A stretch of DNA of 64,000 nt from Chloroflexota bacterium (lineage in GTDB: Bacteria; Chloroflexota; Dehalococcoidia; Tepidiformales; Tepidiformaceae): NCBI GenBank assembly GCA_016234445.1, contig JACRBT010000001.1, positions 186,001 to 250,000 of the forward strand, in the 5' to 3' direction. Below the pieces are notes generated by a model. The model ran no database searches and was not told the origin of the DNA. It saw only the letters and a program-made list of their open reading frames with translations. The position numbers and the translations under genes were made by a program. The first letter of the stretch is position 1. Each line of letters begins with the position of its first letter. This document shows positions 1 to 64,000 of this stretch, piece after piece.

Positions 1-914
1 CCGCCGGAATCCTCTTTCTCGCGGCGAATACCGCCTACCAGGACTTCCCGCGGCTGAGCGCGATCCTTGCCCGCGACGGCTACATCCCGCGCATCTTTCA
101 CCAGCGGGGCAACCGCCTGGTCTTCAGTTACGGGATCGCGACCCTCACCGGCTTCGCCATCCTGCTGCTCATCGCCCTCGGGGCGAGCACCACCCGACTG
201 ATCCCCCTCTACGCACTGGGAGTGTTCCTCTCCTTCACGCTTTCCCAGCTTGGGATGGTGATCAAATGGCGGCGTGACCGCGGGCCGGGGTGGAGGCGCG
301 CGGCGGTGGTCAACGGCGTCGGGAGCATCGTCACCGGCGTGGTCTTCCTGGTCATCATGCTGACGAAGTTCATGGAAGGCGGCTGGGTCGTGGTCATCAT
401 CGTCCCGATCCTGGCGGTGGCCGCGGGCCGGGTGGGTCACTTCTACCAACGCCTCGAACGAACCCTCCGCGTCCCCATCGACGCGGTCTTCGACGAACTC
501 CGCCCCCGCGGCAACTCGCGAATCCCGGTGTTCGTCCCGGTTGAACACGTCAACCTGCCGACCGTCATCGCCCTGGATGCCGCGTGCGAGCGTTCGCACG
601 ACGTTACGGCCGTTCACGTCCGCTACGACCCGGACGAGCATGGCACCGTCGCGGAGGAATGGAGCCGGCAGTTCCCGCACATCCCGCTCGTGGTGATCGA
701 CTCGCCGTTCCGGGCGGTGGCGGAACCGTTGCACATTTACCTGACCGACCGACTCCGGGATTGGCCGTATGAGGCGCGGGTCATCCTGCCGTTGGTGAAG
801 GTGCGTCGATGGTATCAGCGCCCGCTGGTCAACCAGAGCCTGGGGCGGCTGCGCGGCCTGATGCGCCGGCGGCGAAACGTGGAGCTCGTGGACCAGGTGT
901 TCGCGGTGAGCTGA
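1..914 (+). CDS. APC-family amino acid permease, C-terminal part (5' end outside window)
   Basis: The reading frame is open from the left edge (first full codon at base 3) to TGA at 912-914, about 303 residues. The visible start ANTAYQDFPRLSAILARDG followed by GYIPRIFHQRGNRL is typical of the late transmembrane region of the amino acid/polyamine/organocation (APC) superfamily, where a helix is followed by a conserved Asp-Phe-Pro-Arg loop. Three or four hydrophobic helices follow (about bases 130-420), then a soluble tail of roughly 150 residues. The tail is of the kind seen in Chloroflexota and actinobacterial permeases of this type and may be regulatory. Substrate cannot be told. The next feature is a tRNA, so this ends its transcription unit. 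Confidence 0.8.
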   Translation, partial: AGILFLAANTAYQDFPRLSAILARDGYIPRIFHQRGNRLVFSYGIATLTGFAILLLIALGASTTRLIPLYALGVFLSFTLSQLGMVIKWRRDRGPGWRRAAVVNGVGSIVTGVVFLVIMLTKFMEGGWVVVIIVPILAVAAGRVGHFYQRLERTLRVPIDAVFDELRPRGNSRIPVFVPVEHVNLPTVIALDAACERSHDVTAVHVRYDPDEHGTVAEEWSRQFPHIPLVVIDSPFRAVAEPLHIYLTDRLRDWPYEARVILPLVKVRRWYQRPLVNQSLGRLRGLMRRRRNVELVDQVFAVS

Positions 915-961
915 CGGGGTTGCACCCTCGATTGCCCCGAATCCCGTACGATCGGGCGCGG

Positions 962-1045
962 GCCGGGGTGGCGGAACGGCAGACGCAGCTGACTTAAAAT
1001 CAGCGGCCGCAAGGCGTGGGGGTTCGAATCCCTTCCCCGGCACCA
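962..1045 (+). tRNA. tRNA-Leu (anticodon UAA)
   Basis: The acceptor stem GCCGGGG (962-968) pairs with CCCCGGC (1035-1041), followed by discriminator A and an encoded CCA (1043-1045). The anticodon stem GCTGA (988-992) pairs with TCAGC (1000-1004) around loop CTTAAAA, giving anticodon TAA at 995-997. A long variable arm (about 1005-1019) marks a class II tRNA, as expected for leucine. The T-loop GGTTCGAATC is intact. It reads UUA codons, which are rare in this GC-rich genome. Confidence 0.97.
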
Positions 1046-1124
1046 CCCGTTGCAGCCGTTGCCCGGGCCGCCGCTGGACAGCAGGTATAGAATCCGCCCC
1101 GGGAATTCCCCGGGAGAGATGGGC

Positions 1125-2522
1125 ATGGCCGGCGAACTGTGGCGAATGGGCGCGAGCGATCTCGCTGCCGCGATACGGACGAAGAAAGTTTCGAGCCGCG
1201 AAGTGGTGGAGGCGCACCTGCGGCGGATCGAGGCGGTAAACCCGAAGGTGAACGCCGTGACGGTGGTGCTCGACGACGCCATCCGGAACGCAGAGGCCGC
1301 CGACCGGGCGCTTGCCGCGGGCGGCGAACTGGGGCCGCTCCACGGGGTGCCCTTCACGGTGAAGGAGAACATCGACCTCACCGGTTCGGCGACGACGCAG
1401 GGACTGGTGGCGATGAAGGACGCGGTGCCCCCGGTCGACGCGCCGCACATCCAGCAGATCAAGGCGGCGGGCGGCATCCCGATCGGGCGGACGAACCTGC
1501 CCGACTTCGGCATGCGCTGGCACACGGACAACGGCCTCCGCGGGGCGACGAAGAACCCGTGGGACGCTTCGCGGACGCCGGGCGGCTCAAGCGGCGGCGA
1601 AGCGGTCTCCCTGGCGACGGGGATGACGCCGCTCGGGATGGGCAACGACTACGGCGGTTCGTTGCGATGGCCGTCGCAATGCAACGGGACGGCGGCGATC
1701 CGGCCGACCCTCGGGCGAGTGCCGTTCGCGAGCTCGCTGCCGCCGGAGGACTTCGCGATGACCTTGCAGCTCTTCGCCGTGCAGGGACCGATGGCGCGGC
1801 ATGTGCGTGACCTCCGGCTGGCGCTGAGCTGCATGTCGGCCGCGGACGCCCGCGACCCGTGGTGGACGCCGGCGCCGCTGGTGGGGCCGGCGGTACCGAA
1901 GCGGGTCGCGGTGACCGTCGACCCGGGCGGCGCGGGGGTCGACCCTGACGTCGCGGCGGGTGTACGGAAGGCGGCGGCGGCGCTCAAGGACGCTGGCTAC
2001 GAGGTGGAGGAAGTCGCGGCGCCGATGGTGGGCGAGGCGGCGGAGATCTGGCGGCAAGAGGTGATGGCGGAGATGGGGGTGGCGCTCCTGCCGATCCTCC
2101 AGCAGGTGGCCTGCCCGGACGCGCTGAAGTTCATCGACCACGCCCTCTCGGCGGCGCCGGGGGTGGACTACGCGGGCTACATCATGAGCTTCGCCGCCCG
2201 GAACGCGGTGGCGCGCGCGTGGACGCAGTTCCACGAACGGTACCCGCTCGTGCTGGGCCCGGTGGCGGCGATGCAGCCGTTCAAGGTTGGCTTCGACATT
2301 GCCGGGCCGGAGCAGGTGATGACCACGCTCCGGGGGCTACGGCTGGTGCTGGTGTGCAACCTCCTGGGGCTGCCGTCGGCGGTGGTCCCGGTTGGGATGG
2401 CGAACGGGCTTCCCCAGGGCGTTCAGATCATCGGCAACCGCTACCGCGAGGACCTCTGCCTGGCGGCGGCGGAGGCGATCGAGGACCGCCTCGGCGTGAT
2501 CACCCCGATCGACCCCGCCTGA
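1125..2522 (+). CDS. Amidase (amidase signature family)
   Basis: This 465-residue amidase hydrolyses an amide to acid and ammonia with the Ser-cisSer-Lys triad. Counting from the ATG at 1125, Lys80 lies in VPFTVKENIDL, the Gly/Ser loop GGSSGG is at 153-158 (cis-Ser155), and the probable nucleophile Ser179 is in NDYGGSLRWP. The usual motif there is GTDIGGSIR, so Asn-Asp-Tyr is a slight variant. A purine-rich GGGAGAG lies 6-7 bp before 1125; ATG 1119 and ATG 1050 are in frame but less well placed. The length is normal for the family. It could act on aliphatic or aryl amides or nitrile-derived amides. GatA is unlikely, as no gatB or gatC is adjacent. It converges with the SDR gene 6 bp downstream. 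Confidence 0.88.
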   Translation: MAGELWRMGASDLAAAIRTKKVSSREVVEAHLRRIEAVNPKVNAVTVVLDDAIRNAEAADRALAAGGELGPLHGVPFTVKENIDLTGSATTQGLVAMKDAVPPVDAPHIQQIKAAGGIPIGRTNLPDFGMRWHTDNGLRGATKNPWDASRTPGGSSGGEAVSLATGMTPLGMGNDYGGSLRWPSQCNGTAAIRPTLGRVPFASSLPPEDFAMTLQLFAVQGPMARHVRDLRLALSCMSAADARDPWWTPAPLVGPAVPKRVAVTVDPGGAGVDPDVAAGVRKAAAALKDAGYEVEEVAAPMVGEAAEIWRQEVMAEMGVALLPILQQVACPDALKFIDHALSAAPGVDYAGYIMSFAARNAVARAWTQFHERYPLVLGPVAAMQPFKVGFDIAGPEQVMTTLRGLRLVLVCNLLGLPSAVVPVGMANGLPQGVQIIGNRYREDLCLAAAEAIEDRLGVITPIDPA

Positions 2523-2528
2523 GGAGCG

Positions 2529-3323
2529 TCAGTTCAGTTCGATCCCGCCGTCGACGTTGAGCGCCTGGCCGGTGATGTTCTTCGCCTCCTCGGAAGCGAG
2601 GAAGGCGACGGCCATGCCGATGTCTTCGGGCGTCTGTTCGCGGCGGAGGGGACAGTTCGTCGAGAGGAAGGCGTCAAAGACCTGGCGCCGGTCGACCACC
2701 TCGGGCGTTTCGTCGCCGCCAATCATCGCTTCGAGCTGGCGCCACATGTCGGTCCAGAGGAGCCCGGGGCAGACGGCGTTGACGTTGATGTTACCGGGGC
2801 CAAGGTCGCGGGCGAGCGACTGGGTGACGCTGATGGCGCCGGCCTTCGAGGCGCAGTAGTGGGCGAGGCCGGGGCCGCCCTTGCGCCCGGCGATCGAGGC
2901 GATGTTGACGATCTTGCCGCCGCCTTTCTCCTTGAAGTGGGGGACCATCGCCCGGCTCATGATCCAGATGCCCTTGAGGTTGACCTGGTAGCAGGCATCC
3001 CAGTCGTCGAGGGTGATGTTGCCCCCACCGACGTGTTGGCCGACGACGCCGGCGTTGTTGACGAGGATGTCGACCCGGCCGAAGTGGCTGACGGCCTCCT
3101 GGACCGCGGCCTCGGCCGAATCGGGGTTGGTGACGTCGGTGTGGACGACGATGGCCTGGCGGCCCAGGTCACGGATCTCCTGCGCGGTCTGGGGCGCGTT
3201 CACGCGGTCGATGTCGGCGAGGACGATGGACGCGCCTTCGCGGGCGAGGACGAGCGAGATGCCGCGGCCGATGCCCCGGCCACCGCCCGTGACGATGGCG
3301 ACGCGATTGTCGAGCTTTCCCAT
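2529..3323 (-). CDS. SDR-family NAD(P)-dependent oxidoreductase
   Basis: A classical short-chain dehydrogenase of 264 residues. The N-terminal TGGGRGIG (residues 12-19) binds the dinucleotide. ADID at the end of the second strand favours NAD(H) over NADPH. NNAGVVG stabilises the central sheet, and the catalytic Ser (NIASIAG) and YCASK (Tyr-x3-Lys) are all present. The C-terminus ends GQALNVDGGIELN, typical of FabG-like and dehydrogenase-type SDRs. The start is supported by CGGAGG 7 bp upstream of the ATG. A role in secondary alcohol or hydroxyacyl oxidation is likely, but the substrate is not readable. The region directly upstream is shared with the divergent flavin oxidoreductase at 3448. 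Confidence 0.9.
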   Translation of the reverse strand: MGKLDNRVAIVTGGGRGIGRGISLVLAREGASIVLADIDRVNAPQTAQEIRDLGRQAIVVHTDVTNPDSAEAAVQEAVSHFGRVDILVNNAGVVGQHVGGGNITLDDWDACYQVNLKGIWIMSRAMVPHFKEKGGGKIVNIASIAGRKGGPGLAHYCASKAGAISVTQSLARDLGPGNINVNAVCPGLLWTDMWRQLEAMIGGDETPEVVDRRQVFDAFLSTNCPLRREQTPEDIGMAVAFLASEEAKNITGQALNVDGGIELN

Positions 3324-3447
3324 GTTTGGCCTCCGGTAGAAGTGCCGGGAGCATAGCAGCCGGGACCCCGGCTGGCATGGCAGGCGCTGTCGCGTATCAT
3401 TCGCTCCACGCTAAGGATCGGCAGACGCCGATCGAAGGAGCCTTTGC

Positions 3448-4641
3448 ATGCCCGTTTTCCGCCCTCGCCGTCTCAAGTTCGGGATTTTCATGGCGCCGTT
3501 CCACCGTGTCGGCGAGAACCCCACGCTGGCCCTCGAACGCGACCTTGAGCTGATCGAGCTGCTCGACCGCCTGGACTTCGACGAGGCCTGGATCGGGGAG
3601 CACCACAGCGCCGGCTGGGAGACGATCGCGAGCCCGGAGCTGATGATCGCGGCGGCGGCACAGCGGACGCGGACGATCAAACTCGGCACGGGCGTCGTCA
3701 GCCTGCCCTACCACCACCCGCTGATGGTCGCGGACCGGATGACGCAGCTGGACCACATGACCCGCGGCCGCGTGATGATGGGCGTTGGGCCCGGGGCGCT
3801 CGCTTCGGACGCCTACATGATGGGCATCGACCCGCTGACTCAGCGGCCGCGGATGGACGAGGCGCTGGGACTTATCCTCCGGCTGTTCCGGGGCGAGGTT
3901 GTCGACCACAAGGCCGACTGGTGCACGCTCCAGGGGGCGCGGATGCAACTGGCGCCTTACTCGGAGCCGCACATGGACGTCGCGGTCGCGAGCACGTTTT
4001 CGCCGGCGGGGCCGGTGACCGCCGGAAAGCACGGCGTGGGGATGCTTTCGATCACCGCTTCGCAGCCGGGCGGGATGACGAACGCCGCCCAGGGCTGGGC
4101 GATGGCCGAGGAAGAAGCAGCCAAGCACGGCAAGACCATGGACCGCAGGAACTGGCGGGTGCTCACGTCCATGCACCTGGCGGACACGCGGGAAGAGGCA
4201 CTGCGGGATGTCGAAGAGGGGATGACCTACTTCTACAAGGAGTACTTCGGGCGCGTGATCGGCCAGCCGGGGGCCTTCGACGAATGGACGTTCAAGGGCA
4301 CGCTGGAAAGCGGCGGCTCGATCGTGGGCACACCGGACGACGCCATCGAGGCGATCGAGCGGATCTTCGACCTGACGGGCGGGATGGGCGGCGTGCTCTT
4401 CCAGGCGCATGAGTGGACGACGTGGGCGAAGACGAAGCACAGCTACGAACTCTGGGCGCGCTACGTGGCGCCGCGCTTCCAGTCACAGCTGCCGTCGATC
4501 GAGAACAGCCGGGACTGGTCGGCTGACAACCGGACGACGATCTTCGCTCCGGCCGGCGCGGCGACGCTGAAGGCGTTCCTGGACGCGGGCAAGGAGATCC
4601 CGGCTGAGATTGTGGCGCGGATGCAGCGCGGGAAGGCGTAA
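3448..4641 (+). CDS. LLM-class (luciferase-like) flavin-dependent monooxygenase
   Basis: A 397-residue TIM-barrel protein of the bacterial luciferase superfamily. The N-terminus (FRPRRLKFGIFMAPFH), the EHHSAGWETIASPELMIAA segment with the conserved Glu-His-His, and TIKLGTGVVSLPYHHPL all match the family. GRVMMGVGPGA and an SGG/GGSIVGTPDDAIEAIE segment near residue 290 complete the barrel. Such enzymes use reduced FMN (or F420) to oxygenate small organics. The close match to limonene/alkanal-type monooxygenases suggests an FMNH2-dependent oxygenase that needs a separate reductase; a flavin reductase-like gene exists at 17522. A Shine-Dalgarno AAGGAG lies 7 bp before the ATG. Confidence 0.88.
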   Translation: MPVFRPRRLKFGIFMAPFHRVGENPTLALERDLELIELLDRLDFDEAWIGEHHSAGWETIASPELMIAAAAQRTRTIKLGTGVVSLPYHHPLMVADRMTQLDHMTRGRVMMGVGPGALASDAYMMGIDPLTQRPRMDEALGLILRLFRGEVVDHKADWCTLQGARMQLAPYSEPHMDVAVASTFSPAGPVTAGKHGVGMLSITASQPGGMTNAAQGWAMAEEEAAKHGKTMDRRNWRVLTSMHLADTREEALRDVEEGMTYFYKEYFGRVIGQPGAFDEWTFKGTLESGGSIVGTPDDAIEAIERIFDLTGGMGGVLFQAHEWTTWAKTKHSYELWARYVAPRFQSQLPSIENSRDWSADNRTTIFAPAGAATLKAFLDAGKEIPAEIVARMQRGKA

Positions 4642-4756
4642 AGGAAACCCTAAAGGAATAGGAAAGGAAGCGGCGGGACATTCGAAGCCCGCGGCTCTTC
4701 TGCGGGCCACCGGGCCACATGCCCGGTAGCAACGCAGAAAGGCGATCCTAATCACG
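4642..4756 (+). promoter_or_regulatory. Structured 5' leader, possible riboswitch
   Basis: This 115-bp stretch between two genes is unlike its surroundings. It begins with a purine-rich A/G run (4642-4671). A hairpin follows with arms GCCCGC (4687-4692) and GCGGGC (4702-4707). A perfect 7-bp hairpin comes next, ACCGGGC (4709-4715) / GCCCGGT (4721-4727), then GCAACGCAGAAAGG up to the ATG at 4757. Elements such as GGAAACC, GGGAC...AAGCC and CCGG...CCGGTAGC loosely recall cyclic di-GMP-I (GEMM) riboswitches, but key consensus positions are missing, so I leave the class open. The downstream gene is an exported repeat protein, a common kind of GEMM target. Confidence 0.4.
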
Positions 4757-5551
4757 ATGCTTCGCTTCCGCTTCCTTGCCCTTGCCGTGGCGACGGCCCT
4801 CCTTGGCGGCGCAACCGCGACCTACGCCGCCATCTCCGACGACGGCGTCGCCGACCCGGTCGCCGGGATCGCGTCGCCGGATGCATCCTCCCCGGCCAGT
4901 GATGACGGCACCCCCGACCAGGGCCACGGCGACGCCCCCGGCACTCCGGGCGCGACCCCCGGCGGCTCCGCCGGCGACGACGGCACGGCAGACCAGGGCC
5001 ACGGCGACCCCCCCGGCACACCCGGCGCAACCCCCGGCGGCTCCGCCGGCGACGACGGCACCCCCGACCAGGGCCACGGCGACGCCCCCGGCACTCCCGG
5101 CGCGACCCCCGGCGGCTCCGCCGATGACGACGGCACGGCAGATCAGGGCCACGGCGACGCCCCCGGCACTCCCGGCGCGACCCCCGGCGGCTCCGCCGAT
5201 GACGACGGCACCCCCGATCAGGGCTCCGGTAACGACGACGATGCCGACGATGACGGGGACGACGACGACGGCACAGCAGACCAGGGACCCGGCAACGATG
5301 ACGATGATGTGGACGACGACAACGGCGGGAACTCCGGGCCGAGCGCCAATTCGGGTCCCGGCCCGAACTCAGGTCTGAGTGGAGGGCCGGATGACAGTTC
5401 GAACTCCGGGTCCGGCAGCTCGAACTCCGGGCCGGGCAGTTCCAACTCGGGGTCGGGGAGCTCGGGCTCCGGGTCGGGCAGCTCCAACTCCGGGTCGGGG
5501 AGCTCGGACAACGGGGGCGGCAGCAACAGTGGCAAGGGCTCAGGCGACTGA
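4757..5551 (+). CDS. Secreted low-complexity protein with 25-residue tandem repeats
   Basis: A 264-residue protein with a clear Sec signal peptide (MLRFRFLALAVATALLGG, cleavage near ATYAA). The rest is low complexity. Four 25-residue units of the form DDGTPDQGHGDAPGTPGATP + GGSAG are encoded by 75-bp DNA repeats at 4901-4975, 4976-5050, 5051-5125 and 5126-5200, followed by a partial fifth. An Asp-rich stretch (about 155-190) and a Ser/Gly/Asn-rich tail follow. The units alternate TPD/TAD and AGD/ADD, and are nearly identical in DNA, so expansion is recent. I know no enzyme domain here. It may be an extracellular, calcium-binding or matrix protein. A terminator-like hairpin follows the stop. 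Confidence 0.7.
   Translation: MLRFRFLALAVATALLGGATATYAAISDDGVADPVAGIASPDASSPASDDGTPDQGHGDAPGTPGATPGGSAGDDGTADQGHGDPPGTPGATPGGSAGDDGTPDQGHGDAPGTPGATPGGSADDDGTADQGHGDAPGTPGATPGGSADDDGTPDQGSGNDDDADDDGDDDDGTADQGPGNDDDDVDDDNGGNSGPSANSGPGPNSGLSGGPDDSSNSGSGSSNSGPGSSNSGSGSSGSGSGSSNSGSGSSDNGGGSNSGKGSGD
4901..5225 (+). repeat. 75-bp in-frame tandem repeat, four full copies plus a partial
   Basis: Direct inspection shows four near-identical 75-bp units starting GA[CT]GACGGCAC at 4901, 4976, 5051 and 5126, with a truncated fifth from 5201. The period is a multiple of three, so copy number can change without breaking the frame. Confidence 0.9.
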
Positions 5552-5574
5552 ACGCCAGCCTTCGGCGGCAGTAG

Positions 5575-5603
5575 GAGAGGCCCCGGGAAACCGGGGTCTC
5601 TTC
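5575..5603 (+). terminator. Terminator-like hairpin after the repeat protein
   Basis: The arms AGAGGCCCCGG (5576-5586) and CCGGGGTCTCT (5591-5601) pair with one G-T wobble around a GAAA tetraloop. There is only a short TT after it, so it is a stable hairpin rather than a textbook intrinsic terminator. It lies 24 bp after the stop of the repeat protein. Confidence 0.6.
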
Positions 5604-5651
5604 GCGTGGCCCGCCCGGGCGGAGGCCCGGTTATCGGCGGCGCGAGGCGGC

Positions 5652-5681
5652 GTGACACATAGCCTGCGTCTTTGCTAGAAT
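5652..5681 (+). promoter_or_regulatory. Sigma-A-like promoter of citrate synthase gene
   Basis: A -35 candidate GTGACA (5652-5657) is separated by 18 bp from a -10 candidate TAGAAT (5676-5681). Both are AT-richer than their surroundings. The spacing to the ATG at 5739 leaves a leader of about 50 nt. Confidence 0.5.
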
Positions 5682-5690
5682 AGCCGCGCC

Positions 5691-5702
5691 ATTGTATACA
5701 AT
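5691..5702. promoter_or_regulatory. Perfect 12-bp palindrome, candidate repressor operator
   Basis: ATTGTATACAAT is a perfect palindrome in a genome that rarely has such AT-rich runs. It sits about 10 bp downstream of the -10 candidate, across the likely transcription start, where a bound repressor would block initiation. TTGTATACAA-type sites are known operators of GntR-family regulators, which often control acid and ester catabolism. No regulator gene is adjacent. Confidence 0.5.
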
Positions 5703-5738
5703 CGACGCGGGCGGGGCTCGCGCCGCAAGGAGGATCCC

Positions 5739-6872
5739 ATGACCGAGACCGTCGCCCGGGGCCTTGAAGGCATCAACGTTACCGCCACCAAGCTCTGCCG
5801 GATCGACGGCCTGAAGGGCGAACTCGTCTATTCGGGCTACGACATCTACGACCTGGCGGACCACTCGACCTTCGAGGAGGTGTCGTTCCTCCTCTGGAAC
5901 CAGCGCCTCCCTTCGAAGGCGGAGCTGGCGGAACTGAACCAGCGGCTGATCGCGGAGCGGGGCCTGGACGAGATCATCGAGCGCTTGCTGCGCGAACTGC
6001 ACACGCTCGTCCGGCCGATGCGCACCCTCGAGATCGCCGTGGAAGTGCTCGGCGCGGTCGACCGGGCGTCGAGCGACCTCACGCAGCCGCAGCTGAAGCT
6101 GACCGCCGCCCGGCTCACGGCGAAGATGGCGACGGCGATCGCCGCCTACCATCGCATCCGCCAGGGGCTTCCCGTGGTGGCGCCACGGGACGACCTTGGC
6201 CACGCGGCCAACTTCCTCTACATGCTCAACGGGCGCGAACCGAACGCCCTCGAGGCGCGGACGTTCGACGTGGCGATGATCCTCCACGCCGAGCACGAGA
6301 TGAACGCGTCGACCTTCTCGGCGATCGTCACGGCCTCGACGCTTTCGGACATGTACTCCGCGATCGCTTCGGCGATCGGCACGCTGAAGGGGCCCCTGCA
6401 CGGCGGCGCGAACGAGGCGGTCTACAAGACCGTCGACGCCATCGGCGAAGAACAGAACATCGCCTCCCACGTCGAGGCGATGCTGGCTCGCGGGGAGCGT
6501 GTGATGGGCATCGGGCACCGCGTCTACAAGACGACGGACCCCCGGGCGATCATCCTCGAACGGCTTGGGCACGAAGTCGCGAAGCAGTCGCCGGACCGCA
6601 AGTACTTCGACCTCTCGCTGAAGCTGCGCGACTACCTGGCGAAGAAGCTGGAAGGGAAGCCGCTCTACCCGAACGTCGACTTCTTCAGCGCTTCGGTTTA
6701 CAAGATGCTCGGCATCCCGAGCGACCTCTACACGCCGATCTTCGCCCTGGCGCGGATCACGGGCTGGACCGCCCACCTGCTGGAGCAGTACGCGGACAAC
6801 CGCCTGGTTCGCCCGAACGCCCTCTACGAAGGCGCGGACAACCGCTCCTACGTGGGGGTCGACCAGCGGTAA
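5739..6872 (+). CDS. gltA: Citrate synthase
   Basis: A 377-residue type II-like short citrate synthase, which condenses oxaloacetate with acetyl-CoA at the entry of the TCA cycle. The catalytic His of GPLHGGANEA, the His of MGIGHRVYKTTDPRA and the Asp of PNVDFFSASVYKMLGI are all present. The N-terminal IDGLKGELVYSGYDIYDL is the usual start of the small-chain bacterial and archaeal form. A strong Shine-Dalgarno, AAGGAGG, lies 7 bp before the ATG. Homologues of this length include 2-methylcitrate synthases. That alternative cannot be excluded, but no prpB or prpD gene is nearby. The upstream palindrome suggests repression. Confidence 0.9.
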   Translation: MTETVARGLEGINVTATKLCRIDGLKGELVYSGYDIYDLADHSTFEEVSFLLWNQRLPSKAELAELNQRLIAERGLDEIIERLLRELHTLVRPMRTLEIAVEVLGAVDRASSDLTQPQLKLTAARLTAKMATAIAAYHRIRQGLPVVAPRDDLGHAANFLYMLNGREPNALEARTFDVAMILHAEHEMNASTFSAIVTASTLSDMYSAIASAIGTLKGPLHGGANEAVYKTVDAIGEEQNIASHVEAMLARGERVMGIGHRVYKTTDPRAIILERLGHEVAKQSPDRKYFDLSLKLRDYLAKKLEGKPLYPNVDFFSASVYKMLGIPSDLYTPIFALARITGWTAHLLEQYADNRLVRPNALYEGADNRSYVGVDQR

Positions 6873-6878
6873 CCGTCG

Positions 6879-6934
6879 CCCCCCGGCCTCCTCTCCACCA
6901 TTCGGTGGAGAGGGGGGTTGGCCGGGGGTGAGGG
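6879..6934. repeat. Intergenic palindrome between convergent genes (repeat family copy)
   Basis: CCCCCGGCC + CTCTCCACC, loop ATTC, then GGTGGAGAG + GGCCGGGGG form a long, slightly imperfect palindrome ending in GGTGAGGG. It shares the C-rich arm, small loop and GGGGGTGAGGG tail with copies at 9532, 10434 and 37446. Here it separates convergent genes and may act as a bidirectional terminator. Confidence 0.65.
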
Positions 6935-6958
6935 ACCGTGTGATTCCGGAACCAGCTG

Positions 6959-7798
6959 CTAGTCGAAGCCCTCGTCTTCGGCTTCGACGTCCACGTCCAC
7001 GGCAGGCTCGGTGTCGTCACCGGTTTCGCTCCAGCCGTCTTCGCGCTCTTCCTCTTCGTTCTCGTCCTCGTCGGTGAAGTCCGTTTCGTCGCCGCGGAGG
7101 AGACTCCGGCGGGTGTAGGCGCGGACTTCGGTCGCCGCCTTCGCCTGCGGGAAGCTCACCTTCCCGATCATCGAGGGGTGCTGGAAGGTTTCGCGGAGCA
7201 TCACCTTGATCTCGTCGCCCGCCGTCACCAGGGCCGCGGTGTAGAGGTTCCCCGAGGCCATCGCCTTGGCGAGCCGAAGACCGATGCGAGGCTCCACCAT
7301 CCCCACGTACTCGCCCGTAATCGCGTGCACGTTGACGGCCTTGCCCTGCACTCGGAGTTCCACCAGGTCGCCCGCGTCGAGCAGTGTCGTCCTATCTGGC
7401 TCCACCGCCTGGAGCGTTGTCACCGTCGACTTTCCGGTCTCTTCGATGAAGAGCCGCGTGTCCAGCTGGCTCGGAGGCTGCGCCGCCGCGGTCTTGTCTT
7501 CCATCGTCGACAGCTTGTCGAGGTTCCGCCGGGCGATCGTGTTCATCGGTTCGAGTTCGAGCGACTTCGCGTACGCCGCCCGGGCGTCCGTTATCTGGCC
7601 GAGTTCGGTCAACGCCTTGCCGAGCCGGTTGTACGCTTCCGCTTCGTCGCCGAAGACCCGGATCAACTCGCGGTTAAGGTTCGCCGCCTCTTCCCATCGC
7701 CCGCTGATCGCCAGCTTGACCGCCTGGGCAGCGGTCTGCTTTCGCAGCTGGGCGCGTTCCTCGATGGGCAAGTTTTCGATGTTTTGTTCGTTGCTCAA
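6959..7798 (-). CDS. TPR-repeat protein with C-terminal acidic tail
   Basis: A protein of about 279 residues from a TTG at 7798 (LSNEQNIENLPIEERAQLRK). An in-frame ATG at 7900 would overlap the divergent gene at 7890 and its promoter, so I prefer the internal start, though its ribosome site is weak. The first 110 residues hold two TPR units (WEEAANLNRELIRVFGDEAEAYNRLG and a second ending RAAYAKSLELEP). A beta-rich middle follows with LVELRVQGKAVNVHAITGEY and GMVEPRIGLRLAKAM. The last 40 residues are strongly acidic. I do not recognise the middle domain. TPRs suggest a protein-protein interaction role. The gene converges with citrate synthase. Confidence 0.72.
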   Translation of the reverse strand: MSNEQNIENLPIEERAQLRKQTAAQAVKLAISGRWEEAANLNRELIRVFGDEAEAYNRLGKALTELGQITDARAAYAKSLELEPMNTIARRNLDKLSTMEDKTAAAQPPSQLDTRLFIEETGKSTVTTLQAVEPDRTTLLDAGDLVELRVQGKAVNVHAITGEYVGMVEPRIGLRLAKAMASGNLYTAALVTAGDEIKVMLRETFQHPSMIGKVSFPQAKAATEVRAYTRRSLLRGDETDFTDEDENEEEEREDGWSETGDDTEPAVDVDVEAEDEGFD

Positions 7799-7889
7799 AG
7801 TAAACCTGTTGGCCCGGTTGGGGATGGCAAGGATACCCAGCCGCCCGCCTACCGGCAACGCGGACCGCCCTCCCGGAAGGCGCGGTACC

Positions 7890-8492
7890 ATGCTCCCCAT
7901 GGACGAACCGGCACTCCAACGGCTGGTGGCCGCGTGGCAGCGCGTGGAGTCGCGTTACCGGGCCTACGGACTGTTGTTGCCCGGCCAGCCGTCGTTCATC
8001 TGCCAACCCCAGGCCTGCGACGCCCACTGCTGCCGGAGCTTCAGCGTCTCCCTGGGTGACCACGAAGTCCAGCGAATGCAGGCCACCGCCGGCCTCTCCC
8101 CGGTGGAGTTCCTCGAATCTGAAGAGGGCGAGCCAATCGCCCTCCCGCTGGCCCGGCCCTATCTTCTCGCCCGCGTCGAGAATCGCTGCGCCCTGCTCTC
8201 GCCCGACCTCGCCTGCGGCCGCTACGAAGGCCGCCCCGACGCCTGCCGCCTCTATCCCCACCAGGTCCTCGTCGTGGACGAAACCACCGGCCGGCCCTCC
8301 GCCACCGCCAGCGGCGCCCCCGTCGCCGCCGTCGACCAGTTCCTCCGCGGCGAACCCGGGGGCACCCTCCCTCTGCTCCTCCGCCACCTCGAATGCCCGG
8401 GCTTCACCGGCCCCCCGCTCACGGCCGCAGCGTGGGCTGTGCTCCTGCGGAACACCTGCGAACTCCAGTACGGCGGACCTCCCTGGCCCTGA
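7890..8492 (+). CDS. YkgJ-family cysteine cluster protein
   Basis: A protein of 200 residues. Cysteines occur as CQPQACDAHCC near residue 36, as CALL and CGRYEGRPDACRLYP in the middle, and as a final Cys in HLECPGF. This spaced set matches the YkgJ/CxxCxxCC family, thought to bind zinc or an iron-sulfur cluster; function is unknown. GGAAGG lies 9 bp before the ATG at 7890; a second ATG is 9 bp further on. The gene is divergent from the TPR gene and is followed by an exporter that starts 47 bp later. Confidence 0.78.
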   Translation: MLPMDEPALQRLVAAWQRVESRYRAYGLLLPGQPSFICQPQACDAHCCRSFSVSLGDHEVQRMQATAGLSPVEFLESEEGEPIALPLARPYLLARVENRCALLSPDLACGRYEGRPDACRLYPHQVLVVDETTGRPSATASGAPVAAVDQFLRGEPGGTLPLLLRHLECPGFTGPPLTAAAWAVLLRNTCELQYGGPPWP

Positions 8493-8539
8493 CCGCCGCG
8501 GCCGATTGCCTGCTACCCTGAGTCGATGCAGGTTCTCCC

Positions 8540-9472
8540 GTGACGCCGCGCCAGCTCATCGCCCTGTCCGCGGTGGCCGCCATCTGGGGCGGTTCGTTCC
8601 TTTTCGTCCGGGTCCTCATCAACGCCGGCGTCGAACCGCTCGGGGTCAGCGCCGGCCGGGTCTGTTTCGGTCTCGTCGGGCTCATCCCGTTCGCGTTCAT
8701 CGCTCGCCGCCGCTTCCCGCGGTCGTGGCGAACACTGGCCGCCATCGCCGCTCTCGGGGTGACCAACTTCGCCCTGCCCTGGAGCTTCAACGCCTTCGGC
8801 CAGCGCGACATCCCCAGTGGCGTCGCCAGCATCGCAAACGCAAGCATGCCGCTCTGGACGGCGATCTTTTCCACCGCGCTGATCAAGGGCGACCACCTGG
8901 GCCGCGGCCGCATCGCCGGGCTCTTTCTCGGCTTCAGCGGGGTCGTCGTCCTGGCCCTCAACGACACCGGCGGCCTTGGCAGCCATTCCACCCGGGGGCT
9001 GGCCTTCGTCGTCACCGCGACGATGTGTTACGGCATCTCCTCCGTCAGCATCCGGCGCTGGCTGCGAGAGGTCCCGGCCATCCCCCTCACCGTCGGCCAG
9101 ATCGGCGTCGCCGCCGTCATCCTCATGCCCCTCGCGCTTGCCAGCGGTGCCTATGACCACGCCAGCCTTGGGGCGAACGAATGGGCAAGCTTCCTGGCCC
9201 TCGGCCTGGCCGGCTCCGGCTTCACCGTGGTCATCTACATGTGGCTGATCAACCAGGTCGGCGCCGTCCGGGCCTCGGTCGTGACCTATCTCCTCCCCCC
9301 GATCGGCGTCTTCCTCGGATGGCTGGTCCTCGACGAATCGGTCGGCTGGGACCTCTTCGCCGGTCTCGGCCTCATCGTCGGGGGCGTCGCGCTCGTCCAG
9401 GGCGCCCCCCTCGCGAAGGCCCTCGCCCGCGCGGGCCGCTCACCCGCACCGGCACCGTCCGCCGCCGACTGA
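8540..9472 (+). CDS. EamA (DMT) family transporter
   Basis: 310 residues with about ten hydrophobic helices in two homologous EamA halves. The first is at about residues 5-140 (ALSAVAAIWGGSFLFVRVLI) and the second at about 150-290 (GLAFVVTATMCYGISSVS ... YLLPPIGVFLGWLVLDE). The ALSAVAAIWGG start and the second-half proline-rich helix are typical of drug/metabolite exporters of the RhaT/EamA type. The start codon is GTG. Substrate is unknown; family members export amino acids, metabolites or nucleobases. Confidence 0.85.
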   Translation: MTPRQLIALSAVAAIWGGSFLFVRVLINAGVEPLGVSAGRVCFGLVGLIPFAFIARRRFPRSWRTLAAIAALGVTNFALPWSFNAFGQRDIPSGVASIANASMPLWTAIFSTALIKGDHLGRGRIAGLFLGFSGVVVLALNDTGGLGSHSTRGLAFVVTATMCYGISSVSIRRWLREVPAIPLTVGQIGVAAVILMPLALASGAYDHASLGANEWASFLALGLAGSGFTVVIYMWLINQVGAVRASVVTYLLPPIGVFLGWLVLDESVGWDLFAGLGLIVGGVALVQGAPLAKALARAGRSPAPAPSAAD

Positions 9473-9500
9473 CCCCCACTCGTCACCCCTGCACAAGCGC

Positions 9501-9576
9501 CGGGGCCGAAGGCCCCGCCCACCGCGCTCGTCACCCCCTCGCCCACGAAGTGGGAGAGGGGCGGGGGGGTGAGGGG
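9501..9576. repeat. Hairpin plus dispersed palindromic repeat copy
   Basis: A short hairpin CGGGGCC-GAA-GGCCCCG (9501-9517) is followed at 9532-9576 by CACCCCCTCGCCCAC-GAA-GTGGGAGAGGGG running into GCGGGGGGGTGAGGGG. This is a member of the dispersed palindrome family. It lies between convergent genes (9472 and 9578) and may terminate both. Confidence 0.7.
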
Positions 9577-9577
9577 C

Positions 9578-10342
9578 CTACCGCGCGGTGTAACCCCCGT
9601 CCACCGGCAGCGTCACCCCGGTGATGAAGGAAGCGCCGTCGCTGGCGAGGAACGCCGCCGCCGCCGCGATCTCCTCCGCCTGGCCAAGCCGCCCCATCGG
9701 GTGGAGGTTCGTGAGGTATGCCTCCGCGGCCGGCACCTCCCGCAGCAGCGCCGTCATCGGCGTGACGATGTAGCCCGGGGCGACCGCGTTCACCCTGACC
9801 CCGCGGGTCGCGTAGTCCACCGCAAACTGCCGCGTGAGTTCGATGACCGCCGCCTTCGAGGCCTGGTACCCCCCGGACCCGTATTCGGGCGCCGGGAGGT
9901 TGTCCAACGGCGGCCGCATAAGCGCCACGAGACCGGCGATCGAGGCCGTGTTCACAACCGCTCCGCCGCCCCGCTCGGCCAGTAGCCGGCAGCCGTAGAA
10001 GAGCCCGTTGTACACCCCTTGCAGGTTGATCCGGAGCAGGTCGTCCCAGCTGTACCCTCCGCCCACGCCGGCGTTGTTGAAGAGCACATGCAGCCCCCCG
10101 AGTTCCTTGATGGTCTCGTGCAGCGCCCCTTCGACCGCGGCCGCGTCGCCAACGTCCAGCCTGATCGCGGCCGCCTTGCCACCGTGTTCGGAGATCGCCG
10201 CCGCCGTGTCCCGGGCGCCCTCAAGGTTGATGTCGGCGCACATCACGGCCGCGCCCTCGTCATGGAAGCAGAGCGCGCTCGCCCTCCCGATCCCCGACCC
10301 CGCGCCGGTGATCAGCGCAACCTTGCCTTCGAGTTTCCCCAT
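9578..10342 (-). CDS. SDR-family oxidoreductase
   Basis: A 254-residue classical SDR. TGAGSGIG binds the nucleotide, NNAGVGGG follows strand 4, and the active-site Ser is in NTASIAG. The Tyr-x3-Lys site reads YQASK in SGGYQASKAAV. The C-terminus reads FITGVTLPVDGGYTAR. The start ATG at 10342 is preceded by GAGGAGAGG; a longer reading frame upstream lacks a ribosome site. It is about 140 bp downstream of the GH172-type gene on the same strand with a repeat copy between, so co-transcription is possible but not shown. Confidence 0.88.
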   Translation of the reverse strand: MGKLEGKVALITGAGSGIGRASALCFHDEGAAVMCADINLEGARDTAAAISEHGGKAAAIRLDVGDAAAVEGALHETIKELGGLHVLFNNAGVGGGYSWDDLLRINLQGVYNGLFYGCRLLAERGGGAVVNTASIAGLVALMRPPLDNLPAPEYGSGGYQASKAAVIELTRQFAVDYATRGVRVNAVAPGYIVTPMTALLREVPAAEAYLTNLHPMGRLGQAEEIAAAAAFLASDGASFITGVTLPVDGGYTAR

Positions 10343-10433
10343 GCCTCTCCTCCTCGGTTTTCCGGCCGCACGATACGCAGCCCCCGCCCAATTCGTCGAG
10401 CGGCTAAGCGCGGCCGCAGGCCGCGCCAACATC

Positions 10434-10480
10434 TCCCCCTCGCCCGCGAAGCGGGAGCAGGGGGCCGGGGGGTGAGGGGT
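10434..10480. repeat. Dispersed palindromic repeat copy
   Basis: CCCCCTCGCCCGC-GAA-GCGGGAGCAGGGGG followed by CCGGGGGGTGAGGGG. Its reverse complement is almost identical over more than 40 bp to the copy at 37446-37492, 27 kb away. It lies immediately before the stop of the GH172-type gene. Confidence 0.8.
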
Positions 10481-11644
10481 CTACCCCAACAAGAACCGCT
10501 CGAACGGGCTCGGCTCCTCGTAGTCGACCCGCCCGATGTCCGCCAGCGCCGCCGCCAGATCCAGCCTCGGGACTGCCTGCGGTTCCATGCAGTAGACGAA
10601 CGCAGTCGCGCAATAGTCGTCCACCCGTTCGGCGATCCCGCGGGCGAGGCCCCCGCGCGAGGGGCTCCGGTCCCACCCCGTCCCGGCCGCCGGATGGCCC
10701 GCCTGGTAGGCCTCGAATTCGGCCTCCTGTCCGTCCCGGAAGCCGGCGAAACCCATCTGCTGGATCGTCACCTGCAGCTCGCGCCGGAACACGATCGGGT
10801 CCGGGATATGCCAGCGGTAGAACCCCACGAAGTCCGGGCTTCCCGGCCGGTGCGGGGGGTGGACCAACAGCGGCGCCCCGGCGTACCAGGCGGCGTGCCG
10901 CCCCATCCCCCAGGCAGAGCCGACATAGTCCTCGAGCCCCGTCCCGCAGATGGTCGGGAGCGCGTGGTCCCCGTCGAGGTAGACCTTCACCTCGCCCTCG
11001 CCGTACCAGTCGCCCGCGTCCAGCACGCGCACGCCGGTAACGCAGCCGAGGAATCGCCCCGGCCCTCGCAGCCCCTCGGCGATGACGAAGTCGCGCCGCA
11101 TCACCGTCGGGTTTTCCCGCCGGAATGCCGCGTGCAGGTAGCCGGCCGTCGCGGGGAGCTCACCTTCGAGGGTGTAGTCAACCTGGTAGTAGAACGGCAG
11201 CCGCCGCGACGATCCGTTCGTCAACTCCATCCGGAACGACCCCCGGAACGGCATCGGGAAGTAGGCGTTGAACCCCCGTCCTTCGTGGTTCGACGTCATC
11301 GCCGAGTCGAAGGCAACCGGCCGCCCGTGGGGGAGCCCGAAGAAGTCGAGACACGGCGCCGAGATGCCCGGCTCGGCCATCCCGTCGTAGAAGACCTCCA
11401 TCCAGAGGCCGCGCATCACTTCGGGCGGCGCCGGCGGGAACGTCATCCAGATGTGGCGGACCGTGCCCGGCCCGGCGATGTCGGCGAGGACGACGTGCTC
11501 CCCCGGTTCGAGCGTCTTCGAAGGCGCCCCTTTCCGGCCGCTCCGGGCGAGCCCCCCCGCTCCGCGCCCTCCGGTGGGGTTCTCGAACGTGATCGCGCGC
11601 GAGTCCAGGCGCGTGTCGATGATCGAAGCGTCGAGGTGTTCCAT
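10481..11644 (-). CDS. DUF2961 / glycoside hydrolase family 172 protein
   Basis: A 387-residue protein of the DUF2961 family, now classed as GH172 (difructose dianhydride I synthase/hydrolase and D-arabinofuranosidases are characterised members). Recognisable blocks are ADIAGPGTVRHIWMTFPPAP, FFGLPHGRPVAFDSAM and GRGFNAYFPMPF near residue 125. A C-terminal half follows with VKVYLDGDHALPTICGTGLEDYVGSAW (Gly-Thr-Glu-Asp block) and a region rich in Tyr, Arg and Trp. There is no signal peptide, so it acts in the cytoplasm or leaves by another route. It lies 6 bp after the SDR at 11651. Exact sugar substrate is unknown. Confidence 0.8.
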   Translation of the reverse strand: MEHLDASIIDTRLDSRAITFENPTGGRGAGGLARSGRKGAPSKTLEPGEHVVLADIAGPGTVRHIWMTFPPAPPEVMRGLWMEVFYDGMAEPGISAPCLDFFGLPHGRPVAFDSAMTSNHEGRGFNAYFPMPFRGSFRMELTNGSSRRLPFYYQVDYTLEGELPATAGYLHAAFRRENPTVMRRDFVIAEGLRGPGRFLGCVTGVRVLDAGDWYGEGEVKVYLDGDHALPTICGTGLEDYVGSAWGMGRHAAWYAGAPLLVHPPHRPGSPDFVGFYRWHIPDPIVFRRELQVTIQQMGFAGFRDGQEAEFEAYQAGHPAAGTGWDRSPSRGGLARGIAERVDDYCATAFVYCMEPQAVPRLDLAAALADIGRVDYEEPSPFERFLLG

Positions 11645-11650
11645 TTCCGC

Positions 11651-12460
11651 TCAGCCCGTGAAGAGCCCGCCGTCGGGGAAGATGATCTCCCCGGTGAAGA
11701 AGCTGCTTTCGTCGCTCGCAAGGAACAACGCCGTGTTCGCGATGTCGATCGGCAGCCCCAACCGCCCGAGGGGCGTCGAGTTGACGATGGCCCGCGCGCG
11801 CTCCTCGTCCGCGCGCATACCCTCCGTCATCGGCGTCTCGATGAACCCCGGCCCGATCGCATTCACCCGCACCTGGAATCGCGCCACTTCCAGCGCCAGC
11901 ACCTTGGTCAACATCCAGACGCCTGCCTTCGAGACGCAATAGTCCGCGGCGCCCGGGAGCGGGATCTTCGCGGCCCCGGAGGCGATGTTGATGATCGAAC
12001 CCGGCCGGCCGCTCGCCACCATCCGCCGCGCGATCGCGCGGTCCGTCATCATCACCCCGGTCAGGTTCACGGCCATGACCTTCTCCCAGTACTCGGTCGG
12101 CTTGTTCAGCAGCATCGCGGCCTCCCGGTCGGCCCCCACCTCGCCGGTGCCCTGCCCGCTGACGTAGAGCGCGTGGGAGATCCCCGCGGCCGCGACGAGG
12201 ATGTCGACGTGCCCGAACCCCGCGACCGCCGCCTCCGCCAGCGCCTCGCAGTCAGCCTCGCGACTGGTGTCGGTGCGCACGAACGTCGACCGCCGGCCCG
12301 ATGCCGTCACCGCCGCCACCGTCTCCAACCCCCGGGTCTCGTCGAGGTCCGCGACCACGACGTCGGCCCCCTCTTCGGCGAAGCGCAACGCGCATGCCCG
12401 CCCGATGCCGCTTGCCCCGCCCGTGATAACCGCCACGCGGTCCTGGATTCGTCCTGCCAT
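11651..12460 (-). CDS. SDR-family oxidoreductase
   Basis: A 269-residue classical SDR with TGGASGIG, ADLDE (acidic end to strand 2, favouring NAD), NIASGAA (Ser) and YCVSK (Tyr-x3-Lys). It differs from the paralogue at 9578 by an insert around residues 105-125. The start ATG at 12460 has GGGAGGACAACA upstream. It is the first gene of a likely two-gene operon with the GH172 protein, so a sugar or sugar-derived alcohol is a reasonable substrate guess. Confidence 0.88.
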   Translation of the reverse strand: MAGRIQDRVAVITGGASGIGRACALRFAEEGADVVVADLDETRGLETVAAVTASGRRSTFVRTDTSREADCEALAEAAVAGFGHVDILVAAAGISHALYVSGQGTGEVGADREAAMLLNKPTEYWEKVMAVNLTGVMMTDRAIARRMVASGRPGSIINIASGAAKIPLPGAADYCVSKAGVWMLTKVLALEVARFQVRVNAIGPGFIETPMTEGMRADEERARAIVNSTPLGRLGLPIDIANTALFLASDESSFFTGEIIFPDGGLFTG

Positions 12461-12549
12461 TGTTGTCCTCCCTGCCTGACTGTGGCGGGATTCTACGCCC
12501 TCGCGTCTTCCCCGTTCCTGCCCGCGGCGTACGATTCGGGGCAACGCCA

Positions 12550-13512
12550 ATGGCCTCGGAAAGCAAGACCGCCGTCATCGCCGCGATGGGCGCCAATTCC
12601 GCCATCGCGGCCGGCAAGCTGACCGCCGGTGTGCTCACCGGCAGCGCCTCGATGCTTGCCGAGGCCGGTCACTCCGTCGCCGACACCGTCAACCAGGTCT
12701 TCCTCCTCATCGGCATCAATCTCTCGTCCACCTCCGCCGACGCCCGCCACCCCCACGGCTACGGGAAGGAAGCGTTCTTCTGGTCGTTCCTCGCGGCGAT
12801 CTTCATCTTCGTCGCGGGCGCCGCCTTCTCCTTCTACGAAGGCACCCGGACCTTGCTCCAGGAGACCGCCCACCACCGAAGCCAGCACGAACTCTTTCTC
12901 GCCTTCGGGGTGCTCGGCATGGCCGCGGCCTTCGAGTCCGCCTCGATGACCGTGGCAGTCAGGGCAATCTTCGCCGGCGCCCGCCAGAACGGCTGGGGCC
13001 CCGTCCGTTTCCTCCGCGAATCGCCGGACCTCACCACCAAGACCGTCTTCTTCGAAGACGGCGCCGCCCTCACCGGCCTTACCATCGCCGCCGCCGGCCT
13101 CGCGCTCTCCGAAATCACTGGCCACGAAGCCTGGGACGGGCTTGCATCGCTCGCCATCGGCGTCGTCCTCGCTATCGTCGCGGTGATGCTCGGCGCCCAG
13201 TCCCGCGCGCTCCTCCTCGGCGCCGCCGCCGGCGGAGAAACCCAGGAGGCGATCCGCAAGACGCTCGCCAGTTTCCCCGAAGTGGAGCGCGTGCCACGCC
13301 TGCTGACCATGCAGCTCGGCTCCCACAGCGTCCTCGTCACCGGCGAACTTGAAGTCGAACGTTCGCTGGATGCCGCGGCGATCGAAGACCTCATGCTCCG
13401 GATCGACGCCTCGCTCTCAGAGACAGCGCCCGAAGTCGTGGACACTTTCTGGGAACTTCGCCGCGAACCCCGCGGCCCCGGCGAACGGCCCCGCCACGAC
13501 CCCCACGCCTGA
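12550..13512 (+). CDS. Cation diffusion facilitator family transporter
   Basis: 320 residues. A CDF exporter that moves divalent metal (zinc, iron, manganese or cobalt) out of the cytoplasm against protons. The two metal-site motifs are seen: HSVAD (His41, Asp45, TM2) and HEAWD (TM5). HPHGYGKEAFFWSFLAA is the conserved start of TM3. A soluble C-terminal domain of about 85 residues with a ferredoxin-like pattern follows. ATG at 12550; a longer frame runs upstream into the divergent SDR. The metal cannot be told from sequence. Confidence 0.85.
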   Translation: MASESKTAVIAAMGANSAIAAGKLTAGVLTGSASMLAEAGHSVADTVNQVFLLIGINLSSTSADARHPHGYGKEAFFWSFLAAIFIFVAGAAFSFYEGTRTLLQETAHHRSQHELFLAFGVLGMAAAFESASMTVAVRAIFAGARQNGWGPVRFLRESPDLTTKTVFFEDGAALTGLTIAAAGLALSEITGHEAWDGLASLAIGVVLAIVAVMLGAQSRALLLGAAAGGETQEAIRKTLASFPEVERVPRLLTMQLGSHSVLVTGELEVERSLDAAAIEDLMLRIDASLSETAPEVVDTFWELRREPRGPGERPRHDPHA

Positions 13513-13528
13513 CGCGCGAAGCCGGCGC

Positions 13529-13993
13529 CTATTCGAAAATCCAGCGCTCCGAATCCTGCGTCCAGGTCACGATTTCGTCCGGGCGGAAGAAGAGGTTGAT
13601 CTCCCGGGTCGCGCTCTCGGGGCTGTCGCTGGCGTGGATGAGGTTCCGCCCTGTGTCGAGCCCGAAGTCGGCCCTGATACTGCCAGCCCGGCCGTCTTCG
13701 TGGACGGGGTTCGTCTTCCCCGCGGTCTGGCGGACCGCGACGATGGCATTGGAGCCTTCCATCACCATGGCAATCACCGGGCTACTCGTGATGAAGTCGA
13801 CGAGCCCGCCGAAGAACGGCTTTCCGCGATGTTCCGCATAGTGCTGTTCGGCCAGCTCGCGGGACATCTGGATGAGCTTGATCCCGGCGATCTTCAACCC
13901 CCGGCGCTCGAGCCGGAGGATGATCTCGCCCGCCAGTCCACGCTGCATCGCGTCCGGCTTCACAAGCACGAGGGTGCGTTCCCTGGTCGTCAT
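13529..13993 (-). CDS. ndk: Nucleoside diphosphate kinase
   Basis: 154 residues, the usual length. It transfers the gamma-phosphate of ATP to NDPs through a phosphohistidine. The motif [12 protein letters not shown] contains catalytic His120. [17 protein letters not shown] (residues 8-24) and the Kpn-loop-like [12 protein letters not shown] segment are standard. It starts with ATG at 13993, about 40 bp downstream of tsaB's stop, and could be co-transcribed with tsaE-tsaB on the same strand. Confidence 0.95.
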
Positions 13994-14034
13994 TTCGGTT
14001 CTTCTCCTGCGCTGGTTCGTTGGTGTGTCGTTGG

Positions 14035-14646
14035 TCAGGCGGGCGTCGCCGTCGGTTTTCGCCGCGGGAGGGTGATGTTCGGTTCCCGCAGGTAGAGTGC
14101 TTCAACTGGCGCGCCGTCGCCGCTGCCGCCGCTCCCCAGCCGCCATTCGAGCGCGGCCCGGCAGCGTTCCCCGGGGCTAACTTCCCGGCCGCCGAAGGCC
14201 GCGGCGCCTTCGCCCACGGTCCCGCCGGGCATCTCCGCCGCGGTGATCGTGCGAAGCGCGCCGACGGCCCGCCCGCTCTCAAATCCCTGGGCGGCGTAGT
14301 CGCCGCGCCCCGCCGGGTGGATGACCGTGAATCTCCCCGGGTCTGCCGCGGCCGCCACCGCTTCCATCGTTCCGATGCCCGTCACCGGGATGCCAAGCGC
14401 GAGCCCCAGGCCCCGCGCTGTCGCGATCCCGACCCGGAGCCCGGCGTAGCTGCCCGGCCCCCGGACGACGAGGATCTCCGCCGGGGAGCGCCGGTCGCCA
14501 CCGAGCACCCGGTCGATGCTCGCGAGGAGGAGGCGCGAATGGTCCTGGGCGCCGTCCTCTTCGCTGGCCGCGACGATCTGCCCGTCGCGCGCAACGGCGA
14601 GGGCAAACCGCGAGGATGCCGTGTCGATGCAGAGGATGGTGCTCAC
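14035..14646 (-). CDS. tsaB: tRNA threonylcarbamoyladenosine biosynthesis protein TsaB
   Basis: 203 residues. TsaB is the non-catalytic partner of TsaD in making t6A37 on ANN-decoding tRNAs. It has the ASKHA-type start [16 protein letters not shown] and the segment [20 protein letters not shown] typical of TsaB. The start overlaps the tsaE stop by 4 bp (ATGA), so the two are translationally coupled. TsaD and TsaC are not in the window. Confidence 0.9.
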
Positions 14647-15116
14647 GCTGCCCCGAGCGACCTCACCAGTTCCTCGCCGCGGGGGCCGCGGGGCAGGAAC
14701 TTCAGGCGCCGCTGGCGGTCCATGTCGCCGTAGCGCAACTCAATCACCAGCCCGTCGCCCGGGAGCAACTCGGCCCCCCGTTCGGGCCATTCGATGACGA
14801 GCACGCCCCGTTCGGCGTAGTCCCACAGCCCGAGCTCGTCCAACTCTTCCACGTCTTCGATGCGGTAGAGATCGACGTGAAAAAGGGTCTCGCGGCCGTC
14901 GTATTCGTTCATCAGCACGAAGGAAGGGCTGTTCACGTTGCCCTGGCAGTTCAGCCCCCGGCCGATGCCCTGGGTCAGGCAGGTCTTGCCCGTCCCGAGG
15001 TCGCCGCTGAGGAGGACGACGTCGCCCTTGCGAAGCGCGCGCCCCAGCTTCTCGCCAAGCAGCCGCGTCTCTTCCTCGCCGCCCGTCGCCAATTCGAAGT
15101 CATGCTGATCCGCCAT
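14643..15116 (-). CDS. tsaE: tRNA t6A biosynthesis ATPase TsaE
   Basis: 157 residues, normal length. The Walker A motif GDLGTGKT is at residues 38-45. SPSFVLMNEY, FHVDLYRIED and LWDYAERGVLVIEWPERG are conserved TsaE blocks. It hydrolyses ATP to drive turnover of the TsaBD complex. ATG at 15116 is the start with the right N-terminus (MADQHDFELATG). The tsaE-tsaB order with 4-bp overlap is common in bacteria. Confidence 0.92.
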   Translation of the reverse strand: MADQHDFELATGGEEETRLLGEKLGRALRKGDVVLLSGDLGTGKTCLTQGIGRGLNCQGNVNSPSFVLMNEYDGRETLFHVDLYRIEDVEELDELGLWDYAERGVLVIEWPERGAELLPGDGLVIELRYGDMDRQRRLKFLPRGPRGEELVRSLGAA

Positions 15117-15173
15117 GCGGCCAGTATAGGCAGCCGTCCCGTTACGCCATACGCCCGTGCTACGCTGGCCCCC

Positions 15174-15905
15174 ATGCGTGTCGCGCTCCTGTCCGACATC
15201 CATTCGAACCTCGCGGCCCTGGACGCCGTCGTGGCCGCGGCGAAGGAAGATGGCGCAACCGCGTGGTGGCACCTGGGCGACGTCGTCGGCTACGGCCCCG
15301 ACCCGGACGCTGTTATTGAACGGCTTGGCGAACTCGGCGCCTCCGGGGTGATGGGCAACCACGACGCCGCGGCCGCCGGGGTCATCGACACCTCCGACTT
15401 CAACCCGCTCGCCGCCGAGGCCGCGCTCTGGACCGCCGCCGAAATCTCTACCCCAAGCCGGGACTACCTCGCGGCGCTCCCCCTCCAGCAAGTCGATGGC
15501 GCCTTCACACGCGTCCACGGTAGCCTGCGCGACCCCATCTGGGAGTACCTCCGGACAGAGAAGGCCGTCCGCGCCCACTTCGCCCTCCAGGAGACGGCCT
15601 TCAGCATCGTCGGCCACACGCACTTCCCGCTCGTCATCGTTGAACAGCCGGGCCGGCCCGTCGACGCCAGGGTCCCCGACGAAGGGAAGGCCGTGAAGCT
15701 CGGCCCCGCGCGCGCCTGCGTGAATCCCGGTTGTGTCGGCCAGCCTCGCGACGGCGACCCCCGGGCCTGCTACGCCATCCTCGACACCGAAGCGCTCACC
15801 GTGCTCTTCCGCCGCGTCCCCTACGACATCGCTGCGACGCAGGAGAAGATGCGGACCGCCGGGCTCCCGGAGCCGCTCATCTCCCGGCTTTCGGTAGGCC
15901 GCTGA
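15174..15905 (+). CDS. Metallophosphoesterase (YfcE/MJ0936-like)
   Basis: 243 residues with the calcineurin-like metal-binding pattern in order: DIHSN (Asp8, His10), GDVVGYGPD, GNHD, VHGS and GHTHFPL. This is the two-metal phosphodiesterase core. It resembles small DNA/cyclic nucleotide phosphodiesterases annotated as metallophosphoesterases, substrate unknown. The gene is divergent from tsaE with a 57-bp gap. Confidence 0.85.
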   Translation: MRVALLSDIHSNLAALDAVVAAAKEDGATAWWHLGDVVGYGPDPDAVIERLGELGASGVMGNHDAAAAGVIDTSDFNPLAAEAALWTAAEISTPSRDYLAALPLQQVDGAFTRVHGSLRDPIWEYLRTEKAVRAHFALQETAFSIVGHTHFPLVIVEQPGRPVDARVPDEGKAVKLGPARACVNPGCVGQPRDGDPRACYAILDTEALTVLFRRVPYDIAATQEKMRTAGLPEPLISRLSVGR

Positions 15906-15941
15906 AGTGGTAACCTTCCGGCTCCAGTCGCCCTCCCGGAG

Positions 15942-16961
15942 ATGCCCATGAACGGCCCCGTCAACGTCGTCGTTGCCTTCAAAGTCGCGCCGGAGGTCCT
16001 CGCCGAGATCGAGCAGGTCGACCCCCGCGTCCGCGTCTCCATGCACCCGGTGCTCTCGGCCGCCTCACGCTACGTCGGCAGCGGCGCCGGCTCCGACAGC
16101 GAGCGGATGGCCGCCTTCGCGGCCCTCGCCGAGGCCCAGGTGATCTTCGGCCCCGCCCAGCTCACCGGCGATGTCTTCGACGCCGCGCCGATGCTCCAGT
16201 GGTTCCAGGTCCTCACCGCCGGGGTGGACCGGCTGGCGAAGGAGGGCGTCATCGACCGCGGCTTCCCGGTGACCACGGTTAGCGGGCTGGCCGCTCCCGC
16301 CATCGCCGAATGGGCGCTCGGCGGCATGATCATGCTCGCCAAGGGCATGCACACCTCCGTCCGGGACCAGGCCGAGCATCGCTGGAGCTTCCGCTTCACG
16401 GGCGAGCTCTCGGGCAAGACCCTGGGTATCGCCGGCATGGGCGCCATCGGCCGGGAGACGGCCCGCCGCGCCCGCGCCTTCGGGATGCGGGTCCTCGCCA
16501 CCCGCCGTACCGTCGAAGCCGGCGCGGCCGACCCTGACTGCGACGAGATCCTCCCCTACGCCGCCCTCGACCGCCTCCTTGCCGAGTCCGACTACCTCGT
16601 CCTTTGCGTTCCCTACACGCCCGACACCCACAGCCTGATCGGGGCAGCGGAACTCGCCAGGATGAAGCCGACCGCCTGCCTCCTCAACGTCGCCCGGGGC
16701 CCCGTCGTCGACCAGGAAGCGCTCATCGCCGCCCTCCGCGACGGGACCATCGCCGGCGCCGCCCTCGACGTCACGGACCCCGAGCCGTTGCCCGCCGAAA
16801 GCCCCCTCTGGGACCTCCCCAACGTCATCATCACCCCCCACATCTCGGGCGCGGTCGAAGGTTACGGGCATCGCGCCGCGGGCATCTTCATCGCCAACCT
16901 CAGGCACTTCCTCGCGGGCGAACCCCTGGAAAACCTCGTGAAACCGGGCCTCGGCTACTGA
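15942..16961 (+). CDS. D-2-hydroxyacid dehydrogenase
   Basis: 339 residues. The Rossmann domain carries GIAGMGAIGRETARRARAFG (Gly-x-Gly-x2-Gly). The catalytic set is the Arg of NVARGPVVD, the Glu of DVTDPEPLP and the His of ITPHISGAVE. The N-terminal catalytic domain reads LQWFQVLTAGVDRL. It reduces a 2-keto acid or oxidises a D-2-hydroxyacid with NAD(P). GGAGATGCCC lies before the ATG; a second ATG is 6 bp further on. Substrate could be glyoxylate, phosphoglycerate-like or other. It is not SerA, as it lacks the C-terminal ACT and ASB domains. Confidence 0.87.
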   Translation: MPMNGPVNVVVAFKVAPEVLAEIEQVDPRVRVSMHPVLSAASRYVGSGAGSDSERMAAFAALAEAQVIFGPAQLTGDVFDAAPMLQWFQVLTAGVDRLAKEGVIDRGFPVTTVSGLAAPAIAEWALGGMIMLAKGMHTSVRDQAEHRWSFRFTGELSGKTLGIAGMGAIGRETARRARAFGMRVLATRRTVEAGAADPDCDEILPYAALDRLLAESDYLVLCVPYTPDTHSLIGAAELARMKPTACLLNVARGPVVDQEALIAALRDGTIAGAALDVTDPEPLPAESPLWDLPNVIITPHISGAVEGYGHRAAGIFIANLRHFLAGEPLENLVKPGLGY

Positions 16962-16967
16962 GCGCAG

Positions 16968-17013
16968 TTGACCGAAACAAAGCGGCTCCGTACCGTATTT
17001 CACAATCGAATAC
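16968..17013 (+). promoter_or_regulatory. Promoter and inverted repeat upstream of the XRE regulator
   Basis: TTGACC (16968-16973) and TACCGT (16991-16996), with 17 bp between, form a plausible promoter. An inverted repeat GTATT-N9-AATAC (16995-16999 and 17009-17013) overlaps the -10 region and is a candidate autoregulatory operator. The evidence is sequence pattern only. Confidence 0.4.
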
Positions 17014-17063
17014 ACTCCGGCGCGCCTGTGGGGCCGCCGCTTTGAGGGGTTGGGAGAACGACC

Positions 17064-17444
17064 ATGTCCAAGATCGGCATTGAAAACGGCAAGGCTCCAG
17101 TCTCCGCGGGTCTCGGCCAGCGAATCCGTTCTGCTCGCCGCGACGCGAGCATGAGCCAGGGCCAGCTCGCCACGGCGCTCAACACCACCCAGAGCGCCAT
17201 CAGCCTCTATGAGGCCGGGCAGCGTTCCGTCGGCATCGACATGCTCCTCAACGTCGCCCGCATCCTCAACCGCCCGCTCCACTACTTCCTCGGCGAAGAC
17301 GGCGACATGCTCTACGTGAAGGACAGCCAGATCGCCGAGCTCATCGCCGAACTCGAAAGCCACCCCGAAGACCTGCCCGAGCTCATCGCCTACTGGCAGT
17401 TCCTTCGCTGGCGCCGCGCCAATTCCGCCAACGGCCGCCACTAA
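17064..17444 (+). CDS. XRE-family helix-turn-helix regulator
   Basis: A 126-residue DNA-binding protein. The HTH spans about residues 20-75: IRSARRDASMSQGQLATALN followed by TTQSAISLYEAGQRSVGIDM, which are helices 2 and 3 of the Cro/C1 fold. The C-terminal 50 residues are helical and acidic and do not match a known sensor domain. GGGAGAACG precedes the ATG. It may control itself through the inverted repeat just upstream. The targets are unknown. Confidence 0.88.
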   Translation: MSKIGIENGKAPVSAGLGQRIRSARRDASMSQGQLATALNTTQSAISLYEAGQRSVGIDMLLNVARILNRPLHYFLGEDGDMLYVKDSQIAELIAELESHPEDLPELIAYWQFLRWRRANSANGRH

Positions 17445-17521
17445 GACCGCGTTTCCGCCGGGGTGGAAGGGCCGTCAGCCGTGCCCCTCGCCGCTCCTGA
17501 CTCTTTAGCTGGACGATTGCC

Positions 17522-18202
17522 GTGCGCCGCCTCTGCGACGACACCGATGCCCGCCGCATCCTGAACCCCGGCCCCGTCGCCATCGTCACCACCATGTGGC
17601 GGGCGATGACGAACGCCGCGCCCATCGCCTGGACGGTGCCGCTCTCCATGGAGCCGCCGCTGGTGGGTGTCGTCATCCACCCCCACCGCCACACGGCCGA
17701 CATGATCCGCTTCAGCGAAGAGTTCGCCATCAACATCCCGGGGCCGTCGCTCCTCAAGCAGACCCACTTCCTCGGCACCCAGGGCGGCCTCAACAACAAC
17801 AAGCTCGAAGCCTCGGGGCTCGAACTCTTCAGCGGCCAGCGGATCGAAGCGCCCCTCATCGAAGGCTGCCTCGCCTGGATCGAATGCGGCCTCCACGACG
17901 TCGTCAAGATCGGCGACCACACGCTCTTCGTCGGCCGCGTCGTCCGCGTCCAGGCCCTGGACGAGGCCTACGCCCAGGCCTGGAAACTCGAAGAGCGCCG
18001 CTACAGCCCTCTCGCCTACATCGGCGGGACGAAGTACGCCGTCATCGGCGACCCGCTCGAAGCGGTCGTGGAGGTGGACGTCGCGGGCAAGCTCTCCGGC
18101 GAAACCGCCGAGGAACGTGAAAAGCGCGAAGAGGAAGAAGCCCGCGAACGCGAACTCCGCAAGGTCGAAGGCGACGAAGGCTTCGAGGAAATGGCCCGCT
18201 AA
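17522..18202 (+). CDS. Flavin reductase family protein (FMN-binding split barrel)
   Basis: 226 residues from a GTG. The RRILNPGPVAIVTTMW start, NAAPIAWTVPLSMEPPLVGVVI and IHPHRHTADMIRFSEEFAIN segments match the flavin reductase-like FMN-binding fold. The last 45 residues are charged and helical (EEREKREEEEARERELRK), likely a coiled coil. It may supply reduced flavin for a monooxygenase such as that at 3448, but that pairing is inferred. It starts a likely three-gene set with the next two genes. Confidence 0.82.
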   Translation: MRRLCDDTDARRILNPGPVAIVTTMWRAMTNAAPIAWTVPLSMEPPLVGVVIHPHRHTADMIRFSEEFAINIPGPSLLKQTHFLGTQGGLNNNKLEASGLELFSGQRIEAPLIEGCLAWIECGLHDVVKIGDHTLFVGRVVRVQALDEAYAQAWKLEERRYSPLAYIGGTKYAVIGDPLEAVVEVDVAGKLSGETAEEREKREEEEARERELRKVEGDEGFEEMAR

Positions 18203-18237
18203 CCCGGCGTGGTAAACTCCCGCACCGGGGGGACCTG

Positions 18238-18600
18238 ATGCCTGTTATCGACTCGCTCCGCCTTCTCCACGCGGCCAACGCCGACCCTGAGTTCCGGATC
18301 GCCGCCCGCCACTGGGACGCCGCCCTCCGCATCGACGCCGGTGCCGAAACCCATCTCCTCCAGGTGCGCGCCGGCGAAGTCGTCGAAGCCGACCCCGCGG
18401 CCGCCTTCTCCTACGACGTCAGGATCGCGGCCCCGCCGGAAACCTGGGACGAAATGCTCGCGGCGGTCCCCCGTGCCTTCTACCACGACCTTTTCGCCGC
18501 CGCCGCCCGCCACGGGCTCGTCCTCGAAGGCGACACCGAGGCCTACTATCCCGCCCTTCGCCGCCTGCTCGAACTCATGCGCGCCGTCGCCAACGCCTGA
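18238..18600 (+). CDS. Small SCP2-like protein
   Basis: 120 residues. The pattern of alternating hydrophobics (ALRIDAGAETHLLQVRAGEVVEA, then SYDVRIAAPPETWDEMLA) fits the sterol carrier protein-2 (SCP2)-like fold that binds hydrophobic ligands. The family match is weak and made by eye. GGGGG lies upstream of the ATG, and the stop is 14 bp from the hydrolase start, suggesting joint function. Confidence 0.6.
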   Translation: MPVIDSLRLLHAANADPEFRIAARHWDAALRIDAGAETHLLQVRAGEVVEADPAAAFSYDVRIAAPPETWDEMLAAVPRAFYHDLFAAAARHGLVLEGDTEAYYPALRRLLELMRAVANA

Positions 18601-18614
18601 AAAGGAGCCCGCCG

Positions 18615-19463
18615 ATGCCCCGCTTCGACTCCGCCACGGGCCGCTACGTCCACCTCGCTGTCGCCGGCATCGACTACCGCGTCTACTTCGAAGAAGCCGG
18701 CGAGGGCATCCCCATCCTCCTCCAGCACACCGCCGGGGCCGACGGCCGCCAATGGCGCCACCTCCTCGAAGACGCCGACTTCCAGCGCCACTTCCGCATG
18801 ATCGCCTACGACCTCCCGTACCACGGCAAGTCCGTGCCCCCGGACGGCATCGAATGGTGGCGCCAGGAGTACCGGCTGACGAAGGCCTTCCTCCTCGAAT
18901 TCGTCGCCACGTTCGCGCGGACGCTCGAACTCGACCGGCCGGTCTACATGGGCAGCTCCATCGGCGGCAACCTCGCCACCGACCTCGCCCTGCACTGCCC
19001 CGGCCAGTTCCGCGCCCTCGTCGGACTGGAAGCGGCGGTCCTCACCCCCGGCGGCCACAGCGATCGCTGGTACCACCCCCGCCTCAGCAACGACTTCAAG
19101 GCCAGCGTCATGTACGGCCTCATGTCGCCGACAAGCCCGGAGGCCAATCGCCGCGAGACCGCCTGGGTCTACAGCCAGGGCGCCCCACCCGTCTTCAAGG
19201 GCGACCTCTTCTACTACTCTGTCGACCACGACCTCCGCGAGACAGCGGAGCAGATCGACACCTCAGCCACTCCCCTCTGGGTGCTCAACGGCGAATACGA
19301 CTGGGCCAGCTCACCTGACATGGGCGAAGAGCTCGCCCGGCGTGTGAAAGGTCTCCGCTACCGCACGATGGAAGGCCTCGGCCACTTCCCGATGTCCGAA
19401 CACCCCGCCCGCTTCCGCGAATACATCGCCCCCGTCCTCGAAGAAGTCCGCCGCCTCCCGTGA
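18615..19463 (+). CDS. Alpha/beta hydrolase
   Basis: 282 residues. The nucleophile elbow is GSSIGG (Ser in Met-Gly-Ser-Ser-Ile-Gly). The acid is Asp in NGEYDWASSP and the base His in EGLGHFPMSEHP, a complete triad. HTAGADGRQWRHLL and YDLPYHGKS are the oxyanion-hole and loop regions typical of C-C hydrolases and haloperoxidase-like esterases. AAGGAG precedes the ATG at 18615. Substrate is not deducible, perhaps a meta-cleavage or ester substrate. Confidence 0.85.
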   Translation: MPRFDSATGRYVHLAVAGIDYRVYFEEAGEGIPILLQHTAGADGRQWRHLLEDADFQRHFRMIAYDLPYHGKSVPPDGIEWWRQEYRLTKAFLLEFVATFARTLELDRPVYMGSSIGGNLATDLALHCPGQFRALVGLEAAVLTPGGHSDRWYHPRLSNDFKASVMYGLMSPTSPEANRRETAWVYSQGAPPVFKGDLFYYSVDHDLRETAEQIDTSATPLWVLNGEYDWASSPDMGEELARRVKGLRYRTMEGLGHFPMSEHPARFREYIAPVLEEVRRLP

Positions 19464-19522
19464 TGTCCCGGAACGGCAGGAGAGGAGGGGAGAGGCATCC
19501 CCTCCTCGACCGACGCCGGGGG

Positions 19523-21064
19523 TTAGCCGACCTGGGCGGCGGCGCGGCCCTGGGCGGTGAGCATGCGGTTGAGCGCGTTCACATAGGCCCGGGCGCTGGC
19601 GACGATGATGTCCGTGTCGGCGGAGCGGCCGGTGAAGGTGTGGCCGTCGCGTTCGATCCGGATGGTGACCTCGCCCTGGGCGTCGATGCCTTCGGTGACG
19701 CTCTTGACGGCGAATTCGGTGAGGCTCGGGGTGAGGCCGGTGATCCGGTTCATCGCGCGGTAGACGGCGTCGACCGGACCCGTGCCGGTGGCCGCGTCGG
19801 TGCGGATGGTGCCATCGGGGTCGACCAGCCGGAGCGTGGCCGTCGGGGTGCTGTGGTCGCCGGCGGTCACCTGGACCATCTCCATCCGCCAGCCGCCGTG
19901 CTCCGAGGTACGCATGTTGTCGTTGACGATCGCTTCCAGGTCGCGGTCGTCGAGTTCGACTTTCTTGTCGGCCAGTTCCTTGAAGGCGGCGAAGACGCGG
20001 CTCAGTTCCTCTTCGGCGAGGTCGTAGCCCATCTCTTCCATGTGCTTCTTGAATGCGTGGCGGCCGGAGAGTTTCCCGAGGATGAGCTGGGTGCCCTGGG
20101 GGATGCCGATGTCGGCGGGGTCCATGATCTCCCAGGTTTCGCGCAGTTTGAGGATGCCGTCCTGGTGGATGCCCGAGCCGTGGCGGAAGGCGTTCTTGCC
20201 GACGATCGCCTTGTTCCACTGGATGGGCATGCCCGAGTAGGTTTCGACCATCTTGCTGGCGCGCCAGATCTCTTTGGTGTTGATGTCGGTGTGGAAGCCG
20301 AAGAAGTCCTTGCGGGTCTTGATGGCCATCACCACTTCTTCGAGCGAGGTGTTGCCGGCGCGCTCGCCGATGCCGTTAATGGTGACTTCTACCTGGCGGG
20401 CGCCGTTCTGGATGGCGGTGAGGGTGTTGGCCGTGCAGAGGCCGAGGTCGTTCTGGCCGTGGAAGCTGACGCGCGCCTTGTGGATGTTGGGGACGGTCTC
20501 GAAGAGGGAACGGAAGAGCCCGCCGAGTTCCTCCGGGATGGCATAGCCAACGGAGTCGGGGATGTTGATGGTGGTGGCGCCGGCGTCGATGCAGCGGCGG
20601 ACGATGTCAAAGACGAACCGCGGGTCGGCGCGGGTGGCGTCCATCGGGCTGAATTCGACGTTCGATGTGTACTTTGCGGCGTGGCGGACCATGGCCTCGG
20701 CCTGGGTGAGGACTTGCTCGCGATCCTTGTGGAGCTGGTGGGCCATCTGGATGTCGCTGGTGTTGATGAAGACGTGGATGCGGGGGTCGGCGGCGCCCTT
20801 CACGGCCTCCCAGGCGGTGTCGATGTCGCCGGCGACGGCGCGGGCGAGGGCGGCGATGGTCGCGCCGCGAACCTCACGGGAGACCGCCTGGACGGCTTCG
20901 AGGTCGCCGGGAGTGGAGCAGGGGAAGCCGGCTTCGATGATGTCGACGCCGAGGCGTTCCAGCTGGCGGGCGATTTCGAGCTTTTCCTGCGGGGTGAAGG
21001 CGACTCCCGCGGACTGTTCGCCGTCGCGCAGGGTGGTATCGAAGATGTAGATCTTTTCGGTCAC
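19523..21064 (-). CDS. leuA: 2-Isopropylmalate synthase
   Basis: 513 residues, normal length. It condenses 2-ketoisovalerate with acetyl-CoA as the first committed step of leucine synthesis. The HMGL-like TIM barrel has FDTTLRDGEQSAGV (residues 8-21), TINIPDSVGYAIPEE and the metal-binding HGQNDLG. GNTSLEEVVMA and HGSGIHQDG are also typical. The C-terminal allosteric domain starts near residue 380 and ends in HTFTGRSADTDIIVASARAYVNALNR, the leucine-feedback part. Start GTG at 21064 follows AGAGGAGG. Citramalate synthase is the alternative, but the C-terminal domain and length fit LeuA. Confidence 0.93.
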   Translation of the reverse strand: MTEKIYIFDTTLRDGEQSAGVAFTPQEKLEIARQLERLGVDIIEAGFPCSTPGDLEAVQAVSREVRGATIAALARAVAGDIDTAWEAVKGAADPRIHVFINTSDIQMAHQLHKDREQVLTQAEAMVRHAAKYTSNVEFSPMDATRADPRFVFDIVRRCIDAGATTINIPDSVGYAIPEELGGLFRSLFETVPNIHKARVSFHGQNDLGLCTANTLTAIQNGARQVEVTINGIGERAGNTSLEEVVMAIKTRKDFFGFHTDINTKEIWRASKMVETYSGMPIQWNKAIVGKNAFRHGSGIHQDGILKLRETWEIMDPADIGIPQGTQLILGKLSGRHAFKKHMEEMGYDLAEEELSRVFAAFKELADKKVELDDRDLEAIVNDNMRTSEHGGWRMEMVQVTAGDHSTPTATLRLVDPDGTIRTDAATGTGPVDAVYRAMNRITGLTPSLTEFAVKSVTEGIDAQGEVTIRIERDGHTFTGRSADTDIIVASARAYVNALNRMLTAQGRAAAQVG

Positions 21065-21420
21065 GGGTGGGGTCCTCCTCTGGTGGGTGCGGGGGCCGGT
21101 CCCGGCGGCCTAGGGCATGCGGGAAGCGGCTGCACGGCTCTGCATGGTTATTGGAACAGACGGTGCGGGAACGGGGGAATCAGGAGCGTCGGAGGGCGCG
21201 CCCCGGGGAGTCCGGGGCGGGCGAGGCATCCTTCACGAAGTGCGGCAGCATGGTGCGCATATTGAGGGGTAGTGTGGGCGAGACGGCGGCAGAACGCAAG
21301 CGGAGCAAGTCCCGAGTTCCGAGTTCCGAGTTCCGAGTGCGGGAACTATTGACAACGGGCGGCGGACGGGGCAGATTGTTCGCGTAACGAGAAGGTTACG
21401 CGTTGTAAGGGGACTTCGCG
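21065..21420. other. Divergent intergenic region between leuA and the SRPBCC gene
   Basis: 356 bp without a gene. On the leuA side I see a stem CGCCCCGGACTCC/CCGGGGCG (about 21208-21230) but no leucine-rich leader peptide and no T-box. Near 21314-21337 there is a short heptamer tandem repeat (GAGTTCC three times). On the right are a TTGACA-type promoter and an inverted repeat, listed separately. Confidence 0.5.
21349..21402 (+). promoter_or_regulatory. Promoter with 8-bp inverted repeat (likely ArsR operator)
   Basis: TTGACA (21349-21354) is followed after 17 bp by CAGATT (21372-21377). Immediately downstream is CGCGTAAC-GAGAAG-GTTACGCG (21381-21388 and 21395-21402), a perfect inverted repeat with a 6-bp centre. 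The operon it precedes encodes an ArsR-type repressor, so autoregulation through this site is likely. Confidence 0.6.
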
Positions 21421-21894
21421 ATGGCCACGCCAATCGGCCCATTGAACGTCCGTCGCTCGGCCTGGATCGCGGCGCCGCCGGAGCGCGTCTGGCGGGAATT
21501 CGAGTCGTTCGAGCGGATGAAGGCCTGGTTCGGCACCGGCCACACGCTGACCAGGTACGAACCGCGCGTCGGGGGCATCGTGGAGACGGACGCGGGCGGG
21601 CACCAGGGGAGCGACACTCCGTTAGTCTTCTCCGGCCGGGTCCTCGTCTTTGACCCGCCCAGCGAGTTGACTTTCGAACAGGACTGGATCGGGCACGGCT
21701 GGCACGCCCCCCCGCTTATCACCTTCCGGCTCACGCCTCACGATGGTGGCACCGTGGTGGAGCTGTTCCATCACGGGTTTGAAGCGGCCTCCAGCACACC
21801 CGGAGGCGACCTCAATGGGTTCGAGTCGGGCTGGGACAACCACCATCTGACCAAACTCGCAGCGATTGTCGAAGGGCCCGCGGTTGGCGAGTGA
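21421..21894 (+). CDS. SRPBCC-domain (AHA1-like) protein
   Basis: 157 residues. The start RRSAWIAAPPERVWREFESF and the GTVVELFHHGFE ... GWDNHHLTKLAAIVE C-terminus are typical of small SRPBCC (START/Bet v1-like) proteins of the AHSA1 type. These bind hydrophobic ligands or act as cyclases; no activity can be named. It shares an operon with the downstream ArsR gene, which overlaps its last codons. This SRPBCC-ArsR pairing is common in bacteria. Confidence 0.82.
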   Translation: MATPIGPLNVRRSAWIAAPPERVWREFESFERMKAWFGTGHTLTRYEPRVGGIVETDAGGHQGSDTPLVFSGRVLVFDPPSELTFEQDWIGHGWHAPPLITFRLTPHDGGTVVELFHHGFEAASSTPGGDLNGFESGWDNHHLTKLAAIVEGPAVGE

Positions 21895-22207
21895 CCCCTT
21901 CCCGGCGCTCGCTCACCCGACGAGGCGCGAGATCCTGGCGTTGCTCCGGGACAACCCCGGCATGAGTGCGGGCGAACTGGCGGCGAAGTTCCCGGGCGTC
22001 AGCCGCCCGGCGGTGTCCAGGCATCTCGGCGTCCTCCGCCGGGCCCGGCTGGTGCACTCTTCCAGCCGGGGGCGCGAACAACGGTACAACCTCAACGCCG
22101 AGCCGATCGCGTACGTCTATCGCACGTTCCTCAGCAGCTTTCTCGCCATCGCCGATGAGTCGCTCCTGAAGCTCAAGCACGAAGCTGAAAGGCCGCTCGA
22201 CGAGTAG
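21884..22207 (+). CDS. ArsR-family transcriptional regulator
   Basis: About 107 residues. The winged HTH reads ALAHPTRREILALLRDNPGM followed by SAGELAAKFPGVSRPAVSRHLGVLRRARL, a textbook ArsR/SmtB pattern. No metal-binding Cys motif is present, so it is likely a non-metal sensor of the SRPBCC-linked type. I place the start at TTG 21884, where GAAGGG is 7 bp upstream; TTG 21866 is an alternative. It overlaps the SRPBCC stop by 11 bp and ends 30 bp from the convergent gene. Confidence 0.82.
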   Translation: MASDPFPALAHPTRREILALLRDNPGMSAGELAAKFPGVSRPAVSRHLGVLRRARLVHSSSRGREQRYNLNAEPIAYVYRTFLSSFLAIADESLLKLKHEAERPLDE

Positions 22208-22236
22208 GGGCATCCGGGAGGGTGTGCGATCTTCCT

Positions 22237-22983
22237 TCAGCCTTCGGTGATGACGCGCATGGGGCTCCAGCGGCCGATGACGCCCTGGCCGTGGCAGCTG
22301 ACGGAACGGCCGTCGACGATGTCGATCTCGGACATGAGGCCGAGGGCGGCGGTGAAGCCGGTGATCTTGTCGGGCACGTTTTCGTAGCGGTCGACCACGC
22401 GGCCGCCGGCTTCGAACTCGACCGTGTCGGCGCCCTGGTCATAAGTGATGCGGTAGGAGTGGACCTGGCCGGGAGTCGCCGCATAGTCCTTCAGCTCGTT
22501 GAAGATGCAGAAGGCCCGGGCGGGGCCGGTGTCGGGGATGGTGACGCCGGGGAAGGGGAGGCGGCCGTAGACCGTCGCCACGGTGTCGCCGCTGGTGAAG
22601 AAGTCGAACGCCCAGCCGGTGGTGAAGTCGAGGAGGTTCCAGGAGACGTAGCCGTCGTAGAGGTCGCCGGGGCGGGTGCCAACGGTGCGGGCCGCGACTT
22701 CAATTTCGAACGTGACCTTCCCGCCCGGGGGCACGGCGAAACGCTCCCGGGAGAAGTACATGTGCTTGGCGTTGTCGAGGATCTGGACGCGATCGTTGGA
22801 GCGCGTGTAGGGGACGGCGGTCACCTGGAGCCAGCCGTTGCGGACGAGGACGAGGGCGCCCGGTTCGCGGTATTCCCACGTGTCGCCACCGGGCAGGGGA
22901 AAGCTGGCCTGGGCCCAGGGTGAGCCCGGTTCGAGGATGCGGTTGAAGTCGCCGGCGACGGTTTCGGTGCGGCTACCAGCCAC
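22237..22983 (-). CDS. DUF6081-like protein, probable lectin/jelly-roll fold
   Basis: 248 residues. A beta-rich protein with [22 protein letters not shown] and [15 protein letters not shown]. The pattern of Trp, Asp and Gly, and the C-terminal decline to a final beta-strand, suggest a concanavalin-like sandwich. I recall similar proteins labelled DUF6081, but cannot verify that. There is no signal peptide. It starts inside the end of pdxS (11-bp overlap), so it is translated with it. A link with PLP synthesis is not evident. Confidence 0.62.
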
Positions 22984-23857
22984 GGGTGGCGAGGAGCTCC
23001 TTTTCGTGGAGCGAACCGACGGCGATGCCGGGCATGGCCTTGCCGAGCCCTGTGCTGACGCGGGCGATGACGTCGGCGTCCATGTAATGGGTGGTCGCTT
23101 CGACGATGGCCTTCGCCACGAGCGGCGGGTTTTCGGACTTGAAAATGCCGGACCCGACGAAGACGCCGTCGGCGCCGAGGCGCATCATCAGGGCGGCATC
23201 GGCGGGGGTGGCGACGCCGCCGGCGGCGAAGTTGACGACGGGCAGGCGGCCTTCGCGCTTGACCTGCTGGACCAGGTGGAGGGGGGCCTGCATCTCCTTG
23301 GCAGCGGTGTAGACCTCGTCGTCTGGCATGTTCTGGAGGCGGCGGATTTCGTCCTGGACGGCGCGCATGTGGCGGACAGCCTCGACGATGTCGCCGGTGC
23401 CCGCCTCGCCCTTGGTGCGGATCATCGCCGCGCCTTCGCCGATCCGGCGGAGGGCTTCGCCGAGGTTCCGGCAGCCGCAGACGAAGGGCACCGTGAAGGC
23501 GTGCTTGTCGATGTGGTGGGTTTCGTCTGCGGGAGTGAGGACTTCGGATTCGTCGATGTAGTCGATACCGAGCGCCTGGAGGACTTCGGCCTCGACGAAG
23601 TGGCCGATGCGGGCCTTGGCCATCACCGGGATGGTGACGGCGGCGATGATGCCGCGGATCATCTCAGGGTCGCTCATGCGGGCGACACCGCCGTCCTTGC
23701 GGATGTCGGAAGGGACGCGTTCGAGGGCCATGACGGCGCAGGCGCCGGCTTCTTCGGCGATCCTCGCGTGTTCGGGGGTGACGACGTCCATGATGACGCC
23801 GCCTTTCAGCATCTGGGCGAGGCCAACCTTCACTGCCCAGGTCCCTGTCTGTGTCAT
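22973..23857 (-). CDS. pdxS: Pyridoxal 5'-phosphate synthase, lyase subunit PdxS
   Basis: 294 residues, standard length. PdxS makes PLP from ribose 5-phosphate, glyceraldehyde 3-phosphate and ammonia from PdxT. Lys81 in [10 protein letters not shown] is the first catalytic lysine. [13 protein letters not shown] and [18 protein letters not shown] with [14 protein letters not shown] are family blocks. The start codon ATG at 23857 is preceded by GGGAGGCTCACG. No pdxT is adjacent; the downstream partner is an unrelated gene. PdxT must lie elsewhere, or ammonia is used directly. Confidence 0.95.
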
Positions 23858-23967
23858 CGTGAGCCTCCCTGAAGCGCCGGCGCCGGGTAGGCCGCGGCGC
23901 GAGCGTGCGAGTCGTTGTCAGACAAGTGTAGGGGAGGGTCGGGCCGGGCGGATAGGGGACGGGTGGG

Positions 23968-25023
23968 TCAGGCCGCGACCGGGCGAGGAGGCTTGGCGGT
24001 GCGGACGGTGTTCTTGCCGTTGCGCTTCGCGGCGAGGAGGACGTCGTCGGCGCGGCGAATGGTGCTTTCGGCGTCTTCGCCCGGGGCTCGTTCGGCACAG
24101 CCGATGGAGACGGTGGTCGCGGCCTGGCCAAAGATCGCCTCGCGGAGGCGGTCGGCGATGCGGTGCGCTTCACGAAGACCGGTGCCGGGGAGGGCGATGA
24201 CGAACTCCTCGCCCCCGTAGCGGGCGACGTGATCGCCGGCGCGCGTGTTCCTGGCGAGGAGAGTGGCGACGGTCGTGAGGACATCGTCGCCGAACAGGTG
24301 GCCGTGCTCGTCGTTCAGGCGCTTGAAGTCGTCAAGGTCGAGCATGAGCACGGCGAACTGGGCGTCCGGGTCGGCAGCGAATGTGTCGAGCCATTCGAAG
24401 AAGTGGCGACGGTTGGCGAGGCCGGTAAGGGGGTCCACCTCGGCGAGCGCGCGGGCCTGGCGTTCGGCGTTGCGCCAGGCGGTGCCGATGGCGGCGGCGA
24501 GCGCGGCCATCGCCACCGCGACGACGATCATGGTGACGAAGTCGGCATCGACCGCGGAGGAGAAGCTGCCGGGAGAGAGGAGCAGGCGGCTAGTGGCGAG
24601 GTTGGCGACGATGAAGCTCGCAAGGGCGGCGTAGGCCAGGCCGTGGATACGGCGTGCGTAGCCGACGAGGGCATAGAGGTAGATGGCCCAGAACGCGGAG
24701 TTGGGGTCGGCATGGGCCAGCAAGGCAACGGTGATGCAGGAGACGTCGAGGGCAGGGGTGATGACCTCGACCAGTTCCCAGGGCCGTTCCCGGTTCCGGC
24801 GGAAGAGGATGTACCAGGCGTGGAAGAGGTGATAGCCGCCAACCCATGCCACCGAGGCCCAGCGTGCTGCTGGTTCGGCCGCGAAGTACCCCAGCCCGGC
24901 GCCGACGCAGTAGAAGGCAGCGATGCTGCATTGCAGGATGAGGACCTGCACTTCCAGGTGGTTGCGGTCGGCCGGCGGCGGGGTGGGCACGGGGCGGTGC
25001 TCAACTAGCGGATAGTGCGGCAA
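23968..25023 (-). CDS. Membrane-anchored GGDEF diguanylate cyclase
   Basis: 351 residues. Five or so membrane helices occupy residues 27-180. The GGDEF domain follows from about 192: DPLTGLANR (197-205), LDLDDFKRLND, and GGEEF at 270-274. The I-site Arg261-x-x-Asp264 lies just upstream, so product inhibition by c-di-GMP is likely. The active half-site is complete. The start is TTG at 25023 after GAGGAGG. It makes c-di-GMP in response to an unknown membrane signal. Confidence 0.92.
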   Translation of the reverse strand: MPHYPLVEHRPVPTPPPADRNHLEVQVLILQCSIAAFYCVGAGLGYFAAEPAARWASVAWVGGYHLFHAWYILFRRNRERPWELVEVITPALDVSCITVALLAHADPNSAFWAIYLYALVGYARRIHGLAYAALASFIVANLATSRLLLSPGSFSSAVDADFVTMIVVAVAMAALAAAIGTAWRNAERQARALAEVDPLTGLANRRHFFEWLDTFAADPDAQFAVLMLDLDDFKRLNDEHGHLFGDDVLTTVATLLARNTRAGDHVARYGGEEFVIALPGTGLREAHRIADRLREAIFGQAATTVSIGCAERAPGEDAESTIRRADDVLLAAKRNGKNTVRTAKPPRPVAA

Positions 25024-25360
25024 GGTTCCTCCTCAACAGACAACTTCGACACTGGCTGGCAACCGCCAAAGTTGAGTCTCGGTGGACGCCGTCACCTGCA
25101 AGCCCGCCGCGGAGCGAGAGCCTGCGGGGTGCCGGGTGGTGGCGGCAGCCCACCCCCTTTTTCTGAGCACTCTCGGGACCGCCGGGGAGGAGCCAGCCAG
25201 ATTCGGTCATGGGCTCGGCGGAAAGCCGGCGCCGGGCCCTGATGGCTGTTCCCGCTGTGACACCGGCCTGTCCCGGGCGGCGCCGGCGGCGGCGGAATTC
25301 TAACGATTCGCGAATGCGGCTGCGGAGATCGCGGCCGTCAATCCCGGTGGAGATACGCCC
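25024..25360. other. Intergenic region with hairpin candidates
   Basis: 337 bp between divergent genes. An inverted repeat ACAACTT...AAAGTTGA lies at about 25041-25076. On the plus strand a hairpin GGGTGG (25134-25139) / CCACCC (25150-25155) is followed by CC and five T (25158-25162), a weak intrinsic terminator. GC-rich stems such as GGCGCCGG/CCGGCGCC fill the rest. I recognise no riboswitch here. The plus strand may carry a leader for the small gene at 25361. Confidence 0.35.
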
Positions 25361-25558
25361 ATGAGTGGGATCTACTACGACCCTTCGGAGCGGCGCTTGC
25401 GGCTGGTTGCGGGCACGGCCGAGCCCGCCTGGCCGCTGGTGACTCACAACCTGGCGGCGCCCATGCACCGGTGCCGGCGGATTCTCCGGGGCTGGCTGCC
25501 GGCCGACGAGATCGACACCATCGAGTGGCCGGAGGAGATGCTCCGCCGCTCCGCCTGA
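25361..25558 (+). CDS. Small conserved-looking protein (65 aa)
   Basis: MSGIYYDPSERRLRLVAG and MHRCRRILRGWLPADEIDTI are ordinary protein sequence, not the Arg/Pro-rich pattern of shadow frames. GGTGGAGATACGCCC precedes the ATG, so translation is likely. I do not recognise the family. It lies 20 bp upstream of the nucleotidyltransferase start and may be co-transcribed with it. Confidence 0.6.
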   Translation: MSGIYYDPSERRLRLVAGTAEPAWPLVTHNLAAPMHRCRRILRGWLPADEIDTIEWPEEMLRRSA

Positions 25559-25578
25559 GGCGACGGTAGAATGCCCGG

Positions 25579-26265
25579 GTGGAGACGGACGAGATCGCGC
25601 GGCAGCTGGCGCGACTGGATGCGGCGACGGGGCCGGCGGCGGAACGATTCGACACTGGTCCCGCGTTCGCCGGGCGGGTGGCGGTCTTGCCGTCGGCCTT
25701 CAACCCGCCGACGGTCGCCCACTTTGCCCTTCTCGACGCGGCATGCGCCGACGGCGGGACCCGGGCGGCGATGCTGAGCACAAAGAACGTGGCCAAGACG
25801 GTGCACGGCGCATCGTTGAGCGAGCGCGTCGAGATGCTGTTGGCGGCCGGCGAGGACGTGGCTGTGCTCGCGGTGAACGCGGCCCGGCTGGCAGACCAGG
25901 GAGTCGCGCTCCGGGCGGCCTTCCCGGGGGTGGCGTTCGACTTCGTCGTCGGCTACGACACGCTCGTGCGGCTGTTCGACCGGCAGTACTACGGCTCGAT
26001 GGAGGAGGAACTCGCGGAGTTCTTCGCTCACCACCGCGTGATCGCGGCGAACCGGGGCGACGACACCATTGAGGCGCTCCTCGCGTTGCTCTGCGAGGAC
26101 CCCGCCCGGCAGTTCGCCGACCGCGTGGTGGCGGTGGAGGTGCACGAAGGGCACGCCACGGTGTCTTCCAGCGCGGCGAGGGAGGCGGCGGGGCGGGGCG
26201 AGCACCACGAAACGGTGCCGGCGGGCGTGGCGGCCTACATCCGCGCGCACGGGCTCTACCGGTAG
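25579..26265 (+). CDS. NMNAT/NadD-like nucleotidyltransferase
   Basis: 228 residues from a GTG. PSAFNPPTVAHFALL is the alpha/beta-phosphodiesterase HIGH-type motif of adenylyltransferases, with TVAH for the usual TxGH. VSSSAARE near residue 195 matches the ISSSxxR motif. GYDTLVRLFDRQYY resembles NMN adenylyltransferases. It could form NAD or another dinucleotide, but the C-terminal part differs from standard NadD, so I leave the symbol empty. Confidence 0.72.
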   Translation: METDEIARQLARLDAATGPAAERFDTGPAFAGRVAVLPSAFNPPTVAHFALLDAACADGGTRAAMLSTKNVAKTVHGASLSERVEMLLAAGEDVAVLAVNAARLADQGVALRAAFPGVAFDFVVGYDTLVRLFDRQYYGSMEEELAEFFAHHRVIAANRGDDTIEALLALLCEDPARQFADRVVAVEVHEGHATVSSSAAREAAGRGEHHETVPAGVAAYIRAHGLYR

Positions 26266-26269
26266 CGGG

Positions 26270-27502
26270 CTACCCCGAGATGGCGGCGAGGTCGGGCCCG
26301 CCCGAGGTGGCGACCACACCGGCCGCTTCCAGGGCCGCCACTGCATCGTCGTCGAGACCAAGGAGTTCCCCGAGCACGTCGCGGGTGTCGGCGCCGAGGT
26401 CTGGCGGCGGGCCCTTGATCCCCGTCTCGCTGCGGGACATCCGGAGGGGGGTGTTGGCGATGCGGATGGTGCCCGCTTTCGGGTGGGTCACGGGCACCAC
26501 CATCCCGCGATGCTGGATCTGCGGGTCGTCCACCAGTTGGGGAATGGAGTTGACAGGGCCGCAGGGGATCCCGGCAGCCAGCATTTCCTCGAGCCAATGA
26601 GACACCGGCCGCTTCTTGAAGGCGGCGTTCAACATGGGCTCGAGCTCGGCGTGGCGCGCGGTCCGGCGGGGGCTGGTCTCGAAGCGGGCATCGCCGATCA
26701 ATTCCGGGAGGCCAAGGATGGCGCAGAAGAGCTGCCACTGGTTCTCTTCCCCGAAGCCGAGGGCGACGACGAGCCAGCCGTCGGCCGCTTCAAAGGCCTG
26801 GAACGGGGTGGCCGAGGGGTGGCGGGTGCCGAGCGGTTCGGGCGCCTTCCCGGTGACGGAATAGCGCATCACGGCGTTTTCGAGGGCGCTCACCTGGCAG
26901 TCGAGCATGCTGATGTCGAGGGCCTGTCCTCGGCCGCTTCGTTCGCGCTCATGGATGGCCGTGAGGATGCCGACGGCCGTGTAGAGGCCGGCGACGATGT
27001 CCCCGTACGAGGCTCCCGGCCTGATGGGCGGGCCGCCGGGTTCGCCGGTGATCGAAAGGATGCCGCCCATGCCCTGGACGATGATGTCGAGGGCGGGGCG
27101 GTCGCGATAGGGGCCGGTCTGCCCGAAGCCGGAGGTGCTGGCGAAGATGAGGCGGGGGTTCGCGGCCGAAAGGGTCTCATAGCCGACGCCGAGGCGGTCC
27201 ATGGTGCCGGGAGTGAAGTTCTCCATGACGACCTCGACCTTCGCGGCCATGCGGATGAAGAGGTCGCGGCCCTCGGGCTTGCGGAGGTCGACGGAGACGG
27301 AGCGCTTGCCGCGGTTGACGCTGAAGAAGTAGCCGCTGACACCGTCCTGGTAGGGCGTGGTGGTGCGGGCGACGTCGCCCCAGGGCGGCCGTTCGACCTT
27401 GATGACCTCGGCGCCGAGGTCGCAAAGGATCATCGAGGCGTAGGGACCGGAGAGGACCCAGGTAAGGTCGAGGATGGTGATGTCTTCGAGGGGACGGCTC
27501 AT
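26270..27502 (-). CDS. CaiB/BaiF family CoA-transferase (class III)
   Basis: 410 residues. Class III enzymes move CoA between carboxylic acids through an aspartyl thioester; the Asp is in PALDIIVQGMGG. VLSGPYASMILCDLGAEVIKVE (from about residue 16) and GRGQALDISMLDC are typical. The C-terminal HWLEEMLAAGIPCGPVNSI matches the family. The start is ATG 27502 after GGGAG; a longer frame starts further up. The substrate could be formate/oxalate, carnitine or an aromatic acid, not resolvable here. Confidence 0.88.
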   Translation of the reverse strand: MSRPLEDITILDLTWVLSGPYASMILCDLGAEVIKVERPPWGDVARTTTPYQDGVSGYFFSVNRGKRSVSVDLRKPEGRDLFIRMAAKVEVVMENFTPGTMDRLGVGYETLSAANPRLIFASTSGFGQTGPYRDRPALDIIVQGMGGILSITGEPGGPPIRPGASYGDIVAGLYTAVGILTAIHERERSGRGQALDISMLDCQVSALENAVMRYSVTGKAPEPLGTRHPSATPFQAFEAADGWLVVALGFGEENQWQLFCAILGLPELIGDARFETSPRRTARHAELEPMLNAAFKKRPVSHWLEEMLAAGIPCGPVNSIPQLVDDPQIQHRGMVVPVTHPKAGTIRIANTPLRMSRSETGIKGPPPDLGADTRDVLGELLGLDDDAVAALEAAGVVATSGGPDLAAISG

Positions 27503-27599
27503 GGCGGATGCTCCCGGGGGGCGATTGGGGCATTGTGGGGGCGCCGGGGCGAGGGCGCACGGCCCCGCCACGGCGGCATCCGGCCTACAATCAGGGTGA

Positions 27600-27672
27600 G
27601 CCCCCGTAGCTCAGGGGATAGAGCAGGCGCCTTCTAAGCGTCTGGCCGCAGGTTCGATTCCTGCCGGGGGCG
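27600..27672 (+). tRNA. tRNA-Arg (anticodon UCU)
   Basis: The acceptor arms are GCCCCCG (27600-27606) and CGGGGGC (27665-27671). The anticodon stem GGCGC/GCGTC (with one G-T pair) encloses loop CTTCTAA, anticodon TCT at 27633-27635. T-loop GGTTCGATTC is standard. The CCA is not encoded (GCA follows). It reads AGA codons. Confidence 0.95.
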
Positions 27673-27774
27673 CATCCCCTGGCGCCCTGGAGCGGGCGCG
27701 GGCGGGCCGTTTGGTTCCGCACTTGCGGGCCTATTGGCCCTGCTAGCCGCTCGCAAACGGGATATCATGGTGCT

Positions 27775-28719
27775 ATGGCATCGATAGAACAGCACCTGAA
27801 ACGATGGGCCGGGGCCGGCGTCATCGACGCGGCGACGGCCAGCGCAATCCGGGAGTTCGAAGAGAACCAGCCAGCGCCCCGGCGCCAGGGACCGGGACTC
27901 ATGGAGGTGCTGGTCTACCTGGGCGTCGCCGTGGCTGGTGTCGGCATTGCCATCCTGCTCGGCAACAATTGGGAGGACCTGCAGGAGTGGGCCCGGGTGG
28001 CGGTGATCGGCGTGCCGGCGGTGCTGGCCATCGCGGCCGGCCAGGCGCTGAGGGCCAACGGCCGCCCGGAGCTCGAGCGCGGCGGACAGTTGGCCTGGCT
28101 CGCCGCTCAGGGCCTCCTCGCAGGGACCGCCGGGGTCCTCGCCGACAGCGCCGGTTGGGCGGACGAGGACGCGTTCCTCGCCGCTGGAATCACGGTGGCA
28201 GTGGCCGGGCTCGCGCTCTGGGCGATCGCCCAGAGCCATCTCCAGGTGGTGGGCGTCGGCGCGGGACTTCTCGTGGGGTCGTTTGCGTTTTCCCAGAAAG
28301 TAACAGGTGACGACGGGCCCCCTGAGCTCGGCATGTATGTGCTAGCGGGGTTCGGCGCCGCCGCTTTGCTCCTCGCCGAGGCAGGACTCTTCCGTCCGAA
28401 GATCACGGGGCAGCTTGTGTCCGCCGGGCTCGTCACCTTCGGCACGTTCTTCGGAACGATGATCTCCGGCGGGGGCTGGGCTGAACCGATCCTCTTCGTC
28501 GTGGGGGCGGCGCTCATCGCCGGGAGCATCTGGCGCGGGGTCTTCCTCTACGTGATCGCGGGGGTCGCCCTGGTGTTCGCCGGGCTGATCAACACGGTGG
28601 CGCGGCACGCCCCGAACGTCACAGTCGCGGCGCTGGCGCTGATCGTGATCGGCGGGCTGCTCATCGCGACAGTGCTCGTCCTGGCGCAGAAGAGGCCGTG
28701 GGCGGCCCGGGCAACCTGA
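27775..28719 (+). CDS. DUF2157 domain membrane protein
   Basis: 314 residues. The N-terminal part, LKRWAGAGVIDAATASAIREFE, is the short helical start of DUF2157 proteins, which precedes GLMEVLVYLGVAVAGVGIAIL. About nine membrane helices follow, to the end. Function is unknown for the family. It is translationally linked to the next gene by a TGATG overlap. Confidence 0.78.
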   Translation: MASIEQHLKRWAGAGVIDAATASAIREFEENQPAPRRQGPGLMEVLVYLGVAVAGVGIAILLGNNWEDLQEWARVAVIGVPAVLAIAAGQALRANGRPELERGGQLAWLAAQGLLAGTAGVLADSAGWADEDAFLAAGITVAVAGLALWAIAQSHLQVVGVGAGLLVGSFAFSQKVTGDDGPPELGMYVLAGFGAAALLLAEAGLFRPKITGQLVSAGLVTFGTFFGTMISGGGWAEPILFVVGAALIAGSIWRGVFLYVIAGVALVFAGLINTVARHAPNVTVAALALIVIGGLLIATVLVLAQKRPWAARAT

Positions 28720-29399
28720 TGAAGAACCGGCTGGCCGTCGTGGGGACGTTTGCCAGCCTGGCAGCCTTGATCCTGCTGGCGGTGGTGGTCTGGAAGTTCG
28801 GCACGAAAGACCCGTCGCCGCCCTCGTTATCGAAGCATCCGGACGCGGCCATCACCGGGGAGATCCTCTACATCCGGGGGGAGTGCATTGTCCGCGCGGC
28901 CGCCTCGGGCGCGTCGAAACAGACGGTGAGCTGCCCGGCACCAAACGGCGTGTCGTGGGTGGATGCCCGGACAGCGCGCTACTGGCGCTTCGGGCCGGGC
29001 GTGCCGACAGCCGTGGACGTGGACCTGGCGACCGGCGCGGAAAGCCTGGCCCAGGTCCCGCCGGGAACGTCGCCGCCGACCGGATGGGACATGGTCTCCC
29101 CGCGCGGCGAAACCGCTTCCTTCGACAAGGACGGGTCGCTCTACCGGTCGACCCCGGGGGAGGCGGCCCGGGTGCTCATCTTCGAATATGACGGCCCGGA
29201 GTCGCGACGGCCCGAGTTCCTGACGTGGTCTCCCGACGGCGAATGGGTGCTGCTCTTCTATCCCGCGAAGGAGTACGACCGGGGCGAACTCTGGATTGTG
29301 CGGCGCGACGGGACAAGCGCCGGGACACTGGCGGGAGGGGTAGCGCGGTCGGCGTCCTGGTGGATCGACGGGAAAGGGTTCTTGCCGGCGCTCCAGTAG
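28719..29399 (+). CDS. Membrane-anchored protein, WD40/TolB-like
   Basis: 226 residues. One N-terminal helix (VVGTFASLAALILLAVVVW, residues 8-25) anchors an outside domain. EFLTWSPDGEWVLLFYP and RGELWIVRRDGTSAGTLAGG are single blades of a TolB/WD40-like propeller. The protein is too short for a full propeller. ATG 28719 overlaps the previous stop; a GTG lies upstream at 28698. I have no specific function. Confidence 0.68.
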   Translation: MKNRLAVVGTFASLAALILLAVVVWKFGTKDPSPPSLSKHPDAAITGEILYIRGECIVRAAASGASKQTVSCPAPNGVSWVDARTARYWRFGPGVPTAVDVDLATGAESLAQVPPGTSPPTGWDMVSPRGETASFDKDGSLYRSTPGEAARVLIFEYDGPESRRPEFLTWSPDGEWVLLFYPAKEYDRGELWIVRRDGTSAGTLAGGVARSASWWIDGKGFLPALQ

Positions 29400-29461
29400 C
29401 ACCGGCGCGACAGCGGCATCGAGGGAAGCTATCCTTCGGCCATCAACCGGGAGGGGCCGCC

Positions 29462-30628
29462 GTGGTCGCACCAGCATTCGTCGCCAACAAGCCAGAGGAC
29501 GTGGGGATTGACCCCGAGAAGCTGGAGGCCGTCTTCGCGCGGGTGAAGCGGGATGTGGACGACGGGACGCTGCCCAGCGCCTCCGTGGCCGTGGCCCGGC
29601 AGGGGAAGATCGCAGGCTTCCGGGTGTTCGGCCAGGCGGTCCAGGGCGGGTCGATGAAGCCGGCAACAGAGGACACGCTCTACACGATCTTTTCCAGCAC
29701 GAAAGCTATCGTCGGCGCCGCCAGCTGGACGCTGTTCGAAGACGGGCTCCTGAAGCTAGACGAAAAGGTCGCCGACATCATCCCCGAGTTCGGGACGAAC
29801 GGGAAAGACGTCGTCACGGTCGAGCAGGCGATGCTGCACATCGGCGGCTTCCCGCTGGCGCCGCTCGGGCCGGGGCGCTGGGAGACGCGCGAGGGGCGCC
29901 TGCGGTCGTTCTCGGACTGGCGTTTGAACTGGGAACCGGGGATGAAGTTCGAATACCACGCCACGTCGCTGCACTGGGTGCTGGCGGAGATCATCGAACG
30001 GCGGACCGGGGTGGAGTTCAAGCAGTTCGTCCGGCAGCGGATCATCGAGCCGATGAAGCTGCGGGAGTTCTACCTGGGGCTGCCGGCCGAGCTGAACGGG
30101 CGGGTGGCGGACGTGCTCCACGTGACCCCGCCGGTGCCCCCGCCGGGCGGATGGGGCGAAGTGACGCCGGACGCGATCCTCAACTTCAACCGCCCGGAGG
30201 TGCGCGCGGTCGGCGTCCCCGGCGGGGGCGGGATCGCCCGGGCGGCGGAACTGGCGCTGTTCTACCAGCCGCTGGTCAACGGCGGCGTCACGGCAGACGG
30301 CACCCGGATCATGAAGGCCGAGACAATCGAGTTCGCCACCAAACCGCGGACCAGAGACTTCCACGTGGACCTGCTTTTCCAGAAGCCGGTGAACCGGGCG
30401 TTGACCGTCGTGGTCGCGGGCGACGCGGAGAACGCCGTCTACCGTGGCTTCGGACGGACGACCTCGCCGCGGGCGTTCGGACACGGCGGAGCGGGCGGCC
30501 AGATCGGCTGGGGCGACCCGGAGACGGGCATCTCCGTGGGGTACTGCACCAACGGCTTCGTCGACGACCTGCTGCAGGGGCGGCGCGGGGTCGCGGTCAG
30601 CAGCCTGGCGGCGGTCTGCGCGAGCTAG
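29462..30628 (+). CDS. Serine hydrolase (class C beta-lactamase/EstB family)
   Basis: 388 residues. The Ser-x-x-Lys motif is in IFSSTKAI, followed by helix VGAASWTLFEDGLLKLDEK. The second motif reads YHATS (Tyr-x-Asn variant), and GHGGAGGQIGW is the third motif with His-Gly-Gly. The enzyme is an esterase or D-aminopeptidase-like hydrolase; beta-lactam cleavage is not implied. GTG 29462 is preceded by GGGAGG. There is no signal peptide. The short propeller-like protein precedes it. Confidence 0.85.
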   Translation: MVAPAFVANKPEDVGIDPEKLEAVFARVKRDVDDGTLPSASVAVARQGKIAGFRVFGQAVQGGSMKPATEDTLYTIFSSTKAIVGAASWTLFEDGLLKLDEKVADIIPEFGTNGKDVVTVEQAMLHIGGFPLAPLGPGRWETREGRLRSFSDWRLNWEPGMKFEYHATSLHWVLAEIIERRTGVEFKQFVRQRIIEPMKLREFYLGLPAELNGRVADVLHVTPPVPPPGGWGEVTPDAILNFNRPEVRAVGVPGGGGIARAAELALFYQPLVNGGVTADGTRIMKAETIEFATKPRTRDFHVDLLFQKPVNRALTVVVAGDAENAVYRGFGRTTSPRAFGHGGAGGQIGWGDPETGISVGYCTNGFVDDLLQGRRGVAVSSLAAVCAS

Positions 30629-31881
30629 CTGCCGCCCCCGGCGGATACGCCCTCGGGGACCATGGCCGGCACGCGCGAGCCGAACCGTTCGCCGGCGAAC
30701 CGGACTGAGTAAAGGGCGAGCCCGAGCAGAATGGAAGCCCCCATGACCGGGGTCGCCACGCGCTTCATGGCCGTGACGTCGACGAGGAGTCCGGCGGAAA
30801 AGACGGCGAGGCCCAGGTTGGTCCCCCAGAAGACGACGCGATCCAGGCTCGGCCAGCGGACGTTGGCGGTATTCGTGGCGGAGAAGACGAGGCCGAAGAT
30901 GGCGTTGGTCATGACGCCGATGAACATCGTGTGGTCCAGCGCCAGCAATTCGTGGTCCGGGACCTTGTCGAAGTCGCCGGCGTACCGGCCGACCAGGTAC
31001 TGGATGAGGAGGATGTTGGCCAGCGTGGCGATGGCGCTGGCCGCGGCAAAGGGCGCGGCGCCACGAGCCAACCAGTCGACCCGGCGGAAGGCGGGCCACA
31101 TCCGCCAGACGAAGATCCCCACGCCAACCAGTTCGAGGAGGGCGGCCACGGGCGCGAGGGGCGTGATGTCGAGCAGCAGTGAGAACAGGAGGACGAGGCC
31201 TCCGAGGAACGGGAAGACCATCTGAATGGTCCCGAGGCGGCGAGCGGGATCGGGGCGGGGCCACTTGAAGCACCACTCGCTCAGGGCCATGCCGACCGGG
31301 ATGAGGAACCCGACGACCATCGTCCCCGGGTGGGCATCTTCGCCCCCGGACGGGAGGACGTTGCGGCCGGTGGCGATTTCGTAGCCGAGGAGAACCCCGA
31401 CGACGCCGCCGGCGACAGACGTGCCCATCGCGACCAGGAACCCCCAGTGCGGGGCGGTCATAGCCATCCCGCGGGCGCGGACCAGCATCCAGGCGAGGAA
31501 CCCCGCGATCGCCAACAACGCGAACGACCCGAAGAACGGCCGGGCTTCGCCGAAGGTAAGGAAGAACGTGGCGACGAAGGCCGGGATGGCGACGAGCGCC
31601 AGCGCCGTAAGCCCGCGGACCGCGCGGACCTCAGCCGGGCCTGGCCGGTGTCCTTCGCCGAAGAGCAAGAGCGACGCTGCGAAGACGCTCAGCGTGATCC
31701 AGCCCAGCGTCCCGCCATGGACGTGGGTGAGGAGTGTCTTTCGGCCGAAGTCGACGAGGTCGGTCCCATTGAGGATGCCGACGACGACGGTGAAGACGAA
31801 GATGACCAGGGCTTCCTGGAGCAGGAGGACCGCCTGGCCGCGGAACGGCCCTCCGGTCCCAGATTGCGACGAAAGACTCAC
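30625..31881 (-). CDS. Multi-pass membrane protein, heme-copper-oxidase-subunit-I-like
   Basis: 418 residues with about twelve membrane helices. Histidines lie where heme-copper type proteins place them: THVHGGTLGWITLS (His-x-His, about residues 50-63), the later segment DAHPGTMVVGFLIP and LDHTMFIGVMTNAIFG. This suggests heme ligation like that of cytochrome c oxidase subunit I or NnrS. Other catalytic residues are not evident, so a respiratory oxidase activity is not claimed. The gene overlaps the end of the serine hydrolase by 4 bp in the convergent direction. Confidence 0.6.
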   Translation of the reverse strand: MSLSSQSGTGGPFRGQAVLLLQEALVIFVFTVVVGILNGTDLVDFGRKTLLTHVHGGTLGWITLSVFAASLLLFGEGHRPGPAEVRAVRGLTALALVAIPAFVATFFLTFGEARPFFGSFALLAIAGFLAWMLVRARGMAMTAPHWGFLVAMGTSVAGGVVGVLLGYEIATGRNVLPSGGEDAHPGTMVVGFLIPVGMALSEWCFKWPRPDPARRLGTIQMVFPFLGGLVLLFSLLLDITPLAPVAALLELVGVGIFVWRMWPAFRRVDWLARGAAPFAAASAIATLANILLIQYLVGRYAGDFDKVPDHELLALDHTMFIGVMTNAIFGLVFSATNTANVRWPSLDRVVFWGTNLGLAVFSAGLLVDVTAMKRVATPVMGASILLGLALYSVRFAGERFGSRVPAMVPEGVSAGGGS

Positions 31882-32033
31882 GTTTGGCTCCCCAGCGGCT
31901 CTTGAGCCCGCTGGAGCGGGATCCTACACGGCCGGGCGCGCGGCTGCATCGCATTCCAGGACCGAAGCCGCCACGGGGATAGGCAGCCCAACCCACGGCA
32001 GAGTGGCCGGCGCTTTCGTGGGATGCGGGGCGT

Positions 32034-32042
32034 TGGTATGAT
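32034..32042 (+). promoter_or_regulatory. Extended -10 promoter upstream of ino1
   Basis: TGG followed by TATGAT (32037-32042) is a good extended -10 element. It leaves a leader of about 105 nt before the TTG start at 32155. The -35 region is weak, as expected for extended -10 promoters. Confidence 0.4.
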
Positions 32043-32154
32043 CGCGTGCGGCAATGCGGGATACCCGCTTGCCGGTAGTTACGGCCCGGCTTTCCCCGAA
32101 CCCGCCGGATGAACGACTGCCCGAGACACCCCGATTCCGGGAAGGAGAAGGACG

Positions 32155-33231
32155 TTGGGCAAGATTAACGTTGCAATCGTAGGCGTGGGGAACTGCGCCT
32201 CATCGCTGGTGCAGGGCGTCGAGTTCTACAAGAACGCCGAAGCCGGCGACGTCATCCCGGGGCTGATGCACCCGGTGCTTGGCGGCTACCACATCAACGA
32301 CATCGAATTCAAAGTCGCAATTGACATCGACATCGAAAAGGTCGGCAAGGACCTGAGCGAGGCCATCTTTTCGGGGCCGAACAACACCTTCAAGTTCACC
32401 GACGTGCCGAAGACGGGCGTCACCGTCGCCCGGGGCATGACCCACGACGGCCTTGGCAAGTACCTCAGCCAGGTGATCACGAAGGCCCCCGGCGGCACCG
32501 CGGACATCGTCGGCCTGCTGCGCGACAACGACGTCGACGTGGTCATCAACTACCTGCCGGTGGGTTCGGAAGAGGCGACGAAGTGGTATGTGGAGCAGAC
32601 GCTCGCGGCCGGGTGCGCCTTCATCAACTGCATCCCGGTGTTCATCGCCCGTGACCCGAACGGGTACTGGCCGCGCCGGTTCGAAGAGGCGGGCGTGCCG
32701 ATCATCGGCGACGACATCAAGAGCCAGGTGGGCGCGACCATCGTCCATCGCACCCTGACGCGGCTCTTCGCGGATCGCGGCGTGCGGCTCGACCGCACCT
32801 ACCAGCTCAACTTCGGCGGCAACACCGACTTCCTGAACATGCTCGAACGCGAGCGGCTCGAGTCGAAGAAGATTTCGAAGACGAACGCCGTGACCAGCCA
32901 GCTGGACTTCCAGATGGCGCCGGAAAACGTCCACGTCGGCCCCAGCGACCACGTGCCGTGGCTGCTCGACCGGAAGTGGTGCCACATCCGGATGGAAGGG
33001 ACCACCTTCGGGAACGTGCCCCTGAACCTCGAACTCAAGCTCGAAGTCTGGGACAGCCCCAACAGCGCCGGCGTGGTGATCGACGCGATCCGCTGCGCCA
33101 AGCTGGGCCTCGACCGTGGGCTCAAGGGGCCGCTGCTGGCTCCGAGTTCGTACTTCATGAAGTCGCCGCCGGTGCAGTACCACGACGACAAGGCGCGCGA
33201 CGCGGTCGAGGCGTTCATCGCCCAGGGGTAA
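32155..33231 (+). CDS. ino1: Inositol-3-phosphate synthase
   Basis: 358 residues, typical of the short prokaryotic type. It converts glucose 6-phosphate to L-myo-inositol 1-phosphate with NAD and is the source of inositol for phosphatidylinositol. [16 protein letters not shown] is the Rossmann start. Also seen are [28 protein letters not shown] (catalytic loop) and [16 protein letters not shown]. The start is TTG after GAAGGAGAAGG. It heads a six-gene cluster (to 37496) with minimal spacing. Confidence 0.95.
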
Positions 33232-33234
33232 CCG

Positions 33235-34116
33235 GTGCAATATCGCCTGTGGCAGGTGGTCACGGCGCTCATCCGGCGCATTCCGCCACGGGCGGGCTAC
33301 GCGATCGCGGCGGCGGCGGGTTCGGCGGCGTTCTATTGCTGGCCCCGCGGCCGCCGCGCGACCATCCGGAACTACCAGCAGGTGCTGTCCGGGGCGCCGC
33401 CTTCGGACGTGCGGCGGATGGCCCGGCGGTCGCTTGTGAACTACTGCAAGTACCTCACCGACTTCGTGCGGTTTCCGTCCGTGCCGGCGCCGGTGCTCAT
33501 CGAACAGGTCCTCGGTTCCGAACAGTTCGAGGCGCTGGACCGCGCCCTGGCGGATGGGAAGGGCGCGCTCATCGTCTGCACCCACTTCGGTAACTGGGAC
33601 CTCGGGGCCGGGGCCACGGCGGCACGCGGGTACCCCCTCACCGTGCTCGCGGAGACGTTCGAAGACCCGCGTCTGGACGAGATGGTGGTGGGCGCCCGCA
33701 GGCGGCTGGGGATGGAAGTCATCAAGATCGAGAAAGCGGGGCCGTCGCTTGTGCGAGCGCTGCAGCGGAACGGGCTCCTGGCGCTGCTGATCGACCGGCC
33801 AACGCCGGGCGACGGGGTGGCGGTGGAGTTCTTCGGGTCGACGGTCGAAGTCCCGGCGGGGCCGGCGCGGCTGGCCTTGCGGACGGGGGCGGCAGTGGTG
33901 CCCGTCGCGTTCGCGCGGACGGCTGCAGGGGCGCCGACGGTGACGACGCTCGCCGACTTCCTGCCAGCGCACACGCCGACCGGGGACCAGGCGGCCGACG
34001 TCACGGCGATCACTCAGGCGATCATGGCCGCGCACGAAGGGTTTATCCGCCGCCACCCGGACCAGTGGTACATGTTCCGGGAGATGTGGCCGAGGCCAAC
34101 CGCGGCGACAAGATGA
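33235..34116 (+). CDS. Lysophospholipid/KDO2-lipid A-type acyltransferase 1
   Basis: 293 residues, GTG start 3 bp after ino1's stop. HFGNWD at about residues 118-123 is the HX4D motif of acyltransferases of the LpxL/HtrB and PatA (phosphatidylinositol mannoside acyltransferase) group. IDRPTPGDGVAVEFFGSTVE matches the downstream active-site region. The N-terminus has a weak hydrophobic segment (about 20-38), so it is a peripheral or single-pass membrane enzyme. Its setting suggests acylation of a phosphoinositide lipid. The stop overlaps the start of the next gene. Confidence 0.85.
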   Translation: MQYRLWQVVTALIRRIPPRAGYAIAAAAGSAAFYCWPRGRRATIRNYQQVLSGAPPSDVRRMARRSLVNYCKYLTDFVRFPSVPAPVLIEQVLGSEQFEALDRALADGKGALIVCTHFGNWDLGAGATAARGYPLTVLAETFEDPRLDEMVVGARRRLGMEVIKIEKAGPSLVRALQRNGLLALLIDRPTPGDGVAVEFFGSTVEVPAGPARLALRTGAAVVPVAFARTAAGAPTVTTLADFLPAHTPTGDQAADVTAITQAIMAAHEGFIRRHPDQWYMFREMWPRPTAATR

Positions 34117-34985
34117 TGAAGTACCGGCTGCTCCGATGGCTCGGGCCCATGGCCGCGCGAGCGCCGTGGCTGGCCTACCGGCTGGCCGGGCCAGCCGGCT
34201 CGTTCGCCTGGATGGCACGGCGAGGGGTGCGGGACAGGCTGATCCGGAACCTCCTGCCGTTCGCCGGAGGGGATCCGGAGCGGGCAAGACGCGCCAGCCG
34301 GCGGGCCTGCCAGAACGTCGCCCGCTACTGGGTCGACATGATGACGCTGGCCCGCCGGGACCTGAGGGAGTTCGAACGGCGGCACCTCACGATCGAGAAC
34401 GAAGGGCTCGCCTGGCCACTGGCGGAGCCGGGGCCGGTGGTCATCGTCAGCGGGCATGTGGGAAACCCGGAGATGGGCGCGATGGCGGTGACTTCGCGTC
34501 GCCGGGAGTACGTCGCCCTTGTGGAGCCGCTGGAGCCGCCGGAGTTCGGCGCGTTGATGGCGAAGGTGCGCGCACGCACGGGCGGCCACTACCACGAGAC
34601 GGGGCCCGCTGGCCTGCGGGTCTGCCTCGAAACGCTCCGCGCGGGCGGCGTCGTGGCGCTCGTCGCTGACCGCGACATCCAGGGGAACGGCGTCTGCACC
34701 CCGTTCGCCGGGAGACTCGCCCTCATGCCGCGCGGCCCCTGGGACCTCGCCCGGCGCACGGGGGCGACGGTGCTGCCGGTGCTGACGAGGCGGACCGGCA
34801 GCGACTCCTTCCGGGTTGTCGTCTACCCATCGTTCCAGGTGGCATCGACCGAGGACCGCGAGGCAGACGTCCGGGAGGCCGCCACGCGCTGGGCCGCCGT
34901 CCTCGAGTCGCACATCCGCCAGGACCCCGGGCAGTGGACGGTCTTCGAAGACTTCTGGGAGGCTCACGGCTGTGGCGAAAGCTGA
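34113..34985 (+). CDS. Acyltransferase 2 of the LpxL/PatA group
   Basis: 290 residues. It is a paralogue of the preceding gene: ADRDIQGNGVCTPFAGR corresponds to IDRPTPGDG. The motif reads GHVGNPEMG, so HX4D has become HX4E (Glu in place of Asp). It starts at ATG 34113 (or 34116), overlapping the previous stop by 4 bp. A second acyl chain or a different acceptor is a natural explanation for two enzymes. The stop is close to the PHP start. Confidence 0.82.
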   Translation: MMKYRLLRWLGPMAARAPWLAYRLAGPAGSFAWMARRGVRDRLIRNLLPFAGGDPERARRASRRACQNVARYWVDMMTLARRDLREFERRHLTIENEGLAWPLAEPGPVVIVSGHVGNPEMGAMAVTSRRREYVALVEPLEPPEFGALMAKVRARTGGHYHETGPAGLRVCLETLRAGGVVALVADRDIQGNGVCTPFAGRLALMPRGPWDLARRTGATVLPVLTRRTGSDSFRVVVYPSFQVASTEDREADVREAATRWAAVLESHIRQDPGQWTVFEDFWEAHGCGES

Positions 34986-35712
34986 CCTCCACATCCACAC
35001 GAGCGTCTCGGATGGGATGGCCTCGGTCGCCCGCGTGCTGGAGCGTGTGGAGGGCGAACTGGACCTCGACGTCATCGCCGTGACCGACCACGAAGACGCG
35101 GCAGGCGGGCTCCGGGCACGGGAACTGGCGGCACAGCGGGGCTATCGCATCGAGGTAGTCCCCGGGGCCGAGATCACGACGATCCAGGGACACCTCCTCT
35201 GCCTGTTCATCGAAGACACCCCGAAGAGCTTCCGGTCTATCGAGGCGACGCTGGAGTGGGTCCACGCGCGCGGCGGTCTCGCGGTGGTGCCGCACCCGGA
35301 CAGCTGGCTGACGCGGTCTGTGAGCCGCCGGACGATCGACCGGATCTGCGCCCGGGCGGAAGCGGGCATCTTCTTCGACGCGATCGAAACCGCGAACCCA
35401 AGCCCGGCCGGGCGCGTGAGCCGCGAGCAGATGCGGGCGGCGAACCTCGCCTGGGGGCTGCCGGGAACAGGCGGAAGCGATGCCCACCACTTGCCCCACC
35501 TGGGCACCGGCTGGACTGAGTTCCCGGGCGAGGGCGCGGAAGCACTGCGCGCGGCGATCCTCGCCGGTACGACGCATTCGGCGATGTCCCGTTATCCTTC
35601 GGTGCGTGAGGTGGGCGTGAGACAAACCGCACAGGGGCTGGCGTGGGGGTACTCGGCGACGCCGCGGAAGATGCTGCGCGGGCTTCGGCGCGCCCCGGGG
35701 GGCCGCCGGTGA
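34972..35712 (+). CDS. PHP-domain phosphoesterase
   Basis: 246 residues. Metal-binding motifs are in order: DLHIHTSVSDG (His-x-His), AVTDHEDA, GAEITT, HPD and GGSDAHH. Together they give a trinuclear PHP active site. It is of the short type seen near PI and lipid genes, and may dephosphorylate inositol or lipid phosphates. GTG 34972 follows GGGAGG and overlaps the acyltransferase's last 14 bases. It ends in GTGA with the glycosyltransferase start. Confidence 0.85.
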   Translation: MAKADLHIHTSVSDGMASVARVLERVEGELDLDVIAVTDHEDAAGGLRARELAAQRGYRIEVVPGAEITTIQGHLLCLFIEDTPKSFRSIEATLEWVHARGGLAVVPHPDSWLTRSVSRRTIDRICARAEAGIFFDAIETANPSPAGRVSREQMRAANLAWGLPGTGGSDAHHLPHLGTGWTEFPGEGAEALRAAILAGTTHSAMSRYPSVREVGVRQTAQGLAWGYSATPRKMLRGLRRAPGGRR

Positions 35713-36866
35713 GGATCGCCCTGGTTTCGCCGTACGACTGGTGCGTCAAGGGTGGCGTCAACAGCCACATCACCCACCTCGCCTCGGCCTTCCGGCGCTG
35801 GGGACACGATGTAGTTGTCTTCGCGCCGGCCTCGCAGCCGGAAGCGGTCAACGGCGAGATCGTCGTGATGGGGAGGCCGCGCCGAGTACACGCCAGCGGT
35901 TCGGTCGCGCGGATCAGTTTCGGCTGGAACCCGGGGGCGGTGAAGCGCGCGCTGGACGAGGGCAACTTCGACATCGTCCACCTGCACGAGCCGCTGATGC
36001 CGCTGCTGCCCTACCACTTTCTCCGCCACTCGACGGCGGCCAACGTCGGCACCTTCCACGCGGCGAAGGAGGGCGGCAACCGTTTCTACGAGTATTCGCG
36101 GCCGCTCACCCGGAGGTGGTTCCGGAAGCTCGACGGGAAGATCGCCGTGTCACCGGCGGCGGCCCGGCTGGTGAGCCGCTACTACGCCGGCTACTACAAC
36201 ATCATCCCGAACGGGATCGAATACGACCACTTCGCCGGGCCGGTCGACCCGCTGCCCGAGTTCCTGGACGGCAAATGCAACATCCTCTTCGTGGGGCGGC
36301 CGGAGAAGCGGAAGGGCTTGAAGTTCCTGCTCCGCGCCTACATTCGCCTGCAAGCGGACGGCGGCAACTACCGGCTGATTGTCGTCGGGGCGGGGGACTT
36401 CTCCCGGTACGAACGGCTGATGCGCCCGTTCCCGGGGGTCGTCTTCCGGGCGAACGTGCCCTACGACGAACTCCCCCGGTACCACCGGAGCGCCGCGATT
36501 TTCGTTTCGCCGGCAACGGGCAACGAGAGCCAGGGGATCGCGCTACTGGAGGCGATGGCGGCCGGTATGGCCGTCGTGGCGAGCAACATCGAAGGGTTCG
36601 CCGGTGTGCTGACCGACGAAGAGGAGGGCATCCTCGTGCGGCCGAAGGATGACGAAGCCATCGCCAACGCGATCACGCGGCTTGCGAACGACGCCCGGCT
36701 GCGCGCACGCCTTGGCGAGGCAGGGCAGGCACGCGCCGCCCACTACAGCTGGGACAACATCGCCCACCGCGTGCTCTCTTACTACGAGCGGCTGCTTTAC
36801 GAGCGCCGGCAGGTGGCCGAGGTGAGGTCACGCGGGCGCGCACTCCAGGCCGAGACGGTGGGTTAG
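35709..36866 (+). CDS. GT4 glycosyltransferase, PimA-like
   Basis: 385 residues. The start VRIALVSPYDWCVKGGVNSH with HLASAFRRWGHDV is the GT4 N-terminal Rossmann domain seen in PimA, the first mannosyltransferase of PIM synthesis. VGRPEKRKGLKFLLRA and NESQGIALLEAMAAGMAVVAS (Glu-x7-Glu-type) are the donor-binding part. The position between an acyltransferase/PHP pair and a CDP-alcohol phosphatidyltransferase supports a phosphatidylinositol acceptor. GDP-mannose as donor is inferred. GTG start overlaps the PHP stop (GTGA). Confidence 0.86.
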   Translation: MRIALVSPYDWCVKGGVNSHITHLASAFRRWGHDVVVFAPASQPEAVNGEIVVMGRPRRVHASGSVARISFGWNPGAVKRALDEGNFDIVHLHEPLMPLLPYHFLRHSTAANVGTFHAAKEGGNRFYEYSRPLTRRWFRKLDGKIAVSPAAARLVSRYYAGYYNIIPNGIEYDHFAGPVDPLPEFLDGKCNILFVGRPEKRKGLKFLLRAYIRLQADGGNYRLIVVGAGDFSRYERLMRPFPGVVFRANVPYDELPRYHRSAAIFVSPATGNESQGIALLEAMAAGMAVVASNIEGFAGVLTDEEEGILVRPKDDEAIANAITRLANDARLRARLGEAGQARAAHYSWDNIAHRVLSYYERLLYERRQVAEVRSRGRALQAETVG

Positions 36867-36869
36867 GAG

Positions 36870-37496
36870 ATGCCGAGAATCAATATCCTCCCCGGAAAGG
36901 CCCCGCAGCGGCTCGCCGAACCGATCGGCCGAAGCGTGGCGCGTCTCGGGATCACCCCGAACATGGTGTCGGTCTTCGGGTTCGCCGGGAACGGGCTGGC
37001 GGCGTGGCTGATCACCCAGGATGCACTCCTGGCCGCCGGCATCGTCTACCTCGTCTTCAGCGCCCTCGACTTCGTGGACGGCGCGGTGGCCCGGGCGACG
37101 AACCAGGCGAGCCCGTACGGCGCCGTGCTCGACGCCGTCCTCGACCGTTCGAGCGAGGCACTCGTGCTGATTGCCTGCGCCTGGTACTTCGGCGAGCGCG
37201 GGGAGAACGTCCAGGCCGGGGTCACCTACGCGGCGCTCTTTGGGAGCGTGGCCGTCAGCTACATGCGGGCTCGGGCCGAGGTGATGGGGCTTTCGATGCG
37301 CGAAGGGTTGTTCCGGAGGCAGGAGCGGGTGGTGCTCCTGGGGGCGGGGCTGTTGTTCAACGGGCTGACGGCGGTGATATGGCCGCTGGCGATCCTCTCG
37401 AACCTGACGGCGCTGCAGCGGTTCTATTTGATCTGGAGGGGCCTGCCCCTCACCCCCCAGCCCCCTGCTCCCGCTTCGCGGGCGAGGGGGGGTTAG
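36870..37496 (+). CDS. CDP-alcohol phosphatidyltransferase (likely PI-phosphate synthase)
   Basis: 208 residues. The signature is complete: Asp67, Asp70, Gly71, Ala74, Arg75, Gly84, Asp88, Asp92 (D-x2-DG-x2-AR-x8-G-x3-D-x3-D). About five or six membrane helices flank it. With ino1 four genes upstream, the alcohol acceptor is likely inositol phosphate, as in actinobacterial PgsA1. The last 18 residues are encoded by a dispersed palindromic repeat (37446-37492), so the natural C-terminus may end near residue 190. It starts 3 bp after the glycosyltransferase stop. Confidence 0.88.
   Translation: MPRINILPGKAPQRLAEPIGRSVARLGITPNMVSVFGFAGNGLAAWLITQDALLAAGIVYLVFSALDFVDGAVARATNQASPYGAVLDAVLDRSSEALVLIACAWYFGERGENVQAGVTYAALFGSVAVSYMRARAEVMGLSMREGLFRRQERVVLLGAGLLFNGLTAVIWPLAILSNLTALQRFYLIWRGLPLTPQPPAPASRARGG
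37446..37492. repeat. Dispersed palindromic repeat copy inside a CDS end
   Basis: CCCCTCACCCCCCAGCCCCC followed by TGCTCCCGC-TTC-GCGGGCGAGGGGGG. It is the reverse complement of the 10434 copy, with one mismatch in the shared core. It encodes the tail of the CDP-alcohol phosphatidyltransferase. Confidence 0.85.
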
Positions 37497-37589
37497 CCGC
37501 GCAGCTCGTGGCAACGCTCCCACTTCGTGGGGAGGGCGGCCGGGCCATTCAGGCGGGCAAATGTCCCGGCGCCGGCTGTGTTTGAGGTG

Positions 37590-38975
37590 CTAGAGGGGCG
37601 GGCCGTCGCTGTCCGGTGGCTCCTTGGGGGGCGCCCCGGCGGCGGCGTCCGTCCGGTTCCTGGCGAGGAGCTGAGAGACGAGGTAGAGCATCACCGCAAG
37701 CAGCGCGAACAGGACGGCGGCCCCGATGATCCCCAGGGCGACAAGGTTGTCGTTCCCGTCGTCGCCACCGTCCGATTGGGCTGCCGCGCGGGGCTTCGTG
37801 GTCGGCGTCGCTGTCGCGGCGGCCGACTGGGGGCGCTGCGTCGGCGCAGCGGTCGGGTTCGTCCTTGGGGTGGAACCCACGGCCTTGAGGAAGTTCGCCT
37901 CGAAGGTGGCCATGTCGTAGCCGTAGGTGTCCTTCAACGCCTGGTCGAATCGGGTGCCCTTCTTGATGTTGGCGAAGAACTGGGCGAAGCGCGGCGCGCC
38001 GCCGGTGTCGATGAGGTACTTCACCATCGAGTAGGCCTGGCCGTAGAAGATGTTCACGGTCGAGGCATCGGACGAGGCCACGCCCATCGAGGAGAACGGG
38101 AGGAGACGGTTCCCCCGCGCCGCCGACTGGAATGGGCCGATGTAGTCGTCGCCGGGTTCGGACTGGGCGTAGACAGCGGCGCCTTCGTCGAGCCACGACG
38201 GCAGCTTGCCAAGCGGTCCCTCGCCGGCCGCCTGGTTGAGGATGTGCCCGAACTCGTGGCGAAGGGTGTCTGTGCGGTCGTTGGTGCCGCAAGATTGGGG
38301 GATGACGAGGACGACGGCGGAGCTGACTTTCGTGCCACAGGTGACAACCGCGGCGTCGAAGGTCCCACCGTTGCCGGGCTTCGCCTTTTCCAGTTCGGAT
38401 TCGACGGCGAAAAGGACAACGTTCACCGGGAGTTGCTTCAGGGTCACGTTCAGGAGCTGCTTGCCGATGCGGTCGTAGGTGTCGGTCCCGGCCGCGAGGT
38501 AGGACTCGGCGAGCGGTTTGCGGTTGCCGTAGTAGTAGACGGTCATGAAGTCGTTGCTGACCTTCTCCCACTGGTGGTCGGGAGGGAGGTAGAAGTACTT
38601 TGCGTCCGGCGTGGTGGTGGTCTTGCCGTCGGCGGTGGTGATTTCCCAGTGGTAGGTGAGCTCGGTCCCAACCGGGACGTATGCATTGCCCGTGTTGGTG
38701 TCGACGTTGACCTGGACCGAGACGGCCTTGCCAGGCGTGAGTTCCTTCGGCTTGCCGATGGCACCGCCGCCCTTGCCCGAGAGGGAGTAGCTGAGGGAAA
38801 CGTCGGTGATGTCGCTGTCGCTCTTCGCCTCGAGCTTGAAGGTGAGCGACTTCGGATAGCCGTTGTCGACGGTCGAGGAGACGACGGTTGAGTCGGCGGC
38901 GGCCAGTGGCGGGCTGTAGAGGGCGAAGGCGGCGAGCACCAGCAGGGCGGCGCCGAAGACCAGGGGACGGCTCAT
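37590..38975 (-). CDS. MA-family metallopeptidase, membrane-anchored
   Basis: 461 residues. A signal peptide (PLVFGAALLVLAAFALYS) is followed by a beta-rich domain (about 30-140). The zinc motif HEFGH (about residue 240) lies in DTLRHEFGHILNQAA, and a second Glu follows in WLDEGAAVYAQ. A Thr/Pro/Ala-rich linker (about 360-400) leads to a C-terminal membrane helix. This is the peptidase MA (gluzincin) fold, anchored outside the cell. The start overlaps the prfB stop by 4 bp. Targets are unknown. Confidence 0.85.
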   Translation of the reverse strand: MSRPLVFGAALLVLAAFALYSPPLAAADSTVVSSTVDNGYPKSLTFKLEAKSDSDITDVSLSYSLSGKGGGAIGKPKELTPGKAVSVQVNVDTNTGNAYVPVGTELTYHWEITTADGKTTTTPDAKYFYLPPDHQWEKVSNDFMTVYYYGNRKPLAESYLAAGTDTYDRIGKQLLNVTLKQLPVNVVLFAVESELEKAKPGNGGTFDAAVVTCGTKVSSAVVLVIPQSCGTNDRTDTLRHEFGHILNQAAGEGPLGKLPSWLDEGAAVYAQSEPGDDYIGPFQSAARGNRLLPFSSMGVASSDASTVNIFYGQAYSMVKYLIDTGGAPRFAQFFANIKKGTRFDQALKDTYGYDMATFEANFLKAVGSTPRTNPTAAPTQRPQSAAATATPTTKPRAAAQSDGGDDGNDNLVALGIIGAAVLFALLAVMLYLVSQLLARNRTDAAAGAPPKEPPDSDGPPL

Positions 38976-40076
38976 GCTTCCTCGCCGACGCGGGATTTCA
39001 GGTAGGCCTCGATGAAGCCGTCGATGGCGCCATCGAGGACCGCGGTGGTGTCGCTGGTCTCGCAGCCGGTGCGAAGGTCCTTCACCATCTTATACGGGTG
39101 GAGGACGTAGTTCCGGATCTGGCTGCCGAACGCCATATCGACATGCTGGCCCTTTAACCGCGCCTTTTCCTCCTCGCGGCGGTTGAGCTCGATCTCGAGG
39201 AGGCGGGATTCGAGCACTTTCATGGCGCTCCCGCGGTTACGGCCCTGGGAGCGCTCGTTCTGGCAGGTGACGACGATCCCGGTTGGGATGTGGGTGAGGC
39301 GGACAGCGGTGGAGTTCTTCTGGACGTTCTGGCCGCCGGCGCCGCTTGAGCGGAAGACGTCGATCTTCACGTCGTCCGGGTTCACGGTGACTTCGCCCAT
39401 GGACTCGACTTCGGGGAGGACTTCGACCTTCGCGAAACTGGTGTGGCGGGCGTGGGAGGAGTCGAAAGGCGACTGCCGGACGAGGCGGTGGACGCCACGT
39501 TCGCTCTGGAGGTAGCCATAGGCGTAGGGGCCGGCGATCTCGATCGTGGCGCTCTTGATCCCGGCTTCTTCGCCCTCGGTCACGTCGAGGACTTCGGTGC
39601 TGTAGCCGCGGCGCTCGGCCCAGCGGAGATACATGCGGAAAAGCATCTCCGCCCAGTCCTGCGACTCTGTCCCGCCGGCCCCGGCGTGGACGGCGAGGAT
39701 GGCGCTGCGCTGGTCGTAGGGGCCGGAAAGCTGGAGTTCGAACTCGCGGGCCTGGAGTTCGTTCTCGATGGCGGCGAGGTCGGCGGCCGCGGCGGGCTCA
39801 ATCGACTCGTCGCCCTCGGCAATGGCCATGGCGAGGAGTTCCGAGAGGTCGCGGGCACGGCGTTCGAGCCCGCGCCAGGTGGAGGCGTGGTCGCGGGCGG
39901 TGGAAAGCCGCTGCATGACGTCGCGCGCGGCCTCCGAATCGTCCCAGAACGAGGAGGCCGAGGACTTCGCTTCGAGTTCAGTTACGAGCGCTTCTTCAGA
40001 AGCGATGTCAAAGGCGCACCAGGAGGTCAGAGATGCGGGCGAGCACGTCGTTGGCGCGGGAAAGCAGTTCTTGCAT
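38972..40076 (-). CDS. prfB: Peptide chain release factor 2 with programmed +1 frameshift
   Basis: The gene is read in two frames. From ATG at 40076, 22 codons run MQELLSRANDVLARISDLLV + RL to CTT at 40011-40013, then the in-frame stop TGA at 40008-40010. After a +1 shift, reading continues GAC ATC GCT from 40009 to the end, giving 367 residues in total. CTT TGA C is the classical RF2 autoregulatory frameshift. The SPF tripeptide (QSPFDSSHARH) and GGQ (GAGGQNVQKNS) confirm RF2 and stop-codon readout of UGA and UAA. A strong AGGGGG Shine-Dalgarno just upstream is not seen; only CTCCTGGTGCGC precedes CTT. Confidence 0.9.
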
Positions 40077-40209
40077 ACCACCAGTGTCCCAGAGCGAAGG
40101 GGTAGGCGCGAGCGATCAGCACTCCCGGGAAGTGGGTGGCGCTATAGTAGGAGCGTGACGAAAGACGGGCTGCCTGCACCTGAAAGCTCCGGGTTATACG
40201 TCCATAGCA

Positions 40210-40237
40210 TTGACCTTTTCTCCGTCTTTACCATAAC
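40210..40237 (+). promoter_or_regulatory. AT-rich promoter candidate before the Met8-like gene
   Basis: TTGACC (40210-40215) and CATAAC (40232-40237), spaced 16 bp, lie in a markedly AT-richer stretch about 60 bp before the ATG at 40295. Confidence 0.4.
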
Positions 40238-40294
40238 CTTCATCCCAGATACGGCTGAGACGGCGCGCAGGACTATGACTCCCGGGAGGCGGCG

Positions 40295-40756
40295 ATGGGA
40301 CTGATGGTCGACCTCCAGCCGTCGCTCGGGCGGGCGCTCGTCGTGGGGGGTGGGACGGTGGCGGCGCGCAAGGTTCAGGGACTGGTGGAAGCCGGCTTCG
40401 CCGTGACCGTCGTCGCGCCGGAGATCCAGCCGGGGATCGAGGCACTGCCCGGGGTCACCCTGCGGAAGCGCGCGTTCTTCCCGGCTGACATCGACGGTCA
40501 CGCGCTCGTCTTCGCCTGCACCGACTCCCGGGAGGTCAACCGCGCGGCCGGGGAACTGGCGCGCGCGGCCGGCGTGCCGGTCAACGTAACGGACCGCCAG
40601 GAAGAGAGCAGCTTCTTCTCCACGGCGACCCTGCAGGGCGACGACTGGCGCATCGGCATCTCCACGGGCGGGCGCGACCCGGGACTTGCGAAGCGCCTGC
40701 GCGAGGTGCTCGGGGAGCGCATGGGTACGGTCGGCGACGGGGACGACGCACAATAG
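40295..40756 (+). CDS. Precorrin-2 dehydrogenase/Met8-like protein (short)
   Basis: 153 residues. ALVVGGGTVAARKVQGLVEAG (13-33) is the NAD-binding motif of the siroheme synthase N-terminal domain (CysG/Met8p), and FACTDSREVNRAAGE contains the Asp used for dehydrogenation and chelation. The C-terminal domain of CysG is absent, and even by Met8 standards the chain is short. The gene begins after GGGAGG. It oxidises precorrin-2 to sirohydrochlorin, for siroheme or cobalamin. No other tetrapyrrole genes are adjacent. Confidence 0.82.
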   Translation: MGLMVDLQPSLGRALVVGGGTVAARKVQGLVEAGFAVTVVAPEIQPGIEALPGVTLRKRAFFPADIDGHALVFACTDSREVNRAAGELARAAGVPVNVTDRQEESSFFSTATLQGDDWRIGISTGGRDPGLAKRLREVLGERMGTVGDGDDAQ

Positions 40757-40781
40757 CCTGGCGGAGTTGGCCCCCCGGAGA

Positions 40782-41573
40782 TTACGGCTTCGCCGCCGCC
40801 CGTTCCGCGGCCTGGAGGCGAGCAAGCATCAGGAGCTCGCGGTCGTTGTAGGTGGCCTGGGCGGGCACCATCAGCTGGGCGAGGGCGTTGGTCGCGGACT
40901 TCGTCAGGGCGAGGGCCATCGGGTCCATCGAGAGCAGCCGGGCGGCGAGGGCACGGGCCCGCGAGAGGAGCTCACTGTCGGGCACGACATGGTTGACGAA
41001 GCCCCAGCGGAGGGCGTCATCGGCGCTGAATCGCTCGCAGGCCATGACCAGCTCCTTCGTCCGGGCTGGCCCGATTTCGCGCATGAGCCGGGGAAGCGCG
41101 TTCCAGGTGAGGGGGATGTTCAGCTCAACCTCCGGGATGGAGAACCAGGCCGACTCCGCGGCGAGGCGGATGTCGACGCAAGACGCCCAGACGACGCCAC
41201 CGCCGATGGTGAGCCCGTTGATGGCGCCGATCGTCACCTGGTCCAGGCTCTCGATGGCGGCCGAGGACCGGTTCCCCGCGGTTGAACGCAGCCGTTCCTC
41301 CAGCTGATTCGCCGAGCGGGGGAGGGCGGGCGCGGCCCGTTCGGCGCCCGGTTCGCGAGGCGATCGGCCGAGGTCGGCGCCGGCGGAGAAGGCGCGCCCC
41401 GCACCGGTGAGAATGACCACCCGCGCTTCGCCGTCATCCTGGAGCTGGCGGCAGGCCTCCTGCATCTCGGCGTGCATCGTCAGGTTGATCGCGTTCAGCT
41501 TTTCCGGGCGGTTCAGGGTGAGGGTCACCAGGCCGGGAAGTTCGCTGTCCCGTTCCAGCAACAACGTTTCCAT
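40782..41573 (-). CDS. Enoyl-CoA hydratase/isomerase family protein
   Basis: 263 residues, crotonase fold. AGRAFSAGADLG is the first oxyanion-hole loop. NGLTIGGGVVWASCVDIRLA and FSIPEVELNIPLTWNA make the second; a Glu in PEVELN is present, while the first catalytic Glu position of classical hydratases is less clear, so isomerase or other crotonase chemistry is possible. The start is coupled to the preceding dpaL gene (TGATG). Confidence 0.86.
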   Translation of the reverse strand: METLLLERDSELPGLVTLTLNRPEKLNAINLTMHAEMQEACRQLQDDGEARVVILTGAGRAFSAGADLGRSPREPGAERAAPALPRSANQLEERLRSTAGNRSSAAIESLDQVTIGAINGLTIGGGVVWASCVDIRLAAESAWFSIPEVELNIPLTWNALPRLMREIGPARTKELVMACERFSADDALRWGFVNHVVPDSELLSRARALAARLLSMDPMALALTKSATNALAQLMVPAQATYNDRELLMLARLQAAERAAAKP

Positions 41574-42751
41574 CAGGCTCTCCTTCTTGCGGCGACCGAT
41601 TCCGGGGGCTCGCCAACCAGCCGGGTGTACATCGCAGGGTCGGTGGCGCCCTCGGTGGAAATGACGAGGACAGACGTTTCCGGGCCGATGCCGAGCCGCG
41701 CGCGGGCTTCGACCGATCCGGTCCCGGTGATGAGCTCGATCAGCCCGCCGAGGCCCGACGCTCCAGTCTCACCGGAGACAACGCCCTCGGCGGCGAGGCG
41801 GCGCATTGCCTCGATCGATCGCGCGTCTTCGAGTTCGAGGAAGGCGGCAATGCCGTCCCTCATGGCCGGCCAGGCGACCCGCGACGGCGTGCCGCAGTTG
41901 AGCCCGGCCATGATCGAATCCTGGGGCCCGTCGACCGAGACGACCTGGCCGGCCTCGATGGACGCGAGGACACAGGCCGCTCCAACTGGCTCGACACCAA
42001 CGACGGTCGCGCGGCGCGATGCGGGCAGCGAAGCGGCACGGTAGTGCCCGGCCACGGCCTCCGCCAGGGCGCCCACACCGATCTGGACCATCACGAGGGA
42101 AGGCAGCGGCGCCCCCGCGGCCCGGAGCGCGTCCTCCGTCTCCATGAGGATGGTCGAGTACCCTTCGGCGACGAGGGACGGGATTGTGGTGTAACCATCC
42201 CAGGAGGTGTCGGAGACGACGGTACAGGTGGGCCCGGCCTCGGCTTTCGCGCGCTCCACAGCGTCATCGTAGCTGCCGTGGATCACGGTGACAGTCGCGC
42301 CTTCGGACTTGATGCCGTCGATGCGGGCATCGGCGGTCCCGGCGGGGACGAAGATCCGCGCCTCGAAGCCGAAGAGCCGGGCGACGCGGGCGACGGCACG
42401 GCCGTGATTGCCGTCGGTCGCGGTGGCCAGGGCCATCGGCCGCAGCGAGGCGAAAGCGGCGCGGAGGTCGTCGAGCGTGGTCCAGTCCGGCTCGCCGCCG
42501 AGACGGGCGCTCATTTCCCGGTAAACGGCCCAGGAGGCGCCGAGCACCTTGAACGCCGGGAGCCCGAACCGTGAGGACTCGTCCTTCAGCCAGAGGTGGC
42601 CGATGCCCAACTCCGCGGCGAGGGACGGGAGGGGCACCAGCGGGGACGGCACGTACCCCGGCAGCCTGCGGTGGAATTCGCGGGGGCGGTTGCCGGGCGT
42701 GGGGACGTCGAGCTCCGGCCGCAGCCACGGGTTGAAGACGACGCGGGTCAT
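41573..42751 (-). CDS. dpaL: Diaminopropionate ammonia-lyase-like PLP enzyme
   Basis: 392 residues. LKDESSRFGLPAFKVLGASWA contains the PLP-binding Lys, and ATDGNHGRAVARVARLFG is the phosphate-cradle side of fold type II PLP enzymes. LLKDESSRFGLPAFK and the middle VVSDTSWDGYTTIP are diagnostic for 2,3-diaminopropionate ammonia-lyases. It would convert diaminopropionate to pyruvate and ammonia. It overlaps the crotonase start by a single base, so the two are co-translated, though a shared pathway is not obvious. Confidence 0.84.
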   Translation of the reverse strand: MTRVVFNPWLRPELDVPTPGNRPREFHRRLPGYVPSPLVPLPSLAAELGIGHLWLKDESSRFGLPAFKVLGASWAVYREMSARLGGEPDWTTLDDLRAAFASLRPMALATATDGNHGRAVARVARLFGFEARIFVPAGTADARIDGIKSEGATVTVIHGSYDDAVERAKAEAGPTCTVVSDTSWDGYTTIPSLVAEGYSTILMETEDALRAAGAPLPSLVMVQIGVGALAEAVAGHYRAASLPASRRATVVGVEPVGAACVLASIEAGQVVSVDGPQDSIMAGLNCGTPSRVAWPAMRDGIAAFLELEDARSIEAMRRLAAEGVVSGETGASGLGGLIELITGTGSVEARARLGIGPETSVLVISTEGATDPAMYTRLVGEPPESVAARRRA

Positions 42752-42779
42752 CCGGTAGTCCAGGCTCCGCCTGGCGGCA

Positions 42780-43241
42780 TCAGTATCGCCCGCCGAGCTT
42801 GCGGTGGTCCCAGCTGTAGATTTCGACCGGGTCGACGCGGACGACCGTACGCTTTGAGGCGACGGCGAGGGCGGCTTCGGGCGTCTCCATGGGGGCCGGG
42901 ATACCGTTGTACTTCTCGCCGACCATGCCCATCACCCTCGCGGTGAAGGGGGCATCGTCGAGCAGCGTGGCTTCGCCTTCGATGACCATGCCGCGAAGTT
43001 CGGCATAGCCCTTCCCGGCTTCGAGCATGACGGAGATCTTCGGGTTGCGGCGAAGGTTGAGGATCTTCTGGCTCTTGCGGAAGGTGGTGAAGTGGACCTT
43101 GCCGTCGATGACGACGTACCACATGGCGACGAGGTGCGGGTAGCCCTTCGGGCCGATGGAGGCGACCTGGAGGGTCCAGCTGTCGTTGAGGAACTGCTCC
43201 TGTTCTTCGGCGGTGAGGGCGATGGATGCGCGGCGGCTTGG
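42780..43241 (-). CDS. PPOX-class FMN/F420-binding split-barrel protein
   Basis: About 153 residues from TTG 43241, which has GGAG 8 bp upstream. LTAEEQEQFLNDSWTLQVAS, VAMWYVVIDGKVHFTTFRKS and QKILNLRRNPKISVMLE are typical of the pyridoxamine 5'-phosphate oxidase-like family, here similar to F420-dependent or FMN members of actinobacteria. A reductase role is likely; substrate unknown. It is divergent from a second family member at 43346. Confidence 0.8.
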   Translation of the reverse strand, partial: PSRRASIALTAEEQEQFLNDSWTLQVASIGPKGYPHLVAMWYVVIDGKVHFTTFRKSQKILNLRRNPKISVMLEAGKGYAELRGMVIEGEATLLDDAPFTARVMGMVGEKYNGIPAPMETPEAALAVASKRTVVRVDPVEIYSWDHRKLGGRY

Positions 43242-43345
43242 CAAGGCGGTTTCTCCGGGGTTCGAGTGTGTCTCGATTCTAGAGGCGGGACCGGCGGCGC
43301 GCATGCCGGTGTAAGATCGCCACACTAACGCGGAGGGAGAGCGGC

Positions 43346-43966
43346 ATGGACGAAGAGAGCAGCCCGTTTCACGAAGGCGAGCGCGAGGTGCAGCGGCGGA
43401 TGGACACCACCCGGCTCGCCGACAAGATTTCGAGCGTCACCTTCCACGGATTCATCAGCGACCGCGACCGGGAGTTCATCGAGCGGATGGACATGTTCTT
43501 CCTGGCCACGGGGGACGCCGACGGGAACCTCGACTGCTCCTACAAGGGCGGCGACCCCGGCTTCGTCCGCGTGTTGGACGACACGACGCTGGCGTTCCCG
43601 ATTTACGACGGGAACGGCATGTTCATGAGCGCCGGGAACATCCTCGAACACAACAAGGTCGGGATGCTGTTCATCGACTGGGAGAACCAGTGGCGGATGC
43701 GGCTGAACGGCTCGGCCACGGTCAACTTCGACGACCCGCTGATGGCGGAGTACCCGGGGGCGCAGTTCGTCGTCAGGGTAACGGCGGAGAACGTCTTCCC
43801 GAACTGCCCGCGCTACATCCACAAAATGCAGAAGGTCGAGCGTTCGGTGTTCGTGCCGCGGGCAGCCAAGGAGACGCCAGAGCCAGAGTGGAAGGACCAC
43901 TTCGAAGACGCGCTGTCCGACAGCGAGAAGGCACGCCGGGCGGCGAAACGCGCGAGGAAGGACTGA
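43346..43966 (+). CDS. Pyridoxamine 5'-phosphate oxidase family protein
   Basis: 206 residues. MDMFFLATGDADGNLDCSYKGGDPGFVRVLD and FPIYDGNGMFMSAGNILEHNKVGMLF are the split-barrel core. The N-terminus is a helical extension (about 40 residues) and the C-terminus is basic (RRAAKRARKD). AGGGAGAGCGGC precedes the ATG. Family members bind FMN or heme. It is divergent from the protein at 42780. Confidence 0.82.
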   Translation: MDEESSPFHEGEREVQRRMDTTRLADKISSVTFHGFISDRDREFIERMDMFFLATGDADGNLDCSYKGGDPGFVRVLDDTTLAFPIYDGNGMFMSAGNILEHNKVGMLFIDWENQWRMRLNGSATVNFDDPLMAEYPGAQFVVRVTAENVFPNCPRYIHKMQKVERSVFVPRAAKETPEPEWKDHFEDALSDSEKARRAAKRARKD

Positions 43967-44108
43967 GGCGGGGGAGACCCGGCGGGACGGTGGTCGCGGG
44001 GGCGACTTTACGCGCGCTTTGCCGGGTGTCGTCACCTTGCCGTGAACCAAACCGCAAGTTGGCGTAGTCTCAACGGCAAGCTCCTTCGCGAGGATTCCAC
44101 TGAACTCG

Positions 44109-44786
44109 TTGCGCGCCTTCTTCAACACCCCGGCACGCCAGGCCGCCGGCTGGGTAATCCTGGGCATCCTCGGCCTGTTGCTCTTCGGGCTGGGCGGCTG
44201 GTTCCTGCTGGGCGGGGACGACTCCACCTCACGGGCCGCGGGCGACCGGACGACCGTGACCGCGACCGCGCAGCCGAGCGCGACGGCAACCCCACGACCG
44301 TCGGCAACGGCGTCGGCAAACGCATCGCCCTCCGCGAGCCCTTCGGCATCGCCCTCGGCAACGGCGACGGCCACGCGGGTGCCCCAGGGCCAGGACCAGG
44401 GGAGCCAGGGGAACCCACCGGCTCCGACGGCGACACCTGTCCCGCCGACGGCGACGGCCACGGCGACGGCGACACCTGTTCCGGGAGCATACTGCCCGGC
44501 ATTCCCAGCGCCGCCCGACTTGCGAGTGGCCGGTTTCCTGACCATCGCCGGGACACCGGCTCCAGTTGGTACCCTGGTGACACTCCTGTTCGACGGCGCG
44601 GAGGGGCCCTCGCGCGCCACGACCGAGGCCGGGCAGTACCGGGTGGACACGTACATCGGATCGGCGTCCTGCCGGAACCACCCGGGCGCGATCATCGGGG
44701 TGCTGGTGAACGGCCAGGCCGTCTCGTCCGGGGCCGCACTTGGATCCACGGATGCAGTCCTCAATTTCCCGGTGGTCATCAACTAA
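44109..44786 (+). CDS. Membrane-anchored protein with Thr/Pro/Ser-rich stalk
   Basis: About 225 residues. A single membrane helix (AAGWVILGILGLLLFGLGGW, residues 12-31) is followed by a low-complexity Thr/Ala/Pro/Ser stalk (about 45-130) with repeats such as SPSASPSASPSATATAT. A small globular domain with two Cys (YCPAFPAPPDLRV, SASCRNHPG) follows and resembles an Ig/SpaA-like beta domain. The start is unclear: TTG 44109 or CTG 44100, with GAGGA at about 44090. It is probably a surface protein. Confidence 0.7.
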   Translation: MRAFFNTPARQAAGWVILGILGLLLFGLGGWFLLGGDDSTSRAAGDRTTVTATAQPSATATPRPSATASANASPSASPSASPSATATATRVPQGQDQGSQGNPPAPTATPVPPTATATATATPVPGAYCPAFPAPPDLRVAGFLTIAGTPAPVGTLVTLLFDGAEGPSRATTEAGQYRVDTYIGSASCRNHPGAIIGVLVNGQAVSSGAALGSTDAVLNFPVVIN

Positions 44787-44801
44787 CGCAGGGGGCGCTG
44801 C

Positions 44802-45383
44802 GTGGCCTACTCGCGCATCCCTGGCGTGTTCCCGGTGCTCCACGGCGAGGGGCTGACGCTCCGCGAGATGTGCGAGGAGGATCTCCCCGCCTGGTTCGCG
44901 CGGCTCTCCGACCCTGAGGCGGCTGCCATGGCTGGCGACTCGCTGGCGACGTCGATGCAGGACGTCGTCGATGGCCTGGCCTATCACCGGAACGCCTTCG
45001 CGACGAAAGAGGCACTGCGCTGGGCGATCGTGCCGGACAGCCTGGGGGCGAGCGTCGGAAGCATCGGGATCGTCAGGCTGGACGAGGAGAACCTCAGCGG
45101 CGAGATCGGCGCCGCCGTCGGCCGGGCGCACTGGGGGCAGGGCTTTGCCACCGGCGCGACGCGGCTGGTCGTGGACTACGGGTTCGGCGTGCTTGGGCTT
45201 GAACGGATCGAGGCGGTGGCGCTGGCCAGTAACGGCCGGTCGGTCCGGGTGCTCGAAAAGCTCGGGTTCACGCGCGAGGGCCTCCTGCGGGGCTACCGGA
45301 TCGTGAACGGAACCCGCGCCGACTTCGCCATCTACGGCCTTCTCGGCAGCGACTGGTCGATGAGAGCGACCGACTCACGATGA
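44802..45383 (+). CDS. GNAT-family N-acetyltransferase (RimJ/RimL-like)
   Basis: 193 residues, GTG start. The acetyl-CoA loop is GRAHWGQGFATGATRLVVDYGF, preceded by LSGEIGAAVG. ALASNGRSVRVLEKLGFTREG is the conserved C-terminal strand-loop of RimJ/RimL-type enzymes. It may acetylate a protein N-terminus or a small molecule. Its end overlaps the start of the next gene (ATGA), so they are co-translated. Confidence 0.86.
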   Translation: MAYSRIPGVFPVLHGEGLTLREMCEEDLPAWFARLSDPEAAAMAGDSLATSMQDVVDGLAYHRNAFATKEALRWAIVPDSLGASVGSIGIVRLDEENLSGEIGAAVGRAHWGQGFATGATRLVVDYGFGVLGLERIEAVALASNGRSVRVLEKLGFTREGLLRGYRIVNGTRADFAIYGLLGSDWSMRATDSR

Positions 45384-46297
45384 AGTTGCACCCCGAATTC
45401 TTCGCGCGCATCGTCGAGGTGTTCGGCGCAGAGGGAGCGGCCTGGATCGACGCGCTCCCGTCGCTGCTCGCGGAGGCGGCGGAGCGATGGGGGCTCCAGG
45501 TGGGGGAGCCGTTCGAGCCGCTTTCCTACAACTACGTGGCACCGGCCGTCCGTCGAGGGGGCGAGACCGCGGTGCTGAAGGCGGGAGTCCCGGGCGCTGA
45601 ACTCCGGAGCGAGATCGCGGCGTTGCGGCACTACGACGGGCGTGGCGCGGTCCGGTTGCTCGAGTCAGACGCGGACAGGGGGCTGCTCCTCCTTGAACGG
45701 GTGACGCCGGGGACGCCGCTGGTGGCGCTGGACGACGACGAAGATGCGACACGCATCGCCGCGGGGGTCATGCGACGCCTCTGGCGGCCGCCACCCGCCG
45801 GGCACGAGTTTCCCGCGGTCGGCGACTGGCTGCGCGGCTTCGAGCGCCATCGCGCCCGCTGCGAGCGCGGCTCCGGGCCGTTCCCGGCGACGCTGTTCGC
45901 CCGCGGGGAGGCGCTGGCGGGGGAGCTGCTGGAAACTTCGGGCGCGCCGGTGGTCCTCCACGGCGACTTTCACCACTGGAACATCCTCCGCGGGGAGCGG
46001 GAGCCGTGGTTGGCGATCGACCCCAAGGGCGTGGTGGGCGAACCGGCGTACGAGGCCGGGGCGCTGCTCCGCAACCCGACCCCGGACTACCTCCGCTGGC
46101 CGGGCATCGAGCGGGTCATGGCACGGCGGGTCGAGATCCTGGCGGAGACGCTGGGTTTCGAGCGGGAGCGGATCGCCGGCTGGGGGTTCGCGCAGGCCGT
46201 GCTCTCCGCCTGCTGGAGCCACGAAGACCACGGGGCCGGCTGGGAACCCGCCATCGCCTGCGCGGAGATCCTGGGGCGTGTCCTCAGGAAGGGATGA
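45380..46297 (+). CDS. Aminoglycoside/hydroxyurea-kinase-like phosphotransferase
   Basis: 305 residues. VVLHGDFHHWNIL is the catalytic loop (Asp in HGDF) and AIDPKGVVGEPAYEAGALLRNP the Mg-binding segment of the APH(6)/hydroxyurea kinase family. The N-lobe Lys is in TAVLKAGVPG. Homologues phosphorylate streptomycin or hydroxyurea, but environmental members often have unknown substrates. The pairing with an acetyltransferase hints at chemical modification of a toxic compound. Confidence 0.82.
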   Translation: MKLHPEFFARIVEVFGAEGAAWIDALPSLLAEAAERWGLQVGEPFEPLSYNYVAPAVRRGGETAVLKAGVPGAELRSEIAALRHYDGRGAVRLLESDADRGLLLLERVTPGTPLVALDDDEDATRIAAGVMRRLWRPPPAGHEFPAVGDWLRGFERHRARCERGSGPFPATLFARGEALAGELLETSGAPVVLHGDFHHWNILRGEREPWLAIDPKGVVGEPAYEAGALLRNPTPDYLRWPGIERVMARRVEILAETLGFERERIAGWGFAQAVLSACWSHEDHGAGWEPAIACAEILGRVLRKG

Positions 46298-46613
46298 TGC
46301 CCTCGCGCTTCTCCTCTTCGTAGAGGCGCTCGGTCACAAACTCCTTGAGGAGCGTCTGGTAGCCCTTGTTCTTGCGGGCGGCCAGCGTCTTGAGGCGGCC
46401 GATGGTGTCGCGGTCGAAGCGGACAGCGACCGGCGTGCTGCGCGGGCGGGGGGGCGGGAGCAGCCCCTCCGGCGGCGGCCCGAACTGTTCCAGCAGCTCC
46501 TCGCCGAGGGAATGCGTCGACCAGAATGCGTGCTCTTCCGCCTCCGTGGCGAACTCTGGGATCTCGTCCTCGCTATGGATTTCGACCATCCGAACCTTCG
46601 ACTCAGTCACCAT
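46284..46613 (-). CDS. brnA: BrnA-like antitoxin (CopG/MetJ-type)
   Basis: 109 residues from ATG 46613, with GGAG 6 bp upstream. The long N-terminal part (EDEIPEFATEAEEHAFWSTH) matches BrnA, and VAVRFDRDTIGRLKTLAARK near the C-terminus is a ribbon-helix-helix DNA-binding segment. BrnA binds the ribonuclease toxin BrnT and represses the operon. The gene follows the broken brnT by 2 bp and overlaps the tail of the convergent kinase gene. Confidence 0.78.
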   Translation of the reverse strand: MVTESKVRMVEIHSEDEIPEFATEAEEHAFWSTHSLGEELLEQFGPPPEGLLPPPRPRSTPVAVRFDRDTIGRLKTLAARKNKGYQTLLKEFVTERLYEEEKREGIIPS

Positions 46614-46615
46614 TA

Positions 46616-46887
46616 CTAACTCCATCTCCGCGAATAGACGCGGCGCTCGTGTGCCGTCGCGTCCCTCGCTGTCACGACCCGGATCTGGGCGCCCCTCCTG
46701 GTGAACACGACGAGGAGCAGCCTGCCCGCCTCAGTTCGGCCAGACCCCGCCACCGTCGCTCCGCACCACCGCGGGCCCCTTGAGCCACGATGACCCGAGG
46801 GTCTTCCAGCGCCTCCTCGGCATCCCGAGCACGGATCCCATGTTCCGCGATGTGGTCTACGTTCGCGTCGTCCCAGTCGAACTCCAC
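46616..46887 (-). pseudogene. brnT: brnT toxin, disrupted by a frameshift
   Basis: From GTG 46887 the frame reads VEFDWDDANVDHIAEHGI ... ALEDPRVIVAQGARGGAERRW, the N-terminal half of a BrnT RNase toxin. It then runs into unrelated sequence. A second frame from about 46740 continues GRTEAGRLLLVVFTRRGAQI and ends ...HERRVYSRRWS, the C-terminal half of BrnT. One extra C (plus strand) at about 46738-46741 would join them. So this is either a 1-bp deletion or a sequencing error, or, less likely, programmed frameshifting. The antitoxin gene is intact. Confidence 0.72.
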
Positions 46888-46919
46888 ACCGGTCAGTATA
46901 TACGATGGTAGTGCTCGCC

Positions 46920-46955
46920 GCGCGCTATTTCCGGTACTTGCGGCCGCGGTCGCGG
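46920..46955. repeat. 36-bp direct repeat, copy of the uvrB 3' end (left)
   Basis: Bases 46920-46955 are identical to 47745-47780, which include the last codons and stop of uvrB. The two copies are in the same orientation, 825 bp apart, and bracket the lipoprotein gene. After position 46955 the copies diverge. Confidence 0.9.
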
Positions 46956-46981
46956 TTGCCCTGACTGTCTGTTGGCGACCG

Positions 46982-47695
46982 TCAGCGAACGGACCTTGGG
47001 CCGGCCGCGGCCGCGTCGCGCGCCGCTCGAACGAACGCGGCCGCGTCATCGGGGTCATACCCGGGAACCTCCCGGCTAATGTAGACCTCGACGACAACGG
47101 TGCCGACTCTCCAAAGGTACTGTTCGTTGCGGAACTCGAAGTCCCGGCCGTTACTGATTCTCACGGTCTGCGCGGTGGAGAAGCCTCCGTTCGGCGGAAG
47201 GGTTGCCGCCTTCTCTCGGCTGGCCCGGAACGTGCCGGCCGATGGGTAGGGCGGCGTCCCTTCGCATGTCAGGAAGTTGTCGCTTGAAAGTGCCCGCCGG
47301 TACGCATCGACCGTGTCTTGCGCAGCGGCGGAATCCCGATACGCAGTTACCACCATCCAGTAGTAGCCGCTGCCCGTGAACTTGCGCTGTGCCCGCCCTA
47401 GACCGAAACGAGCCTCCAAGTCCCTGGCCGCCGCAACATCGGCCGCGAAGGTGGCGCACGCCGAGCTTGCTGATTGGCGATACGTGGTTGGACTCAAGTC
47501 TGGGAAGTCGACCGGCAGCTTCGTTGTCCAGCGCCCCGGGATGTCCAGGGTCTCAGCGACGAGGGACGCGTCCGCCAACGCCTGAGCCTCGTCGGGAGTC
47601 ATGGGCGATTGGGTGCCCGAGCAAGCGCCGCTCAGCGCCAGCAGCATGATGGTCGCCAACAGGCAACGCCACGTGGCGGTCGGGCATCGGCTCAC
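46982..47695 (-). CDS. Hypothetical lipoprotein
   Basis: 237 residues from GTG 47695. The signal peptide RCLLATIMLLALSGAC ends in a lipobox (Leu-Ser-Gly-Ala-Cys), so the mature protein is lipid-anchored. The mature part has SSACATFAADVAAARDLE and a segment like those of surface lipoproteins in actinobacteria and Chloroflexota, with two further Cys. No known domain. The gene lies between the two copies of the uvrB 3' end, so it is probably a later insertion. Confidence 0.75.
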   Translation of the reverse strand: MSRCPTATWRCLLATIMLLALSGACSGTQSPMTPDEAQALADASLVAETLDIPGRWTTKLPVDFPDLSPTTYRQSASSACATFAADVAAARDLEARFGLGRAQRKFTGSGYYWMVVTAYRDSAAAQDTVDAYRRALSSDNFLTCEGTPPYPSAGTFRASREKAATLPPNGGFSTAQTVRISNGRDFEFRNEQYLWRVGTVVVEVYISREVPGYDPDDAAAFVRAARDAAAAGPRSVR

Positions 47696-47744
47696 AGGAG
47701 TAAGTTCGTCCCACCCCGGAGGAGGGCGCAGGGGCCCGATCCGG

Positions 47745-47780
47745 GCGCGCTATTTCCGGTACTTGCGGCCGCGGTCGCGG
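47745..47780. repeat. 36-bp direct repeat, original uvrB 3' end (right)
   Basis: It covers the end of uvrB (stop at 47750) and is the presumed parent of the copy at 46920-46955. Confidence 0.9.
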
Positions 47781-49861
47781 CCGCCGGCCTGGGAGCGGCC
47801 GTAACGCACGGGGCCGGGGCGGCCGGCGACGGCGGCGAAGGCGGAGAGCTCCTCGCTGTCGCTCCCGACCAGCTGGCGGCGGAGCTCGACCACCTGGTCG
47901 CGGAGGGCCGCGGCCTTTTCGAATTCGAGCGCCTTCGCGGCGGCCTTCATCTGCGACTCGAGTTCCTTCACCAGGCGGAGGACCTCGTCTTTCGGCATCT
48001 CGCCGCGGGCGTCGTACTCGACCGGCGCTTCCGCGGCCATGCGGACGTGGTCTGTTATGTCGCGAATAGCCTTGATGATGCCCGCGGCTTCGATCCCGTG
48101 TTCGCGGTTGTAGGCTTCCTGGATGGCGCGGCGGCGGTAGGTCTCGTCGATCGCGTTTCGCATCGACTGGGTGACGTTGTCGGCGTACATGATGACGCGG
48201 CCTTCGATGTGGCGGGCGGCGCGGCCGATGGTCTGGACGAGCGACCTGTTCGAGCGCAGGTAGCCTTCCTTGTCCGCGTCGAGGATGCAGACCAGCGAGA
48301 CTTCCGGCAGGTCCAGCCCTTCGCGCAGGAGGTTGATGCCCACAACCACGTCGTAGACGCCGAGGCGGAGGTCACGGAGGATCTCGACCCGGTCGAGCGT
48401 CTGGACCTCGGCATGGAGGTAGTGGGTCTTGATCCCCATCTCCTGGAGGTAGTCGGCGAGGTCCTCCGCCATCTTCTTCGTCAGGGTCGTCACGAGAGAC
48501 CGCTGGCCGCGGTCGACGACGCGCCGGATCTCGTCCATCAGGTCGTCGACCTGGTTCTTCGTCGGCCGGACCTCGATTTCGGGGTCGAGGAGACCGGTCG
48601 GGCGGATGACCTGCTCCACCACCTGGGTGGAGCGCTGGACCTCGTAGTCGGCGGGGGTGGCCGAGACGAAGATGGCCTGGTTGATGTGGCGGTCGAACTC
48701 CTCGAAGGTGAGGGGGCGGTTGTCGACGGCACTGGGGAGGCGGAAACCGAACTCGACGAGGGTGTCCTTGCGGGCGCGGTCGCCGAAGAATTGGCCCTGG
48801 ACCTGGGGCAGGGTCATGTGTGATTCGTCGACGAAGAGGAGCCAGTCGTCGGGGAAATAGTCGAGGAGGCACCAGGGCGTGGAGCCGGGCTCGCGGTACT
48901 GGAGGTGGCGGGAGTAGTTTTCGATGCCGGCGCAGTAGCCGGTCTCGCGCATCGACTCGATGTCGTAGTGGGTGCGCTCTTCGAGGCGGGCCGCTTCGAG
49001 GATCTTGCCTCGGGAGCGAAGGTACTCGAGTTGCTCCTGGAGCTCGGCCTCGATGCTCTCCATGGCCTGCAGCATCTTGTCCTGCGGGGTGACGAAGTGC
49101 TTCGCCGGGAAGATGTCGATCTCGGTCTTCTCGGAGACGATCTCGCCGGTGAGGGGGTCGAGTTCGACGATGCGCTCGACTTCGTCGCCGAAGAAGTCGA
49201 TGCGGACGGCGAGTTCTTCGTAGCTGGGGAGGATGGTGAGCGAATCACCGCGGAGCCGGAACTTGCCGCGGATGACGTTCATGTCGTTGCGTTCGTACTG
49301 CATGGAGACCATTCGGCGGATGGCATCCTGGCGGGCGAAGCGTTCGCCGACCTTGAAGCTGAGGATGAACTCCTGGTAGGACTGGGGCTCGCCGAGGCCG
49401 TAAATGCAGCTGACGCTGGCGACGATGATGACGTCGCGGCGGGTGAAGAGCGCCCGGGTCGCCGCGTGGCGAAGCTTGTCGATCTCCTCGTTGATGTCCG
49501 CGTCCTTGGCGATGTAGGTGTCGGTGCGCGGGATGTAGGCCTCGGGCTGGTAGTAGTCGTAGTAGCTGACGAAGTACTCGACCGAGTTCTCGGGGAAGAA
49601 CTCCTTGAGCTCGGAGCAGAGCTGGGCGGCGAGCGTCTTGTTGTGGGCGAGGACGAGGGTCGGCCGCCCGACGCGCTTGATGACGTTCGCCATCGTGAAG
49701 GTCTTGCCGGAGCCGGTGACCCCGAGGAGCGTCTGGTAGCGGTCGCCGCGTTCGAGGCCCTCGACCAGCTTGTCGATGGCCTGGGGCTGGTCGCCGGTCG
49801 GTTCGTATTCGGCATGGAGCGTGAAGCCTGCGCGGGCGCCAGTGGGAGCGAGTGCAACCAT
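47750..49861 (-). CDS. uvrB: Excinuclease ABC subunit B
   Basis: 703 residues, normal length. UvrB is the DNA-damage-verifying helicase of nucleotide excision repair. GVTGSGKT is Walker A, and [17 protein letters not shown] the beta-hairpin region that clamps [12 protein letters not shown] is the DEAD-like box. [19 protein letters not shown] is motif VI. The C-terminal UVR domain ([15 protein letters not shown]) binds UvrC. ATG 49861 begins the conserved N-terminus; an upstream ATG at 49897 lies outside the family start. Confidence 0.96.
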
Positions 49862-49918
49862 GCGATCCAGTGTACCGGAACGGCGGTCTGCGAACACCTG
49901 TTCTGGAGAAAGTCGACC

Positions 49919-50647
49919 TCAGCCTGGCACCGGGAGGCGCAGCGAGGCCCGGTCGGCGTCGGAGGCGGGACGAACCCGGCCGTCGTCCATGAGGAGGACG
50001 CGGTGGGGGACGTCGAGGATGCGGGTGTCGTGGGTGACGATGACCATGGCGCGGGCTTCGCCGGCATCGACGGCCGTGCGCATGAGTTCGATCACCCGGT
50101 GGCCGGCGGCGGAGTCGAGGCTCGCGGTCGGTTCGTCTGCGAGGATGACGTCGGGGCGGTTGGCCAGCGCCCGGGCGACGGCGAGCCGCTGCTGTTCGCC
50201 GCCGCTGAGCTCGTTGGGGTGGATGTGGGCGCGGTCTTCGAGCGCCAGGAGTTCGAGGATGTCCATCGCCCGCAGCTTCGCCGGGCGCCCGGCCGTCCCC
50301 GCAAGGTTGAGGGCGACTTCGACGTTTTCGAGCGCATTCAGGGACGGGAGCAAGTTGAACGACTGGAAAACGAAGCCGATGTGGCGAAGGCGAAAGGCGG
50401 CGCGGCGGGCATGGCCGAGGGCGGTGATGTCTTCGCCGAGGACCACGACACGGCCCGCCGAGGGCGTCAGCAGCCCACCCGCGATCGAGAGCAACGTGGT
50501 CTTGCCGCTGCCGGAGGGGCCGACGATGGCGACGATTTCGCGTTCGGCCACCGAGAACGAGACGTCGCGGACGGCCTGCACGGCCGCCGGCCCCGACCCG
50601 AAGGTCCGGGAGACGCCCTCGACCGCGAAGGGGGCGGGAGCGGTCAT
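49919..50647 (-). CDS. ABC transporter ATP-binding protein (LolD/MacB-like)
   Basis: 242 residues. Walker A GPSGSGKTT, signature LSGGEQQR, Walker B VILADEPTAS, and H-loop VTHD are complete. VFQSFNLLPSLNALENVEVAL is the Q-loop region of the MacB/LolD type. It pairs with the FtsX-like permease upstream (4-bp overlap). Such pairs export lipoproteins, peptides or mechanically remodel the cell envelope. Confidence 0.92.
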   Translation of the reverse strand: MTAPAPFAVEGVSRTFGSGPAAVQAVRDVSFSVAEREIVAIVGPSGSGKTTLLSIAGGLLTPSAGRVVVLGEDITALGHARRAAFRLRHIGFVFQSFNLLPSLNALENVEVALNLAGTAGRPAKLRAMDILELLALEDRAHIHPNELSGGEQQRLAVARALANRPDVILADEPTASLDSAAGHRVIELMRTAVDAGEARAMVIVTHDTRILDVPHRVLLMDDGRVRPASDADRASLRLPVPG

Positions 50648-51828
50648 CGGCGGAACACCATGAGGGGGTCGACGCGGAGGATGCGGACGAGGGGGACCAT
50701 GGACCCGGCGACACTCATGCCGAGCACGGCGGCGAAGGCGCGTGTGGCCGGGAGGAGACGGACGGAGACGGCGATGTCGGGGACCACCCTCGTCACGATG
50801 GGGGCGACCGCGAGCGTGGCGAGGAACCCGGCGACGTAGCCCGCGACGGCGAGGAAGACCGCCTGCCCGCCGACGGTCTTGAAGAGGGCCGCGTTGGGCG
50901 CGCCGATGGCCTTGAGGACGCCGAAGTCGCGTAGCCGTTCGGCCGTGGTCGTGTACATCGTGAGGCCGACGATCGCCAGACCGACCAGGAAGCCAATCGT
51001 CGACATCACGTTCACGGGGCCGACGAAGAGCCGCCCGAGGAGGTCGCGGTCGTTCGTTGCCAGCTGCTTGCGGGTGAGGACGGCGAGCGCGGGGTTCGCG
51101 CCGGCAAGCGAAGCCGCGGCCGCGGACGGTTCGACGCCCGCTTCGAGCCGGATGAGCACGAACGTGATCAGATTGTCCATCCGGAGGAGTTCCTGGGCGG
51201 CGTCGAGGCGGATGAAGACGTACTTGCTGGCGATGGCGGCGGTCTCGTCGGAAAGCCCGACGACGGTAAACCGCTGCCCGAGCAGTTCGATGGGGTCTCC
51301 CGGGCGGACACCAAGCTCGGCCGCGAGGTAGCGGTCGACGACGACCTCTCCGGCGGCGGCGACCCGCCGCCCGCTCGCCAGCTTCCAGGGTCCACCGAGG
51401 GCGCCCTCGCCGGCATAGCCGATGAGGACGGAGGGGCGGGTCTTGCCGTTCGCCGCGGCGATCATGTTGAGCCGGATGATGCTGGAGCCCGCGGCCACCC
51501 CGGGGACATCCGCGAGACGCGCCGCTGTGTCTGCCGGAAGCGCGGACGAGGCGAGGGCCATGTTGGTGACGCCGGCGCTGGCGACGAAGAGGTCGGCGCC
51601 GCTGCGGTCGATGTAGGAGGTGGAGCGGGCGACGGTGCCGTCCATGATGCCCCGCAGGAGGAGGACGAGGACGACGGCAAAGGCGAGGCCACCGATGCTG
51701 ATCGCGAGGCGCACACGGTCGTAGAGGAGGGACCGCCGCGCAAGGGGCACCTGCCCGCGCCGGAAAAGGGCGGCGGTCGAACGCCAGCGCCCCCGGGAAC
51801 TTTCGCCCACTGCCGCAAGGCCGGTCAC
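50644..51828 (-). CDS. ABC transporter permease (FtsX/MacB type)
   Basis: 394 residues. One helix near residues 42-62 (AISIGGLAFAVVLVLLLRGI) is followed by a large outer MacB-like periplasmic domain (about 70-260) and three helices at the end (SMIGFLVGLAIVGLTMYT..., and two more). This four-helix topology is that of MacB/FtsX permeases. Its ATP-binding partner follows with 4-bp overlap. The cargo is unknown. Confidence 0.88.
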   Translation of the reverse strand: MTGLAAVGESSRGRWRSTAALFRRGQVPLARRSLLYDRVRLAISIGGLAFAVVLVLLLRGIMDGTVARSTSYIDRSGADLFVASAGVTNMALASSALPADTAARLADVPGVAAGSSIIRLNMIAAANGKTRPSVLIGYAGEGALGGPWKLASGRRVAAAGEVVVDRYLAAELGVRPGDPIELLGQRFTVVGLSDETAAIASKYVFIRLDAAQELLRMDNLITFVLIRLEAGVEPSAAAASLAGANPALAVLTRKQLATNDRDLLGRLFVGPVNVMSTIGFLVGLAIVGLTMYTTTAERLRDFGVLKAIGAPNAALFKTVGGQAVFLAVAGYVAGFLATLAVAPIVTRVVPDIAVSVRLLPATRAFAAVLGMSVAGSMVPLVRILRVDPLMVFRR

Positions 51829-51903
51829 ACGCTCATTTTCGCGTGTTCGCCGGGGAGCGCCACGGCCGGAAGCCCCTTCTCTCCCGGCCCAATGCCCGGA
51901 AGG

Positions 51904-52551
51904 TCAGCGGCGGCCGTTCCCGGTCAGCGTGTCGCGCAGTTCGGCGAGTGCGCGAGCCTGTCGGCCCTTGATGGCGTCGATGGAGAGCCCGAGGACGACG
52001 GCCGTCTCCTGGAGCGAAAGGCCGTGGATGAAGCGCAGGCTGATGACCTCCGCGTGCGCCTTGGAGAGGCCGGAGACGGCGCGGGCGAGGTCGAGCATGT
52101 CGGGGTCAAGGCCGCGGTCGTCGTCGGACTGGTCGAAGCCGTCGAGGGTGACGGGCGGAGGCTTTCGGAACCAGTTGCGGCGGTGGGTGTTGACGACGTT
52201 ACGGGCGATGCCGAAGAGCCAGGCACGGGCGGGGACGGTGCTGTCGTGGAGGGAAGCCGCGTGCTTCCAGGCCTCTTCGAAGACCTGCGAGGCGAGGTCC
52301 TCGGCGTCGGCCGGGTTGCCGATCCGGGAGAGGACGTACTGGTAGACGGCGTTGAGCTCGGCAGCGGCGAAGTCGCGCCAGGCAGCAGGCTCGCGCTGGC
52401 GAAGGGCATCGCGGTGGGCGGCAGGTTCGGGGGATGCGTCGTCGTCCCCGGTGGGCCCAAGGAGAGCCGCGACCACGCGGGCCCAGAGCGTCCCCCCTGA
52501 ACGCGGGGGCATGAACGGCCAGGGCAGCGCCATCGCTGCCGCGGGCGTCAT
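51904..52551 (-). CDS. ECF sigma factor (RNA polymerase sigma-70 family)
   Basis: Up to 215 residues. Region 2 reads ELNAVYQYVLSRIGNPADAEDLASQVFEEAW and region 4 LSLQETAVVLGLSIDAIKGRQARAL with the recognition helix. Regions 1.1 and 3 are absent, as in ECF sigma factors. ATG 52551 overlaps the stop of the upstream gene (ATGA); in-frame ATGs at 52533 and 52512 are alternatives. It is preceded by a protein that may be its anti-sigma factor, an order opposite to the usual one. Confidence 0.88.
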   Translation of the reverse strand: MTPAAAMALPWPFMPPRSGGTLWARVVAALLGPTGDDDASPEPAAHRDALRQREPAAWRDFAAAELNAVYQYVLSRIGNPADAEDLASQVFEEAWKHAASLHDSTVPARAWLFGIARNVVNTHRRNWFRKPPPVTLDGFDQSDDDRGLDPDMLDLARAVSGLSKAHAEVISLRFIHGLSLQETAVVLGLSIDAIKGRQARALAELRDTLTGNGRR

Positions 52552-53636
52552 TCCTGCTCCACCTTCGTCTTCACTTCTCCGTCTTCGAGTTCGGCGTGGA
52601 AGTCCAGCTTGATGCCAGAGCCGCTTTCTTCGAATTTCACCTCAATGCTCGTGCCCGACGCATTCTCGATCGTGTAGGTCCAGCCAGGATTGGCGATGAC
52701 CTGGGTCACGGTGAGCGTGTCGCCGGAGCGGAATACCCGGACCTGGCCCGCATCCGGACCGCCGGGGAGGGAGACGCTATAAAGCGTGCCGGGAATGGGT
52801 GTGGCGGTCGGGGTCGGCGACGGCGTCGGGGTTGGCGTTGAGGTCTTGGTGGGCGTTGGCGAGGGCGTCTTCGTCCGGGTGGGGGTAGCGCCGTCACCGT
52901 CGGGGGTCGAGCCGGGCGTGGGCGTGCCGGTGGCGGTCGGCAATGGGAGGCCGCCAGGGAGAGTCGTCGAAGGCGTTGCCGTCGGCGTGGCTGTAGCCGG
53001 CGGGCTGCCCGTCGAGGTTCCAGAAGGGGAACTCGGGCCGCCGCCACCGGTGCCGGACGTGCCATTCGAGCCGCCACCGGAGGGCACCGAAGAACCCGGC
53101 AGGGGCGTGGAGGAGCCGTTGGTGGTCGCCGTCGAACCTGGGGTACCCGCGTCAGTGGTGGACGTGGATGTCGCCGTCGCCGTGTTGGTCGCGTGATCGC
53201 CGGGTCCGTCCAGGCCCGGGAGGTTGGATGACGGGGTGAGGCTGATGAAGGCTGTCTCGGCGAAGCGCGCGATGCCGATGATCGCGTCGAGGGGGGAGAC
53301 ATCCGTGGCCGCGGCGGTGCCCGAGCCTACGGCCGAAAGGAGCAGGGCGCCCGCGGCGAAGCGCTGCGTGACCGCGCGAGGATAGTGCCCGAGCCCGAAC
53401 CAGCCGAGGAGCCACGCCCCCGCCCCCCGGCGCGAGCGTCCTTCGAAGGTGGCGTTGAGGCGCGCCACCATACGGAAGCGAGCGGCAGGGGCCGGGCCCG
53501 GCGGGCGAAGCTGGCGGACGCGGGCGGCGAGCCCGGCAAGTTCCCCGGCGGCGGGGTCGGCGGGGCGCGACCGCAAGCGGCCTTCGAGCAGGTCCTGGAG
53601 GAGGTCTTCGTGGTCTGGGGGCTGAGGGTTCGTCAT
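52548..53636 (-). CDS. Putative anti-sigma factor/surface protein with Ser/Thr/Pro-rich stalk
   Basis: 362 residues. The N-terminus (DHEDLLQDLLEGRLRSRPAD) and the region before the helix resemble the cytoplasmic part of Chloroflexota anti-sigma proteins. One membrane helix (about 95-112, FAAGALLLSAVGSGTAAA) is followed by a Thr/Pro/Ser/Gly-rich stalk of about 150 residues. A small C-terminal domain with IENASGTSIEVKFEESGSGI follows. No zinc-binding anti-sigma motif is seen. The stop overlaps the ECF start, suggesting tight coupling. Confidence 0.66.
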   Translation of the reverse strand: MTNPQPPDHEDLLQDLLEGRLRSRPADPAAGELAGLAARVRQLRPPGPAPAARFRMVARLNATFEGRSRRGAGAWLLGWFGLGHYPRAVTQRFAAGALLLSAVGSGTAAATDVSPLDAIIGIARFAETAFISLTPSSNLPGLDGPGDHATNTATATSTSTTDAGTPGSTATTNGSSTPLPGSSVPSGGGSNGTSGTGGGGPSSPSGTSTGSPPATATPTATPSTTLPGGLPLPTATGTPTPGSTPDGDGATPTRTKTPSPTPTKTSTPTPTPSPTPTATPIPGTLYSVSLPGGPDAGQVRVFRSGDTLTVTQVIANPGWTYTIENASGTSIEVKFEESGSGIKLDFHAELEDGEVKTKVEQE

Positions 53637-53836
53637 TGTCTCCGCTGCTTCGCCGGCCGGCGGGGCCGGGATCGGCCGCCGCCCGCTACCAGATTACCCC
53701 CGCCGCCGGGCTATAGACCCCGGGGAAACCAGTACCGGGCAGCATCTCACCACGCATGTCGTCAAACGACGGCGAAAAGAGTCGATGGTAAAGGGCGGTT
53801 TCCGTGGAGATGGGGAGGCGAGGGGTGGGGAACTGG

Positions 53837-55363
53837 TTACCACCAGCGGCAACCGTCGTCGGCCTCGTCGGTCAGGAGATCCCCGTCGTTGTCCCTCCCG
53901 TCGTTGCAGGTGGTTTTCCCGTAGCCGGCGTCGTAACGCCAGTGCTCGGGCGTGCTGTCGGCGTCGAACGGGTCGGACCCGTATTCCATCTCGATTGGGT
54001 CGCTCACGCCATCCGTGTCGCTCGAAATCGGCTTGCCTCCCGGCGTCGGCGTACCGAGGGTAGGCTGGGGCGGGTGCGTCGCCGTGGGGGTCACGGTGGG
54101 GGTGGGAGTGACAGTTGCCGTGGGAGTTGGCGTGCGCGTTGGGGTGCGGGTCGGTGTCGCCGTTGGCGTTCCGGGGCCGGTTGTCGGCGTGGTGGTCGCC
54201 GTGGCCGTGGGGGTGCCGGGACCGGGCGTCGGCGTGGCGGTTGCGGGAGTGGGCGCGGACGTTGCGGAGGCGGTGGCCGTCGAGGACGGCGTCACCGTCG
54301 CCTGGGGAGTTTGCGAAGGCTGCGCGGTGGCCGGCTTCGCCGTGGCAGTGGAGGTCGCGGTCGCAGGGGCCGCGGCCAACACGGACCCGTCGTCGCCGGT
54401 GAACCCGTCGAGAGCGCCTGAGACTTCGGGCCAGAACGCGGAAGCGACGAGCGTCGCCGCCGCGACGGCAGTCACGGCCGCAGACGCGGCCGCCGCAGCC
54501 CCGCCACCGGTGGCCGCCGAGTCGCCCCGGGAGATCGGCTTCGCGGCGTAACGGGTGAGACGGACAAAGGCCGGCCGTCGCTTCCTCCGGCGGCGGTCGA
54601 AGACGGCGGCGACAGTCGTGCGGGCCATCATCGCCAGCCCCGAGAAGGCCATGGCGCAGAAAACGGCGAGCATCGCGAGCATGGGCGTGAAACTGCCGCG
54701 GTCGATGGCGCGCCAGACCGAGTAGCCCATGCCGAAGGCCGCGAGAGCCGCCACCCCGACCGAGATGGCGCCGAGGGCCACCCAGAGAAGCGTGTCGCCA
54801 GTCCGCCAGCCGGTTCGCGCGACGGAGGCCATGCGGCTGCCGCTGCCAAGATCGGCGGGAGCGACGGCGGCAAGTTCGCCTTCGGAGACGCGGTCAAGAA
54901 AGAGTGGAGGGCGGGGACCGGGGACAGCGGGATCGGCTGCGCTGACTTTGCGGCGCCGGCGTGCCCCCAACCGGGCAAGCGCCTTCCGGCCGAGGGGGTG
55001 ACGGCGGAGGAGAGCCAGCCCCTGCCCGAAGACGGTGAGCCCGGCAATGACGAGCAGGGCGAGCATGGCAACGTCCGCGGCCGAGAAGCCGCCGTCCCCC
55101 GCGAGCGACCCGGCGGTGCCGCGCGCGAGCCCGAGGAGCATCACCGCGGCGAGCGCGAAGAGGCATAGCGGGAGCAGCGTGACCAGGAGGAGCCGGGCGG
55201 CCCGCCGCAGCCACGGGGGCCGGGTCTGGGGCGGCGGGCCTGGCGGCAGGTCTAGCGGCCGGGGTTCGTAGGCGGCGGAGGCGCGGACGAGCCGCTGGCT
55301 CGACACCTGGTCAAGCAGCGGCGCCCCGTGGTCATCGCCGGCAGCGTCGCGCCGTTCAGCCAT
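53837..55363 (-). CDS. Multi-pass membrane protein with Thr/Pro-rich stalk and Ca-binding-like tail
   Basis: 508 residues. About five membrane helices (near 57-80, 97-117, 185-210, 225-250 and 290-315), a Thr/Ala/Pro stalk (about 340-435) and a tail of about 70 residues. The tail has DTDGVSDPIEMEYGSDPFDADS and NDGRDNDGDLLTDEADDGC, which resemble thrombospondin type 3/dockerin-like calcium loops. It starts 12 bp after the stop of the SKSN-repeat protein, so it belongs to that operon. It may anchor the repeat protein or its product outside. Function unknown. Confidence 0.72.
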   Translation of the reverse strand: MAERRDAAGDDHGAPLLDQVSSQRLVRASAAYEPRPLDLPPGPPPQTRPPWLRRAARLLLVTLLPLCLFALAAVMLLGLARGTAGSLAGDGGFSAADVAMLALLVIAGLTVFGQGLALLRRHPLGRKALARLGARRRRKVSAADPAVPGPRPPLFLDRVSEGELAAVAPADLGSGSRMASVARTGWRTGDTLLWVALGAISVGVAALAAFGMGYSVWRAIDRGSFTPMLAMLAVFCAMAFSGLAMMARTTVAAVFDRRRRKRRPAFVRLTRYAAKPISRGDSAATGGGAAAAASAAVTAVAAATLVASAFWPEVSGALDGFTGDDGSVLAAAPATATSTATAKPATAQPSQTPQATVTPSSTATASATSAPTPATATPTPGPGTPTATATTTPTTGPGTPTATPTRTPTRTPTPTATVTPTPTVTPTATHPPQPTLGTPTPGGKPISSDTDGVSDPIEMEYGSDPFDADSTPEHWRYDAGYGKTTCNDGRDNDGDLLTDEADDGCRWW

Positions 55364-55375
55364 CGCTTCCCGGGG

Positions 55376-57304
55376 TCAAGGTTCGAGCGCGCCCTGGACG
55401 TCGAAATCGTCCGCGTCGCTGTCGGCGTCGAGGTCGAGGTCACCGGTGACAGCGGCGAGGTCGAAGTCCGGGTCCCCGGTGATGGCCACGGCCCCCGGCT
55501 CATCGACGGCGGAGAGGTCGAGGAGGGTGGAGGGTCCGTCGTCGTCATCATCCGGGGCGGCCGACTCGCGGAAGTTCGCCGGCAGCCATTGCTTCTGTTT
55601 CCCGGCGGCCAGGCCCGCAGCCTCCAGATCGGGGGCGTCATCGACATTGTTGGTTTCGGGAAAGACGCGGGCGGCCCCAGCGGCCGCCCCGGCGCCGGTG
55701 GCGACCCCCTGGCGGGCCTGCTGGACGGTGTGGGTCACTTCATGGCCGAGGGCCGCGCCGGCAGGGGGTGCATCGCCGACTGCGATCCCGTCGCCGTCGC
55801 TGTCGGGGCCGGCCGTCCGCAGGTTCTTGATGTTCGAGTGGGAGGTGTTGATCGCGGCCTCGGGCGGGCCGTCGTCCGCGTCGCCCCCGCCAGCCGTCCG
55901 TTCAGAGGTGTTCGACTTGCTGCCCTTCACCGTCGTCGCGAAGGGGGCTTCCGGGCCGCCAGGGTCGCCGTCGGGGTCAGCCGTTACGTTCTTGATGTTG
56001 GACTTGGTGTTGTTGATCGCCGCCTCGGGTGAGTCGTCCTGCCCGGGGTCTGCCATCCGCTGGTCCTTGAGGTCGCGCGGCGGCCTTTCGGGGGCGGCCT
56101 TCGCGGCGGCCATCCCGGCGCCCCCGCCCTCGGCGTCATCCCCGCCACCGAGCCGTTCGGAGCTGTTCGACTTACTGCTCTTCACCGTGGTCGCGAAGGT
56201 GGCTTCGGGTCCGCCAGCATCGCCGTCGGGGTCAGCCGTCACGTTTTTGATGTTGGACTTGGTGTTGTTGATCGCCGCCTCGGGGGAGTCTTCCTGCCCG
56301 GGGTCTGCGACCCGCTGGTCCTTGAGGTCGCGGGGAGGCTTTTCGGGCGCGGCCTTGGCGGCGGCCATCCCACCGCCACCGCCCCCACCGCCGCCATCGT
56401 CGCCGGAATCCTGTGCCTCGCGGTTGTTCGTGATGTTGGACTTGGACTTGACGATCGTGCCTTCGGCGGCATCCGGAGCGCCGTCGTCCCCGGAGTCGGC
56501 CATGCGATTGGGAACCTCGACCTTCGAAGGCTCCTTGGTTGCGATGCGATCGCCGAAGTCGCGATTTGGGGTCTGGCGCTCGATCGTCGTGTTGGTGGAG
56601 ATGCGGCCCGTTTCCATGCCATCATCGGCGCCATCGGGCTGATCATTATCCCCGCCGCCAAGGCGGTCCTGGGAGTTGGACTTGCTGGACTTCACGGAGG
56701 TAGCGAGCGCTGATTCGCCACCGGGGAGGCCGGACGAGCCACCCTCTCCCCCCGACGCCACGCGGTCGATGTTCGACTTCGACAGGTTGAGGTTCGACGT
56801 CATCGCGGCGGGGCCACCGGGCGAATCGCCGTCGTCGCCGGGCCCGGAAGCGCGATAGACGTTGGACTTCGACGAGTTCAGGTTGATGGCCCTGGCCGCG
56901 GGATCGTCGGGGGATTCGCCGCCGTCGGGGCCTGCGGTTCGATAGATGTTGGACTTCGACGAGTTCAGGTTAGTCGCCCTGGCCGCTGGGTCATCGGGGG
57001 ATCCGCCGCCGTCGGGGCCTGCCGTTCGATAGATGTTCGAGCGCGACGAGTTGAGGTTCGCCGCGATTGCGGAAGGTCCGGAGCCTTCCTCCGCGGCAGG
57101 CGAGTCCGCTTCCGCGTCGCCCGCCGGCGCGCCAGCGCGGAAGGTGTTCGACTTCGAATTGTTGATCGTGCCCTCGGCCGGGCTGCCGCCGCCACCGGCC
57201 GCGGCGCCGTCGCCATCGAGGTCCGCCTCGCGCTTTGCGAGTTCGGGGGACGACTTGTCCAGTGTCCTGGCGCCAAAGGCCTGGCGGAGTCTGTTGAAGG
57301 CCAT
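55376..57304 (-). CDS. SKSN-repeat protein with eCIS-core-like HEVTHTVQQ motif
   Basis: 642 residues, acidic and glycine-rich, no signal peptide seen. Twelve clear copies of a motif around Ser/Thr-Lys/Arg/His-Ser-Asn occur between about residues 45 and 490. Examples are INNSKSNTFR, LNSSKSNIYR, LNLSKSNIDR, VKSSKSNSQD, INNTKSNIKN and INTSHSNIKN. The spacer between copies is about 18-50 residues. An 80-residue block (KAAPEKPPRDLKDQ ... SERLGG) is duplicated. HEVTHTVQQ at residues 521-529 matches the core of DUF4157 (eCIS core) proteins. The last 80 residues are strongly acidic. ATG 57304 follows AGGAGGG. It is preceded, 19 bp upstream, by a methyltransferase gene. Confidence 0.72.
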   Translation of the reverse strand: MAFNRLRQAFGARTLDKSSPELAKREADLDGDGAAAGGGGSPAEGTINNSKSNTFRAGAPAGDAEADSPAAEEGSGPSAIAANLNSSRSNIYRTAGPDGGGSPDDPAARATNLNSSKSNIYRTAGPDGGESPDDPAARAINLNSSKSNVYRASGPGDDGDSPGGPAAMTSNLNLSKSNIDRVASGGEGGSSGLPGGESALATSVKSSKSNSQDRLGGGDNDQPDGADDGMETGRISTNTTIERQTPNRDFGDRIATKEPSKVEVPNRMADSGDDGAPDAAEGTIVKSKSNITNNREAQDSGDDGGGGGGGGGMAAAKAAPEKPPRDLKDQRVADPGQEDSPEAAINNTKSNIKNVTADPDGDAGGPEATFATTVKSSKSNSSERLGGGDDAEGGGAGMAAAKAAPERPPRDLKDQRMADPGQDDSPEAAINNTKSNIKNVTADPDGDPGGPEAPFATTVKGSKSNTSERTAGGGDADDGPPEAAINTSHSNIKNLRTAGPDSDGDGIAVGDAPPAGAALGHEVTHTVQQARQGVATGAGAAAGAARVFPETNNVDDAPDLEAAGLAAGKQKQWLPANFRESAAPDDDDDGPSTLLDLSAVDEPGAVAITGDPDFDLAAVTGDLDLDADSDADDFDVQGALEP

Positions 57305-57323
57305 GGGGTTCCCTCCTGTGGGT

Positions 57324-58076
57324 TTAGCGGCTCGCGGCGGGCTGCCGGAGCAGGTCCACGAACAGCGTGGAGGCCGGCCCGAACGCGGGCACAAGCGAGT
57401 CGAAGGCGGAAAGCGGAGCGGCCGCGGCGGCCGTCGCCTGGGGGTCGGATGAATTGGCGAGATGGACGACGGGGTGGTTCGCCGGGTAGTGGCGGGAAAG
57501 GTACTCAACCAGGGGCCGGTAGGCTTCCGGGCGCGGCTCGATTGGCCCCGCCGCTTCGGCCGCCGCGATGCCCGCCACCTGGAGCAGGAGCAACGGTACC
57601 GCCGGCTGGACGGGCATCTCGCGTTCGTAGAGGCGACGGGCATCGAAAACCTGGAGGCCGAACGTGCCGACGTCGAGGCCAACCTGGCAGATGAGGGAGT
57701 CGATCGGCGAGACAGCCGGGAGCACCTGGGTGGCGATCTTCCGTTCCCTCGCCTTCACCATGAGGAAGCGGTTGAGGGAGTTCGAGAGCAGGGGGTTGCC
57801 TTCCGCCAGGAGCAGCGCCGGCGGGTCTTCGGCGGCCTGGCGGAGAACCGTGTCGGCGATGTCGAGGTAGACCTCGGCGAAGGGGCGGCCGGCCGCGAAG
57901 AAGGGGGCGAGATCGGTGCTGGTGACGCGCTGGGAACGAAGGAAGCGATCGAGGTTGGGCGGCAGGCCGATGGCGAAAACGCGGGAGGCGCGGCCGAGCG
58001 CGCGCTGGGCCTCCACCGTTAGCTGGAGGGAGTCGCCCACGCCGTAGCCCGCGAGGATAAGTGCCGGTCGCGCCAC
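57324..58076 (-). CDS. Tetrapyrrole-methylase-fold SAM methyltransferase, borosin-like
   Basis: 250 residues from GTG 58076 after AGGAG. LILAGYGVGDSLQLTVEAQRA is the first SAM-fold segment. AEGNPLLSNSLNRFLMVKAR (91-110), then LPAVSPIDSLICQVGLDVGT and FDARRLYE, line up by eye with bacterial borosin peptide alpha-N-methyltransferases such as SonM. PASTLFVDLL at the end also matches. The Tyr of the usual YGHPG loop is Ala here, and an Arg four residues before the catalytic Tyr is not conserved, so the activity may be divergent. The next gene is a repeat protein, a possible substrate. Confidence 0.68.
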   Translation of the reverse strand: MARPALILAGYGVGDSLQLTVEAQRALGRASRVFAIGLPPNLDRFLRSQRVTSTDLAPFFAAGRPFAEVYLDIADTVLRQAAEDPPALLLAEGNPLLSNSLNRFLMVKARERKIATQVLPAVSPIDSLICQVGLDVGTFGLQVFDARRLYEREMPVQPAVPLLLLQVAGIAAAEAAGPIEPRPEAYRPLVEYLSRHYPANHPVVHLANSSDPQATAAAAAPLSAFDSLVPAFGPASTLFVDLLRQPAASR

Positions 58077-58132
58077 CCGTTGGCTCCTGTGCCGCGATGC
58101 GCGGTATTGCAGAGCTAACTATAGATCGCCAG

Positions 58133-58990
58133 TCAAGGATTCGGGGGTGACAATTCGATGTTATCCAGGAGACGGGTCTGGCCGAATCGCACGACGAGCG
58201 AGAGGACGGCCGGTCCTTCAACCTTGCCGCTCACCTCGGCAAGGGTTTCGTCGTCGGCGAGACTGATGTACTCCGGCGTCCCCCGGGACTGCGTCAAGAC
58301 GATCGAGCGGACGGTTTCGCGAAGGACGGAGGCGTCGCGCTCGCCGTCCGCGAAGCGTGAACGTGCTTGGAGAAGGGCGCGGCTGAGGACGGGCGCGGCG
58401 GCGCGCTGTTCGGGCGTGAGGTAGACGTTCCGGCTGCTGAGGGCCAGCCCGTCGGGTTCGCGGACGATGTCGCAGGGGACAATTTCGACGGGCAGGTCGA
58501 GGTCGCGCGCCATCCGCCGGACGACACGGAGCTGCTGGGCGTCCTTGCGGCCGAAGTAGGCACGGTCGGGCTCGACGCCGTTGAAGAGCTTGAGGACCAC
58601 CGTCGCGACGCCGCGGAAGTGGCCGGGCCGGGCCTCGCCTTCGAGGCGGCGGGAGACGTCCTCCACCGTGACGTAGGTCTGGAAGCCGGGGGGATAGATG
58701 TCAGCGGCGACGGGCAAATAAACGGCGGCGACTCCCGCGTCTTCGAGCAGGGCGAGGTCACGAACCTCGTCACGGGGGTAGCGTTCGAAGTCTTCGCCCG
58801 GGCCGAACTGGGTCGGGTTGACGAAGATGCTCGCGACCGTGGCGTCGTTTTCGGCGACTGAGCGGCGGACGAGGGCGAGGTGGCCTTCGTGGAGGTAGCC
58901 CATGGTTGGCACAAAGCCGACGGTGCCCCCGCGGGCGCGCCGCCAGGCCCTCATCGCCGCGGGGGTCGCGAGCACCTCCACGGGCGCCAC
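58133..58990 (-). CDS. panC: Pantothenate synthetase
   Basis: 285 residues. It joins pantoate and beta-alanine with ATP. The nucleotidyltransferase HIGH-type motif is in GYLHEGHLALVRR. IFVNPTQFGPGEDF and LKLFNGVEPDRAYFGRKDAQQL are conserved. A KMSKS-like SSRNVYL segment lies near residue 185. GTG 58990 is placed 1 bp after the panB stop; GTG 58981 is a second option with a better ribosome site (GGGTGG). Confidence 0.93.
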   Translation of the reverse strand: MAPVEVLATPAAMRAWRRARGGTVGFVPTMGYLHEGHLALVRRSVAENDATVASIFVNPTQFGPGEDFERYPRDEVRDLALLEDAGVAAVYLPVAADIYPPGFQTYVTVEDVSRRLEGEARPGHFRGVATVVLKLFNGVEPDRAYFGRKDAQQLRVVRRMARDLDLPVEIVPCDIVREPDGLALSSRNVYLTPEQRAAAPVLSRALLQARSRFADGERDASVLRETVRSIVLTQSRGTPEYISLADDETLAEVSGKVEGPAVLSLVVRFGQTRLLDNIELSPPNP

Positions 58991-58991
58991 C

Positions 58992-59858
58992 CTAGAGGAC
59001 GCCGGCTGGCTGGTGGTAGCCGCCCGCCTCAAGTTCCGCCAGCGAGGCGTCGTCCATCTCGAAGGCGTGCTCGGCGGTCGGGAAGGCGCCGGAGCCGACC
59101 TCGTTGGCGTAGGCGCGGACGGCGTCGCGGATGATCGTCCCCACGTTCGCGTAGGCCTTGGCGTGGCGGAAGGGGCGGCGGTCGTCAAAGATCCCGAGGA
59201 GGTCGTGGAAGACCTGGACCTGGGCGTCGCAGGAGGGCCCGGCGCCGATGCCGATGGTGGGGATGGAGATGCGCTCGGTGACCATGCGGGCGAGCTGTTC
59301 GGGGATGGTTTCGAGGACGACTGCGAAGGCACCGGCCTCTTCGAGGGCGCGGGCGTCGTTGAGGAGCTTGGCGGCGGCGGCCGGGGTGCGGCCCTGGACG
59401 CGATGACCGCCCAGCTGGTTGACCGACTGGGGCGTCAGGCCGAGGTGGCCCATCACCGGGATGCCGCTGTCGACCATGCGGCGGACGAGCGCGGTGACGT
59501 TCGTCCCGCCTTCCAGTTTGACCGCGGTGGCGCCACCTTCCTGGAGCAGCCGGCCGGCGTTGCGGACGGCTTCGTCGGCGTTCGCCTGGTAGCTCATGAA
59601 GGGCATGTCGGCGACGACGATAGCCTTCTCGGTGGCGCGGACGACGGCGCGCGTGTGGTAGAGGACGTCGTCCATCGTGACCGGGATGGTGGATTCGTAG
59701 CCGAGGATGACGCTGCCGAGGGAGTCACCGACAAGGATGACGGGGATGCCGGCCTGCTCGACGAGGCGGGCGGTCGCGTAGTCGTAGGCGGTGAGCATGG
59801 CGAATCTGCGGCCTTCTGCCTTCCATTCGCGGAGCTTGTGGACGGAGATGCGAGCCAT
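58992..59858 (-). CDS. panB: 3-Methyl-2-oxobutanoate hydroxymethyltransferase
   Basis: 288 residues. It adds a hydroxymethyl group from 5,10-methylene-THF to ketoisovalerate. MLTAYDYATARLVEQAGIPV and LVGDSLGSVILGYEST carry metal-binding Asp. PVMGHLGLTPQSVNQLGG contains the conserved catalytic region. GAGPSCDAQVQVFHDLLG is typical. GGAGGCTAGCG precedes the ATG at 59858, 2 bp after panD's stop. Confidence 0.95.
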   Translation of the reverse strand: MARISVHKLREWKAEGRRFAMLTAYDYATARLVEQAGIPVILVGDSLGSVILGYESTIPVTMDDVLYHTRAVVRATEKAIVVADMPFMSYQANADEAVRNAGRLLQEGGATAVKLEGGTNVTALVRRMVDSGIPVMGHLGLTPQSVNQLGGHRVQGRTPAAAAKLLNDARALEEAGAFAVVLETIPEQLARMVTERISIPTIGIGAGPSCDAQVQVFHDLLGIFDDRRPFRHAKAYANVGTIIRDAVRAYANEVGSGAFPTAEHAFEMDDASLAELEAGGYHQPAGVL

Positions 59859-59860
59859 CG

Positions 59861-60271
59861 CTAGCCTCCTGCGGCGGCGCCGGCCGCCAGGCGCGGGTTG
59901 TGAGAGAGCCCGTCGCCGATTTCGGTGCGGATAATGCGGTTGCGGGCGTCGACGAAAACCTTGCGGGGAGCCAGGGCACGGGCGGCCGCTTCCTCGACCT
60001 GCTGGTAGGCGATGATGATGACGGTGTCGCCGCGGTGGACCAGGTGGGCGGCGGCGCCGTTGATGCAGACCTCGCCGCTGCCCCGCTCCCCGAGGATGGC
60101 GTAGGTTTCGAGCCGGGCGCCGTTGGTCACGTCGACCACGTGGACCTGCTCGTAGGGGAGGAGCCCGGCTTCGTCCATGAGGTCCGGGTCGAGGGTGATA
60201 GAGCCTTCGTAGTCGAGATTCGCTTCGGTGACGGTGGCGCGATGGATCTTGCCCGACATCATGGTGCGCAC
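59861..60271 (-). CDS. panD: Aspartate 1-decarboxylase
   Basis: 136 residues. It makes beta-alanine and is activated by self-cleavage at Gly-Ser in YEGSIT, with the Ser becoming a pyruvoyl group. The chain starts GTG ([20 protein letters not shown]), the canonical PanD N-terminus, after [27 protein letters not shown] and [17 protein letters not shown] are standard. It heads a tight panD-panB-panC operon. Confidence 0.94.
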
Positions 60272-60298
60272 GGCCGGTGTTTCCTTTTCGCTCCCGGG

Positions 60299-60329
60299 AA
60301 ACAAAGCGCCCCGCAAGGCTGCGGGGCGC
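60299..60329 (-). terminator. Intrinsic terminator after the cupredoxin lipoprotein gene
   Basis: On the minus strand, GCGCCCCGC and GCGGGGCGC pair over nine bases (ten with an A-T pair) around a 4-6 nt loop. The hairpin is followed by TTTGTTT. It lies about 180 bp downstream of the lipoprotein stop and just ahead of panD. Confidence 0.65.
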
Positions 60330-60508
60330 GTACGGCGGGCGGGCAGGGACCATGTCGGTCCGGTGTTCGCTACCGTCCGTACCGGCCACGCGGGGTCCAG
60401 GCGGACTTGCTTCGAACCAGGGTGCTGACAGCCAGGCTCGCCTTCACGCGGATAGGCGGCAGGGTGATCGTTGCGAAACGGGGAACGGTTGTCAATGGCC
60501 CCCGGCGG

Positions 60509-61081
60509 CTACTGGACCGTGATGGTCCCGACCATCTGCGGTCGGCTGTTCTCATGGACCTGGCAGACGTAGGGGAAGGTGCCCGCGGTGGTGAACGTAA
60601 ACGAATAGGAACCTGTCTTCGTCGTCCCCTGGACACCGAATCCGTCACCAACGACGTTGTGGAACTCGTTGCCCTGCCACACCCAGGTCACCGTGCTGCC
60701 GCGCGGGACGGTCATCTGCGCCGGGTCGAAGTAGTTGTCCCGGAGGGCGATGGTGACGTTCTTCGGCTCGGGCGCGGAAGTGGGGGCCGCGGTAGGCGGG
60801 ACGGCCGTGGCCTGGGCGGTGGCCGCCGGCGTTGCGCCAGAAGGGGCGGACGGCGCGGGCGTGGCGCCCGGGGGAGTTGCCGTGGTGGTGGTGGTCGAAG
60901 TCGAAGTCGAAGCCGCCGTTGCGCTTGATGGGCTGGCGGTGGCAGCCCCGGGAGTGGGTTGGGCCTGCGTCGCCGGGGTTGCCGTGGAAGTTGCCGTTCC
61001 CGGAGGCGCGCCCGCATCGTCACCGGAACAGGCGGAAAGCAGGAGTGCGAAGCCGGCGAGGGGGAGGGCAAATCGGCGCAT
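60509..61081 (-). CDS. Cupredoxin lipoprotein (plastocyanin/azurin-like)
   Basis: 190 residues. The N-terminal signal ends in a lipobox LLSACSG. A Thr/Ala/Pro-rich linker (about 25-100) leads to a cupredoxin domain. Copper ligands are His (NEFHNVVGDG), Cys (PYVCQVH), His and Met (PQMVGTI), as in type 1 copper proteins. It likely carries electrons at the outer cell surface. ATG 61081 is the start of the lipoprotein signal; a longer frame exists. Confidence 0.87.
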   Translation of the reverse strand: MRRFALPLAGFALLLSACSGDDAGAPPGTATSTATPATQAQPTPGAATASPSSATAASTSTSTTTTTATPPGATPAPSAPSGATPAATAQATAVPPTAAPTSAPEPKNVTIALRDNYFDPAQMTVPRGSTVTWVWQGNEFHNVVGDGFGVQGTTKTGSYSFTFTTAGTFPYVCQVHENSRPQMVGTITVQ

Positions 61082-61115
61082 GGTTCGGAACTCGTGCTGT
61101 GGGGGTAGGGACACA

Positions 61116-61155
61116 CCACGGGGCCGGGCTCCCTCATGGCAACCCGGCCCCGTGG
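61116..61155 (-). terminator. Long hairpin between the two cupredoxin genes
   Basis: A perfect 13-bp stem, CCACGGGGCCGGG (61116-61128) with CCCGGCCCCGTGG (61143-61155), around a 14-nt loop. On the minus strand it follows the two-domain cupredoxin gene. No T-tract follows, so it may be a processing or stability element. Confidence 0.6.
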
Positions 61156-61172
61156 ACATTCGACGAAATGAC

Positions 61173-62246
61173 CTAGCGGCGAGCCGCCAGGAAGGCTGAG
61201 CCGGTGAAGACTGCGATCATGCCCGTGATGAGGAGGATGACCGTCAGGCCGTCACGGCCGGAGTTTTCGAAGCCGGTGCCGGTGGCCGGCGGCTTGGGAG
61301 CCACCACCGCCGCGCCGACGGTGACCTTGCCGACCATGTCCTGGGGCTGGTGGAGGAGGCAGTAGTAGTCGAACGTGCCCGCCTTGCCGAAGGTCAGCTC
61401 GAAGCTCGTGCCTGCCGACCAGCCAAGACCGATCGTCCCGGAATGGACCGCGGACACGCCATCCCAGGCGCCGCTGGGCTTCACCGCGGCAGCTTCGGTC
61501 GGGTCGCCCTGGAAGGCCGGCGGCGGGCCGAAGGTGACGGTGTGCGGGGTGATGACGGTGTCCTTCCACTCGATCGTGTCGCCGACGTTGACGGAGCCGG
61601 CGGCCGGGAAGAACTGCTGGACGTCGCTGCTTTCAGCCATCGCGCCGACGGTGAAGGTGTACTTCTTGGTGCCGTCGAGGCGGCTGGTGACGGCGGCCGG
61701 GCCGGAACCGAAGCTGGCGGCGACGTTCTTGAGCTGGGTGATCATCGAGTTGTACTGGGCGTTGCCGCGGGCGTCAGCGGAGAACTGCGTGTCGAGGTCG
61801 CCAGCCTGGCCGGGGGCGAGCACGGTGATCGAGCCGCTCATGCCGGGATGGATGACGCAGTCATAGGCGAAGGTTCCGGCTTCGGTGAACTGGACGTTGA
61901 ACTCAGGCCCGAAGATGAAGCCGGAGGTCAGGAAGCCAGTGCCGTTGTAGGTGACCGTCGACTGGCCGGGGAAGGTGGGGACGGTCGGGTCGCCGGTGGG
62001 CTGGCCGAAGGTGATGGTGTGCGGCTCGGGCCAGGGGAAGGCGAAGCGGACGGTGTCGCCCTTCGCGATGGTGGCGGCCGCCGGGAGGAATTCGTTGACG
62101 GCGTAGCCGCTCTGGCCGTCGCCAGCGCGGACGGTGAGGGTGCCGGCAGCGTCGGCGGGACGCGCTCCCATGAGGGCGCCGGGGATCACGACGCAGAGGG
62201 CGAGCGCGGCGATGACCGCGATTCTCCGGAAGGCGATGCGGGGCAT
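61173..62246 (-). CDS. Two-domain cupredoxin protein, membrane-anchored
   Basis: 357 residues. A signal peptide (IAVIAALALCVVIPGALMG) is followed by two cupredoxin domains. Copper ligand-like residues occur in the first (PHTITFGQ, YDCVIHPGMSG) and second (PHTVTFGPPP, YYCLLHQPQDMVG). The C-terminus GLTVILLITGMIAVFTGSAF is a membrane anchor followed by ARR. The M at 62246 begins a good signal peptide; a longer frame starts at 62279. It is an electron carrier or copper-binding envelope protein, upstream of the cupredoxin lipoprotein gene. Confidence 0.82.
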   Translation of the reverse strand: MPRIAFRRIAVIAALALCVVIPGALMGARPADAAGTLTVRAGDGQSGYAVNEFLPAAATIAKGDTVRFAFPWPEPHTITFGQPTGDPTVPTFPGQSTVTYNGTGFLTSGFIFGPEFNVQFTEAGTFAYDCVIHPGMSGSITVLAPGQAGDLDTQFSADARGNAQYNSMITQLKNVAASFGSGPAAVTSRLDGTKKYTFTVGAMAESSDVQQFFPAAGSVNVGDTIEWKDTVITPHTVTFGPPPAFQGDPTEAAAVKPSGAWDGVSAVHSGTIGLGWSAGTSFELTFGKAGTFDYYCLLHQPQDMVGKVTVGAAVVAPKPPATGTGFENSGRDGLTVILLITGMIAVFTGSAFLAARR

Positions 62247-62359
62247 GGGTCGAGCAAGCAAGATACGGCTCCAGGACAAGAAGTTCGAAGCGCGATGCGC
62301 TCCGAATGGGAGATTCTACGCCGGAGTTCGTTGGGGTATAGCGAACGACTTCACACTGG

Positions 62360-63379
62360 CTAAGGCGGGCGGGAAGGCGCGGCATTCCACTCGCCGGCAG
62401 ACGGGACCCCGTGGGAACCCGTCGCCAGCCGGACACTCGTGAGGATGGCGCGCTCGACCGCGCGCACGGCGAGGATGCCCACGGTGAGGGCGTCGTCCGC
62501 GCTGACCTCGAGGTGTCCCATCGAAATCGCGAAGGCGATGTCGCCGTCGGCGAAGGTGTGGACGGGCATGATGGCGCGCGCGAACCCGTCGTGGGCCTGC
62601 ACCGCGACCCGCTGGAGCTGGTGGTGGTCGATGGCGGCGTTGGTCGCGACGACGGCGAGGGTGGTGTTCTGGAGGAGCATGGCTTCCATCTGGGCGGTGC
62701 GCCGGGACATCGCCTCCGGGAGGCCGATGAACCCGCCGCCGCCGGCCCGGGGGCCAGCGACGAGGGCGCCCGTGGCGGGGTCGAAAACATGCCCGGCGGC
62801 GTTGGTGGCGACGATCGCCCCAACGGTGATCCCCCGGGGACCGACAAGGCTTGCCGTCCCGATGCCGCTCTTGAGGCAGCGTTCGGGGCCCAGCATCTTC
62901 GCGACCGTCGCTCCCGTCCCCGCGCCGACGCTCCCCTGGGCGACGGTACCGGCGGTCGCCCGCGAGGCCGCGCGGTAGCCGGCGTCCGCGTCCGGGAAGG
63001 CGACGGCGCGGCCGATGCCAAGGTCGAAGAGGACCGCGCTGGAGACGATCGGGACCTTCCTGACCGTGGTGGGGAAGCCGATCTCGTGTTCGGCGCACCA
63101 GCGCATCACGCCGTCGGCGGCTGCCAGGCCGAAGGCGCTGCCCCCGGCGAGGACAACCGCGTGGCACTTCCGCACCGCGTTCGCCGCGCCAAGGACATCT
63201 GTTTCGCGGCTCCCGGGGGCGCCCCCGCGGATGTCGACGGCGGCAGCGGTGCTCCCTTCGCAGAGGACCACCGTGCAGCCGGTCGCCCCGCGGCGGTTGG
63301 TCCAGTGGCCCACGCGGATGCCCGCGACGTCGGTGATGGCGTCGCGCTTGCCCGGCCGCCAGTCGGCGGGGTGCTCCAT
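62360..63379 (-). CDS. P1/S58-family peptidase (DmpA-like)
   Basis: 339 residues. The family splits itself before a Ser/Thr nucleophile. The region NTTLAVVATNAAIDHHQLQR is the nucleophile segment. ITDVAGIRVGHWTNRRGATG at the start and VGAGTGATVAKML in the middle are conserved. Members are beta-aminopeptidases or D-Ala-peptide hydrolases. It is convergent with nothing close by; mutM lies upstream on the same strand. Confidence 0.82.
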   Translation of the reverse strand: MEHPADWRPGKRDAITDVAGIRVGHWTNRRGATGCTVVLCEGSTAAAVDIRGGAPGSRETDVLGAANAVRKCHAVVLAGGSAFGLAAADGVMRWCAEHEIGFPTTVRKVPIVSSAVLFDLGIGRAVAFPDADAGYRAASRATAGTVAQGSVGAGTGATVAKMLGPERCLKSGIGTASLVGPRGITVGAIVATNAAGHVFDPATGALVAGPRAGGGGFIGLPEAMSRRTAQMEAMLLQNTTLAVVATNAAIDHHQLQRVAVQAHDGFARAIMPVHTFADGDIAFAISMGHLEVSADDALTVGILAVRAVERAILTSVRLATGSHGVPSAGEWNAAPSRPP

Positions 63380-63388
63380 GGCGTGATT

Positions 63389-64000
63389 CTACGACGGCCG
63401 GCGGCGGGCGCGCGGCTGGCACCCGGGGCAGTAGTGGGTCGCCCGGCCGCCGATGACAGTGCGGGCGATCGCGGTGCCGCAGGCGTAGCAGGGCTTGCCC
63501 GTGCGCCGGAAGACCTGGACGTACATGTGCTGGGACCCCTGTTGGCCCATCGCGTCCACGTAATCCTTGAAGCTGGCGCCGCGGTTGGCGATGCCGCGTT
63601 CGAGGACGGCCCTGCAGGCGGCATGCAGCCTCGCGGTCGCGGCTGTCCCGACGGCACCTGCGGGTGTGTCCGGGCGGATGCGGGCTTCGAAGAGGGCCTC
63701 GTCGACGTAGATGTTCCCGAGCCCGGACATGCGACGCTGATCGAGCAGGACCGACTTCACCGGGGCCGACCTCCCGGAAAGCGCCGCCCGGAAATCGCGG
63801 AGGGTGAAGGCCGCGTCGATGGGCTCAGGGCCGAGCTTCCCCACGACCTCGCTGACGTCCTCGACGATGCGCCACGTACCGAACTTGCGGAGGTCGCTCC
63901 AGCGCAGGTCGTGGCCGTCGTCGAGCATGAGTCTCGCCCGCTCATACTGCTCTACCGGCGCGGTGGATTCGCGCCACAGCAGGCGGCCGGTCATCCGCAG
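63389..64000 (-). CDS. mutM: Formamidopyrimidine-DNA glycosylase, C-terminal part (5' end outside window)
   Basis: About 203 residues are visible, cut off by the right edge. The H2TH domain (KSVLLDQRRMSGLGNIYVDEALF, about residues 80-105) and the zinc finger (CYACGTAIARTVIGGRATHYCPGC) are present. LRMTGRLLW at the edge is internal to the family sequence. It excises 8-oxoguanine from DNA. The catalytic N-terminal Pro-Glu lies outside the window. Confidence 0.92.
   Translation of the reverse strand: MRMTGRLLWRESTAPVEQYERARLMLDDGHDLRWSDLRKFGTWRIVEDVSEVVGKLGPEPIDAAFTLRDFRAALSGRSAPVKSVLLDQRRMSGLGNIYVDEALFEARIRPDTPAGAVGTAATARLHAACRAVLERGIANRGASFKDYVDAMGQQGSQHMYVQVFRRTGKPCYACGTAIARTVIGGRATHYCPGCQPRARRRPS

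Follow-up and report, generated by a model that had tools for sequence, protein, structure and literature searches.

Borosin N-methyltransferases (OphMA, dbOphMA, MroMA, SonM) share the tetrapyrrole methylase (TP-methylase) fold, methylate backbone amides and carry a signature of Tyr66, Arg72 and Tyr98 in OphMA numbering. OphMA position 72 corresponds to Arg67 of SonM, and the R67A mutant of that enzyme shows only trace activity and is essentially inactive (PMC8429565). For some types of borosin, a binding domain is reportedly not known (PMC11395268). TP-methylases are also found in YabN, together with a MazG domain. Multi-core precursors are known among RiPPs, and in precursor-enzyme pairs such as those of multi-core graspetides like the microviridins, a small variable peptide with a conserved N terminus is encoded directly upstream of a conserved enzyme. 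To our knowledge, almost no RiPPs have been characterised from Chloroflexota, and our literature search for RiPP precursors of Dehalococcoidia found nothing. Here, we describe a locus from this class, located in a 64,000-nucleotide stretch of DNA referred to below as the window, in which a methyltransferase of the borosin fold lies beside a protein carrying an array of short SKSN motifs.

A methyltransferase gene beside an SKSN-array gene

The genes of the locus all lie on the minus strand. panC (58133..59332 for the open reading frame as listed, the true start being probably internal; TIGR00018, E = 6e-94) is followed by the methyltransferase gene (57324..58076; 250 aa, GTG start), a 19-bp gap, the gene of a 642-aa protein, here called P0001 (55376..57304; ATG start preceded by AGGAGG), and the gene of a 508-aa multi-pass membrane protein whose tail is rich in Pro and Thr (53837..55363). 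uvrB is found at 47750..49897 on the same strand (TIGR00631, E = 0). After the locus and in the same orientation, the stretch 50644-53636 holds genes for an ECF sigma factor, a Pro/Thr-rich protein and a MacB/FtsX transporter.

P0001 contains 11 copies of [ST][KR]SN and one SHSN, and these 12 motifs span residues 50-491 (55832..57157, minus strand). Shuffled versions of P0001 gave a mean of 0.05 motifs and a maximum of 2, and the open reading frames confirm the layout given in the initial annotation, namely a 250-residue methyltransferase followed 19 bp later by a 642-residue protein with about twelve motifs. Alignment of the repeat units yielded the loose consensus (L/I)N-S-(S/T)-K-S-N, in which S-N is invariant. 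The protein is acidic (108 D/E vs 58 K/R), of low complexity along its whole length, disordered by composition and without a predicted transmembrane (TM) span. Codon differences between the repeat copies fall mostly at third positions, and a duplicated 85-aa block has a dN of 0.10 and a dS of 0.38, indicating that the amino acid sequence of P0001 is under selection. No Pfam, NCBIfam or PHROG family matched P0001 above threshold. A GHEVTHTVQQ stretch (55709..55756, minus strand) is similar to the last part of the metal-binding motif of eCIS_core (DUF4157), but this match (E = 0.072, 13.7 bits) remained below the gathering cut-off of 22.

Fold, active site and neighbours of the methyltransferase

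The methyltransferase matched Pfam TP_methylase with an E value of 2.2e-14, and all its PDB sequence matches below E = 0.4 were borosin enzymes, from dbOphMA (2e-13) through OphMA and MroMA to SonM (7e-8). In agreement with this, an AlphaFold model built with three sequences (pLDDT 74) aligned with OphMA and SonM at a VIA Z of ~21 over ~240 residues and with siroheme synthase and similar tetrapyrrole methylases at a Z of ~17, while no YabN-type structure was among the structural matches. The predicted fold is thus closest to that of the borosin enzymes. We next placed the enzyme in a tree containing YabN proteins, borosin-type enzymes, two other methylases of the window genome, and its own two orthologs. 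The methyltransferase and its orthologs formed a separate clade (support 98/89), outside both the YabN group (100/100) and the borosin group holding dbOphMA (93/90), the deeper order being weak. It did not group with the cobalamin-type or RsmI methylases of the window genome; a place among the cobalamin-pathway methylases, which the initial annotation had considered contrary to its proposal, was therefore not seen. The borosin likeness proposed there by eye stands as far as the closest solved relatives are concerned, both by sequence and by predicted fold, but the enzyme belongs to a divergent lineage outside the borosin clade, and its residues differ from the borosin ones at four of five active-site positions compared.

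At OphMA positions 66, 72, 76, and 98, the window enzyme has Phe60, Phe66, Tyr70, and Glu92, so that the two catalytic residues suspected earlier of being changed are indeed replaced (R72 by F66 and Y98 by E92). The two orthologs have Phe/His/Tyr/Gln and Met/Tyr/Tyr/Pro at these positions. The Y66/R72/Y98 signature is hence absent from all three proteins, and the Tyr76 equivalent is kept. In contrast, nine of the nine borosin-clade rows read Tyr/Arg/Tyr/Tyr, as does the relative from a Bradyrhizobium plasmid described below. YabN rows read Tyr/Phe/Tyr/Pro, except for two with Trp at position 72. The window enzyme therefore resembles YabN in having Phe at the R72 site and a residue other than Tyr at the Y98 site, and the YabN model matched it with an E value of 2.4e-14; it differs from YabN in its lost Tyr66, its position outside the YabN clade and its lack of a MazG domain. 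No core tail is fused to its 250 residues either. Given the altered residues and the trace activity of SonM R67A, borosin-type backbone methylation is unlikely unless the losses are compensated for. Nature has in effect run an experiment with this enzyme, keeping a borosin fold but exchanging residues on which backbone N-methylation depends, and the identity of its product would tell whether such a fold is able to place methyl groups elsewhere on a protein.

As judged by phmmer, the closest outside relative of the window enzyme is encoded on the Bradyrhizobium plasmid (L128:5944-8642). This methyltransferase stands alone and retains the borosin residues; the proteins encoded after it, of 73 and 553 aa, match no Pfam family, and the locus is a candidate split borosin locus. 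Separately, in a Chloroflexota genus of which several genomes carry the enzyme, a borosin-clade methyltransferase is accompanied by a 212-aa upstream protein harboring a leader-like PQAFLQQAGL (L041:1339-2767).

Among the 393 genomes of the class that were searched, the methyltransferase is confined to one family and to three genomes, the window genome (G000) and two relatives with orthologs of 46% (G024) and 44% (G027) identity. In G027, the gene lies beside that of a membrane protein similar to the product of 53837..55363 (27% identity, E = 3e-4, partly low complexity), with four predicted TM spans vs five in the window protein. A large acidic disordered protein is the direct neighbour of the methyltransferase in the window genome and is found one gene away in G027, where it is called P0006. 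In G024, an open acidic reading frame follows the methyltransferase gene and runs to the contig end. We read the enzyme as a divergent borosin relative whose gene forms a unit with those of an acidic disordered protein and a membrane protein. P0006 (L036:10781-12913) has 710 residues with helical repeats of ~70 aa, and a single-sequence structure model of it, examined with a borosin-binding domain in mind, reached a pLDDT of 51. The disordered proteins beside the methyltransferase in the three genomes have no significant sequence in common: a C-terminal STLxDLS motif present in both P0001 and the G027 neighbour was reached by 11% of shuffles, and an N-terminal likeness between P0001 and the G024 neighbour was reached by 27%, neither being significant.

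These neighbourhoods bear on a reading in which the methyltransferase would act on the disordered protein, or on some other partner, at side chains (for instance the lysine of SKSN, asparagines or carboxylates) and not on the backbone. The recurrence of acidic disordered proteins and the altered backbone site both argue for it. A CxxCxxCC protein of G017 (L090:7670-8458), weakly similar to the flagellin lysine methylase FliB and encoded immediately ahead of an SKSN gene, would also fit. However, the FliB match lies far below its cut-off and the three disordered proteins lack a significant common sequence, and we consider this reading unlikely.

Distribution of the SKSN motif

To follow the motif, we made a profile of 19 columns (A2) from the repeat units and ran it over 38 genomes of the family and 400 genomes of the phylum. 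Intact SKSN proteins were found in 6 of the 38 family genomes (G000, G006, G015, G017, G022, and G030), and G024 harbors a degenerate, frameshifted remnant. No SKSN protein was detected outside the family in the 400 phylum genomes, no relatives were found in viral contigs, and we found no paper on an "SKSN motif" in the literature. Outside the window genome, the SKSN proteins of G006, G015, G017 (which has two), G022, and G030 are small (81-183 aa) and contain two to about five motifs. They begin with (V/M)GEKE, two of them having extra residues ahead of the MGEKE start, and several end with NLNSSKSN or NLNSSRSN. G017 has one of its two SKSN genes inside the panC-uvrB interval, where the window gene also lies. 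In G006, the SKSN gene abuts uvrB, so that the pair it forms with an enzyme gene, described below, adjoins this site.

None of the small SKSN genes in the other family genomes has the methyltransferase next to it. The methyltransferase occurs in three genomes, only one of which has an intact SKSN protein, it is missing from five of the six genomes whose SKSN is intact, and the two are not significantly associated over the 38 genomes (Fisher p = 0.41). SKSN instead follows a second protein, here called the GxExE enzyme after one of its motifs. A search of the 38 genomes with its N-terminal domain recovered this enzyme in exactly the six genomes with intact SKSN proteins, namely G006, G015, G017, G022, G030, and the window genome, which has two copies (contigs C5 and C12). 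The association has a Fisher p of 3.6e-7, or 2.5e-6 with G024 counted as SKSN positive, although these values overstate independence because the genomes are related and some are incomplete. The same pattern is seen within one genus, in which SKSN and the enzyme are both present in G006 and G030 and both absent from G027 and G019; G024 carries the broken SKSN gene and no enzyme.

These data do not support the proposal of the initial annotation that the SKSN motifs are borosin cores tied to the methyltransferase. That annotation had also regarded a related genome with the methyltransferase and without the repeat protein as evidence against itself, and this is in part what G027 offers, since it carries the methyltransferase and no SKSN. 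A split borosin pathway in the strict sense, in which the methyltransferase would N-methylate backbone amides inside the SKSN units, would be in line with the borosin-type fold, with the adjacency of the two genes across 19 bp and with the multi-core architecture of other RiPP precursors. Nevertheless, the signature residues are gone, with a Phe at the position where SonM does not tolerate the loss of Arg, the enzyme falls outside the borosin clade, and P0001 has no recognisable borosin-binding domain, its low complexity leaving no room for a helical one. Because distribution and active site both argue against it, we rejected this pathway as the main reading and regard it as very improbable.

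A gap of 21 to 30 bp separates the SKSN peptide gene from the GxExE enzyme gene downstream of it in G006, G030, and G015. Comparison of the G006 and G030 peptides gave a dN of 0.054 and a dS of 0.225, showing that the peptide, like the array, is under selection. Their amino acid differences affect 1 of the 21 motif residues and 13 of the 115 residues elsewhere.

MGEK peptides and the GxExE enzyme

The proteins encoded by the enzyme genes of G006, G030, and G015 are 646 to 729 aa long, and no relative of their N-terminal domain was found in Pfam or the PDB. Further families of Chloroflexota also have the enzyme; no copy was found on plasmids. Among the 15 enzyme loci examined, 8 of them outside the family of the window genome, all 15 have an open reading frame starting with M..EK upstream of the enzyme gene; the test is a loose one, and 12.7% of random 900-bp stretches pass it. 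Thirteen of these frames start with MGEK, one with MEKGN (twice in tandem) and one with MSEK, and they mostly end 17 to 50 bp ahead of the enzyme gene. The start is constant and the peptide bodies vary freely (SKSN, GIAIDEEGVQR, YAPPGGGN, and others), some with repeated motifs. Loci of the module in other Chloroflexota genomes, with small disordered peptides starting MGEK[E/G], include L101:8659-11124, L102:8149-10394, L103, and L120-L127.

The arrangement is that of RiPP precursor-enzyme pairs, with a variable peptide of conserved N terminus directly upstream of a conserved enzyme, but the enzyme belongs to no RiPP family described in Pfam, NCBIfam, or the PDB by sequence search, nor did these searches assign it to any other family. 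We consider an undescribed peptide-enzyme module to be the best explanation of this pairing. If the pairing is indeed one of enzyme and substrate, it would be a so far unrecorded module of Chloroflexota whose enzyme family lies outside Pfam and NCBIfam.

The invariant residues of the enzyme (GxExE, DxxxAE, GxSTH, and RxRxxRxE) recall, by eye, the metal- and nucleotide-binding pattern of glutamine-synthetase/GCS-fold carboxylate-amine ligases, including Pup ligase. Profile searches with the enzyme, however, gave no significant match. Assignment to GCS2 was tried by family search and hhalign and gave no convincing link; with one GCS2-like protein, only a short GIEHE stretch aligned, at an hhalign probability of 8 to 13%.

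Since SKSN tracks the GxExE enzyme and an MGEK-type frame lies upstream of the enzyme in all 15 loci, we read P0001 as an expanded array of the motif of this module, an explanation that we favour while granting it slightly less than an even chance. The SKSN units would then most likely be sites recognised or modified by the GxExE enzyme family, and the array a substrate with many such sites. Carboxylate-amine ligation is a possible activity of the enzyme, with Lys, Asn, or Ser of SKSN as its target, and the methyltransferase, if it acts on the array at all, would be an additional tailoring enzyme and not a borosin backbone N-methylase. In the simplest history, a small SKSN peptide gene at the panC-uvrB site would have expanded into the 12-unit array and been joined by the methyltransferase. 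This history is weakened by the array protein itself, which starts with MAFNRLRQ and not with MGEK and whose gene is not beside a GxExE enzyme gene, and by the two enzymes of the window genome, whose neighbouring peptides contain no SKSN.

Most of the enzymes have a single membrane span and a Pro/Thr-rich tail, as well as RxGK motifs in a linker. Such membrane-anchored partners, together with the membrane protein encoded next to P0001, would suit another reading, in which the disordered P0001 has a structural or scaffolding role as a multivalent binding partner of a membrane complex, SKSN serving for docking without ever undergoing modification and the methyltransferase being an unrelated neighbour. 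The acidic and repetitive nature of P0001 and the unlinked distributions of methyltransferase and SKSN are consistent with this. Yet small, variable peptides with a fixed N terminus, tightly paired with one enzyme-like protein, look more like a substrate and its enzyme, and a pure scaffold strikes us as quite improbable.

Extending the favoured reading of P0001 as an expanded array to the phylum, we tentatively suggest, as a speculative possibility, that Chloroflexota harbor a new kind of modification or conjugation system. In such a system, hypervariable disordered peptides with an MGEK start, each encoded beside a usually membrane-anchored GxExE enzyme, would be modified or ligated at repeated motifs such as SKSN, and the window genome would have built a 12-site polymer and brought in a methyltransferase of the borosin fold whose active site has been rebuilt.

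The number of RxGK motifs in the linker before the membrane span ranges from one to three in the enzymes of L087, L088, L089, L100-L103, and L120, and these motifs are possible sites of self-modification or docking.
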